Shown: positions 1-31,027 of the stretch, one piece after another
Layout: every line of letters begins with the position of its first letter
Numbering within the stretch: the stretch's first letter is position 1
Virus record (IMG/VR): IMGVR_UViG_3300001460_000002
Location: 3,243 to 34,269 of that record
DNA: 31,027 nucleotides
From: a virus
Reading direction: 5' to 3' (one strand)
Made by a program: the position numbers and the translations under genes
The notes under the pieces: generated by a model
What the model saw: only the letters and a program-made list of their open reading frames with translations
Database searches by the model: none
Told to the model about the DNA's origin: nothing

Positions 1-680
1 TTAACCTCCTTTTTCTTTTTAATTATTTCATTAAGTTTTGATTTAATATACGAGCAACGAATAGAGATCTGATCACCAGCTGCTGGTAATTGCTCTTTAC
101 AATTATCCCAATTATTTTTTTGAGAATTTTCTTGATCTTCTATTTTAGCTAGTCTTTCTTCTGGTGATAGCTTTGCATCTTTAGAAATAGCATTCATTTT
201 TTCTACTTGTTCTTTAGAATACTTAATCCATTTATTATCTTCTGCTGTAGGTTTAGAAGATACAGCTGCATTGCCATCATCATCTTCACTAGGCAATCCA
301 TAGATAGCTTGTAAAGAATATCTTTTGGCATAAGTAATAGCAGATCCCAGGGCCTGGCTATCATCATACTTATTATTTTTTGGAATGATTAAGTATCTAG
401 ATTTAATTACAGCATCACTATCACTATGCATTAAACTTGTTGTTACATACATAGTAGTATCAATTACACCTTCAATGATTTGTTTTTCATAATCAATAGT
501 TTGTGTGAAAGCTAATCCATACTTGGCCCCTTGATTAGCAGCTGCAATTACATCTTCTAATGCAGCATAAGTAGATTTAAAAAAAGGATTTTTACTTTCC
601 TTAACTGCTACATTAGCCTCTTGTTGAAACTTACTTAAAGCCTCAACTATACTTTTAGTGTTGGGTTTCGTCATCGTCAT
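1..680 (-). CDS. erf: ERF-family single-strand DNA annealing protein (3' end cut off by window)
   Basis: ERF proteins anneal complementary single strands in phage recombination and genome circularisation. The reading frame gives 226 residues and is still open at the left edge. The family hallmark is at about residues 108-135: SQALGSAITYAKRYSLQ, followed by AIYGLPSEDDD. The N-terminal part (about 10-60), with KNPFFKSTYAALEDV, also fits the family. The C-terminal third is charged and probably divergent. The start ATG at 680 follows AGGAGAA at good spacing, and a second in-frame ATG lies six bases downstream. It overlaps the preceding 89-aa gene by 26 bases and is the last visible gene of the leftward operon. 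The YqaJ-type nuclease gene nearby suggests the two form an exonuclease plus annealing pair comparable in role to lambda Red (inference). Confidence 0.9.
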   Translation of the reverse strand, partial: MTMTKPNTKSIVEALSKFQQEANVAVKESKNPFFKSTYAALEDVIAAANQGAKYGLAFTQTIDYEKQIIEGVIDTTMYVTTSLMHSDSDAVIKSRYLIIPKNNKYDDSQALGSAITYAKRYSLQAIYGLPSEDDDGNAAVSSKPTAEDNKWIKYSKEQVEKMNAISKDAKLSPEERLAKIEDQENSQKNNWDNCKEQLPAAGDQISIRCSYIKSKLNEIIKKKKEV

Positions 681-924
681 TTTCTCCTGGTTCTTCTGGT
701 TCATTTATTACTCCTTTGTCCACATGTATTGTGAAGATTTGATTTTGCATTTTAAGACCTTCAATGGCTGCCATAGCCACATACTCAATAAGCTCCTCAA
801 CAAAAGGAACCTCAAGTTCAAGACCGGTCTTTTCATAGATCTTGTTTCTAACTTTCCTGGCACTTTCTTTTCTTGCCAATAGATAGGCATTAATCTGAAA
901 GTATTTTCTTGGATCATCATCCAT
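655..924 (-). CDS. Unknown 89-aa protein between the nuclease and ERF genes
   Basis: I do not recognise this family. The protein is soluble-looking and acidic at its C-terminus (EPEEPGENDDDET), with a likely helical N-terminal half rich in K/R/E and a hydrophobic stretch near residues 40-57. The start at 924 has AAAGGA upstream. The gene overlaps the nuclease stop by 8 bases and the ERF start by 26 bases, so all three are probably translated together. Its place between an exonuclease and an annealing protein suggests a small accessory factor for recombination or ssDNA handling. That is positional inference only; no motif supports a specific function. Confidence 0.75.
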   Translation of the reverse strand: MDDDPRKYFQINAYLLARKESARKVRNKIYEKTGLELEVPFVEELIEYVAMAAIEGLKMQNQIFTIHVDKGVINEPEEPGENDDDETQH

Positions 925-1897
925 TCATATCCTTTATGGTAAACCTTCTAGTTACTGTAGGAGCTGCACCTTCAACTTTAATTGTTTTAGTTTTAGCTCT
1001 TTCATAAGTAGAATGATTAATCATATATCCCTGGCATTCAGCTTTCTCATGCTCACCCAGGATCTCTTTCATTCTTATTGATACTGTGTCCTGGATTTTT
1101 TTAGATGCTTTGATTGCTTTATCAGCAGATAGATAATCATCTATTAATTGTGGTAGTTCATTATTTTTATTAAAGTTAATTACATCTTTAGATCCATTAC
1201 CTTTGAAGATCCTTGATGCCTCTTTTGTATTAGCAGCTGCGTAGTGTAGCTTATCACCTTGCATGATACCATCAACTCTATGCCAAAATTCTACAGCAGC
1301 ATTAATTAACTTATCTTGTATTTCTTTATTTGGTTTATAAACAAACCATTGTAACTCCCATCCCTTAACTAACCTAACCAAGATGGCATAGTTATAACCG
1401 GTAGTTAAGAGTTGGGCCTGTACCTGGAGTTTATAAATTTCAGATACATCATCAGAGGCAGCCCCAGAATAATTTTTAATCTCAATCACACCCTTACCAT
1501 TCAAGCTGTGGGAGCTTTTAGAATGGTCAATCAAGTTTAAAGTTTTATCAAGATGCATGTCTGCATCCAGGGAGCTGCCTATTTTTCCACCATCAACCTC
1601 ATAGAAATATGCTTTATCCGGAACACTTATATCTAAAGGGAGCTTTCCTTGTTCAGCACAAATCATCTTTAGTTCATCGTGGAATAGTTTAAGTATTGCC
1701 GGTTCTAAAATAGTACCAGCTTTAACTTTAGGTAAGTTAGCTATGTCATTTGTAGCCTCCTGTCCTTGTAAGGCATTGATTGCCTTTTCCAACTCATCAT
1801 TCGGTGAGCTGAAACCTATATAACCTTGATCGGTTAAAACTAAATTAGGGATAGAGCTAGATCCTATCTCTCTTCTGGCATAAGAAGTTAATTTCAT
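917..1897 (-). CDS. YqaJ-like / lambda-Exo-type recombination nuclease
   Basis: Predicted PD-(D/E)XK exonuclease that would resect double-stranded DNA for the neighbouring ERF annealing protein. With the start at 1897 the protein has 326 residues. The core is visible in order: GTILEP near residue 61-66, SLDAD near 109-113 (metal-binding Asp), IEIKN near 138-142 (E139 and K141 of the E-x-K motif), then LQVQAQL near 157-163, the QxQ motif typical of YqaJ. An upstream ATG at 1933 would add 12 residues, but the 1897 start has GGGAGG about six bases before it and forms a TAATG overlap with the preceding 52-aa gene, so I prefer 1897. Family assignment is firm. Pairing with ERF is inferred from adjacency. 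Confidence 0.9.
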   Translation of the reverse strand: MKLTSYARREIGSSSIPNLVLTDQGYIGFSSPNDELEKAINALQGQEATNDIANLPKVKAGTILEPAILKLFHDELKMICAEQGKLPLDISVPDKAYFYEVDGGKIGSSLDADMHLDKTLNLIDHSKSSHSLNGKGVIEIKNYSGAASDDVSEIYKLQVQAQLLTTGYNYAILVRLVKGWELQWFVYKPNKEIQDKLINAAVEFWHRVDGIMQGDKLHYAAANTKEASRIFKGNGSKDVINFNKNNELPQLIDDYLSADKAIKASKKIQDTVSIRMKEILGEHEKAECQGYMINHSTYERAKTKTIKVEGAAPTVTRRFTIKDMNG

Positions 1898-2055
1898 TAT
1901 ATGCCTCCCATCATTCCATAGTATGATGCACACTTATCTGACAACGCACACATAACTATAGTAAATAAATAAATTGCAACTAACATTAAAAGAAATGTTA
2001 TGCACTCGGCAGCAAACTTGATTTGCTCTTTATACTTTTTAATCAACTGTATCAT
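1897..2055 (-). CDS. 52-aa single-pass membrane peptide in the recombination operon
   Basis: A short open frame with AGGAG before its ATG at 2055. It ends in a TAATG overlap with the nuclease start. The N-terminus is basic (MIQLIKKYKEQIK), followed by a hydrophobic segment at about residues 18-38 (ITFLLMLVAIYLFTIVMCAL) and a short tail with two Cys and GMMGG. The positive N-terminus and negative/neutral tail suggest one transmembrane helix with the N-terminus inside. The function is unknown. The tight coupling to the nuclease argues that it is translated and not a chance frame. A membrane peptide among recombination genes is unexpected; superinfection exclusion or membrane tethering are only guesses. 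Confidence 0.6.
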   Translation of the reverse strand: MIQLIKKYKEQIKFAAECITFLLMLVAIYLFTIVMCALSDKCASYYGMMGGI

Positions 2056-2074
2056 CTTTACTCCTTTTTAATTG

Positions 2075-2112
2075 GTGTCTAAATGACCTTGTATAGTTTA
2101 TCTTTTAGACAC
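2075..2112. repeat. Perfect 9-bp inverted repeat downstream of the serine recombinase gene
   Basis: GTGTCTAAA at 2075-2083 and its exact complement TTTAGACAC at 2104-2112, separated by 20 bases. It lies in the only gap of the leftward operon, just after the recombinase stop and before the ribosome binding site of the 52-aa gene. It could be a recombinase binding site, an operator or a weak RNA hairpin. There is no T-run, so a classical terminator is unlikely. Confidence 0.55.
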
Positions 2113-2124
2113 ATATTGTTTCTA

Positions 2125-2793
2125 TTATAGATGAACATTAACAGAACATCTATTTACATAATTTCTTACAGTAGAAGGATACCATTCACCATTTCTAACT
2201 GTAGGAATTCCTCTTGCATTTAGAGCTTTTGCAATTTCAGATAATGTAGTTACACCATACTTTTTAAGATCTACTATAAGGTTATTAACAGATCTAGCTT
2301 TCTCATCTGCTAACAATTTCTTTTTAGCATTACCTTTTATTGCAGCTTGTTTTAAGTTTTTAGTATTACCTAAAACAACTCCTCTTTTTTTTGCCTGGGC
2401 CAAAGCAGATTTAGTATTCTTTCTTAAAGTATCTAAATACTGTTCAGCTACAGCAGCCAAAACTTGTATCGTAAATTTATTTACTGATGGCATATCACAA
2501 CAAACAAACTCAATCTTACTTTCCATAAGTGATGCTGTGAATGCCAGGTTACGAGATAGTCTATCAAGTCTAGCAATAACTAAAGTTGCTTTTTCTTTTT
2601 TACATAACTCCAGGGCCTGTGTTAATTGTGGTCTATCATTTTTAGATCCACTTTCTTCTTCCTGGAATACTTGCAGCAGCTCATCATTCTTAACAAACTC
2701 ATTAATAGTTTGTAATTGATCAGCAGATCCATAACCTTCCTTACCTTGCTTATCTGTACTAACTCTAGTGTAGCCTACATATCTTTTATTCAT
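2125..2793 (-). CDS. Small serine recombinase (resolvase/invertase family)
   Basis: Site-specific DNA recombinase of 222 aa acting through a 5'-phosphoserine intermediate. The catalytic domain spans about residues 1-130. YTRVSTDKQ holds Y8, R10 and the nucleophile S12. RLDRLSRN holds the conserved D77, R78 and R81. AAVAEQYLDTLRKNT is the long dimerisation helix, though it departs from the usual AEFER-type sequence. The C-terminal part (about 175-218) has a helix-turn-helix-like stretch, LSEIAKALNARGIPT, then a second helix after WYPS. The length fits small resolvases/invertases, not large serine integrases. The gene overlaps the upstream gene as TAATG. Its role could be multimer resolution, inversion or integration. 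A 9-bp inverted repeat follows the gene. Confidence 0.92.
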   Translation of the reverse strand: MNKRYVGYTRVSTDKQGKEGYGSADQLQTINEFVKNDELLQVFQEEESGSKNDRPQLTQALELCKKEKATLVIARLDRLSRNLAFTASLMESKIEFVCCDMPSVNKFTIQVLAAVAEQYLDTLRKNTKSALAQAKKRGVVLGNTKNLKQAAIKGNAKKKLLADEKARSVNNLIVDLKKYGVTTLSEIAKALNARGIPTVRNGEWYPSTVRNYVNRCSVNVHL

Positions 2794-3320
2794 TATGCTG
2801 CCCTCCTTTGTTTTAATTTAAACTTTTGCAATGCTGTTAAATCATTTTTAGATCCAAAGATTTCTTTTTTAGATTTAAGATGTGCTTTTCTATTTGGTAT
2901 ATTATGACCTATACATTTTCTGGCCTCATCCCACATTTTATTTTCTAAATACCAATAATAGATATGTGCTTTCATACATGGTGTACCATCTTTATTACAA
3001 TGACCATCACCATCCCATAATTCTTTTTCTGTAAATTTTAATGGTTTATCTTTTCCATAAATATAAGAACCAAGTAATTGTGATTTGTGTCCATATACTT
3101 TTATCTTAATTGGTTTTGGATTTTTCTTTAAAGATACAAAATACTTTTTTGCAAAATTGACAGCATCCTTATCATTATCAAATCTTTCTGTCAGAGTTCT
3201 AACTTTGTATCCCTTGTTTTTTCTTTCATATATTCTACTGTTATCTTTTTTGATTGTATAAAAGTCATCAAATTTATAACCACCAAAAGTTTCTTTTTTT
3301 AGAACATAATAATTAGCCAT
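2793..3320 (-). CDS. Unknown 175-aa basic protein
   Basis: I do not recognise this family. The protein is lysine- and aromatic-rich throughout, with an acidic loop-like stretch at about residues 102-115 (WDGDGHCNKDGTPC) whose DGDGH and two Cys could bind a metal, though it does not match a full EF-hand. The C-terminus is strongly basic (LKQRRAA). Both ends overlap neighbours by TAATG, so it is translated with the serine recombinase downstream and the 90-aa gene upstream. Being second in the early leftward operon, a role in early takeover or DNA handling is possible but not shown. Confidence 0.8.
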   Translation of the reverse strand: MANYYVLKKETFGGYKFDDFYTIKKDNSRIYERKNKGYKVRTLTERFDNDKDAVNFAKKYFVSLKKNPKPIKIKVYGHKSQLLGSYIYGKDKPLKFTEKELWDGDGHCNKDGTPCMKAHIYYWYLENKMWDEARKCIGHNIPNRKAHLKSKKEIFGSKNDLTALQKFKLKQRRAA

Positions 3321-3592
3321 TACGCAGCCTCCTTATATTTAACTTGATATTTTTTTGCATGGTCAGTTGCACCGGCTTTACCAGCACAAGCAAATCCTTC
3401 ACAATCATATTTGTTATCAAACTCAAAACCCTGGCTATCCATTTTACCAGATCTAATACCCCAAGGATATAAAGTTCCAGGTACATTTAATCTGTAACAT
3501 AAAAAATTTGGGTATTGAGAATTGTGATACCAATGAGTACCTAAACCAGATTTTAATTTAACCCAGCCATCTTTATCTTTTCTAAATGCCAT
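3320..3592 (-). CDS. Unknown 90-aa protein, first gene of the leftward operon
   Basis: I do not recognise this family. The chosen start at 3592 (MAFRKDKDGW) follows GGGGGAAA, and the protein from there is compositionally normal, with many Trp, Tyr, Gly and Asn residues and Cys at a few sites (CYRL, CEGFACAG). The frame continues upstream to 3853, but that extension is a run of hydrophobic and A/T-driven residues crossing the divergent promoter and the opposite-strand regulator, so I reject it. The gene sits about 35 bases after the predicted promoter start. It is the leader gene of the recombination operon, so it is probably expressed early. Confidence 0.75.
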   Translation of the reverse strand: MAFRKDKDGWVKLKSGLGTHWYHNSQYPNFLCYRLNVPGTLYPWGIRSGKMDSQGFEFDNKYDCEGFACAGKAGATDHAKKYQVKYKEAA

Positions 3593-3634
3593 TTTCCCCC
3601 TTTTGTTGTTTGGTCTTATATTGTTCATATACCA

Positions 3635-3663
3635 AATATATATATGCGATATATAAATATCAA
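3635..3663 (-). promoter_or_regulatory. Predicted sigma70-like promoter for the leftward operon
   Basis: Read on the minus strand: -35 TTGATA (3663-3658), a 17-base spacer, and -10 TATATT (3640-3635). Transcription would start near 3628, giving a leader of about 36 bases before the 90-aa gene. The match to consensus and the spacing are good, but the region is very A/T rich, which raises the chance of false matches. Confidence 0.55.
3639..3655. promoter_or_regulatory. Candidate operator palindrome inside the leftward promoter
   Basis: TATATAT, then GCG, then ATATATA: two perfect 7-base arms around a 3-base centre, lying between the -35 and -10 elements of the leftward promoter. The adjacent plus-strand gene encodes a ribbon-helix-helix protein, which could bind it. 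Alternating A/T makes palindromes easy to get by chance, so this is tentative. Confidence 0.35.
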
Positions 3664-3692
3664 GAGTTAAATTAATAAAAAGGAAAAAAAAT

Positions 3693-3878
3693 ATGCAACC
3701 TAAATTAACCCCACTTTTCCTTAATATTTCAGCAGATTTGAAGAGTAAACTAAAGATCCAGGCTAAAAAAGAGAGGATCCCTATGGTTACTTTGATCAGC
3801 GAGGTATTGGAATTTGGATTACCGAAGAGAAAACAAATCAAAAAACAAATCATGGGAGGTATAAGTAATGGCCGATAA
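3693..3878 (+). CDS. Ribbon-helix-helix (Arc/CopG-like) DNA-binding protein
   Basis: A 61-aa protein. Residues about 7-50 read as a short beta strand (PLFLNIS), a basic amphipathic helix (ADLKSKLKIQAKKER) and a second helix after a turn (PMVTLISEVLEFGL). This is the strand-helix-helix pattern of the MetJ/Arc/CopG fold, which binds DNA as a dimer through the paired strands. It is the first gene of the rightward early operon, divergent from the recombination operon, a usual place for a repressor of the shared control region. AGGAAA lies before the ATG, and the end overlaps the DUF3310 gene by 11 bases. The fold is inferred from the pattern. The target and direction of regulation are unknown. 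Confidence 0.65.
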   Translation: MQPKLTPLFLNISADLKSKLKIQAKKERIPMVTLISEVLEFGLPKRKQIKKQIMGGISNGR

Positions 3879-4248
3879 AATAAATCCGGATCACTACAAA
3901 GATAACAAAATAGAAACTTGCGATGCTACATTCTCACAATTATCAGAGGCAGAGATACTTGGGGCCTGTAAGTTTAATATAGCTAAATACACATTCAGAG
4001 CTGGTAAGAAAGTACAAACTCTTGAAGGTACTAGGGATGACATTGGTAAGGCCCATTGGTACTGCGAGAGATTACTCAAAGAGCTTACTGACATGATCAA
4101 TAAAAGAAAAAAAACAAAACGAAAAGATCTAACAGATATTGATATTGAAGATCTAACAGAAGAAGATCTACAGGAGCTGCTAAACCCTGGAGCTAAAGTT
4201 GTTCCAATAAAAAAGAAGGAGGATAAGAATGACAAAAATTCCAAATAA
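3868..4248 (+). CDS. DUF3310 protein, related to T7 gp1.7 nucleotide kinase group
   Basis: The N-terminal two thirds (about residues 5-72) match the DUF3310 pattern: INPDHYK, IETCD, then LGACKFNIAKYTFRAGKK and DIGKAHWYCERLL. DUF3310 is widespread in phages. T7 gp1.7, reported as a nucleotide kinase, is related, so a role in nucleotide metabolism is possible here. The C-terminal third is charged, with an acidic repeat-like stretch (DLTDIDIEDLTEEDLQELL) and a lysine-rich tail. GGGAGG precedes the start, and the gene overlaps both neighbours. The domain call is strong; the biochemical role in this phage is inference. Confidence 0.85.
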   Translation: MADKINPDHYKDNKIETCDATFSQLSEAEILGACKFNIAKYTFRAGKKVQTLEGTRDDIGKAHWYCERLLKELTDMINKRKKTKRKDLTDIDIEDLTEEDLQELLNPGAKVVPIKKKEDKNDKNSK

Positions 4249-4780
4249 TGTAATGCGACCACCTAAAGGTTTTGAGTATGTAACTGTAAATAAGAAGATG
4301 CCTATTGTTCAAATTAAAAGAACAACACAGCCAGATGATACGAAGATAAGGATCAACTATCTTGAAAGTAAATTAGATAAGATCATGGATGAGCTGCGAG
4401 TATTGAAGAGAAGAGATAAGTATAAACCTCAACCAAACGAGAGAGCTAAACGAGTATGGATTTCAGATATACTTGAGGCTGTGTGTGATTACTATGAAAT
4501 GACACCAGCTGCTATACAATCTGCGAGTAGGCTTTCAGAGATTGTAAGAGTTAGATCTATATTCATAAACTTATGCAATGCACTCACTCATGGATCCTAT
4601 TCTGCAATAGGTAGAATGTGTGGTAACAGAGATCATACAACTATCATTCATCATGTAAGATTAAAAAGAGATAAGACTAATTGCTGGAATATTAAGAAGG
4701 AATTAGGATTAGAGCTGTGGTCAGATTTTGGCAAACTTGAGGCCGAATTAAAGTCTAAAGCAGAACCAGATAATGAATGA
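4229..4780 (+). CDS. DnaA domain IV-like DNA-binding protein, probable replication factor
   Basis: A 183-aa protein whose C-terminal half (about residues 76-150) resembles the DNA-binding domain IV of bacterial DnaA. It shows ILEAVCDYYEMTPAAIQS, then VRVRSIFINLCNALT, then IGRMCGNRDHTTIIHHV. The RDHTT signature at 134-138 is the DnaA-box-reading element. There is no AAA+ ATPase domain. The N-terminal 70 residues are basic, with a short coiled-coil-like stretch at 41-62. It overlaps the DUF3310 gene by 20 bases and the initiator gene by 4 bases (ATGA). It probably binds DnaA-box-like sites at the phage origin and recruits or redirects the host replication machinery, but could also act as a transcription factor. 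Confidence 0.85.
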   Translation: MTKIPNNVMRPPKGFEYVTVNKKMPIVQIKRTTQPDDTKIRINYLESKLDKIMDELRVLKRRDKYKPQPNERAKRVWISDILEAVCDYYEMTPAAIQSASRLSEIVRVRSIFINLCNALTHGSYSAIGRMCGNRDHTTIIHHVRLKRDKTNCWNIKKELGLELWSDFGKLEAELKSKAEPDNE

Positions 4781-5631
4781 CAAAAAAGAAAGCAGATTAT
4801 GGTAAGGGCAAAACACCTGGAGCATTCTGTGTGCTGCCCCAAAGAGCTGTCATAGATCCTAGGTTCAAGACTTATCCTAGAACATTTATGATCCTGGCTT
4901 GTCTAGGTAACTACACATCAAGAACCGGTGTGTGTTGGCCTAATCAAATTACTATTGCTAGAAACTTACATATCACCCAATCAACTGTGTCCAAGCATAT
5001 ACAGAAACTAATGCAATGGGGTTACATAAGATATGCAAAGAAACATCCTGGATTAAAAGGTAACAAATACTTTATGGTGTTTGATCCTAAAGTTAAGGAA
5101 GAGGATGCGAAGGCTATAGCTACAGTAAATGATAGATCCTTTGAAGAGAAGATAACTATTCCGAAAGGCCCCCTTATGAATAAAAACAGTAATAGTAAAT
5201 ATTCCCCTAGAGTGAATAATAAGAAAGATACTAACAAGGTAGATATTCCCTCTACTGAATATGTAGATATTCCTTCAGAGCGACTACATAACACTCCATC
5301 TAACAATATATCTATTCTTAATAGCAGTAGAGTAATTATGAATAGTTATGTTAAATTCTGTAGAGAAATATTTGGACAACATAAAGTTTACGATTTTAAG
5401 CAAGAAGAATTAGTGAAGAGCTGGTTAAATCAAGGATTGCATCCGGATACAGCCATTGCCAAGATCAGAACCACAATACAATGGAGGAAGGATAATAGGT
5501 ATGATTGTCCTGGTACTATCTACTTCTTTAAGCCTATATTCTTTAAGGAAGATAAGGGTAATGATACCAGGCTAGATATACAGAAGATGATTAAGAAACT
5601 AGCCAATAAGAAAAGGATGCCATGGAAATAG
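4777..5631 (+). CDS. Winged-helix phage replication initiator (lambda O-like organisation)
   Basis: A 284-aa protein. Residues about 18-100 form a winged helix of the type found in phage and plasmid initiators: FKTYPRTFMILACLGNYT, then a helix-turn-helix at about 55-82 (PNQITIARNLHITQSTVSKH), then a wing-like GYIRYAKK. The middle (about 120-190) is a low-complexity linker rich in N, S, K and P whose DNA contains iteron-like repeats. The C-terminal part (190-284) is a second folded domain with WLNQGLHPDTAIAKIRTTIQWR and CPGTIYFF, which may contact host replication proteins. The stop lies inside the small downstream gene. The layout, with origin repeats within the initiator gene, mirrors lambda O. 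That analogy is inference. Confidence 0.85.
   Translation: MTKKKADYGKGKTPGAFCVLPQRAVIDPRFKTYPRTFMILACLGNYTSRTGVCWPNQITIARNLHITQSTVSKHIQKLMQWGYIRYAKKHPGLKGNKYFMVFDPKVKEEDAKAIATVNDRSFEEKITIPKGPLMNKNSNSKYSPRVNNKKDTNKVDIPSTEYVDIPSERLHNTPSNNISILNSSRVIMNSYVKFCREIFGQHKVYDFKQEELVKSWLNQGLHPDTAIAKIRTTIQWRKDNRYDCPGTIYFFKPIFFKEDKGNDTRLDIQKMIKKLANKKRMPWK
5195..5277 (+). repeat. Iteron-like direct repeats, candidate replication origin
   Basis: Three copies of a GTARATATTCCCY-like word: GTAAATATTCCCCT at 5195-5208, GTAGATATTCCCTC at 5239-5252 and GTAGATATTCCTTC at 5263-5276. Copies two and three are 24 bases apart, copies one and two 44 apart. They sit in the linker-coding part of the initiator gene and are followed by a strongly A/T-rich stretch (about 5296-5360) that could unwind. 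Confidence 0.5.
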
Positions 5632-5765
5632 AATTATTTACAAAGCCTAAAGGTTCGTATATGATTTGTACTGTAGAAGATTGTAAATATACAGGGCAGA
5701 AACTTGGGCCTTTTTCTTTTAGAAAAAGTGTACCCCCTTCTCCCCCAGGGTGCGTATATCTATAG
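5622..5765 (+). CDS. Small 47-aa protein after the replication initiator
   Basis: A short frame starting at an ATG inside the initiator's last codons (10-base overlap), with AAAAGGA just upstream. The sequence begins MEIELFTKPKGSYMICTVEDC and continues KYTGQKLGPFSFRK, with three Cys in total and a proline-rich end (SVPPSPPG). No family recognised. The overlap and ribosome binding site make it plausible, but it is short and its last third runs through a compositionally odd C-rich stretch. Confidence 0.45.
   Translation: MEIELFTKPKGSYMICTVEDCKYTGQKLGPFSFRKSVPPSPPGCVYL
5710..5728 (+). other. A/T-rich stem-loop near the end of the replication cluster
   Basis: CTTTTTCT at 5710-5717 pairs with AGAAAAAG at 5721-5728 around a 3-base loop. 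It lies inside the 47-aa frame, before a C-rich patch and a run of seven T near 5781. It could pause transcription between the replication and packaging genes, but the stem is weak and the T-run is too far away for a standard terminator. Confidence 0.25.
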
Positions 5766-5823
5766 GGGTATATCACACAATTTTTTTACAAATAAAACAT
5801 GAAACAAACAAGTAAGGAAATAT

Positions 5824-6126
5824 ATGACAAAACCAACACACAGCAATAGAGGATTTAAGTTTTATAAAGGTGCATCTATTCCAGAAGGATTAGAAGTAAT
5901 TATAGAAACTTGGCCTGGTGCTGATTACAATAAAGATACAAGGGAATACACTCCGGTTCCAGGAAGAGTAGATACAAAGATCTATAAAAAAGATCCTACT
6001 AAAGATTATGGAAAAGGTGAGCCTGTTTTATTCTTTTCTCAATTCGAGAATAAGGATGAACCCCCTGTCAATCTAGCAGCTGAACAAGCTGATAAGGAAG
6101 AAATGGATGACACAATCCCCTACTAA
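5824..6126 (+). CDS. Unknown 100-aa protein before the small terminase
   Basis: I do not recognise this family. The protein is hydrophilic, with several Gly/Pro/Tyr-rich stretches (TWPGADYNKDTREYTPVPGR) and an acidic end (ADKEEMDDTIPY). AAGGAA precedes the ATG. The end overlaps the small terminase gene by 20 bases, so translation is probably coupled. It is the first gene of the packaging block after the gap at 5766-5823. A beta-rich single-domain protein, possibly DNA-binding or packaging-related, would fit, but nothing specific is visible. Confidence 0.75.
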   Translation: MTKPTHSNRGFKFYKGASIPEGLEVIIETWPGADYNKDTREYTPVPGRVDTKIYKKDPTKDYGKGEPVLFFSQFENKDEPPVNLAAEQADKEEMDDTIPY

Positions 6127-6610
6127 AAAGAGGATTATAAAACCCCCTCTGGATCGTTTCGGTGGTGTCCGAGTGGTTCAGAGGAGGATTAGAAAATCCG
6201 AAGTCATTGAGCATAACAAAGATAATGTTGCTCAAGAATTGATTGATATAGCTACTGCGAATATTGATGAGATAATGGATTGGGATGATGAAGGTAATGT
6301 TACTATTAGAGATCCTAAAAATATTTCAAAGTCAGCAATCAAAGCTATAAAAAAAATTAAAGTAACACCGACAAAGATGGGGCCACAGTTAGAAGTAGAG
6401 CTGCATGATAAAGTTGGAGTGTTAAGAGTATTAGCTAAAGCATCTGGATTATTAGAACCAGAGCAAGATGTAGATAGACCAAGTGTTGTACAAATAAATA
6501 TGAGTGGGCCGGAAGAACCTAAAATAGTGGAGGCAGAGAATGTTGAGGTTAATGAACCACAAGGAAGTGGAACAGATCCAAGTAGCGATGCTCAAGAAAA
6601 AGTTGAGTGA
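6107..6610 (+). CDS. terS: Putative terminase small subunit
   Basis: The small terminase recognises phage DNA and hands it to the large subunit. The central part, about residues 40-117 (LIDIATANIDEIMDWDDEG, then LEVELHDKVGVLRVLAKASGLLE), resembles the C-terminal half of Terminase_2-type small subunits, in which a D-K-x-x-A-L-x-L-L-G-K-like helix is typical. The N-terminal 35 residues are very basic (KKRIIKPPLD, then VRVVQRRIRK) and could touch DNA. No complete N-terminal helix-turn-helix is obvious. The C-terminus is acidic and disordered. Position directly before the large terminase supports the call. The N-terminal coding region also contains a tRNA-Ser-like stretch, reported separately. 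Confidence 0.65.
   Translation: MTQSPTKKRIIKPPLDRFGGVRVVQRRIRKSEVIEHNKDNVAQELIDIATANIDEIMDWDDEGNVTIRDPKNISKSAIKAIKKIKVTPTKMGPQLEVELHDKVGVLRVLAKASGLLEPEQDVDRPSVVQINMSGPEEPKIVEAENVEVNEPQGSGTDPSSDAQEKVE
6161..6200 (+). other. tRNA-Ser 5'-half-like sequence inside the small terminase gene
   Basis: GGTGTCCGAGTGGTT at 6164-6178 is like the D-arm region common in bacterial tRNA-Ser. It is followed by a D-stem partner (GGA) and a 5-bp stem GGATT/AATCC. The loop is only four bases, there is no T-arm (no GTTCGA-type motif after it), and it is in coding sequence. It is therefore not a functional tRNA; a host-derived core for site-specific recombination or chance are the alternatives. Confidence 0.3.
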
Positions 6611-6731
6611 TCGTGAGTGTGCAAAAAAGTGTGGCAAGAATATAAAAGATTATAGGGATATAGTCTTTAAAAGAAAAAAAGAAAATGACAGTAGAATTAA
6701 ATCAATAGTAAAGGCAATCACAAATGAGTAA
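6540..6731 (+). CDS. Small 63-aa basic protein between terminase subunits
   Basis: The start at 6540 has a very good GGAGG six bases upstream, so I prefer it over the internal ATG at 6588. The frame overlaps the end of the small terminase by 71 bases and the large terminase start by 8 bases (ATGAGTAA). The second half is lysine-rich with two Cys (KKKLSDRECAKKCGKN) and ends in a likely helix (DSRIKSIVKAI). A helix-turn-helix reading of residues 22-45 (LSDRECAKKCGKNIKDYRD) is possible, which would make it a DNA-binding partner of the terminase. That is inference; no family is recognised. Confidence 0.6.
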   Translation: MLRLMNHKEVEQIQVAMLKKKLSDRECAKKCGKNIKDYRDIVFKRKKENDSRIKSIVKAITNE

Positions 6732-8244
6732 TGCAATAGCAAATCTAAATCTAGACTTTAGTACATCCCCTACTGTTTGGAAATTTTTAAATGATAAAAG
6801 TTTTGTAAGAGGATTAATGGGGCCGGTGGGATCTGGCAAATCTTATGCATGTGCAGCAGAGATTATGATCAGAGCTGTCAATCAAGTACAAAGTCCTCGT
6901 GATGGGATCAAGTATTCTAGGTTTGTTGTAGTTCGTAATTCTTATCCGGAGTTGAGGACAACTACTATTAAAACATGGCAAGAGTTATTTCCAGAGAACA
7001 TTTGGGGTGCATTTAGATGGTCACCACCATTAACACATCATATAAAATTACCAGCTAGAGATAATGCTCCAGGTATAGATTGTGAAGTTATCTTCCTGGC
7101 CCTTGATCAACCTAAAGATGTTAGAAAGTTATTATCAATGGAGCTGACAGGAGCTTGGGTGAATGAGGCTAGAGAGCTGCCTAAAGCTGTTATAGATGGA
7201 TTAACACACAGAGTTGGAAGGTATCCTACATTATCAGATGGTGGATCAAAACCCTGGCGAGGAATTATTATGGATACGAACCCAATGGATGATGATCATT
7301 GGTGGTATAATTTAGCAGAGAAAGAAAAGATGAAAGGTAAATATGCCTGGAAGTTTTATAAGCAGCCAGGAGCTGTTGAAGAGGCTACAGAAAATGAGTT
7401 ACCAGAAAATCCAGAGGCTAATGGTTTTGTTTATGCAGCAAACAAATGGTGGGGAACAAATCCTACTACAGAAAATAGAAAAAATTTAACAGCTGGTTAT
7501 TATGAACAAACATTACTTGGTAAGAATGCTGATTGGATTAGATGTTATGCCCAGGGTAGATATACTTATGTTCAAGAAGGTAAGCCTGTCATGGGTGAGT
7601 ATGATGATACTTTAATGACAGAAGAATATTTAGAACCAGATATTCAATATCCTATCCAGGTAGGTGTTGACTTTGGTTTAACTCCAGCTGCTATCTTTGG
7701 TCAGAAGTTACCTAATGGACAATGGCGAATATTTCATGAGCTTGTAACATTTGATATGGGCCTGGAAAGATTTGGTTATATGTTAAAAGGTGAATTAGAA
7801 ACAAGATTTCCAAAGTACGATGTATTAGTTTGGGGTGATCCAGCTGGTATGAAAAGGGATGAGATCTTTGAAGTTACTGCATTTGATCATTTAAGAACCA
7901 TTGGATTAGTTGCTAGACCAACTGCTACAAATGATTTTAGAGTTCGTAGAGAGGCTGGTGCAGCTCCAATGAATAGGTTAATCCAAGGTAAGCCTGGATT
8001 GTTAGTTGATAAAAGATGTAAGCGATTACGAAAAGCATTGAATGGTGGTTATCATTTTAAACGAGTTCAAATATCTGGTGGTGAAAGATACAAAGATCAA
8101 CCTAATAAAAATGAACATTCGCATGTCGGTGATGCTTTTATGTATTTACTATTAGGTGGTGGTGAACATAAACGATTAACAAGAGGTGGTAATAAAAACT
8201 TTTCAGCATCAGTAGCTAGTGCAGATTTTGATATATTTGCATGA
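6724..8244 (+). CDS. terL: Terminase large subunit (ATPase and nuclease)
   Basis: The DNA packaging motor and headful/end nuclease, 506 aa. The ATPase half has Walker A GPVGSGKS at 33-40, a Walker B-like LTGAWVNEA with E148, and a coupling motif near IIMDTNP (181-187). The RNase H-like nuclease half has acidic residues D316 (VGVDFG), D372 (WGDPAG) and D470 (HVGDAF). It is slightly shorter than T7 gp19 but complete. It is preceded by the small terminase and the 63-aa gene and followed with a 4-base overlap by a 64-aa gene. Functional call is firm. Packaging mode (cos, pac or terminal repeats) cannot be read from the sequence. Confidence 0.97.
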   Translation: MSNAIANLNLDFSTSPTVWKFLNDKSFVRGLMGPVGSGKSYACAAEIMIRAVNQVQSPRDGIKYSRFVVVRNSYPELRTTTIKTWQELFPENIWGAFRWSPPLTHHIKLPARDNAPGIDCEVIFLALDQPKDVRKLLSMELTGAWVNEARELPKAVIDGLTHRVGRYPTLSDGGSKPWRGIIMDTNPMDDDHWWYNLAEKEKMKGKYAWKFYKQPGAVEEATENELPENPEANGFVYAANKWWGTNPTTENRKNLTAGYYEQTLLGKNADWIRCYAQGRYTYVQEGKPVMGEYDDTLMTEEYLEPDIQYPIQVGVDFGLTPAAIFGQKLPNGQWRIFHELVTFDMGLERFGYMLKGELETRFPKYDVLVWGDPAGMKRDEIFEVTAFDHLRTIGLVARPTATNDFRVRREAGAAPMNRLIQGKPGLLVDKRCKRLRKALNGGYHFKRVQISGGERYKDQPNKNEHSHVGDAFMYLLLGGGEHKRLTRGGNKNFSASVASADFDIFA

Positions 8245-8435
8245 TCAAAAAATATTTAATTAAGGTTTGGCAGATCGGTGAAATGAGTTTGCTAGAAGAA
8301 AAAATTATAGAAGTAGAAGATGATAAATGGAAAGGCATTGTATTACATCAACCAGGAACCAGAGCAACAGCAGAAGAAATAAATGAACCTACAGAAACTA
8401 GAACAGATATTCAAGATCCAGGGAACAAAGATTAG
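8241..8435 (+). CDS. Unknown 64-aa protein after the large terminase
   Basis: A small frame overlapping the terL stop by 4 bases (ATGA). It begins with a beta-prone stretch (KKYLIKVWQIGEMSLLEEKIIEVED), then a short acidic, proline-containing tail. No family recognised. The last 53 bases also encode the N-terminus of the acetyltransferase gene if that gene starts at 8383. The strong stop-start coupling makes translation likely. The function is unknown; position suggests a packaging or head-assembly accessory. Confidence 0.6.
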   Translation: MIKKYLIKVWQIGEMSLLEEKIIEVEDDKWKGIVLHQPGTRATAEEINEPTETRTDIQDPGNKD

Positions 8436-8871
8436 TGTAGTTCCTTTTAGATCTTACTTATTAAAGATTATGGATCTAAATGAATTTGATAGATTAAATT
8501 TATCTCAAACTAATTACTTTGATTATATAGATGCTGCTAGTGAGCAAGGCTATGGCTATACAGTTATTGAGAATGGTAAGCCTATGTTATGCTTTGGTGT
8601 AGTTCCTTATTGGCCTGGAGTTGCAGAATTATGGTTGATACCTGATAAAAAAAAAATTTCTGAACATAAAATAAAATTTCACAAAGGTGCGTTAGAGTTT
8701 ATGAAGTTAGCAGCTGCTGATCTAAAATTAAAAAGATTACAAGTAACTGTCAGTTCTTTAAATGTTTCTGCTCTCAAATGGATAAAAGCAATGTATTTTG
8801 TAGAAGAAGGAATTTTAAAACATTATGGTGTTGATAATTCCGACTATGTAATGTTTGCGAGGTACTTTTAA
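8383..8871 (+). CDS. GNAT-family acetyltransferase-like phage protein
   Basis: The fold pattern is that of GNAT N-acetyltransferases: TVIENGKPMLCFGVVPYWPGVAELWLIPD (beta strands to the acetyl-CoA-binding region), a helix (KFHKGALEFMKLAAADLKLKRLQVTV) and the late SALKWIKAMYFVEEGILKHYG segment that usually closes the fold. Podoviruses often have such a gene near the head genes, and T7 gp13 belongs to this group; whether it acetylates anything is unclear. The start is uncertain. ATG 8383 gives 162 aa but lies inside the previous gene with a weak ribosome site. ATG 8470 would give 133 aa and still keep the GNAT core. Confidence 0.75.
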   Translation: MNLQKLEQIFKIQGTKISVVPFRSYLLKIMDLNEFDRLNLSQTNYFDYIDAASEQGYGYTVIENGKPMLCFGVVPYWPGVAELWLIPDKKKISEHKIKFHKGALEFMKLAAADLKLKRLQVTVSSLNVSALKWIKAMYFVEEGILKHYGVDNSDYVMFARYF

Positions 8872-8875
8872 AACT

Positions 8876-9142
8876 ATGGGATCACTATTCAAAATGCCAA
8901 AATATGAACCACCTAAACAAGTGGAAACATCTAATAAACTTTTAGATGAAAGAGAGGCGAGAGCTGATGCCAATGAACAAAGAGAAAAAAGAAAAATAGC
9001 TGCAAGATCTAGATCTCGTAGAACAAACGCAAAATTATTATTTTCAGATGAAAGAAACAATCCAGCATTAGGAGTTACAAATAGCATGACACCGGTGGTA
9101 GCTAATCGTAATCCTTATGATACAGAGAAGAGGTACACATAA
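8876..9142 (+). CDS. Unknown 88-aa basic helical protein
   Basis: Starts at ATG 8876 (MGSLFKMPKYEPPKQ); a TTG at 8855 would add seven residues but is less likely. A GCGAGG sits about 13 bases upstream, slightly far. Residues about 20-50 form a highly charged helix (LDEREARADANEQREKRK, then RSRSRR), followed by a Gly/Asn/Pro-rich tail. It ends in TAATG overlap with the next gene. Small proteins of this style occur between terminase and portal genes in marine podoviruses. I assign no function; a minor virion or DNA-associated protein is a guess from the charge and location. Confidence 0.7.
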   Translation: MGSLFKMPKYEPPKQVETSNKLLDEREARADANEQREKRKIAARSRSRRTNAKLLFSDERNNPALGVTNSMTPVVANRNPYDTEKRYT

Positions 9143-9426
9143 TGGGAGGATCACCAGCAAGAATTATTAAAAAAACTATCACTAAAGTTGTAGGTGGTGG
9201 AGGTGTAGCTAAATCACCTTCATCAACATCTCAAATTGAAGATAGAAGAACAGAAGTAAAAAAAACAACTGAACCAGAAGGTAAAAAATTAGTTAGAAGA
9301 AAAGTTGGAGGAAGAAAAAGAAGAAATGTATCTACTCTAGCTAACTATGCTCCAGATCCAACTGCTCAATTAGGTGGAACAACAGCTAGAAATCCAAGAG
9401 ATACTAAAAATAAATTAGGAGCTTAA
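9142..9426 (+). CDS. Unknown 94-aa basic, low-complexity protein
   Basis: The N-terminus MGGSPARIIKKTITKVVGGGG is followed by a disordered S/T-rich middle and a strongly basic patch near residues 48-63 (KKLVRRKVGGRKRR). The C-terminal part is polar. No folded domain is recognised. The composition suggests an extended, nucleic-acid- or virion-binding protein. It is coupled to both neighbours, by TAATG upstream and by one in-frame gap-free junction downstream (TAA then ATG). Location between terminase and portal parallels the small virion genes 6.7 and 7.3 of T7, a positional analogy only. Confidence 0.7.
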   Translation: MGGSPARIIKKTITKVVGGGGVAKSPSSTSQIEDRRTEVKKTTEPEGKKLVRRKVGGRKRRNVSTLANYAPDPTAQLGGTTARNPRDTKNKLGA

Positions 9427-9558
9427 ATGGCAGATAGAGAAACTCAAGAATATAATAGAAACCCTCGTTTCATAAAATTAAAAAATAATTGTGAGTGCAA
9501 TGGTGATGGTAATTGTAAATGCAATAATGTTGAAAAGAAAAGAGAGGAAGATAAATAA
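9427..9558 (+). CDS. 43-aa cysteine-cluster micro-protein
   Basis: Starts immediately after the previous stop, with AGGAG five bases before the ATG, and ends in TAATG overlap with the next gene. The middle holds four Cys in a compact CEC-x6-CKC arrangement (NNCECNGDGNCKCNN), framed by charged ends. Four Cys in two C-x-C pairs could bind one zinc or iron, or form disulfides in the virion. No family recognised. The good ribosome site and exact coupling support it as a real gene despite its length. Confidence 0.6.
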   Translation: MADRETQEYNRNPRFIKLKNNCECNGDGNCKCNNVEKKREEDK

Positions 9559-9740
9559 TGCCAGGGTATCATAAAACTAAATCTGGTAAGATGGCCAAGA
9601 AGGGCCTTTACTATAATATTAACCAAAAAAAAAAATCTGGTACATCAAAAACAAAATCTAAATCAACAATAAGCGATAAGGCTTATGCAAATATGAAAGC
9701 TGGTTTCCCAAGAAAAAATAGAAAAAAAGGATTAGTTTAA
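9558..9740 (+). CDS. 60-aa lysine-rich protein
   Basis: A very basic protein with about 16 Lys and 2 Arg in 60 residues, starting MPGYHKTKSGKMAKKGLYYN and ending FPRKNRKKGLV. GAGGAAG precedes the start. No folded domain is apparent. Such composition suits DNA or RNA binding, for example condensation of packaged DNA or an ejected virion peptide (inference). A run of 11 A near 9625 encodes part of QKKKS and is a possible slippage or sequencing-error site. The 3' end is duplicated about 65 bases downstream at the end of the next tiny gene. Confidence 0.65.
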   Translation: MPGYHKTKSGKMAKKGLYYNINQKKKSGTSKTKSKSTISDKAYANMKAGFPRKNRKKGLV

Positions 9741-9804
9741 TGGCTTATAAAAAAACTAAAAAGAAAAAGGTAAGTAGAAAAAATAGAAAGAAAGGATTGG
9801 TTTA
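9711..9804 (+). repeat. Pair of near-identical 29-base direct repeats
   Basis: Copy one at 9711-9739 and copy two at 9776-9804 differ at two of 29 positions. Each encodes the tail RKNRKKGLV and includes an AAGGA ribosome-binding core followed closely by the next gene's start. The pair suggests a local tandem duplication that produced the 22-aa micro-gene. Confidence 0.7.
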
Positions 9805-9808
9805 TTAA
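9740..9808 (+). CDS. 22-aa basic micro-peptide, probably a duplication product
   Basis: MAYKKTKKKKVSRKNRKKGLVY is almost all Lys/Arg, and its last part repeats the C-terminus of the 60-aa protein. The ATG is coupled to the previous stop (TAATG), with AAAGGA eight bases upstream. It may be a real arginine/lysine-rich peptide or a remnant left by the 29-base duplication. Its role as a spacer carrying a ribosome site for the next gene is equally possible. Confidence 0.4.
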   Translation: MAYKKTKKKKVSRKNRKKGLVY

Positions 9809-9810
9809 TT

Positions 9811-9948
9811 ATGTACAAAATGAAAATGAAAAAGAAGAATACTTTAAAAGGTAATCAAAAAAAATTAGATGCTAATAAAGATGGTAAAATAAGTGGTAAT
9901 GATTTTGCTTTATTAAAAAACAAAAAAAAACAAAAGGCAACAGTATGA
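9811..9948 (+). CDS. 45-aa micro-protein with a single EF-hand-like loop
   Basis: After a basic start (MYKMKMKKKN) the protein contains KKLDANKDGKISGNDFALL. DANKDGKISGND matches a calcium-binding EF-hand loop: D at 1, N at 3, D at 5, G at 6, I at 8, S at 9 and D at 12, where E is more usual. The loop is flanked by short helix-like segments, then a lysine-rich tail. A single EF-hand could dimerise or resemble dockerin/Excalibur calcium sites. The stop overlaps the next start (ATGA). The nearest AAGGA is about 16 bases upstream, so initiation may be weak or coupled. Confidence 0.6.
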   Translation: MYKMKMKKKNTLKGNQKKLDANKDGKISGNDFALLKNKKKQKATV

Positions 9949-10055
9949 TGATGTTTGGAAAAACTCCTAGTGATTGGAAAGCATTAGAATTACATTACAG
10001 AAGAGAATGGGTTTGTTTTGTTGTTGGATTTATTTTAGGAGCTGTAATATTTTAA
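9945..10055 (+). CDS. 36-aa single-pass membrane peptide
   Basis: Starts at the first of three consecutive ATG codons and overlaps the EF-hand gene by 4 bases; the stop overlaps the next start (TAATG). The N-terminal half is polar (FGKTPSDWKALELHYRREW), and the C-terminal half is a hydrophobic helix (VCFVVGFILGAVIF) long enough to cross or enter a membrane. No family recognised. A membrane peptide just before the portal gene could belong to the virion or the infected-cell membrane; the sequence does not decide. Confidence 0.55.
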   Translation: MMMFGKTPSDWKALELHYRREWVCFVVGFILGAVIF

Positions 10056-10228
10056 TGGCAAAAAAATTAAAAATTAAAATGAAATTTACAGATAAACAAA
10101 AAGATACTTTGCAAAAACATTCTAAACATCATTCATCAAAACACATGACTATGATGAAAAAAGAAATGCAATCTGGAACATCATTTTTAGCTGCACATAA
10201 AAAAGCACAAAAAGTTGTGGGGGCCTAA
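10055..10228 (+). CDS. 57-aa basic protein with KHxxHH helix
   Basis: With the start at 10055 (MAKKLKIKMKFTDKQ) the protein is 57 aa; a longer upstream frame from 9974 only shadows the membrane peptide gene. The body reads as two basic amphipathic helices: FTDKQKDTLQKHSKHHSSKHMTMMKKEM and SFLAAHKKAQKVVG, with six His. I have the impression that similar small proteins occur in other marine phages, but I cannot name a family. It overlaps both neighbours by one base in TAATG. A virion-associated or DNA-binding role is inferred from charge and place. Confidence 0.7.
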   Translation: MAKKLKIKMKFTDKQKDTLQKHSKHHSSKHMTMMKKEMQSGTSFLAAHKKAQKVVGA

Positions 10229-10476
10229 TGGTAGCAAAAAGATTTCAAGATCCATCTGGTGGTTTAAATGATGCTGGTAGAAAAAAGTTTGGTGTTAAAA
10301 GACCACAAAGCTCCGGTAAAGATGGCCGAAGAATTTCTTTTGCTGCAAGGTTTTCTAAAGTACCTGGCCCATTAATGAAAGATGGAAAACCAACAAGATT
10401 AAAACTTGCATTAAAAAAATGGGGATTTGCAAATAAACAAGCAGCAGCTAGTTTTGCAGCAAACAATAAGGCATAA
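10228..10476 (+). CDS. DUF6321-like 82-aa protein
   Basis: The pattern GGLNDAGRKKFGVKRPQ, then RRISFAARF and GKPTRLKLALKKWGF, resembles the phage DUF6321 family, in which GL-x-x-x-GR, a middle R-K-S-F motif and a final R-L-x-x-A-x-x-W-x motif are typical. The function of that family is not known. The protein is strongly basic and ends with an alanine-rich helix (KQAAASFAANNKA). GGGGG precedes the ATG. It is the last of the small genes and directly precedes the portal gene, so it is probably co-expressed with virion components. Confidence 0.65.
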   Translation: MVAKRFQDPSGGLNDAGRKKFGVKRPQSSGKDGRRISFAARFSKVPGPLMKDGKPTRLKLALKKWGFANKQAAASFAANNKA

Positions 10477-10478
10477 TT

Positions 10479-12086
10479 ATGATGTATTTAAAACCACAAG
10501 AAATTTTAAAAAGGCACAAGAAAGCATTTGGTGCAAAAGAAAATTGGAGAACAATTTATGAAGAGTGTTATCAATATGCTTTACCTCAAAGAAATTTATA
10601 TGATGGTTATTATGAAGGTAACATTCCTGGACAAGGTAAAATGTCTAGAGTGTTTGATAGTACAGGAATACATTCTGTTCAAAGATTTGCTAACAGAATT
10701 CAATCTGGATTATTTCCTCCTTATAAAAAATGGTGCAGATTAGAACCTGGTAATGATATACCAAATGAAAGAAAAGGTGAAACGCAACAAGCTCTTGATT
10801 TATATTTAGATAAATTATTTGCAGTATTAAGACAAAGTAATTTTGATTTAGCTATTGGTGAATTCTTATTAGATCTATCAGTTGGTACAGCTGCAATGTT
10901 AATTCAGCCTGGCGATGATTTACACCCTGTAACATTTACTCCTGTTCCTCAATATTTAATTGCATTAGAAGAAGGGCCTAATGGTACAGTTGATAATGTA
11001 TATAGAAGATTAAGAGTTACCGGTGATGCTGTTGCTAGACAATTCCCTGGTGCAAATATTTCACCAGAGTTACAAAGAATGATAGATGATAAACCACAGG
11101 AAAAAATAGAGTTCTGTGAGGCAGTAGTAGTAGATCCAGAAAGAAAAGATTACTGCTATCATGTTATCCATGAAAAAACTAACACAGAATTAGTTTATAA
11201 AAGAATGGATCAATCACCTTGGATAGTAAGTAGATATATGAAAGTACCAGGTGAAGTTATGGGTAGAGGCCCATTAGTAACTGCTTTACCAGATATTAAA
11301 ACATTAAATAAAACTTTAGAATTATTATTAAAGAATGCATCATTAGCAATCTCTGGAATTTATACAGCAGCTGATGATGGTGTATTAAATCCAAACAATA
11401 TTAGAATTACTCCAGGTGCAATTATTCCTGTAGCTAGAAATGGTGGGCCTCAAGGTGCATCATTGGCCCCTCTTCCAAGAGCTGGTGATTTTAATGTATC
11501 TCAAATTGTTATTAATGATTTAAGAATGAATATTAAAAAAACATTATTAGATGATACTTTACCTCCAGATAATATGTCAGCTAGATCTGCAACTGAAATT
11601 GTAGAAAGAATGAAAGAGTTAGCTCAAAATATGGGAGCTGCATTCGGAAGATTAATTACAGAAACAATGGTTCCAATAATTCGTAGAACATTATTTATAA
11701 TGGATGAAAAAGGATTGATACAATTACCTCTAAAGATAGATGGATTAGAGGTTAAAGTAGTACCAATATCACCTCTTGCTAAAGCTCAAAATTTAGAAGA
11801 GGTAAATGAGGTCATGCAGTTTTTCCAAATTGCTAACTCGTTAGGCCCTGGTGGGGTGGCTGAAATAAAACCGGATGCTATTGCAGCATTCGTTGGTGAT
11901 AAACTTGGCATACCAGCTAGTTTAAGAAACAGCGAAGAAGAAAAGCAACAGATCCAACAACAAGCTATGGCTATGCAGCAACAGATGATGATGCAGCAGC
12001 AACCACCTGGGAATGAGCAACCTCAAGATCAAGCTCCTCCTCAAGAAGAACCAGCTATGGCTTTAGAGGCAGAGGCTAGATCTTAA
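10479..12086 (+). CDS. Head-tail connector (portal) protein
   Basis: Forms the dodecameric ring through which DNA enters and leaves the head and to which the tail attaches. At 535 aa it is almost the same length as T7 gp8. The N-terminal part (about 1-90) has the family pattern ECYQYALPQRNLYD, FDSTGIHSVQRFANRIQSGL and FPPYKKW; the middle has YMKVPGEVMGRGPLVTALPDIKTLNK, and the clip/stem region includes MSARSATEIVERMKEL. The C-terminal 60 residues are Gln-, Met- and Pro-rich and probably disordered or part of the barrel. Two ATG codons occur in a row at 10479 and 10482. It overlaps the next gene by one base. Confidence 0.96.
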   Translation: MMYLKPQEILKRHKKAFGAKENWRTIYEECYQYALPQRNLYDGYYEGNIPGQGKMSRVFDSTGIHSVQRFANRIQSGLFPPYKKWCRLEPGNDIPNERKGETQQALDLYLDKLFAVLRQSNFDLAIGEFLLDLSVGTAAMLIQPGDDLHPVTFTPVPQYLIALEEGPNGTVDNVYRRLRVTGDAVARQFPGANISPELQRMIDDKPQEKIEFCEAVVVDPERKDYCYHVIHEKTNTELVYKRMDQSPWIVSRYMKVPGEVMGRGPLVTALPDIKTLNKTLELLLKNASLAISGIYTAADDGVLNPNNIRITPGAIIPVARNGGPQGASLAPLPRAGDFNVSQIVINDLRMNIKKTLLDDTLPPDNMSARSATEIVERMKELAQNMGAAFGRLITETMVPIIRRTLFIMDEKGLIQLPLKIDGLEVKVVPISPLAKAQNLEEVNEVMQFFQIANSLGPGGVAEIKPDAIAAFVGDKLGIPASLRNSEEEKQQIQQQAMAMQQQMMMQQQPPGNEQPQDQAPPQEEPAMALEAEARS

Positions 12087-12355
12087 TGGCAGATATTAAT
12101 ACTCCAGGATGGGAAGGATTAAATACTCTTGATGTTGTTCATCGTAAAGATGATCAGTTAGAATTAGATAAGGCTTATGCTAGAACATTCGAAACAGAAG
12201 AAGGAAAAAAAGTTTTAGAACATTTAAAATCTAAAACACTTGATCAACCAACTTGGATACCAGGATCTGAAACATCTTTTGGCTTTGCTAGAGAAGGACA
12301 AAATTCTGTTATGCGAGATATATTAATGAGAATAGAAAGGGCAAAAAATGAGTAG
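12086..12355 (+). CDS. Bbp19-like small structural protein
   Basis: An 89-aa protein whose middle and end resemble the Bbp19 family of podovirus proteins: YARTFETEEGKKVLEHLKSKTL, then FAREGQNSVMRDILMRIERA. The family occurs between portal and scaffold/coat genes, as here. Its role is not well known; association with the head or connector is likely. It is coupled on both sides, by TAATG to the portal gene and by an 8-base overlap to the scaffold gene. Confidence 0.7.
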   Translation: MADINTPGWEGLNTLDVVHRKDDQLELDKAYARTFETEEGKKVLEHLKSKTLDQPTWIPGSETSFGFAREGQNSVMRDILMRIERAKNE

Positions 12356-13151
12356 TGAAGAAATAAAAAATGAAGAAAGTTTAATTGGTGATGCTCCGGC
12401 TACAGAACCGGTAGAACCTAATCCAGAGGAAACAACTATTCCTCATAAAGAAGAAGAGCAAACTAATACAACTCCTCAACAAGAAACAGATGGAGCTAAA
12501 TTAGAAAAACCAGATTACATTGAAGATAAATTCTGGGATGAAAAAGAAGGAGTTAAAACAGAAGATTTAAGTAAATCATATACTGAATTACAAAAACAAT
12601 TTTCTATGGGAAAACATAAAGCTCCTAAAGAATATGATATGGCAGCATTAGAAGATATAGATGAGGATGATGAATTAGCATCTTATTTTAAAGATTGGGC
12701 AAAAGAAAATAAACCAACTCAAGCTGCATTTGATAATCTTGTAAATAAATTTAAAGAATTATCTGTAGCTCAAGCAGAAGAAGATAGTATTAATATTGAC
12801 GAAGAGAAAAAAATACTAGGGCCTAATGCTGATCAGATTATAAAAGGTATTACAACTTGGGGCCAAGGATTAGTATCCAAGGGTATATGGTCAGATGCTG
12901 ACTTTGATGAGTTTAAAATTTTTGCAGCTACAGGCAATGGTATTAATGCTTTAAATAAAGTTCGTAAGTATTATGGTGAACAAACTATACCTACAGCTCC
13001 TATAGATGTTGAAGGGCAACCATCTAAAGAAGAGTTATATAGTTTAGTAAATGATCCTAAATACAAATCAGATCCAGGATTTAGAAGAAAAGTTGAAGAA
13101 CAGTTTGCTAGAGCTTACCCTGGTACTGCAACATCAACAGGCGAAATCTAA
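12348..13151 (+). CDS. Capsid scaffolding protein
   Basis: A 267-aa, strongly acidic, mostly helical protein in the position of T7 gp9, directly before the coat gene. The first 55 residues are disordered and E/P/T-rich. The core begins with KPDYIEDKFWDEKEGVKTEDLSKSYTELQKQFSMGKHKAP, a pattern typical of podovirus scaffolds, followed by long helices and a conserved-looking WGQGLVSKGIWSDADFDEF. The C-terminal FRRKVEEQFARAYPG is positive and could contact the coat protein. AAAGGG lies before the ATG. It probably guides procapsid assembly and leaves before maturation. No protease motif is visible. Confidence 0.9.
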   Translation: MSSEEIKNEESLIGDAPATEPVEPNPEETTIPHKEEEQTNTTPQQETDGAKLEKPDYIEDKFWDEKEGVKTEDLSKSYTELQKQFSMGKHKAPKEYDMAALEDIDEDDELASYFKDWAKENKPTQAAFDNLVNKFKELSVAQAEEDSINIDEEKKILGPNADQIIKGITTWGQGLVSKGIWSDADFDEFKIFAATGNGINALNKVRKYYGEQTIPTAPIDVEGQPSKEELYSLVNDPKYKSDPGFRRKVEEQFARAYPGTATSTGEI

Positions 13152-13176
13152 TGAATAAATAATTTTTTTTAAACTA

Positions 13177-13205
13177 TTTACATTTGATATAAAATCGCTT
13201 ATCTT
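13177..13205 (+). promoter_or_regulatory. Predicted sigma70-like promoter upstream of the coat gene
   Basis: -35 TTTACA (13177-13182), a 17-base spacer, and -10 TATCTT (13200-13205). Transcription would begin near 13212, about 124 bases before the coat gene start, so the whole structured leader would be transcribed. An independent promoter here would explain high coat protein synthesis. A second, weaker possibility is TATAAA at 13188-13193 without a good -35. Confidence 0.5.
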
Positions 13206-13211
13206 TGTAAG

Positions 13212-13335
13212 TGAAGATAACTAAATATTCATTTAGCCTTCTGGCTGGTGGGCAACTACACCATACGATCAGCCGGATATGTATTCCGACAACTGAAAAT
13301 AATAGTAACAATGTGTAATATATGAAAGGATAAAT
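13212..13335 (+). ncRNA. Structured 5' leader of the coat gene (candidate RNA element)
   Basis: This gap is far richer in G+C (about 54% over 13235-13290) than its surroundings and contains several nested complementarities: CTAAAT/ATTTAG (13221-13226 with 13231-13236), AGCC/GGCT (13235-13238 with 13243-13246), TGGTG/CACCA (13246-13250 with 13259-13263), GGCTG/CAGCC (13243-13247 with 13270-13274) and CGGA/TCCG (13274-13277 with 13285-13288). Some exclude each other, so alternative folds are possible. AAGGA then follows before the coat ATG. No open frame of note and no match to tRNA, hammerhead or other RNA I know. It may stabilise, process or regulate the coat mRNA. Confidence 0.5.
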
Positions 13336-14187
13336 ATGGCACAATCAATAACAAATGCTTTTGTTACTCTATTTGATGCAGAGGTCAAACAGGCTTACCA
13401 ATCAGAAAGTGTATTGCGACAGGCTGTTAGATTAAGATCTGGAGTACAAGGGCAAACTTACAAGTTTAATAAACTTGGTAAGGGATCTGCAACTGCAAGG
13501 ATACCTCAAACTGATGTTACACCTTTAAATGTAACTTACAGCCAGGTAACTGCAACTATGTCAGATTACAATGCTGCTGAATACAGCGATATTTTTCATC
13601 AAGCAAAAGTTAATTTTGATGAAAGATCAGAGCTTGTTCAAGTAGTATCAAAAGCAATCGGTAGAAGAATAGACCAATTAGTCATAGATGCTCTTAATGG
13701 TGCATCTGGTGCATCAACAGTAGCGAAAAATGTTGTTACATCTGGTTCTGCTGCAAACTCAAACTTGAATGTTGGAAAGTTAATAGCTGCTAAAAAAGCT
13801 CTTGACACAAAAAATGTTCCCTTTGATGATCGTTGCATAGCTGTTCATGCTAACAATTTAGCTGGACTACTAGGTGATGAGAGAGCAGTAAGTGGCGACT
13901 TTGCGTCTATCAAAGCTCTAGTTTCTGGTGAGATCAATACTTTCATGGGTATGAAATTTATTGTTCTTGGCGACAGAGATGAAGGTGGACTACCATTAAC
14001 ATCAAGCGACAGAAGTATTTTTGCTTTCCATCGTTCAGCAATAGGTATGGCTGAAAACATGGCACAAAAAACAGAGATCAACTATGTTCCGGAGAAAACT
14101 TCGTTCCTAGTTAATTCTATGTTTAGTGCTGGTGCAGTATCTATAGATGACGAAGGTGTTGTAAAAATAACTTGTGACGAAAGCTAA
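13336..14187 (+). CDS. Major capsid (coat) protein
   Basis: A 283-aa protein between scaffold and tail tubular genes, with an HK97-fold composition. It starts MAQSITNAFVTLFDAEVKQAYQ, then a strand-rich N-arm/E-loop-like part with QTYKFNKLGKGSATARIPQ, a helix with ERSELVQVVSKAIGRRIDQLVIDALN, and a C-terminal beta-rich domain ending NSMFSAGAVSIDDEGVVKI. It is shorter than T7 gp10A. There is no N-terminal propeptide or protease domain, matching assembly with a separate scaffold. AAGGA sits at good spacing. A promoter and structured leader lie upstream. Codon and base composition look less A/T-extreme than in neighbours, as expected for the most highly expressed gene. Confidence 0.93.
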   Translation: MAQSITNAFVTLFDAEVKQAYQSESVLRQAVRLRSGVQGQTYKFNKLGKGSATARIPQTDVTPLNVTYSQVTATMSDYNAAEYSDIFHQAKVNFDERSELVQVVSKAIGRRIDQLVIDALNGASGASTVAKNVVTSGSAANSNLNVGKLIAAKKALDTKNVPFDDRCIAVHANNLAGLLGDERAVSGDFASIKALVSGEINTFMGMKFIVLGDRDEGGLPLTSSDRSIFAFHRSAIGMAENMAQKTEINYVPEKTSFLVNSMFSAGAVSIDDEGVVKITCDES

Positions 14188-14206
14188 TAGAGGAAGGATA
14201 TAAAAT

Positions 14207-14482
14207 ATGGCTTATGCAGAAATAGGACTACAACCAATAGGTGGTCAATCAAAAGCTGGTAATGCTCCTCAAATGTGGAGTTACAAATCAGCTGATGCAA
14301 TCGCAACTGTTAACACTTCTGGATACTTTAATACAGCATCCGATAGTTTAAAAGTTGGTGATTTAATTTATGTGTACGATAGTAATACACCTACTGCTAG
14401 TTTAGTAGTAGTGCTATCAAATGCATCTGGAGTAGTGGATGTATCTGATGGAACAGCTATTACTGTTGCTGACGCAGATTAA
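14207..14482 (+). CDS. Small capsid-associated protein (possible head decoration)
   Basis: A 91-aa beta-rich protein directly after the coat gene, with AGGAAGG upstream. The middle reads SADAIATVNTSGYFNTASDSLKVGDLIYVYDSNT, then SLVVVLSNASGVVDVSDGT, a compact beta-sandwich-like pattern that recurs in small proteins beside coat genes and in repeats of some virion proteins. A decoration or fibre role on the head is likely from place and fold pattern but not proven. A 10-bp stem-loop follows 12 bases after the stop, so it shares the coat transcript. Confidence 0.65.
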   Translation: MAYAEIGLQPIGGQSKAGNAPQMWSYKSADAIATVNTSGYFNTASDSLKVGDLIYVYDSNTPTASLVVVLSNASGVVDVSDGTAITVADAD

Positions 14483-14493
14483 TAAATAAATAT

Positions 14494-14518
14494 GAGGAGG
14501 CCCTTAATGGGCCTTCTC
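14494..14518 (+). terminator. Strong stem-loop after the coat gene pair (partial terminator or RNA processing site)
   Basis: GAGGAGGCCC (14494-14503) pairs with GGGCCTTCTC (14509-14518), 10 bp including one G-T wobble, around a TTAAT loop. The bases after it are TGTATT, not a T-run, so it is at best a leaky rho-independent terminator. It could equally protect the coat mRNA 3' end, as in other podoviruses where coat transcripts are the most abundant. Confidence 0.6.
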
Positions 14519-14536
14519 TGTATTAAAAGGAATTAA

Positions 14537-15169
14537 ATGGCAAGTGGCGATACAAATATAACTATATGCAACCAAGCTCTAAATTTATTAGGAGCTGATA
14601 CTATAAGTTCATTTAGCGATACATCAAATGATGCTGCTGCTGTATGTAATAACATTTACGAAACTATTAAAAGACAAACTCTATCTATGTACCAATGGAG
14701 TTTTGCATTTACAAAATTACAATTATCTCAATCTTCTACATCACCAATAGGTGAATGGGATTATAGATATGATTTACCTTCAACAGCTGTAGCTGGTCAA
14801 GCATTTCAAGTTTATAATACTAAAGCATCTTTAGCTCAACCAATTACAAATTTTGAAATGTTTTATACAACATCTGGCCCAGCAATATTTACAAATGAAA
14901 AAACAATTTTTATTGATTATATTACAAGCGAAATAACAGAAGGATTAATGCCTTCATATTTTGTACAATTACTTGTTTATATGATGGCTTGGCATTTAGC
15001 TGAACCGGTAACAGATCAAATAACAAAGGCAGATTATTGGAAAGTCACAGCATTAGGTACTCCATCTGAAAATGGTAGAGGGGGTTATTTTAGACAAGCT
15101 GCTAATGCAGATGCTAGAGGTAAACCTTCTTATGCAATTCATGAGTTTCCATTAACAGATGTTAGATAA
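14537..15169 (+). CDS. Tail tubular protein A (gp11-like)
   Basis: A 210-aa protein of the T7 gp11 type that forms the ring joining portal and nozzle. Visible family pattern: ITICNQALNLLGADTISSF at the start, CNNIYETIKRQTLSMYQWSFA, then WDYRYDLPSTAVAGQAF and FIDYITSEITEGLMPSYFVQLLVYMMAWHLAEPVT. The length is close to T7 gp11 (196 aa). AAGGA precedes the start. It overlaps the gene for tail tubular protein B by one base (TAATG). The call is well supported by sequence and neighbours. Confidence 0.93.
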   Translation: MASGDTNITICNQALNLLGADTISSFSDTSNDAAAVCNNIYETIKRQTLSMYQWSFAFTKLQLSQSSTSPIGEWDYRYDLPSTAVAGQAFQVYNTKASLAQPITNFEMFYTTSGPAIFTNEKTIFIDYITSEITEGLMPSYFVQLLVYMMAWHLAEPVTDQITKADYWKVTALGTPSENGRGGYFRQAANADARGKPSYAIHEFPLTDVR

Positions 15170-17133
15170 TGAGCAGAGCTGCAACTTTACAAACAAATTT
15201 TACCACAGGGGAAATAGATCCTTTATTAAAATCTAGAATAGATATTGATCAATATTATAATTCTTTAGAACAAGCTCGTAATGTAGTTATTCAGCCTCAA
15301 GGTGGAATTACTCGTAGGCCAGGACTACAATATGTTTCAACTATACCTTCTGCTGCTGCTCCTCAAAGTGGATGTAGATTAGTACCTTTTGAATTTTCAA
15401 CTACACAAAGTTATATGTTGTTATTTGTACATAATAGAATGTACATTTATAAAGATAAAGTTTTACAAACAAATATTAATGCATCTGGTAACGATTATTT
15501 AACCACATCTATTACATCAGCAATGATTGGTACAATAGATTATGCTCAATCAGCAGATACATTAATTGTTGTCCAGGAGGACATGGCCCCTAAACAAATT
15601 AAAAGAGGAGCTAGTCATACTGCCTGGACTATTACAGATATTACATTTGAGTATATTCCAAAGTTTGCATTTTCATTATCTACTTCTAATCCAGCTGGAA
15701 CAATAACTCCTTCTGCTGTAGATGGTAATATTACAATAACAGGATCTTCATCAGTTTTTTCATCTGGTAATGTTAATGATTATATCGAGGCAGTTGATGG
15801 AATTGGTAGAGCTAGAATAACGAGGCATGTATCTGGTACTGTTGTTGAGGCTGTTGTTGAAATACCATTCTTTAATACATCTGCTATAGCAAATGGATCT
15901 TGGTTATTAGAAGTCGATTATGTAGATGCCTGGAGTAATACTAATGGTTACCCTAGAACAGTAACTTTTCATGAAGGAAGATTATATTTTGGTGGATCTA
16001 AATCTAGACCAAACACAATCTTTGCATCTAGAGTAGCAAGATTTTTTGACTTTAATCCAGGTGAGGCATTGGATGATGATGCTATAGAAGTTACATTAAA
16101 CACAGGCCAGGTTAATGCTGTTACAGGATTATTCTCTGGTAGAGATTTACAAATATTTACTAAAGGTGGTGAATTCTTTTTACCACAATCAGATCTAGAT
16201 CCAATCACACCAGGCAATGTTGTAATACAAGGTGCAACTAAACGAGGATCAAAAGAAGGTATCAAGCCTGTGGGAGCAGAAAGTGGTACAATGTTTATAC
16301 AAAGATCTGGTAAGTCATTAAGAGAATTTTTATTTAGTGATGTAGAATTATCTTACATATCAAATAATATTTCTTTATTATCTTCTCATTTACTTGTTTC
16401 CCCAACAGATCTAGCATTAAGAAAAGCAACATCTACTGATGATGGTGATTTATTATTAATTGTTAATACCGATGGATCTCTTGCAACTTACTCAATCTTG
16501 AGAGGCCAAAATGTTATAGCTCCATCTTTATCATCTACTGATGGTGAATTTATAAATGTAGCTGTAGATGTAGATACAATTTATTTTGTAATTAAAAGAA
16601 CAGTAAATTCTAATACAGTTTATCATGTTGAAACTTTCAATGATGATAATACTACAGATGGTTCAATATTATTTATTGGTGGTACAAAACCATCATCTAC
16701 AACATTGAGTGGCCTATCACATTTACAAGGTAAGACAGTTAAAGTAATTGCTGATGATGCAATGCAAACTGATAAAGTTGTTAATGGATCTGGTCAAATA
16801 ACTTTAGATGCTATTCCAACAACTTATGTTGAAGTAGGATTAAACTATACACCTACTATAAAAACAATGCCGGTAGAATTAAAATTACCAAGTGGTAATA
16901 CAGTTGGACAAAAGAAAAGAATAGTAGAGGCAACAGCTTTATTATACCTTTCACAAAATTTAACTTTAGATGCTAAAGAATTTCCATTTACAGCAGCAAG
17001 TTTTTTTACAGGAAAGAAAAGAAGAAAACCAATGTTAGGTTATGATCGTGAAGGACAACTAACATTTAGTCAATCAGCTCCCCTCTTCTTCACATTGCTT
17101 GGGGTGGAGTATAAAGTGAGTGTAGGACAATGA
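15169..17133 (+). CDS. Tail tubular protein B / nozzle (gp12-like)
   Basis: A 654-aa beta-rich protein. The N-terminal pattern LQTNFTTGEIDPLLKSRIDIDQYYNSLEQARNVVIQPQGGITRRPG is the hallmark of podovirus nozzle proteins, followed by RLVPFEFSTTQSYMLLF. Later come WSNTNGYPRTVTFHEGRLYFGGS and GGEFFLPQSDLDPITPGNVVIQGATKRGS, both typical of the beta-propeller part, and a KRIVEATALLYLSQNL segment near the end. It is somewhat shorter than T7 gp12 (794 aa). It overlaps the next gene by 4 bases (ATGA). The nozzle forms the end of the short tail and carries the fibre attachment. Confidence 0.95.
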   Translation: MSRAATLQTNFTTGEIDPLLKSRIDIDQYYNSLEQARNVVIQPQGGITRRPGLQYVSTIPSAAAPQSGCRLVPFEFSTTQSYMLLFVHNRMYIYKDKVLQTNINASGNDYLTTSITSAMIGTIDYAQSADTLIVVQEDMAPKQIKRGASHTAWTITDITFEYIPKFAFSLSTSNPAGTITPSAVDGNITITGSSSVFSSGNVNDYIEAVDGIGRARITRHVSGTVVEAVVEIPFFNTSAIANGSWLLEVDYVDAWSNTNGYPRTVTFHEGRLYFGGSKSRPNTIFASRVARFFDFNPGEALDDDAIEVTLNTGQVNAVTGLFSGRDLQIFTKGGEFFLPQSDLDPITPGNVVIQGATKRGSKEGIKPVGAESGTMFIQRSGKSLREFLFSDVELSYISNNISLLSSHLLVSPTDLALRKATSTDDGDLLLIVNTDGSLATYSILRGQNVIAPSLSSTDGEFINVAVDVDTIYFVIKRTVNSNTVYHVETFNDDNTTDGSILFIGGTKPSSTTLSGLSHLQGKTVKVIADDAMQTDKVVNGSGQITLDAIPTTYVEVGLNYTPTIKTMPVELKLPSGNTVGQKKRIVEATALLYLSQNLTLDAKEFPFTAASFFTGKKRRKPMLGYDREGQLTFSQSAPLFFTLLGVEYKVSVGQ

Positions 17134-17627
17134 GTTTTTGGACAGTAGTAGCAGTAGCATCTAGTGTAGGTAAAGCCTATGCTACTTTATATTCAGCAGC
17201 TGCTACTAAAGCTAGTATGGATGCCCAGGCAGATATATCAGCATTACAATTTAAAGAAAAAAGAATTGAATACAAAGAGCAAGGTGTTGAGGCATTAAAA
17301 GAAACTAATAAAGCATTAGGTACTATTGTTGCAAGAGGTGCAGCTGGTGGGGCCTTAACTAATGAAGGATCTATTTTAACATCACAAATTGTTTCATTAA
17401 GAGAAGGTGCAGAGGACTTTTCACTTGCAGCTCTTAACCAGGAGCTAACACAAAATTTAGGTATTATACAATTTAATAATTATAAGATAGCTGGTAAACA
17501 AGCAAAACAAATGGGTTACTTAAATGCTATATTTGGATTAGGTACTGATATAGGGCAGCTAGGTACTACCGGTGCATTTGATAAAAAACCACCAACTGAT
17601 AAAACAGATACAAAGAAAGTAGTATAA
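17130..17627 (+). CDS. Internal virion protein, gp14-like
   Basis: A 165-aa, Ala/Gly/Gln-rich helical protein in the position of T7 gp14, the ejected outer-membrane pore component. It has a weakly hydrophobic start (WTVVAVASSVGKAYATLYSAAATKASMDAQA), a long helix with KEKRIEYKEQGVEALKETNKAL, then the family-like ARGAAGGALTNEGSILTSQ segment and a C-terminal charged tail (KKPPTDKTDTKK). Its length is near that of gp14 (196 aa). Coupled by overlap to the nozzle gene and to the next internal protein. Family resemblance rests on the pattern and gene order. Confidence 0.75.
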   Translation: MSFWTVVAVASSVGKAYATLYSAAATKASMDAQADISALQFKEKRIEYKEQGVEALKETNKALGTIVARGAAGGALTNEGSILTSQIVSLREGAEDFSLAALNQELTQNLGIIQFNNYKIAGKQAKQMGYLNAIFGLGTDIGQLGTTGAFDKKPPTDKTDTKKVV

Positions 17628-19603
17628 TGGCAAGAGAAAGAAAAACATATCCAGGTGGTTTAGTTAGAGGAGCAGCAATTCCTTCTATATCATTTCCTCA
17701 ATTCCAAGTAGCTCAAGCTGGTATGGATAGTTTAAATAATAAACTTAACCAACTAAATAACTTTGCTTTAAAAAAAGTTGATAAAGAAATGGAAGATGCT
17801 GGTATTAAATATGCAGCTGAAAATCCTGTATCAACTGATCAATTCCTAGATGCTAATCCAGATGAAAAAAATAAATTAATAGAAGGTAAAAAAGGTACAA
17901 CTTATGGCAATGCTATAAGAGCTACTCAATTAAGTTTACTTACATCACAAATTACAATGAGAGCATCTAATGATTTTGCTAGTCTTAAAACATTAGCTTA
18001 TGCAAAAGATATGGATCTTGAAACATTTACAACAGAATTAAATGCTATTGTTAATGGATACTCTGATAGTTTATTAGAAGTAGATGGTGAGGCAAGTATT
18101 GTAGCTAATGCTAAACTAGCAACAACAGCAAATACTTATCTTAATTCTTATTCAGATAAATTATTAAAAGACTATAAAACTATGAAAGATGCTACTGTAT
18201 TAGTTTACAGTAACCAATCAATAGAACAAATACCAGATATTGTTAAAGGTGGAGCTGAACAAAGTATTAATGGCCCAGATAACAAACCATTAATAGGTGA
18301 AGATGGTAATGAAATAAAATTATCTTTAGATGATATTTTAAAATTGCGTAAAGAAGAAAAACAACAAGAGCTTATTGTTAATGGTATTAGTAAAGCTGAT
18401 CTTCTTGCTTGGTCTAAAAATTGGGATGCAAGAGTAATTAGAGAAAAAGCAAACTTTTTATTTAGTGAGTATGTTGATACTCCATTCAATTATAAGAATG
18501 GTACAAAACATGCAAACAATATTTACAAACAAGTTCAAAATGGAAACTTTGGTGGATATGAAAATCTTAAAAAAATATATGAAAGTTTACCAGAAGATAA
18601 ACAAAAAGAATTTAGATCTAAAGTTTCAGAGTGGAAACAAAGTATTATTAAAGCTAAAGAAGATGAAGATAAAACTCTTGTATTAGATAAAAAAGAAACT
18701 GTAGATAACTATAAGTTTAAATATTATACAGCTAGAGCTGATGGTAATTATAATGAGGCAAAGAAAATTCTTGAAGAAGTAAAAGATTATGACCAAGATC
18801 TATATATTGAATTATCAGAAAAACTAGAAGATGATGAGCATGATGGTGATTTTACAAAAGATACTACAGAAGATGGTTTAGGTTTTATAGACTTACAAGA
18901 TGATTTAACAATTACAAAAGATCTTACACATGCAAAAATACAAGAGGCTTATGACTTTAGATATATTACTAAAGACCAAAAGATAAAATTAGATGCAGAT
19001 CTAGAAATATCTAAATCTAAAAAATTTACAGAAGGTGAAAAGATTATGCGTAATGCCTTTGGTTATTCAGAGGCTACTATATTAAATAAAACTAAAAAAG
19101 ATACAGCAGCTGCTAATCTTTATAGAGCAAAATCAAATGAGTTAATTGCATTTATGAGAGCTAACCCAGATGCATCAGCTAAAGATATTACAGACAAAGC
19201 ATTAGAATTAACTCAAGGTGTAGAAAATAAAAAACTTAAAGAAGATGATATTAAAGAAATGAAAAAAACTATTACTTCTGGTGAGTTTCAATTTTCATCT
19301 AGATTATGGAAACCTTACTTACAAAATTTTTATACTACAGAAGATGATCAACCTTACAATCATGCAAACTACAGATCTGAATTTTTAGAAAAACCAGATG
19401 GTGTACAACGATTAATTGTTGAAATGGAAGAGTTAAAAGAAATGGAAGATGGTATGGTTTTAGAAGAAGGTTTTATTGGATACTTTGATGATAAATTTGC
19501 TAGACCAATAGTTAATGGAAAACCTATATCAAATGAATTTATAGAAAAATTTATAGAACAATTACAATCTTATAAAACAGCATTAGGGGAGCTTGAACAA
19601 TAA
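17627..19603 (+). CDS. Internal virion protein, gp15-like
   Basis: A 658-aa, mostly alpha-helical, charged protein between gp14-like and gp16-like genes. It starts MARERKTYPGGLVRGAAIPSI, then has helices with QAGMDSLNNKLNQLNNFALKKVDKEMEDAGIKYAAENP, which resembles the start of other podovirus gp15-type proteins. The middle is rich in K, E and D with repeated helix-breaking N/D/G. No enzymatic motif is seen. It is probably part of the head's internal core and ejected into the periplasm to form a DNA conduit (role known for T7 gp15). Overlaps the next gene by one base. Confidence 0.72.
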   Translation: MARERKTYPGGLVRGAAIPSISFPQFQVAQAGMDSLNNKLNQLNNFALKKVDKEMEDAGIKYAAENPVSTDQFLDANPDEKNKLIEGKKGTTYGNAIRATQLSLLTSQITMRASNDFASLKTLAYAKDMDLETFTTELNAIVNGYSDSLLEVDGEASIVANAKLATTANTYLNSYSDKLLKDYKTMKDATVLVYSNQSIEQIPDIVKGGAEQSINGPDNKPLIGEDGNEIKLSLDDILKLRKEEKQQELIVNGISKADLLAWSKNWDARVIREKANFLFSEYVDTPFNYKNGTKHANNIYKQVQNGNFGGYENLKKIYESLPEDKQKEFRSKVSEWKQSIIKAKEDEDKTLVLDKKETVDNYKFKYYTARADGNYNEAKKILEEVKDYDQDLYIELSEKLEDDEHDGDFTKDTTEDGLGFIDLQDDLTITKDLTHAKIQEAYDFRYITKDQKIKLDADLEISKSKKFTEGEKIMRNAFGYSEATILNKTKKDTAAANLYRAKSNELIAFMRANPDASAKDITDKALELTQGVENKKLKEDDIKEMKKTITSGEFQFSSRLWKPYLQNFYTTEDDQPYNHANYRSEFLEKPDGVQRLIVEMEELKEMEDGMVLEEGFIGYFDDKFARPIVNGKPISNEFIEKFIEQLQSYKTALGELEQ

Positions 19604-21933
19604 TGTCATCATTAGAAGAAAAATATTTAAACTACCTAGATTTTAAAAATAGTGATAACGATTACAAGCTAACTGAAAATGGTTATGAGTTATTTGAAAA
19701 TAAGAAAAAAGGATTTTTACAATCTGCTAAAGATTACACAACTAACACATTACAAACTTATAAAGATATTGGTAGCACAGTTTTAAAATACAATAATGAA
19801 ATTGGAACCGGTATAGCTAGAGGTACAACTAAACTTGTAGAAAGTGTTGGTGGTTTAGGATTAGCAACATTAGAAAAGTTAGATCTTGCTAGTGAAGGAT
19901 CTGTACAAAAGTTTGGTGATTTCTTTGCTAAAGAAGTTTATCCAAGAATAGGTGAAACAGAAACATTAGCTGGAGGATTTGCAGAAGGTATATCTCAATT
20001 CTTAACTCCAGGTCTAGGTTACTACAAATTATTTGGTACATTAATAAAAGCAAAAGGTGTTATGCCTTTTGTAACAAGAGCATTGTCAGCAGAGGCAGCA
20101 ACTGTAGGTACAGCTCAAGTTCCTATGGATCCAAACTTTGTAGGATTTATAGCTCAAATGTTTGATGTAGATACAACTAAAGCAGAAAGTTTAAGTAAAG
20201 AAATATTTAATTATATTGCTACACCAGAAACAGAATACAATGCTGATACTGTTTTTAAAGAAAAGATGAAAGCTATTATTGGTGATAGTGCATTAGGCCC
20301 TGTAGGTGAAGGTGTAATGTTATTAGGAAAACTATTTAAAGGATTAAAGAAACAGCCAGAAGTAGTTGAAGAGTTAAACAATAGTATAAATTTATCTGGT
20401 GGATCTGCTATGAACCCAGATGGGCCTTTAGCAAAAGAAATAGATGAAGGTACTTTTTCTTACAAAGCTGAATTAGAAGGGCCAGAAAAATTTGATACTG
20501 TTATGATTATGGATAGTATTGAACCGGTTATTATTGGTACAGGAAAAAATAAAAAAGTTAAAGTTGAAGATATAATTAATCATTTTGATCAAGCTCCTAA
20601 ACTAGATATTAAAAATCCAGATGATTTTAAATTAATGGTAGACCAGGGTGTTAAAGAAGTAACTTACCAATTAGATCAAAAAGTTACAGGGGCCGGATGG
20701 TATGACAAAGATATTAAAATAGCTATGGAAAAATTAGATGACATTAATCCTAAATTTAAAGGTAATGATCAAATAAAAGACATGGTAGTATTCTTTACAG
20801 CTATTGCCTCGCCAGGACAAAATGTTGGAATGGATTATAAAGTAGCTGCACAGATTGCAGATATTTATTTAGATACAGGAAAGTTCCCTACTACAAATCC
20901 TAACAGCCTTCGTAATTCAGAAGATGTAATGGTTAAATTAGGTAGAGCTGAAATAGGTGCAGAAAAAGGATGGACACAAAGATCTCACTTAAAAGGACAA
21001 ATAGAATTTGTACAAAAGTATGTTGATGCAAATGGATTAGATGCATTTTTAGAATTCCTACATACACCAACTACAAGAAGAGCATTAAATGATTTAAGAA
21101 AATCTTATGGAATGAAACCAATAGCTGGTGCTTTGGATAAAGAAATCTATGGAGCTGATATGTTTGGCCCTAAAGTAAGTAAATTTATGCAGAGCTTAAT
21201 GGGTACTTCTGATGAGGCTGTTCCAGATATTTGGTTTACTAGAGGATTTAATAGAAAGTCCGGTAATGTTTATACTATTAAAAAAGATGGTGTTAAAACA
21301 AATGCTGATCAACCAAGAAATCTTTCTGAACGAACAATCATGGATAATTATATTGAAGAAATACGAATACAATTAGAAAACAGCATAGGTATTAAATTAA
21401 ATGCTCGTGACACACAGGCTGTTCTATGGTACTTTGAGCAAGGATTATATACAAAACTAGGAGTTAAAAGTGAACCAAAAAGTTACGCAGACGCAGCAGA
21501 AACAATCATTGAAAGAAAAGCCAATGACATCGAAGGAGGCTTTTCACAAAGCGATGTTAGTAATGTTGAGAGCAAAGAAATCAAAAACTTTGCCACAGAA
21601 AACGAATATAGAAGTTTAAAAGAAACAAAATCAAATAAAGAATTTGATGAAATAATTAATGGTACTTTACCAGGCCAAGATCTTGTAGTCTTTAAACCAA
21701 ACACACCTATTAGAGTTAAGACAGCATATTTTAAAATTACAGATGATCCAGATGGATTAACAAGTATTCAAGAAAATGTTGTAGGTAATGACATTTATAA
21801 TAAATATGTAGATCTAAATAAATCTGACAAAAAATTAAAGCAATTTATTAAATATGTTGCTAGTAATTATGATGAAAAAGATTTTGAAACAATTATGAAA
21901 AAAGCTGGAGTAGATAAAGATGCTTATGAATAA
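19603..21933 (+). CDS. Large internal virion protein 1 (ejection-core protein)
   Basis: A 776-aa protein following the gp15-like gene. The N-terminal 260 residues have Gly/Ala-rich helices with membrane-like character (GIARGTTKLVESVGGLGLATLEKL, then GGFAEGISQFLTPGLGYYKLFGTLIKA), which would suit a channel-forming part. Residues about 355-540 form a soluble domain with FFTAIASPGQNVGMDYKVAAQIADIYLDTG, then FLHTPTTRRALNDLRKSYG, a pattern I have seen in marine phage virion proteins but cannot name firmly. No transglycosylase motif is seen. With the next gene it occupies the place of T7 gp16 (1318 aa), perhaps as a split counterpart (inference). Confidence 0.65.
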   Translation: MSSLEEKYLNYLDFKNSDNDYKLTENGYELFENKKKGFLQSAKDYTTNTLQTYKDIGSTVLKYNNEIGTGIARGTTKLVESVGGLGLATLEKLDLASEGSVQKFGDFFAKEVYPRIGETETLAGGFAEGISQFLTPGLGYYKLFGTLIKAKGVMPFVTRALSAEAATVGTAQVPMDPNFVGFIAQMFDVDTTKAESLSKEIFNYIATPETEYNADTVFKEKMKAIIGDSALGPVGEGVMLLGKLFKGLKKQPEVVEELNNSINLSGGSAMNPDGPLAKEIDEGTFSYKAELEGPEKFDTVMIMDSIEPVIIGTGKNKKVKVEDIINHFDQAPKLDIKNPDDFKLMVDQGVKEVTYQLDQKVTGAGWYDKDIKIAMEKLDDINPKFKGNDQIKDMVVFFTAIASPGQNVGMDYKVAAQIADIYLDTGKFPTTNPNSLRNSEDVMVKLGRAEIGAEKGWTQRSHLKGQIEFVQKYVDANGLDAFLEFLHTPTTRRALNDLRKSYGMKPIAGALDKEIYGADMFGPKVSKFMQSLMGTSDEAVPDIWFTRGFNRKSGNVYTIKKDGVKTNADQPRNLSERTIMDNYIEEIRIQLENSIGIKLNARDTQAVLWYFEQGLYTKLGVKSEPKSYADAAETIIERKANDIEGGFSQSDVSNVESKEIKNFATENEYRSLKETKSNKEFDEIINGTLPGQDLVVFKPNTPIRVKTAYFKITDDPDGLTSIQENVVGNDIYNKYVDLNKSDKKLKQFIKYVASNYDEKDFETIMKKAGVDKDAYE

Positions 21934-21945
21934 GGAGGTTAAATA

Positions 21946-24915
21946 ATGTCAAAACCAGATATTACTATAGATACTATAGAGAACCAAGATAGTTCTTTTT
22001 TAGATAAAAAATTAGATAAGTTAGCTGAAAGTATTCTTCCTGTAGAAAATGAAATTATTAATACAAGTAATAATGAAGATGTAATTCTTGAAAAAGAGAT
22101 ATTAGAAAAAACTAACATAGTAGAAAAAAAAGAAGATGAACAAGAAGAAGTTTTACTTGCATCTATCTTTCCTAAAAAAATACCTAAACCAAAAGATCAA
22201 CCTACTTATAAAGATAAAACTCATGGTAATACAATAAAAGAGGCCCAGGAAAAACAAGCAGAAATTTTATCAACTAAAGTTCCAGATAACAAAATGTTTG
22301 TTATAGAAGAAGGAACAGGAAATATAATCTTTAAACAATTCAATGATGCAGAGTTAAAAGTTATTGAAGATACAATGAATGATTTACAATTAGGTAAATT
22401 AAAAATTAAAGAAGGTTCTTTACAAACTACATTAAGAAATTCTGACCATCCTAATTTATTTAAAAGTGTTGCTACATTCCAAGACTTTGTAGCTACTGTT
22501 TTTAAAGACAGTATTAATTCTGCTAAACGAGGCAAGATGACTATGGAAGAAATAGCAGCAGCAGCAGCCAAGTATGGAAGAAATGATGTGTACATGCAGA
22601 TCCTTAAAAATCCAGAAGGTACACCTTTTAAAACAGAATTTGCTTATAGAGCTATTATGGAAGTAACAGTTGCAAGAGCAGAGGTAGATAGACTTGCTAA
22701 AATAGTAATGTCAGATAAAGCAACAGCAGCAGATGTAGAATTATTCTACAGAACATTTGCATTGTATGGATCTTTATTTTCTAAAACAGCTGGTGCAATA
22801 TCTGAAAGTGGTAGAACACTTGGTATCGTATCTAAAATGGATACACCTAAAGTTGAGGGTATTGATGAGTTAGGTGATATTTTAAAACAGATGAATGTTG
22901 ATCCTAAAGATACAACAGCTGCTGCTAAAATTGCTCAAGCCTATTTAGAATTAAAACCACATCAAAAATCTAAATTTGCTAAAGATGGTATTGTAACTAA
23001 ATTTAGAGATGCCTGGGCAGAGCTTTGGATTAATACAAGATTAATGTCGCCAATCACACACACAGTTAATATAGTTGGTAATCTTACTTTTAATACTTTG
23101 AGAGTTGTTGAGTATGGAGTAGCTGCTGGTATTAATAAAGTTCCTGGAATGTCATCAGCTGATGGTGTGATGTTTAATGAAGTTTGGGCAATGATTAAAT
23201 CTATGAGGTATGGATCTAAACTTGCTGTAGGTAATGCATGGGCCTCTTTAAAATCTGGTGAAAGTATTACAACCAAAATGGATTTAAGAAAAGATAAAGC
23301 AATATCAAAAGAGTTAGCTGGTAAATATCAAGACACAGCTCTTGGTTCATTCTTTGAAGTAATGGGTACAATGGTCAGAGTGCCTGGCAGATTGTTAGTT
23401 GCAGAAGATGAAATGATGAAAGGTTTTATTTTTCAAATGGAGCTTGAGAGAATTGCAACAAGTAAAATGAATAAATTTTTAAATGATTTTCCAGATGATA
23501 AAGTTGGAGCTGAATTAGTTTATAAAAAAACTTTAGCAGATCCAGATACTGAAACTGTTAAAATAGTACAACAAAGTATGTTAGAAGGAACATTCCAAAA
23601 AGATTTACCTCCAGGAATATTTTCTAAATTACAAGGCATTCTAAATGTACCAGAAATGAAAATGTTTGTACCTTTCTACAAAACAATTATGAATATCTTT
23701 TTTGAAAGTAACAAAAGAAACCCAGCTCTTGCCTGGTTATCTAATGATGTAAGAAAAAATTTATCTGGTAAAAATGGAACCAAAGCTAAACAACTTGCTA
23801 TTGCTAAACTATCTACCGGTGCAATGTTAATGTATCAATTTGGAAGTATGGCTTATGGAGCTAATGTTACAGATCAAGGAACAATGATTACAGGAATGAT
23901 GCCAACTAGAAAAGGTGAGAGAGAGGCATTTCAAAGAAAAAATTTATTACCTTATTCAATATGTAATATGCAAAATGATGGTTTATATGAATGTACTTCT
24001 TATGCTAGATTTGATCCTGTATCATCTTTACTAGCTATCTCTGCTGACTTTGCTTACATGGCATCAAGACCAGGACAATATGAAAATCCTAATTTTGCAA
24101 ATGACATGGAGGCTTTATTTAAAGCTGGAATAGCATCTATCTTTCCATACATTATGCAGCAACCATTTGCTCAAGGTGTTACTCAACTTGGTGCATTGTT
24201 TCAACCTGGGTATGGTGATGCAAGTGATATGGCAACAAGATCATTAACAACACTATTAAAAAAATTAACAGAGGCAACAGTTGGTATTGCTGTAAATCCT
24301 CTAGGTACTTTTGGTAACTACTTAACTAAACATTCAGATCCAACAATCTATGATACAATAATTACAACTGATCAAGCATCATGGTGGAGGGAAAATTTTG
24401 ATGGTGATATACCAGCTCCTATTAGAGCATTCTATAAAGAGTTTAATAAAGCAATGCATCAATCACCATTCTATAATCCAGAGTTAGAAGAAAGAGTTAA
24501 CCTATGGGGTGAAGTAATGGTAGGCCCAGAAATGAATGTGTTTAGTCCAATTAGAACACAGAAAGAAAAATACAATAGAGTTGATGATTGGTTAGTTAAA
24601 TTAGGTTTAGGTATTCCAATGCCAAGAGCTTTTATTAGTGGCATCCCTCTTACATCAGAAGAATACAAATCTATTATTATGTACATGAATTCTGATATTG
24701 ATGGTGATGGTACTATGCTAGATGAAATGTTAGATATGATTGATAATGATCAAGATTGGAATGATATGTTGCCTGGTGATAAATTATCAGCATTAAAAAA
24801 TATTGTTTCAAATAGAAGATCATTGGCAGAAGAAAATTTTTTAAGTGATAATCCTACCTTTAATGACAAGGTAGAGCTATTAAAAGAAAGAGTAAATAGG
24901 AAAGGGAAAAGATAG
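21946..24915 (+). CDS. Large internal virion protein 2 (gp16-like)
   Basis: A 989-aa protein, the largest in the window, with AGGAGG before its start. The first 90 residues are acidic and disordered. Residues about 355-400 carry LWINTRLMSPITHTVNIVGNLTFNTLRVVEYG, the kind of helix seen in very large phage virion proteins. Further on come FVPFYKTIMNIFFESNKRNP, an alanine-rich hydrophobic stretch (LSTGAMLMYQFGSMAYGA) and SYARFDPVSSLLAISADFAY. Near residues 910-930 an acidic NSDIDGDGTMLDEM resembles a calcium-binding loop. The place and size suit a DNA-ejection protein. No peptidoglycan-cleaving domain is visible, unlike T7 gp16. It has the only 12-base gap among these otherwise overlapping genes. 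Confidence 0.65.
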   Translation: MSKPDITIDTIENQDSSFLDKKLDKLAESILPVENEIINTSNNEDVILEKEILEKTNIVEKKEDEQEEVLLASIFPKKIPKPKDQPTYKDKTHGNTIKEAQEKQAEILSTKVPDNKMFVIEEGTGNIIFKQFNDAELKVIEDTMNDLQLGKLKIKEGSLQTTLRNSDHPNLFKSVATFQDFVATVFKDSINSAKRGKMTMEEIAAAAAKYGRNDVYMQILKNPEGTPFKTEFAYRAIMEVTVARAEVDRLAKIVMSDKATAADVELFYRTFALYGSLFSKTAGAISESGRTLGIVSKMDTPKVEGIDELGDILKQMNVDPKDTTAAAKIAQAYLELKPHQKSKFAKDGIVTKFRDAWAELWINTRLMSPITHTVNIVGNLTFNTLRVVEYGVAAGINKVPGMSSADGVMFNEVWAMIKSMRYGSKLAVGNAWASLKSGESITTKMDLRKDKAISKELAGKYQDTALGSFFEVMGTMVRVPGRLLVAEDEMMKGFIFQMELERIATSKMNKFLNDFPDDKVGAELVYKKTLADPDTETVKIVQQSMLEGTFQKDLPPGIFSKLQGILNVPEMKMFVPFYKTIMNIFFESNKRNPALAWLSNDVRKNLSGKNGTKAKQLAIAKLSTGAMLMYQFGSMAYGANVTDQGTMITGMMPTRKGEREAFQRKNLLPYSICNMQNDGLYECTSYARFDPVSSLLAISADFAYMASRPGQYENPNFANDMEALFKAGIASIFPYIMQQPFAQGVTQLGALFQPGYGDASDMATRSLTTLLKKLTEATVGIAVNPLGTFGNYLTKHSDPTIYDTIITTDQASWWRENFDGDIPAPIRAFYKEFNKAMHQSPFYNPELEERVNLWGEVMVGPEMNVFSPIRTQKEKYNRVDDWLVKLGLGIPMPRAFISGIPLTSEEYKSIIMYMNSDIDGDGTMLDEMLDMIDNDQDWNDMLPGDKLSALKNIVSNRRSLAEENFLSDNPTFNDKVELLKERVNRKGKR

Positions 24916-24969
24916 TGGTTTTTTTTTGTTCTACTATACAAAACGATAACATAAGCATAGGAATTATAT

Positions 24970-26724
24970 ATGGCAACATTTAATGTAAATGACACAGCAA
25001 GAAGAGTACAGTACACATCAAGTGGACAATCCTCTCATACATTTAATTTTCAAGTTAATGCAATATCTGAAACCCAGGTACATAAAAATGATACTCTTTT
25101 AACAGAGGCTACTCATTATAATACATCCCTTAATGCAGATGGAACAGGAACAATTACTTTTACCTCTGGTAATATACCAACCTCTGGCGATATAATTACT
25201 ATCATTGGTGATCAACCATTATCTAGAACAGGAGTTTATAGTACAGGCCAGGTTATTACACCAGCTGCTCTTGAAACTGATTTTGATAATGTAGTTATTA
25301 GACAACAACAATTAAAAGAAATTACAGATAGATCTGTTCAATTAAAACCAACTACTCCTAGAACAGTTACAGGAACAGGAACAAATGGCCCAATATACTT
25401 TCCATACAGTACAACATCTGCAAACTCTGGAAAAATTATAAGATATAATTCTGCTGGTACATCTTTAGAGTTAGGGCCAGACAGTACATCCATTGATACA
25501 CTAGCTGCTATCTCATCTGATTTAACAACACTTGCTGGAATAAGCTCTGCTATCTCAAGTGTAGCTGCTGATGCAACTGATATAGGAGTTGTAGCTGCTG
25601 CGAATACCAATGTATCAGCAATAGGTTCAAACATTTCAAACATAAATTCTGTAGCTGCTGTTTCAAGTTTAATTACATCTGATTTTGTAGCTGACTTAAA
25701 TACTTTAGCTACTTCTGCAATAGTAGAAGATCTAAATATTTTAGCTACAACAGATATAGTTAGTGATTTAAACCAACTAGCAACTTCTGATTTTGTATCG
25801 GACTTAAATTCTATTGAGGCTGTAAAAGCTAATATAACAACTGTTGCAGATAACCTGGATGGTGTAAATAGTTTTGCTGACAGATATAAAGTTGCATCTT
25901 CAGATCCAACATCAAATTTAGATGAGGGGGATTTAGTTTATAATTCTACAGCGAATGTTTTAAAATATTACAATGGATCTGCTTGGGTGGGTATTGCTGC
26001 CGGTTCTCTTACAAGTCTTGCTCAAGATGGTACTCCTCAACTTGGTGGAAATTTAGATGTTCAAACAAACTCTATTGTTTCTACATCTGATAGAAATATT
26101 GCAATCACACCAAATGGTTCTGGTAAAGTAGTATTAGATGGATTAAGTTATCCAACAGCAGATGGTACAAGTGGACAAGCAATCACCACAGATGGTTCTG
26201 GAAATTTATCATTTAGCAATACATCGAGTGCAGAAGTTTATGGATTTAAAAAAACATTTGTTGGTTCAACTATTAACAGAACAGTTACAGTAGTATCTGT
26301 AAGTGGTTCAAATAAATATTTTATAGATGGAGTACAACAAGATACTTTAGAATTATTAGAGGGTAACACTTATGTATTTACTTATCCATCTGGCCATCCC
26401 TTTAAATTTTCAACAACTTCAAATGGTACTCATGCTAGTGGATCAGAATATACAACAGGAGTTACGCACAACTCATCTACCCAGGTTACAATAGTTGTAG
26501 CAACAGCAGCTCCAACTTTATACTATTATTGTTCATCCCATTCTGGAATGGGTGGTCAAGCAAATACACCAATAGGATCACCAAATACTTTACAAGTTGT
26601 AACAACTAATGGAGGGGCAGATAATATTGATGCTACTACTTACGATAGTTTTAATGATGTAATATTTGCATCAACAGGATTTACATTTAGTTTAAGTAAT
26701 GGAAGGCTAATAGCCAATGTATAG
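24970..26724 (+). CDS. Tail fibre with T7-type N-terminus and a cupredoxin-like C-terminal domain
   Basis: A 584-aa fibre. Residues 1-about 115 match the T7 gp17 N-terminal domain that binds the tail: RRVQYTSSGQSSHTFNFQV, GTITFTSGNIPTSGDIITI, ITPAALETDFDNVVIRQQQLKEITDRS. Residues about 175-290 form a helical or beta repeat shaft, including four 12-residue repeats. A linker with YYNGSAWVG and LGGNLDVQTNSI follows. Residues about 440-535 look like a small beta-sandwich with H476 (GHPFKF) and C521-x2-H524-x2-M527 (YYYCSSHSGMGG), the ligand set of type 1 copper proteins. It ends with a short beta stretch. A run of nine T follows the preceding stop at 24918-24926, in the gap before this gene. Confidence 0.9.
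   Translation: MATFNVNDTARRVQYTSSGQSSHTFNFQVNAISETQVHKNDTLLTEATHYNTSLNADGTGTITFTSGNIPTSGDIITIIGDQPLSRTGVYSTGQVITPAALETDFDNVVIRQQQLKEITDRSVQLKPTTPRTVTGTGTNGPIYFPYSTTSANSGKIIRYNSAGTSLELGPDSTSIDTLAAISSDLTTLAGISSAISSVAADATDIGVVAAANTNVSAIGSNISNINSVAAVSSLITSDFVADLNTLATSAIVEDLNILATTDIVSDLNQLATSDFVSDLNSIEAVKANITTVADNLDGVNSFADRYKVASSDPTSNLDEGDLVYNSTANVLKYYNGSAWVGIAAGSLTSLAQDGTPQLGGNLDVQTNSIVSTSDRNIAITPNGSGKVVLDGLSYPTADGTSGQAITTDGSGNLSFSNTSSAEVYGFKKTFVGSTINRTVTVVSVSGSNKYFIDGVQQDTLELLEGNTYVFTYPSGHPFKFSTTSNGTHASGSEYTTGVTHNSSTQVTIVVATAAPTLYYYCSSHSGMGGQANTPIGSPNTLQVVTTNGGADNIDATTYDSFNDVIFASTGFTFSLSNGRLIANV
25678..25821 (+). repeat. Four tandem 36-base repeats in the fibre shaft
   Basis: Units at 25678-25713, 25714-25749, 25750-25785 and 25786-25821 each encode twelve residues of the type SDFVADLNTLAT, SAIVEDLNILAT, TDIVSDLNQLAT, SDFVSDLNSIEA. 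DNA identity is only partial, so they are old repeats kept at protein level, as in fibre shafts. Confidence 0.75.
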
Positions 26725-26793
26725 TGTACTCTAAATGTTTATATATAAAAATATGGGAAATAACTTTATTAATTAAGAAAGGATTTTAAAATT

Positions 26794-27687
26794 ATGGCGA
26801 CAATTTCAGTTGGGAATATTAAATTTAATTGGAAAGGTGCATGGTCTAGTTCTACTACTTATGCAGTAGATGATGTAGTAAGTCTTTCTGGATCAAGTTA
26901 CATTTCTATACAAGCTGGTTCAAATCAAAACCCAGCATCAGCATCAGCATATTGGCAACAAATGTCATCTGCTGGTACTAATGGAACTAATGGAACTGAC
27001 GTTGGAACAGTAATAACAACCCAAGGCGATATGTTATATCGTGATGGATCTGGCTTACAAAGATTAGCTAAAGGCACAGCAGCTCAAGAGTTAAGAATGA
27101 ATTCTGGTGCAACAGCTCCAGAATGGCATACTCCAGCAGTAGCAACTTCTGACTTTGTAAAAATAGGAACAGTAGAAACAACATCTAATGTATCTTCAGT
27201 AGATATACAAGGTTGCTTTACAACAGCTTACGATTTTTACATAGTAAAATATGGTATGTTAAATGGTTCTGGAAACTATTATTTTGAACCAACTTGGTTA
27301 AAATCAAATAATTCTCCAGATACTACAGAAATGCGAGCTAAATATAATGAAGTTTATGGGAATTATTCAACAGCAACTGCTGGTGTAGGTACTCAAAATG
27401 ATACTGATGGTATTAGAATTATGAATACTTGGTATCAAAATGATAACTGTTATTGGGCTCATGGTTCAATAGAAGTTAATGATCCTCTTTTAACTCATGC
27501 ACCAAAACATTTCTGGTCGCAATCATGTTACTACTCATATGGAGATAATGCTGCCTCTCACATTGGACATGATATAGGTGTGGGTTATCAAAATAGTTCT
27601 AATACTCATACAGGAATTAGATTTAGAATGAATGGTGGAACTATACAAACAGGCTTTAGAGCAACTGTTTATGGATTAAAAAATTAA
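26794..27687 (+). CDS. Second tail fibre / receptor-binding protein with carbohydrate-binding-like N-terminus
   Basis: A 297-aa beta-rich protein. Residues 13-58 (WKGAWSSSTTYAVDDVVSLSG, then SYISIQAGSNQNPAS and YWQQM) resemble the small aromatic carbohydrate-binding module of the CBM5/12 type found in chitinases and in many phage tail proteins. A Gly/Thr/Asn-rich collar (SSAGTNGTNGTDVG) and a TQGDMLYRDGSGLQRLAKGTAAQELRMNSGATAPEW motif, common in fibre proteins, follow. The C-terminal 170 residues, rich in W, Y, N and H, are probably the variable receptor-binding head. AAAGGA precedes the start. A 69-base A/T-rich gap lies upstream; I see no convincing promoter in it. Confidence 0.78.
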   Translation: MATISVGNIKFNWKGAWSSSTTYAVDDVVSLSGSSYISIQAGSNQNPASASAYWQQMSSAGTNGTNGTDVGTVITTQGDMLYRDGSGLQRLAKGTAAQELRMNSGATAPEWHTPAVATSDFVKIGTVETTSNVSSVDIQGCFTTAYDFYIVKYGMLNGSGNYYFEPTWLKSNNSPDTTEMRAKYNEVYGNYSTATAGVGTQNDTDGIRIMNTWYQNDNCYWAHGSIEVNDPLLTHAPKHFWSQSCYYSYGDNAASHIGHDIGVGYQNSSNTHTGIRFRMNGGTIQTGFRATVYGLKN

Positions 27688-27697
27688 GGAGAAAAAT

Positions 27698-27982
27698 ATG
27701 ACAATACAAAAACCAATTATTGAAAGTGTAGAAGAATGTTTAGCTGGATTAGATGAAAGACAAAAATTAATTGTTAACGCACAAACCGGAGAACAACAAC
27801 TTGTTCCTTTAGATGATGATGATAAAGCATTTTTTAGAAAAAAAGCATCTACAAGACAAGCTGAAAATGATGCTCACTTTGATGGCTTAAAAGCTAAAGA
27901 AGATTTAAGAGCTAGTGCTAAAGCAAAATTGGTAGCTGGTGAAAAACTTACCGAAGAAGAGGCTAACACAATAGTCTTATAA
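27698..27982 (+). CDS. Small 94-aa protein after the fibre, possible fibre assembly factor
   Basis: A soluble, charged protein with AAGGAGAA before its start. The N-terminal half includes LAGLDERQKLIVNAQTGEQQLVPLDDDD; the C-terminal half is a helix ending DLRASAKAKLVAGEKLTEEEANTIVL, a pattern frequent in small phage proteins encoded right after tail fibres. It may act as a chaperone or cap for the fibre, or be a minor tail component. The family is not certain. The next gene starts four bases after its stop, so the two are probably translated together. Confidence 0.65.
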   Translation: MTIQKPIIESVEECLAGLDERQKLIVNAQTGEQQLVPLDDDDKAFFRKKASTRQAENDAHFDGLKAKEDLRASAKAKLVAGEKLTEEEANTIVL

Positions 27983-27986
27983 TATT

Positions 27987-28595
27987 GTGAATAAGCGAGA
28001 GTATAAAACTATTACTTTAGGACAAAAGATTTTAAAATTTAATGTTCCTAAAGAAATAATTGAAACAATCAATAATGTTTATCAAGATAATAAATTACCA
28101 GAGCATAATGAATATTTAGCTGGTAAGATAAAAAGCCAACATAAAGTTACTGAATACTTACCAGATACAGTTAAAGATTATTTTAAAGGTTGTTTTCAAT
28201 TATATTTATTAGAAAATAGTTTTGTTCAATTACCTTTCAAATTAAAATTGTTAGACGCTTGGATTAATGAAATGAAAGAACATGAATATAATCCAATGCA
28301 TACACATAGAGGCATAAGCTATATAGGTTTATCATCTGTGTTATGTTTAAAAATACCTAACACTTATGGAAAAGAATATTCAACAGAGCATAATCCAAGT
28401 AATGGAATGTTAGATTTAATAGGAAATAATAGTGGTATGTTTTCTAAAAATCAAACTAGAACAAAATTACAAATAGGTGATTTATATATATTTCCTTATG
28501 ATATTAACCATGCTGTTTATCCATTTAATTCAACAAATCAAACAAGACGAACAATGTCATATAATTGTGATTTACCAATAGACTTTAAAGGATAA
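27987..28595 (+). CDS. 2-oxoglutarate/Fe(II)-dependent oxygenase-like protein (GTG start)
   Basis: A 202-aa protein. The C-terminal half carries the expected Fe(II) and 2-oxoglutarate ligands: H105-x-H107 in YNPMHTHRG, H175 in DINHAVYPF, and an arginine pair R187-R188 in QTRRTMSYN. WINEMKEHEYNPMHTH and GDLYIFPYDINHAVYPF match a phage-associated oxygenase group (2OG-FeII_Oxy_5-like). Classic members have H-x-D, so the H-x-H here is a variant that may or may not be active. The start is a GTG because no upstream ATG exists in frame; the first internal ATG (residue 96) would remove half the protein. Substrate unknown; possibilities include a virion protein, nucleotide or host molecule. Confidence 0.7.
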   Translation: MNKREYKTITLGQKILKFNVPKEIIETINNVYQDNKLPEHNEYLAGKIKSQHKVTEYLPDTVKDYFKGCFQLYLLENSFVQLPFKLKLLDAWINEMKEHEYNPMHTHRGISYIGLSSVLCLKIPNTYGKEYSTEHNPSNGMLDLIGNNSGMFSKNQTRTKLQIGDLYIFPYDINHAVYPFNSTNQTRRTMSYNCDLPIDFKG

Positions 28596-28600
28596 TAATA

Positions 28601-28822
28601 ATGGCTAGAGTTATAAAGAAAGCAACAGTACACAGCATAACTCTAAAACACATCAACGAAAAATTAGATCACATTCATAAAGATCTAGATCAAAATACAA
28701 AAGACATAGTAGAATTAAAGCAGCAAGTTGCAATGGGCCGAGGTGGTCTTAAAGTGATCTTCTATATTGGAGCTATAATTTCTATAATAATAGGAGGTTT
28801 AAAAATTGGAAAATTTATTTAA
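28601..28822 (+). CDS. XhlA-like small membrane protein (holin-associated)
   Basis: A 73-aa protein: a coiled-coil-like, charged N-terminus (INEKLDHIHKDLDQNTKDIVELKQQVA) followed by one C-terminal membrane helix (VIFYIGAIISIIIGGLKIGKFI). This is the architecture of XhlA-type proteins, which work with holins at lysis. It overlaps the next gene by one base and stands two genes before the 3-TM holin. T7 gp17.5, a small one-helix holin, is another possible comparison. A role in lysis is likely but rests on architecture and position. Confidence 0.65.
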   Translation: MARVIKKATVHSITLKHINEKLDHIHKDLDQNTKDIVELKQQVAMGRGGLKVIFYIGAIISIIIGGLKIGKFI

Positions 28823-29049
28823 TGGAATATGTACTTGTAATGATACTATGCTCATCTGTGGCCAACTCTTGTTTGCCTCCACACATATATCCTAATACAT
28901 TTCCAGATGCCTACAGCTGCATGGTTGAAGGTTATCAAAGCTCACTAGATAAAACTATAGAGATTGGCCCAGAGGATATTAACTCTGGTGGTATGTATAT
29001 TAAGTTTGGATGTAACCCTCAAGAAATGAAGAAAGGAATATCAACATGA
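28822..29049 (+). CDS. 75-aa small protein with hydrophobic N-terminus and four Cys
   Basis: Residues 1-15 are hydrophobic (MEYVLVMILCSSVAN), like a short signal or anchor but without the usual positive start. Cys at 10, 17, 33 and 64 would suit disulfides in the periplasm. The motif NTFPDAYSCMVEGYQSSL and GMYIKFGC point to a small secreted, folded protein. No clean lipobox is visible. It overlaps both neighbours and lies in the lysis block. A periplasmic lysis helper or an outer-membrane spanin partner is possible but unsupported by a firm motif. Confidence 0.6.
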   Translation: MEYVLVMILCSSVANSCLPPHIYPNTFPDAYSCMVEGYQSSLDKTIEIGPEDINSGGMYIKFGCNPQEMKKGIST

Positions 29050-29459
29050 TACAAGGATTAACTGCTCTAATGCCTATACTAAATAAAGCTATAGATTTAG
29101 TACCTGATAAAAATAAAATTGCAAAACAAAAAGCTGACATAGAAAAAGAATTAATGAAAGCTCTTGTTGATGTAGATAAAGAACAAGCAAAAATTAATAG
29201 AGAAGATGCAAAAGCTACAGGAGCTTTGTCCTGGGTACAAAGATTATGGAGGCCATGCCTAGCCTGGGTATGTGTCCTGGCATTTGCATTTCAATTTTTA
29301 GTTATACCAATTACTAATTGGTGGTGTGCTATGAATGGTACAACAATACATTTACCTACTCTTGATAGCTCAACTTTAATGACAGTATTGTTTGCTTTAC
29401 TTGGTATGACAGGAGCAAGATCTTTTGATAAGTTAAAAAAAATTAACAGCAAGAAATGA
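29046..29459 (+). CDS. Holin of the 3-TM family
   Basis: A 137-aa protein. The N-terminal 55 residues are helical and charged (KNKIAKQKADIEKELMKALVDVDKEQAKINREDAKATG). The family pattern follows at 60-130: WVQRLWRPCLAWVCVLAFAFQFLVIPI as one or two hydrophobic segments, and LPTLDSSTLMTVLFALLGMTGARSFDKL as another. This matches the GTA_holin_3TM-type family. It would form holes in the inner membrane that release the amidase. It overlaps the previous gene by 4 bases and the next micro-peptide by 4 bases (ATGA). Confidence 0.88.
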   Translation: MIQGLTALMPILNKAIDLVPDKNKIAKQKADIEKELMKALVDVDKEQAKINREDAKATGALSWVQRLWRPCLAWVCVLAFAFQFLVIPITNWWCAMNGTTIHLPTLDSSTLMTVLFALLGMTGARSFDKLKKINSKK

Positions 29460-29530
29460 GGATAAAGTTAATTATGTTTTTAGTTGTTTATTGGGTATGC
29501 ATAGTAGGAGCTACGACAAATATTTTATGA
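29456..29530 (+). CDS. 24-aa hydrophobic micro-peptide
   Basis: ATG overlaps the holin stop (ATGA). The sequence begins MRIKLIMFLVVYWVCIVGAT and ends TNIL: two positive residues, then a hydrophobic helix, then a neutral end. It may be a small membrane peptide modifying the holin, or only a coupling device. The reading frame is too short to judge on composition; support is the exact coupling and the second similar peptide that follows. Confidence 0.4.
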   Translation: MRIKLIMFLVVYWVCIVGATTNIL

Positions 29531-29536
29531 GGTGTT

Positions 29537-29614
29537 ATGAATTATTATTTTACAGGCTTGTTAATTATAGCAATGGTATTGTTAGCCTTATGTGGAGGGC
29601 CATCTAATTACTAA
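29537..29614 (+). CDS. 25-aa hydrophobic micro-peptide
   Basis: GAGGTG precedes the ATG at good spacing, and the stop overlaps the next gene's start (TAATG). MNYYFTGLLIIAMVLLALCG followed by GPSNY is nearly all membrane helix with one Cys; the sequence before the Cys (LAL) is close to, but not, a standard lipobox. It may be a lysis accessory peptide. The good ribosome site makes it more credible than the 24-aa frame before it. Confidence 0.45.
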   Translation: MNYYFTGLLIIAMVLLALCGGPSNY

Positions 29615-29979
29615 TGAAGATCTCTGATAAAACATCTGTTGATATGCCAATTAAAAATATGATTGGTATTGTTGTAGCAGTAGCAATGGGTGTATTTGCA
29701 TACACAGAAGTTACTGCCAGACTTACATCATTAGAAACTTCAAGAGAATTATTTGAAAATGATTTACTTAAAAAATCTGAACAAGTACCTACTGACCAGG
29801 AGCAACATTTTTTATTGGAGGATTTATACAAGACAGTTGAGAAATTACAATCTACTCAAGAAATGAATATGACTAATAAAGTTAATATAGAATTTCTTAA
29901 AACACAATTAGATAAAGCATTAGAAGATATTGAACATCTTAAAGATAAAGTTAGAGCAAATGGAAATGGTACACATTAA
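29614..29979 (+). CDS. Membrane-anchored coiled-coil protein, possible i-spanin
   Basis: A 121-aa protein: short polar start, one transmembrane helix at about residues 15-34 (NMIGIVVAVAMGVFAYTEV), then a long periplasmic coiled coil (SLETSRELFENDLLKKSEQ and KVNIEFLKTQLDKALEDIEHLKDKV). This is the architecture of Rz-type inner-membrane spanins (T7 gp18.5 is 143 aa). No outer-membrane spanin with a clear lipobox is seen beside it, so the call is tentative; a phage minor membrane protein is the alternative. It overlaps the next gene by one base. Confidence 0.55.
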   Translation: MKISDKTSVDMPIKNMIGIVVAVAMGVFAYTEVTARLTSLETSRELFENDLLKKSEQVPTDQEQHFLLEDLYKTVEKLQSTQEMNMTNKVNIEFLKTQLDKALEDIEHLKDKVRANGNGTH

Positions 29980-30188
29980 TGATTGAAACTGTAATAGCAT
30001 TACTAATGATTGTAAACCATGAGATTAAAGAACATAGAATACAACCTTCTATGTCAGATTGTTTAAAAGGAAAGAGAGTTGCTAGTAGACAAGTTAATGA
30101 TAATGTCGAATACAAATGTATAAAATCAAAAGCAGAAACAGAAATTTACATGGGTGAAAAATCAATTAAAAAATTAATATTAGAATAA
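29979..30188 (+). CDS. 69-aa small protein with hydrophobic N-terminus and two Cys
   Basis: Starts MIETVIALLMIVNHEIKEHR, a short hydrophobic stretch, followed by a polar part with two Cys about 20 apart (SDCLKGKRV and YKCIKSK) and a helical end. It looks like a small exported or membrane-associated protein with a possible disulfide. It sits between the spanin-like gene and the amidase and overlaps both by one base, so a lysis-related role is reasonable but not shown. It shares its general style with the 75-aa protein at 28822, without clear homology. Confidence 0.55.
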   Translation: MIETVIALLMIVNHEIKEHRIQPSMSDCLKGKRVASRQVNDNVEYKCIKSKAETEIYMGEKSIKKLILE

Positions 30189-30607
30189 TGGCAATGGTAG
30201 AAAGAAAAGAAACTAAATATGTAGTAGTACATTGTGCTGATACTCCAGCTGATATGGATGTGGGAGCTGCTGATATTAGAAGATGGCATGTAGATGAAAG
30301 AGGCTGGGATGATGTAGGTTATCATTGGATAATAAAAAGATCTGGACAGTTAGAACCTGGAAGAGATCAAAGGCTACAGGGTAGTCATGCCCTTGCAGTT
30401 AATAGTAAGAGTATAGGTGTGTGCCTAGTGGGAAGAGGCGATAACTACACAGAAGATCAGATGTACACACTTCATAATGTAATACAAACAATAAGAGATA
30501 TGCACCCAGAAATAGAAGTCATTGGACATTCAGATGTGGAACCAAAGAAACCACATTGTCCAGGATTTAATGTAAAGGAATGGTATCAAGATGAGTTCAT
30601 CGGCTAA
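30188..30607 (+). CDS. N-acetylmuramoyl-L-alanine amidase (T7 lysozyme-type endolysin)
   Basis: A 139-aa zinc amidase cutting the bond between muramic acid and the stem peptide. Compared with T7 gp3.5 (151 aa) the whole chain aligns by eye: VVVHCADTP with H15, IRRWHVDERGWDDVGYHWIIKR with Y45, LEPGRD, GSHALAVNSKSIGVCLVG, then IEVIGHSDV with H114 and KKPHCPGF with C124. H15, H114 and C124 are the zinc ligands. The Lys two positions before the last ligand in T7 is Pro here, with Lys three before. T7 lysozyme also inhibits T7 RNA polymerase; no such polymerase is in this window, so the lytic role should dominate. No signal peptide, fitting holin-dependent release. Confidence 0.95.
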   Translation: MAMVERKETKYVVVHCADTPADMDVGAADIRRWHVDERGWDDVGYHWIIKRSGQLEPGRDQRLQGSHALAVNSKSIGVCLVGRGDNYTEDQMYTLHNVIQTIRDMHPEIEVIGHSDVEPKKPHCPGFNVKEWYQDEFIG

Positions 30608-31027
30608 AGGTTATTCAAGGGTACTCACAATCTCGGATCTTCATTGCCCCTGGGAACATCCAGATGCATTTGATTTTTTAAAAGCATTAAAGAAAAAGAT
30701 TAAACCAGATTTTGTTTTGAACCTGGGTGATGAGGCCGATGCCCATGCCCTATCAATGCATGATAGTGATCCAGATCTTATGTCAGCCGGTGATGAGCTG
30801 ATAGCTGCTAAAAAAAGATTACATAAATTAGAAAAAATTTTTCCAGAAATGACACTACTACATTCTAATCATTCATCATTAATATATAGAAGAGCATTGA
30901 AACATGGAATGCCAAGAGCTTACTTAAAAAATTATAATCAGTTTTTAGAAGTAGGCCCAGGATGGGAATGGGTAGATGATATTACAATACCATTATCAGA
31001 TGGATCTAAAGCATTTGCTACACATGG
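30591..31027 (+). CDS. Calcineurin-like metallophosphoesterase (3' end cut off by window)
   Basis: The frame starts at ATG 30591, overlapping the amidase by 17 bases, and is open at the right edge after 145 residues. The family metal sites are visible in order: SDLHCPW (D16 and H18), NLGDEAD (D47), and HSNHSS near 91-96, where the usual GNH[DE] is SNHS. Such enzymes hydrolyse phosphodiesters or phosphomonoesters with two metals; in phages they are often listed as phosphatases or exonucleases. The Asp/Glu after the His of the third motif is replaced by Ser. The C-terminal metal ligands (GHxH) lie outside the window. Substrate unknown; DNA processing after early infection is one possibility. 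Confidence 0.85.
   Translation, partial: MSSSAKGYSRVLTISDLHCPWEHPDAFDFLKALKKKIKPDFVLNLGDEADAHALSMHDSDPDLMSAGDELIAAKKRLHKLEKIFPEMTLLHSNHSSLIYRRALKHGMPRAYLKNYNQFLEVGPGWEWVDDITIPLSDGSKAFATH

Follow-up and report, generated by a model that had tools for sequence, protein, structure and literature searches.

The coat gene locus

The window analyzed here is a 31,027-nt stretch (positions 3,243 to 34,269) of the IMG/VR record IMGVR_UViG_3300001460_000002, which is 34,269 bases long in full and derives from a marine bacteriophage. Comparison with PHROG and Pfam identified portal, T7-type capsid assembly (PF05396), major capsid, and tail proteins, indicating a podovirus-like phage. Equal weak scores of covariance model R1, described below, near both ends of the record (G000; contig positions 843–959 and 33937–34053) suggest a terminal repeat and hence that the genome, of approximately 33.1 kb, is complete. 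A putative 2OG-Fe(II) oxygenase gene (PF13759; 27987–28595) is located among the late genes.

The nearest named relative of the major capsid (coat) protein is that of the OM43 (Methylophilales) phage MEP301, with 62% identity. The coat gene is separated from the end of the capsid assembly gene at position 13151 by a gap of 184 bases (13152–13335), directly before the coat start as an earlier note on this DNA had stated (Table 1). That this is the longest gap in the window, as was also claimed, is not clear, the interval 5632–5823, for example, being at least as long. The G+C content of about 54% attributed to the leader holds for its core (53.7% over 13236–13289), whereas the leader as a whole (13212–13335) is at 34.7%, compared to a window mean of 32.8%.

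Table 1. Positions of the leader RNA, its predicted promoter and the adjoining genes, in window coordinates
Feature	Position	Strand	Evidence
Predicted −35 element TTTACA	13177..13182	+	Sequence; position conserved in relatives
Predicted −10 element TATCTT, 17-base spacer	13200..13205	+	Sequence; position conserved in relatives
Entire conserved RNA element (model R1)	13211..13299	+	R1 match 87.6 bits, E=3.5e-16
Hairpin A: outer stem GAA/UUC; GAUAAC (13216–13221) vs GCC (13236–13238); inner stem UAAA/UUUA	13213..13241	+	Double-sided changes in outer and inner pairs
Middle hairpin UGGUG/CACCA; loop with GCAA	13246..13263	+	Double-sided changes at 4 of 5 pairs
Hairpin C: outer stem UCA/UGA; GCC (13272–13274) vs GACAAC (13288–13293); inner stem GGA/UCC	13269..13296	+	Covariation
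Shine-Dalgarno-like AAAGG of the coat gene	13325..13329	+	Sequence
Major capsid (coat) gene	13336..14187	+	PHROG 3437 E=2e-61; Pfam PF19821 E=5e-75
Second small gene of the coat unit, 91 aa, function not assigned	14207..14482	+	PHROG 18004
Intrinsic-terminator-like hairpin GGAGGCCC-UUAAU-GGGCCUUC with weak T tail, closing the coat unit	14495..14518	+	Similar hairpin in relatives

Two hairpins with mirror-image internal loops

Hairpins A and C carry one and the same asymmetric internal loop, G-NNN-A-Y vs R-C-C, inserted in opposite (mirror-image) orientation: hairpin A runs 5′-stem, GAUAAC, stem-loop-stem, GCC, stem-3′, and hairpin C runs 5′-stem, GCC, stem-loop-stem, GACAAC, stem-3′. No other part of the element is as conserved as this unpaired internal loop. 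Two relatives (L032 and L048) have the variant GGCAAC/GUC in hairpin A, and a groundwater podovirus (L457) has a change of the same type in hairpin C instead, as if an A·C wobble had been swapped for G·U. The apical part of the most compact members is reduced to C-GNRA-G, as in the hairpins CC-GAUAAC-C(GAAA)G-GCC-GG (L439) and CACU-GACAAC-C(GCAA)G-GCC-AGUG (L440), and the loop of the middle hairpin contains G-N-A-A in many relatives. Hairpin C is followed by an A/U-rich spacer of approximately 40 nt and near-constant length, the start codon being mostly 38–53 nt away from hairpin C across the leaders. The several complementary segments, some mutually exclusive, described in the earlier note were recovered: UCA at 13269–13271 has 2 alternative partners, UGA at 13294–13296 or the segment 13242–13244 behind hairpin A, with near-equal scores (0.321 and 0.323), and a switch between the 2 pairings is possible.

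Covariation across phage groups

Folding of the leader as a single sequence was unremarkable (z = −1.04) and uninformative on both strands, so that the window by itself would not prove a structure. Leaders from 80 IMG/VR loci with close coat genes, which vary at many positions, keep one shape. We aligned 33 distinct leaders with MAFFT in the ordinary way (alignment A2) and applied RNAalifold, which recovered the outer stem of hairpin A as well as the inner stem of hairpin C, with up to 17 double-sided changes per pair. The proposed full structure was paired in 90.4% of the A2 cells, compared to 79.8% in 500 shuffles, and double-sided changes affected 15 of the 22 pairs and 69 cells, as opposed to 7.8 and 17.6, respectively, in the shuffles, none of which scored as high; sliding the partner columns by one lowered the fraction of paired cells to 43–50%. 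Both sides of the inner pairs of hairpin C had changed in 17, 8, and 5 sequences.

We also counted pairs in 87 leaders (41 of group 1 and 46 of the MEP301 type) that were positioned by sequence-only anchors. Pairing was far above that of letter shuffles at nearly every helix position, and the inner pairs of hairpin C were formed in 87, 85, and 86 of the 87 leaders (42–54 in shuffles). The loop-closing pair covaried (C-G in 51, U-A in 33, and C-A in 3 leaders), and covariation was likewise present in a third group of 29 HTVC010P-type leaders. Among wobble cells, G-U (40) outnumbered A-C (13), which identifies the coat-sense strand as the functional RNA, and one pair is U-G in 20 of the 29 HTVC010P-type sequences. 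A strict descriptor requiring hairpin A and then hairpin C matched 35 of 103 non-redundant leaders and nothing in 20 shuffled sets, in coat-gene windows, or in a window further upstream; a second version with other settings matched 41 of 134 leaders, again with no matches in shuffles and controls.

A conserved structured RNA of approximately 85 bases thus almost certainly occupies positions 13211–13299, at the predicted 5′ end of the coat mRNA. The earlier note had proposed looking for compensatory changes in related phages, and such changes are there: the pairs are conserved, with many double-sided changes in several groups. The window leader has the features by which we delimit the family, namely, hairpins A and then C with mirror-image loops, a promoter at a fixed distance, and a capsid gene 34–75 nt downstream.

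Predicted promoter, terminator, and transcription unit

The promoter recognized in the earlier note (TTTACA and TATCTT, 17 bases apart) is present, and its spacing to the first hairpin is constant among relatives. In 40 of the 50 leaders with the best scores (≥8), hairpin A follows the end of a sigma70-like −10 element at a distance of 5–7 nt, and the mean −35/−10 score upstream of hairpin A in 71 non-redundant leaders was 7.86 of 12, compared to 6.55 (sd 0.20) in shuffles. The surrounding 8 kb has no excess of promoter-like sites as a class, with 26 found and 36 expected. From the fixed position of the promoter, the transcript is predicted to start at approximately 13212–13213, the base of hairpin A. 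Covariation together with the conserved promoter position gives good support to the proposal of a cis-acting RNA of the coat mRNA. MEP301 encodes no RNA polymerase (PMC8024684), consistent with the use of a host promoter.

A terminator-like hairpin is found 302–336 nt after the coat stop codon, behind the small gene, in many members of both groups as well as in L439 and L440, and 26 nt after the coat gene in Vibrio phage CKB-S2. The coat gene seems to form a unit of its own, composed of the promoter, structured leader, coat gene, small gene, and terminator.

Distribution and specificity of the leader

Coat relatives retrieved with the MEP301, SI2, CKB-S2, L032, and HTVC010P queries retain the order of hairpins A and C in leaders of differing sequence, and the arrangement was found upstream of capsid genes down to approximately 31–36% protein identity. 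Several phage groups keep the pairs although their leaders have diverged beyond sequence alignment. Carriers include the OM43 phage MEP301, the pelagiphages HTVC010P, HTVC203P, Greip, and Lederberg, groundwater podoviruses, and Vibrio phage CKB-S2. In HTVC010P-type leaders, hairpin A is exemplified by GUAA-GACAAU-UC(GCAA)GA-ACC-UUAC, compensated variants being GUGG/CCAC and UUAG/CUAA. Hairpin C shows matching changes within its inner stem. In CKB-S2, the coat protein of which is 36% identical, hairpin A is GCGCAACG-GAUAAU-CAUUUUUG-ACC-CGUUGCGC and hairpin C is GUC-GCC-C(GCAA)G-GAUAAC-GAC. Apparent non-carriers with the same capsid type include several Vibrio, Yersinia, Acinetobacter, and E. 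coli phages, and inspection by eye revealed no leader in Vibrio 1.138.O, ZP6, YeP5, vB_EcoM_APEC, and TPWB-05. As some relatives seem to do without the leader, it is dispensable for this capsid type.

R1 scored significantly at one place in the 34,269-base record, the window leader, and apart from leaders of its own group it had no credible match anywhere in that record or in 885 kb of loci; a second, weak match (window 30695–30811, 14.1 bits) was rejected, as it lies in coding sequence and many of its pairs are broken. An independent two-hairpin pattern was present in 15 IMG/VR contigs, in all cases before a capsid gene of the same superfamily, and had no matches in 84,980 prokaryote genomes. 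Searching named phages for DNA similarity to the leader returned chance matches only, and a broad DNA pattern in IMG/VR returned mostly chance matches, R1 retaining 22 of the loci brought in.

Possible roles of the leader

The model that we favor, and to which we assign an even chance, is that of a compact 5′-terminal element that protects the coat mRNA or promotes its translation, probably via a host or phage factor. A host sigma70-type promoter would start transcription at the base of hairpin A; the 2 identical internal loops would bind a host or phage factor, or the leader would pack on itself; the compact RNA would seal the 5′ end against decay; and the ribosome-binding stretch (approximately 40 nt, A/U-rich, followed by the Shine-Dalgarno sequence and start codon) would be held open. 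The outcome would be a long-lived, heavily translated coat mRNA and a raised yield of coat protein. Counting against sealing of the 5′ end, hairpin A of HTVC010P (L203 1363–1390) overlaps the last part of the small gene before it (CDS 1227–1403), which places the leader also within longer transcripts, whose 5′ end it cannot seal. In a bolder reading, which we consider less likely than not, the leader belongs to a new class of phage RNA found in phages of unrelated hosts, and its 2 mirror-image loop copies attract either a phage factor or a conserved part of the host apparatus (RNA polymerase or ribosome) to the capsid transcript. Capsid output in some of the ocean's most abundant phages would then be set by an RNA.

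A 5′-terminal structure would also be compatible with a put-like or an autoregulatory role. In the former, the nascent leader would bind the host RNA polymerase and suppress pausing or termination over the capsid region, like putL of phage HK022. The element begins at the predicted transcription start and has 2 bulged hairpins, as does putL, and the presence of this one RNA in phages whose hosts belong to different bacterial classes would fit a conserved target such as RNA polymerase. Nevertheless, we regard this role as unlikely: putL is without the G-NNN-A-Y/R-C-C internal loop, an antiterminator would make useless the terminator-like hairpin located approximately 300–335 nt past the coat stop codon in many relatives, and the leader is present in a single copy per genome, in the late region instead of early operons. 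Similarly doubtful is an autoregulatory operator, whereby a phage protein (coat, assembly, or another) on both mirror-image loops would repress or time coat synthesis. Paired copies of one internal loop would suit a dimer or 2 protein copies, and the RNA is tied to the capsid family, as all 15 contigs with the two-hairpin pattern have it before a capsid gene of the superfamily and the 84,980 prokaryote genomes searched lack the pattern; however, the Shine-Dalgarno sequence and start codon are not part of the structure but lie approximately 30–45 nt past hairpin C, an uncommon arrangement for a translational operator, and no RNA-binding domain was recognized among the window proteins scanned.

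Short inverted repeats near a promoter can be operators, and a promoter is indeed present beside the repeats of the leader. That these are DNA sites (an operator or a recombination site) rather than parts of an RNA is nonetheless highly improbable, given that the excess of G-U over A-C wobbles and the prevalent U-G pair of the HTVC010P type make sense only for an RNA of the coat strand and that internal loops are conserved, not palindromes. RNase III sites of the T7-like kind consist of a long duplex (approximately 20 bp) with an internal loop; the leader, in which outer and inner stems together mostly make up 5–9 bp, has duplexes too short for RNase III processing to be likely. A hidden coding sequence in the leader was considered and rejected.

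Relation to known phage and bacterial leaders

None of the leaders and loci matched any of the 4,227 Rfam 15 families at the gathering threshold, and permissive thresholds yielded chance-level matches only, either outside the element or with scores well under the gathering cutoff, in agreement with the earlier opinion that the leader matches no known RNA class. A description of such an RNA was not found in the open-licence literature, and an earlier description elsewhere is possible. The leader appears to represent a new RNA family that heads a transcription unit dedicated to the capsid; the novelty lies at the level of the RNA family, and the mode of action may prove familiar.

The T7 unit comprising ϕ10, the gene 10 leader, and Tϕ is a separate strong unit for the major capsid protein with its own promoter and a terminator behind. 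The coat unit described herein resembles it in that a capsid gene is set apart by its own promoter and a terminator-like end. The T7 promoter serves the phage's own RNA polymerase and the T7 leader forms a simple hairpin, whereas here a sigma70-like promoter is combined with a conserved multi-hairpin RNA. Bacterial 5′ stabilizers, such as the ompA 5′ UTR, begin a highly expressed mRNA with a stem-loop, as is predicted for the coat mRNA, but conserve little beyond the stem, whereas the leader conserves its unpaired internal loop most. The HK022 putL element is located right at the transcription start and spans approximately 70 nt with 2 bulged hairpins (PMC9378689). HK022 putL and putR share with the leader the nature of a phage RNA with 2 bulged hairpins immediately after a promoter, and put acts in cis on its own transcript, as is presumed for the leader. 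Put RNA is characterized by binding to the β′ zinc-binding domain, with suppression of pausing and termination. The leader differs in its third, middle hairpin, in preceding a late capsid gene rather than early operons, and in the terminator-like hairpins downstream. A scan of putL, which we placed in HK022 from published residue positions (27 of 27 matching), revealed no G-NNN-A-Y/R-C-C hairpin, whereas the leader has both.

The RNA is widespread in phages, including the abundant ocean phages of the HTVC010P type. It is located beside the gene for the product in greatest demand by the phage, and it is missed by the annotations that we examined. The asymmetric loop in 2 orientations offers a testable module for how phages dependent on host RNA polymerase raise capsid output, and the leader might be used as an expression element for bacteria with poor genetics.

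Additional features of the leaders and SI2-like relatives

The group 1 spacer between hairpin C and the Shine-Dalgarno sequence (window 13311–13319; relatives L018–L080) contains a conserved linear UGUGUUAA-like stretch, the TGT of which is invariant in alignment A1 of this group. An unpaired AAG that lies between the middle hairpin and hairpin C, just past the former, is seen repeatedly in groups 2 and 3 and in L439, L442, L551, and L553, leaders that are otherwise dissimilar. In MEP301-type leaders, the middle-hairpin loop CGUAA is almost invariant.

None of the 28 GC-rich SI2-like leaders (L288–L366) matched the descriptor; by eye they are structured differently, and we do not claim them as members. 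They share a conserved CAAGAUGCAGACCC...GGCACCC...GGCCC...CAAGGCCCUCGAUC...GAUUGAAACCUUG series, and their stem CAAGG/CCUUG is replaced by UUGG/CCAA in L320, a change that suggests a second, possibly related, leader RNA. In Pelagibacter phage Baldr (L466 1–600), both motif hairpins before the coat gene, UAUUC-GCC-C(UUUA)G-GACAAC-GAAUA and GGUU-UCC-C(GUAA)G-GAUAAA-AGCC, are seemingly in the C orientation, an apparent flip of the loop module.
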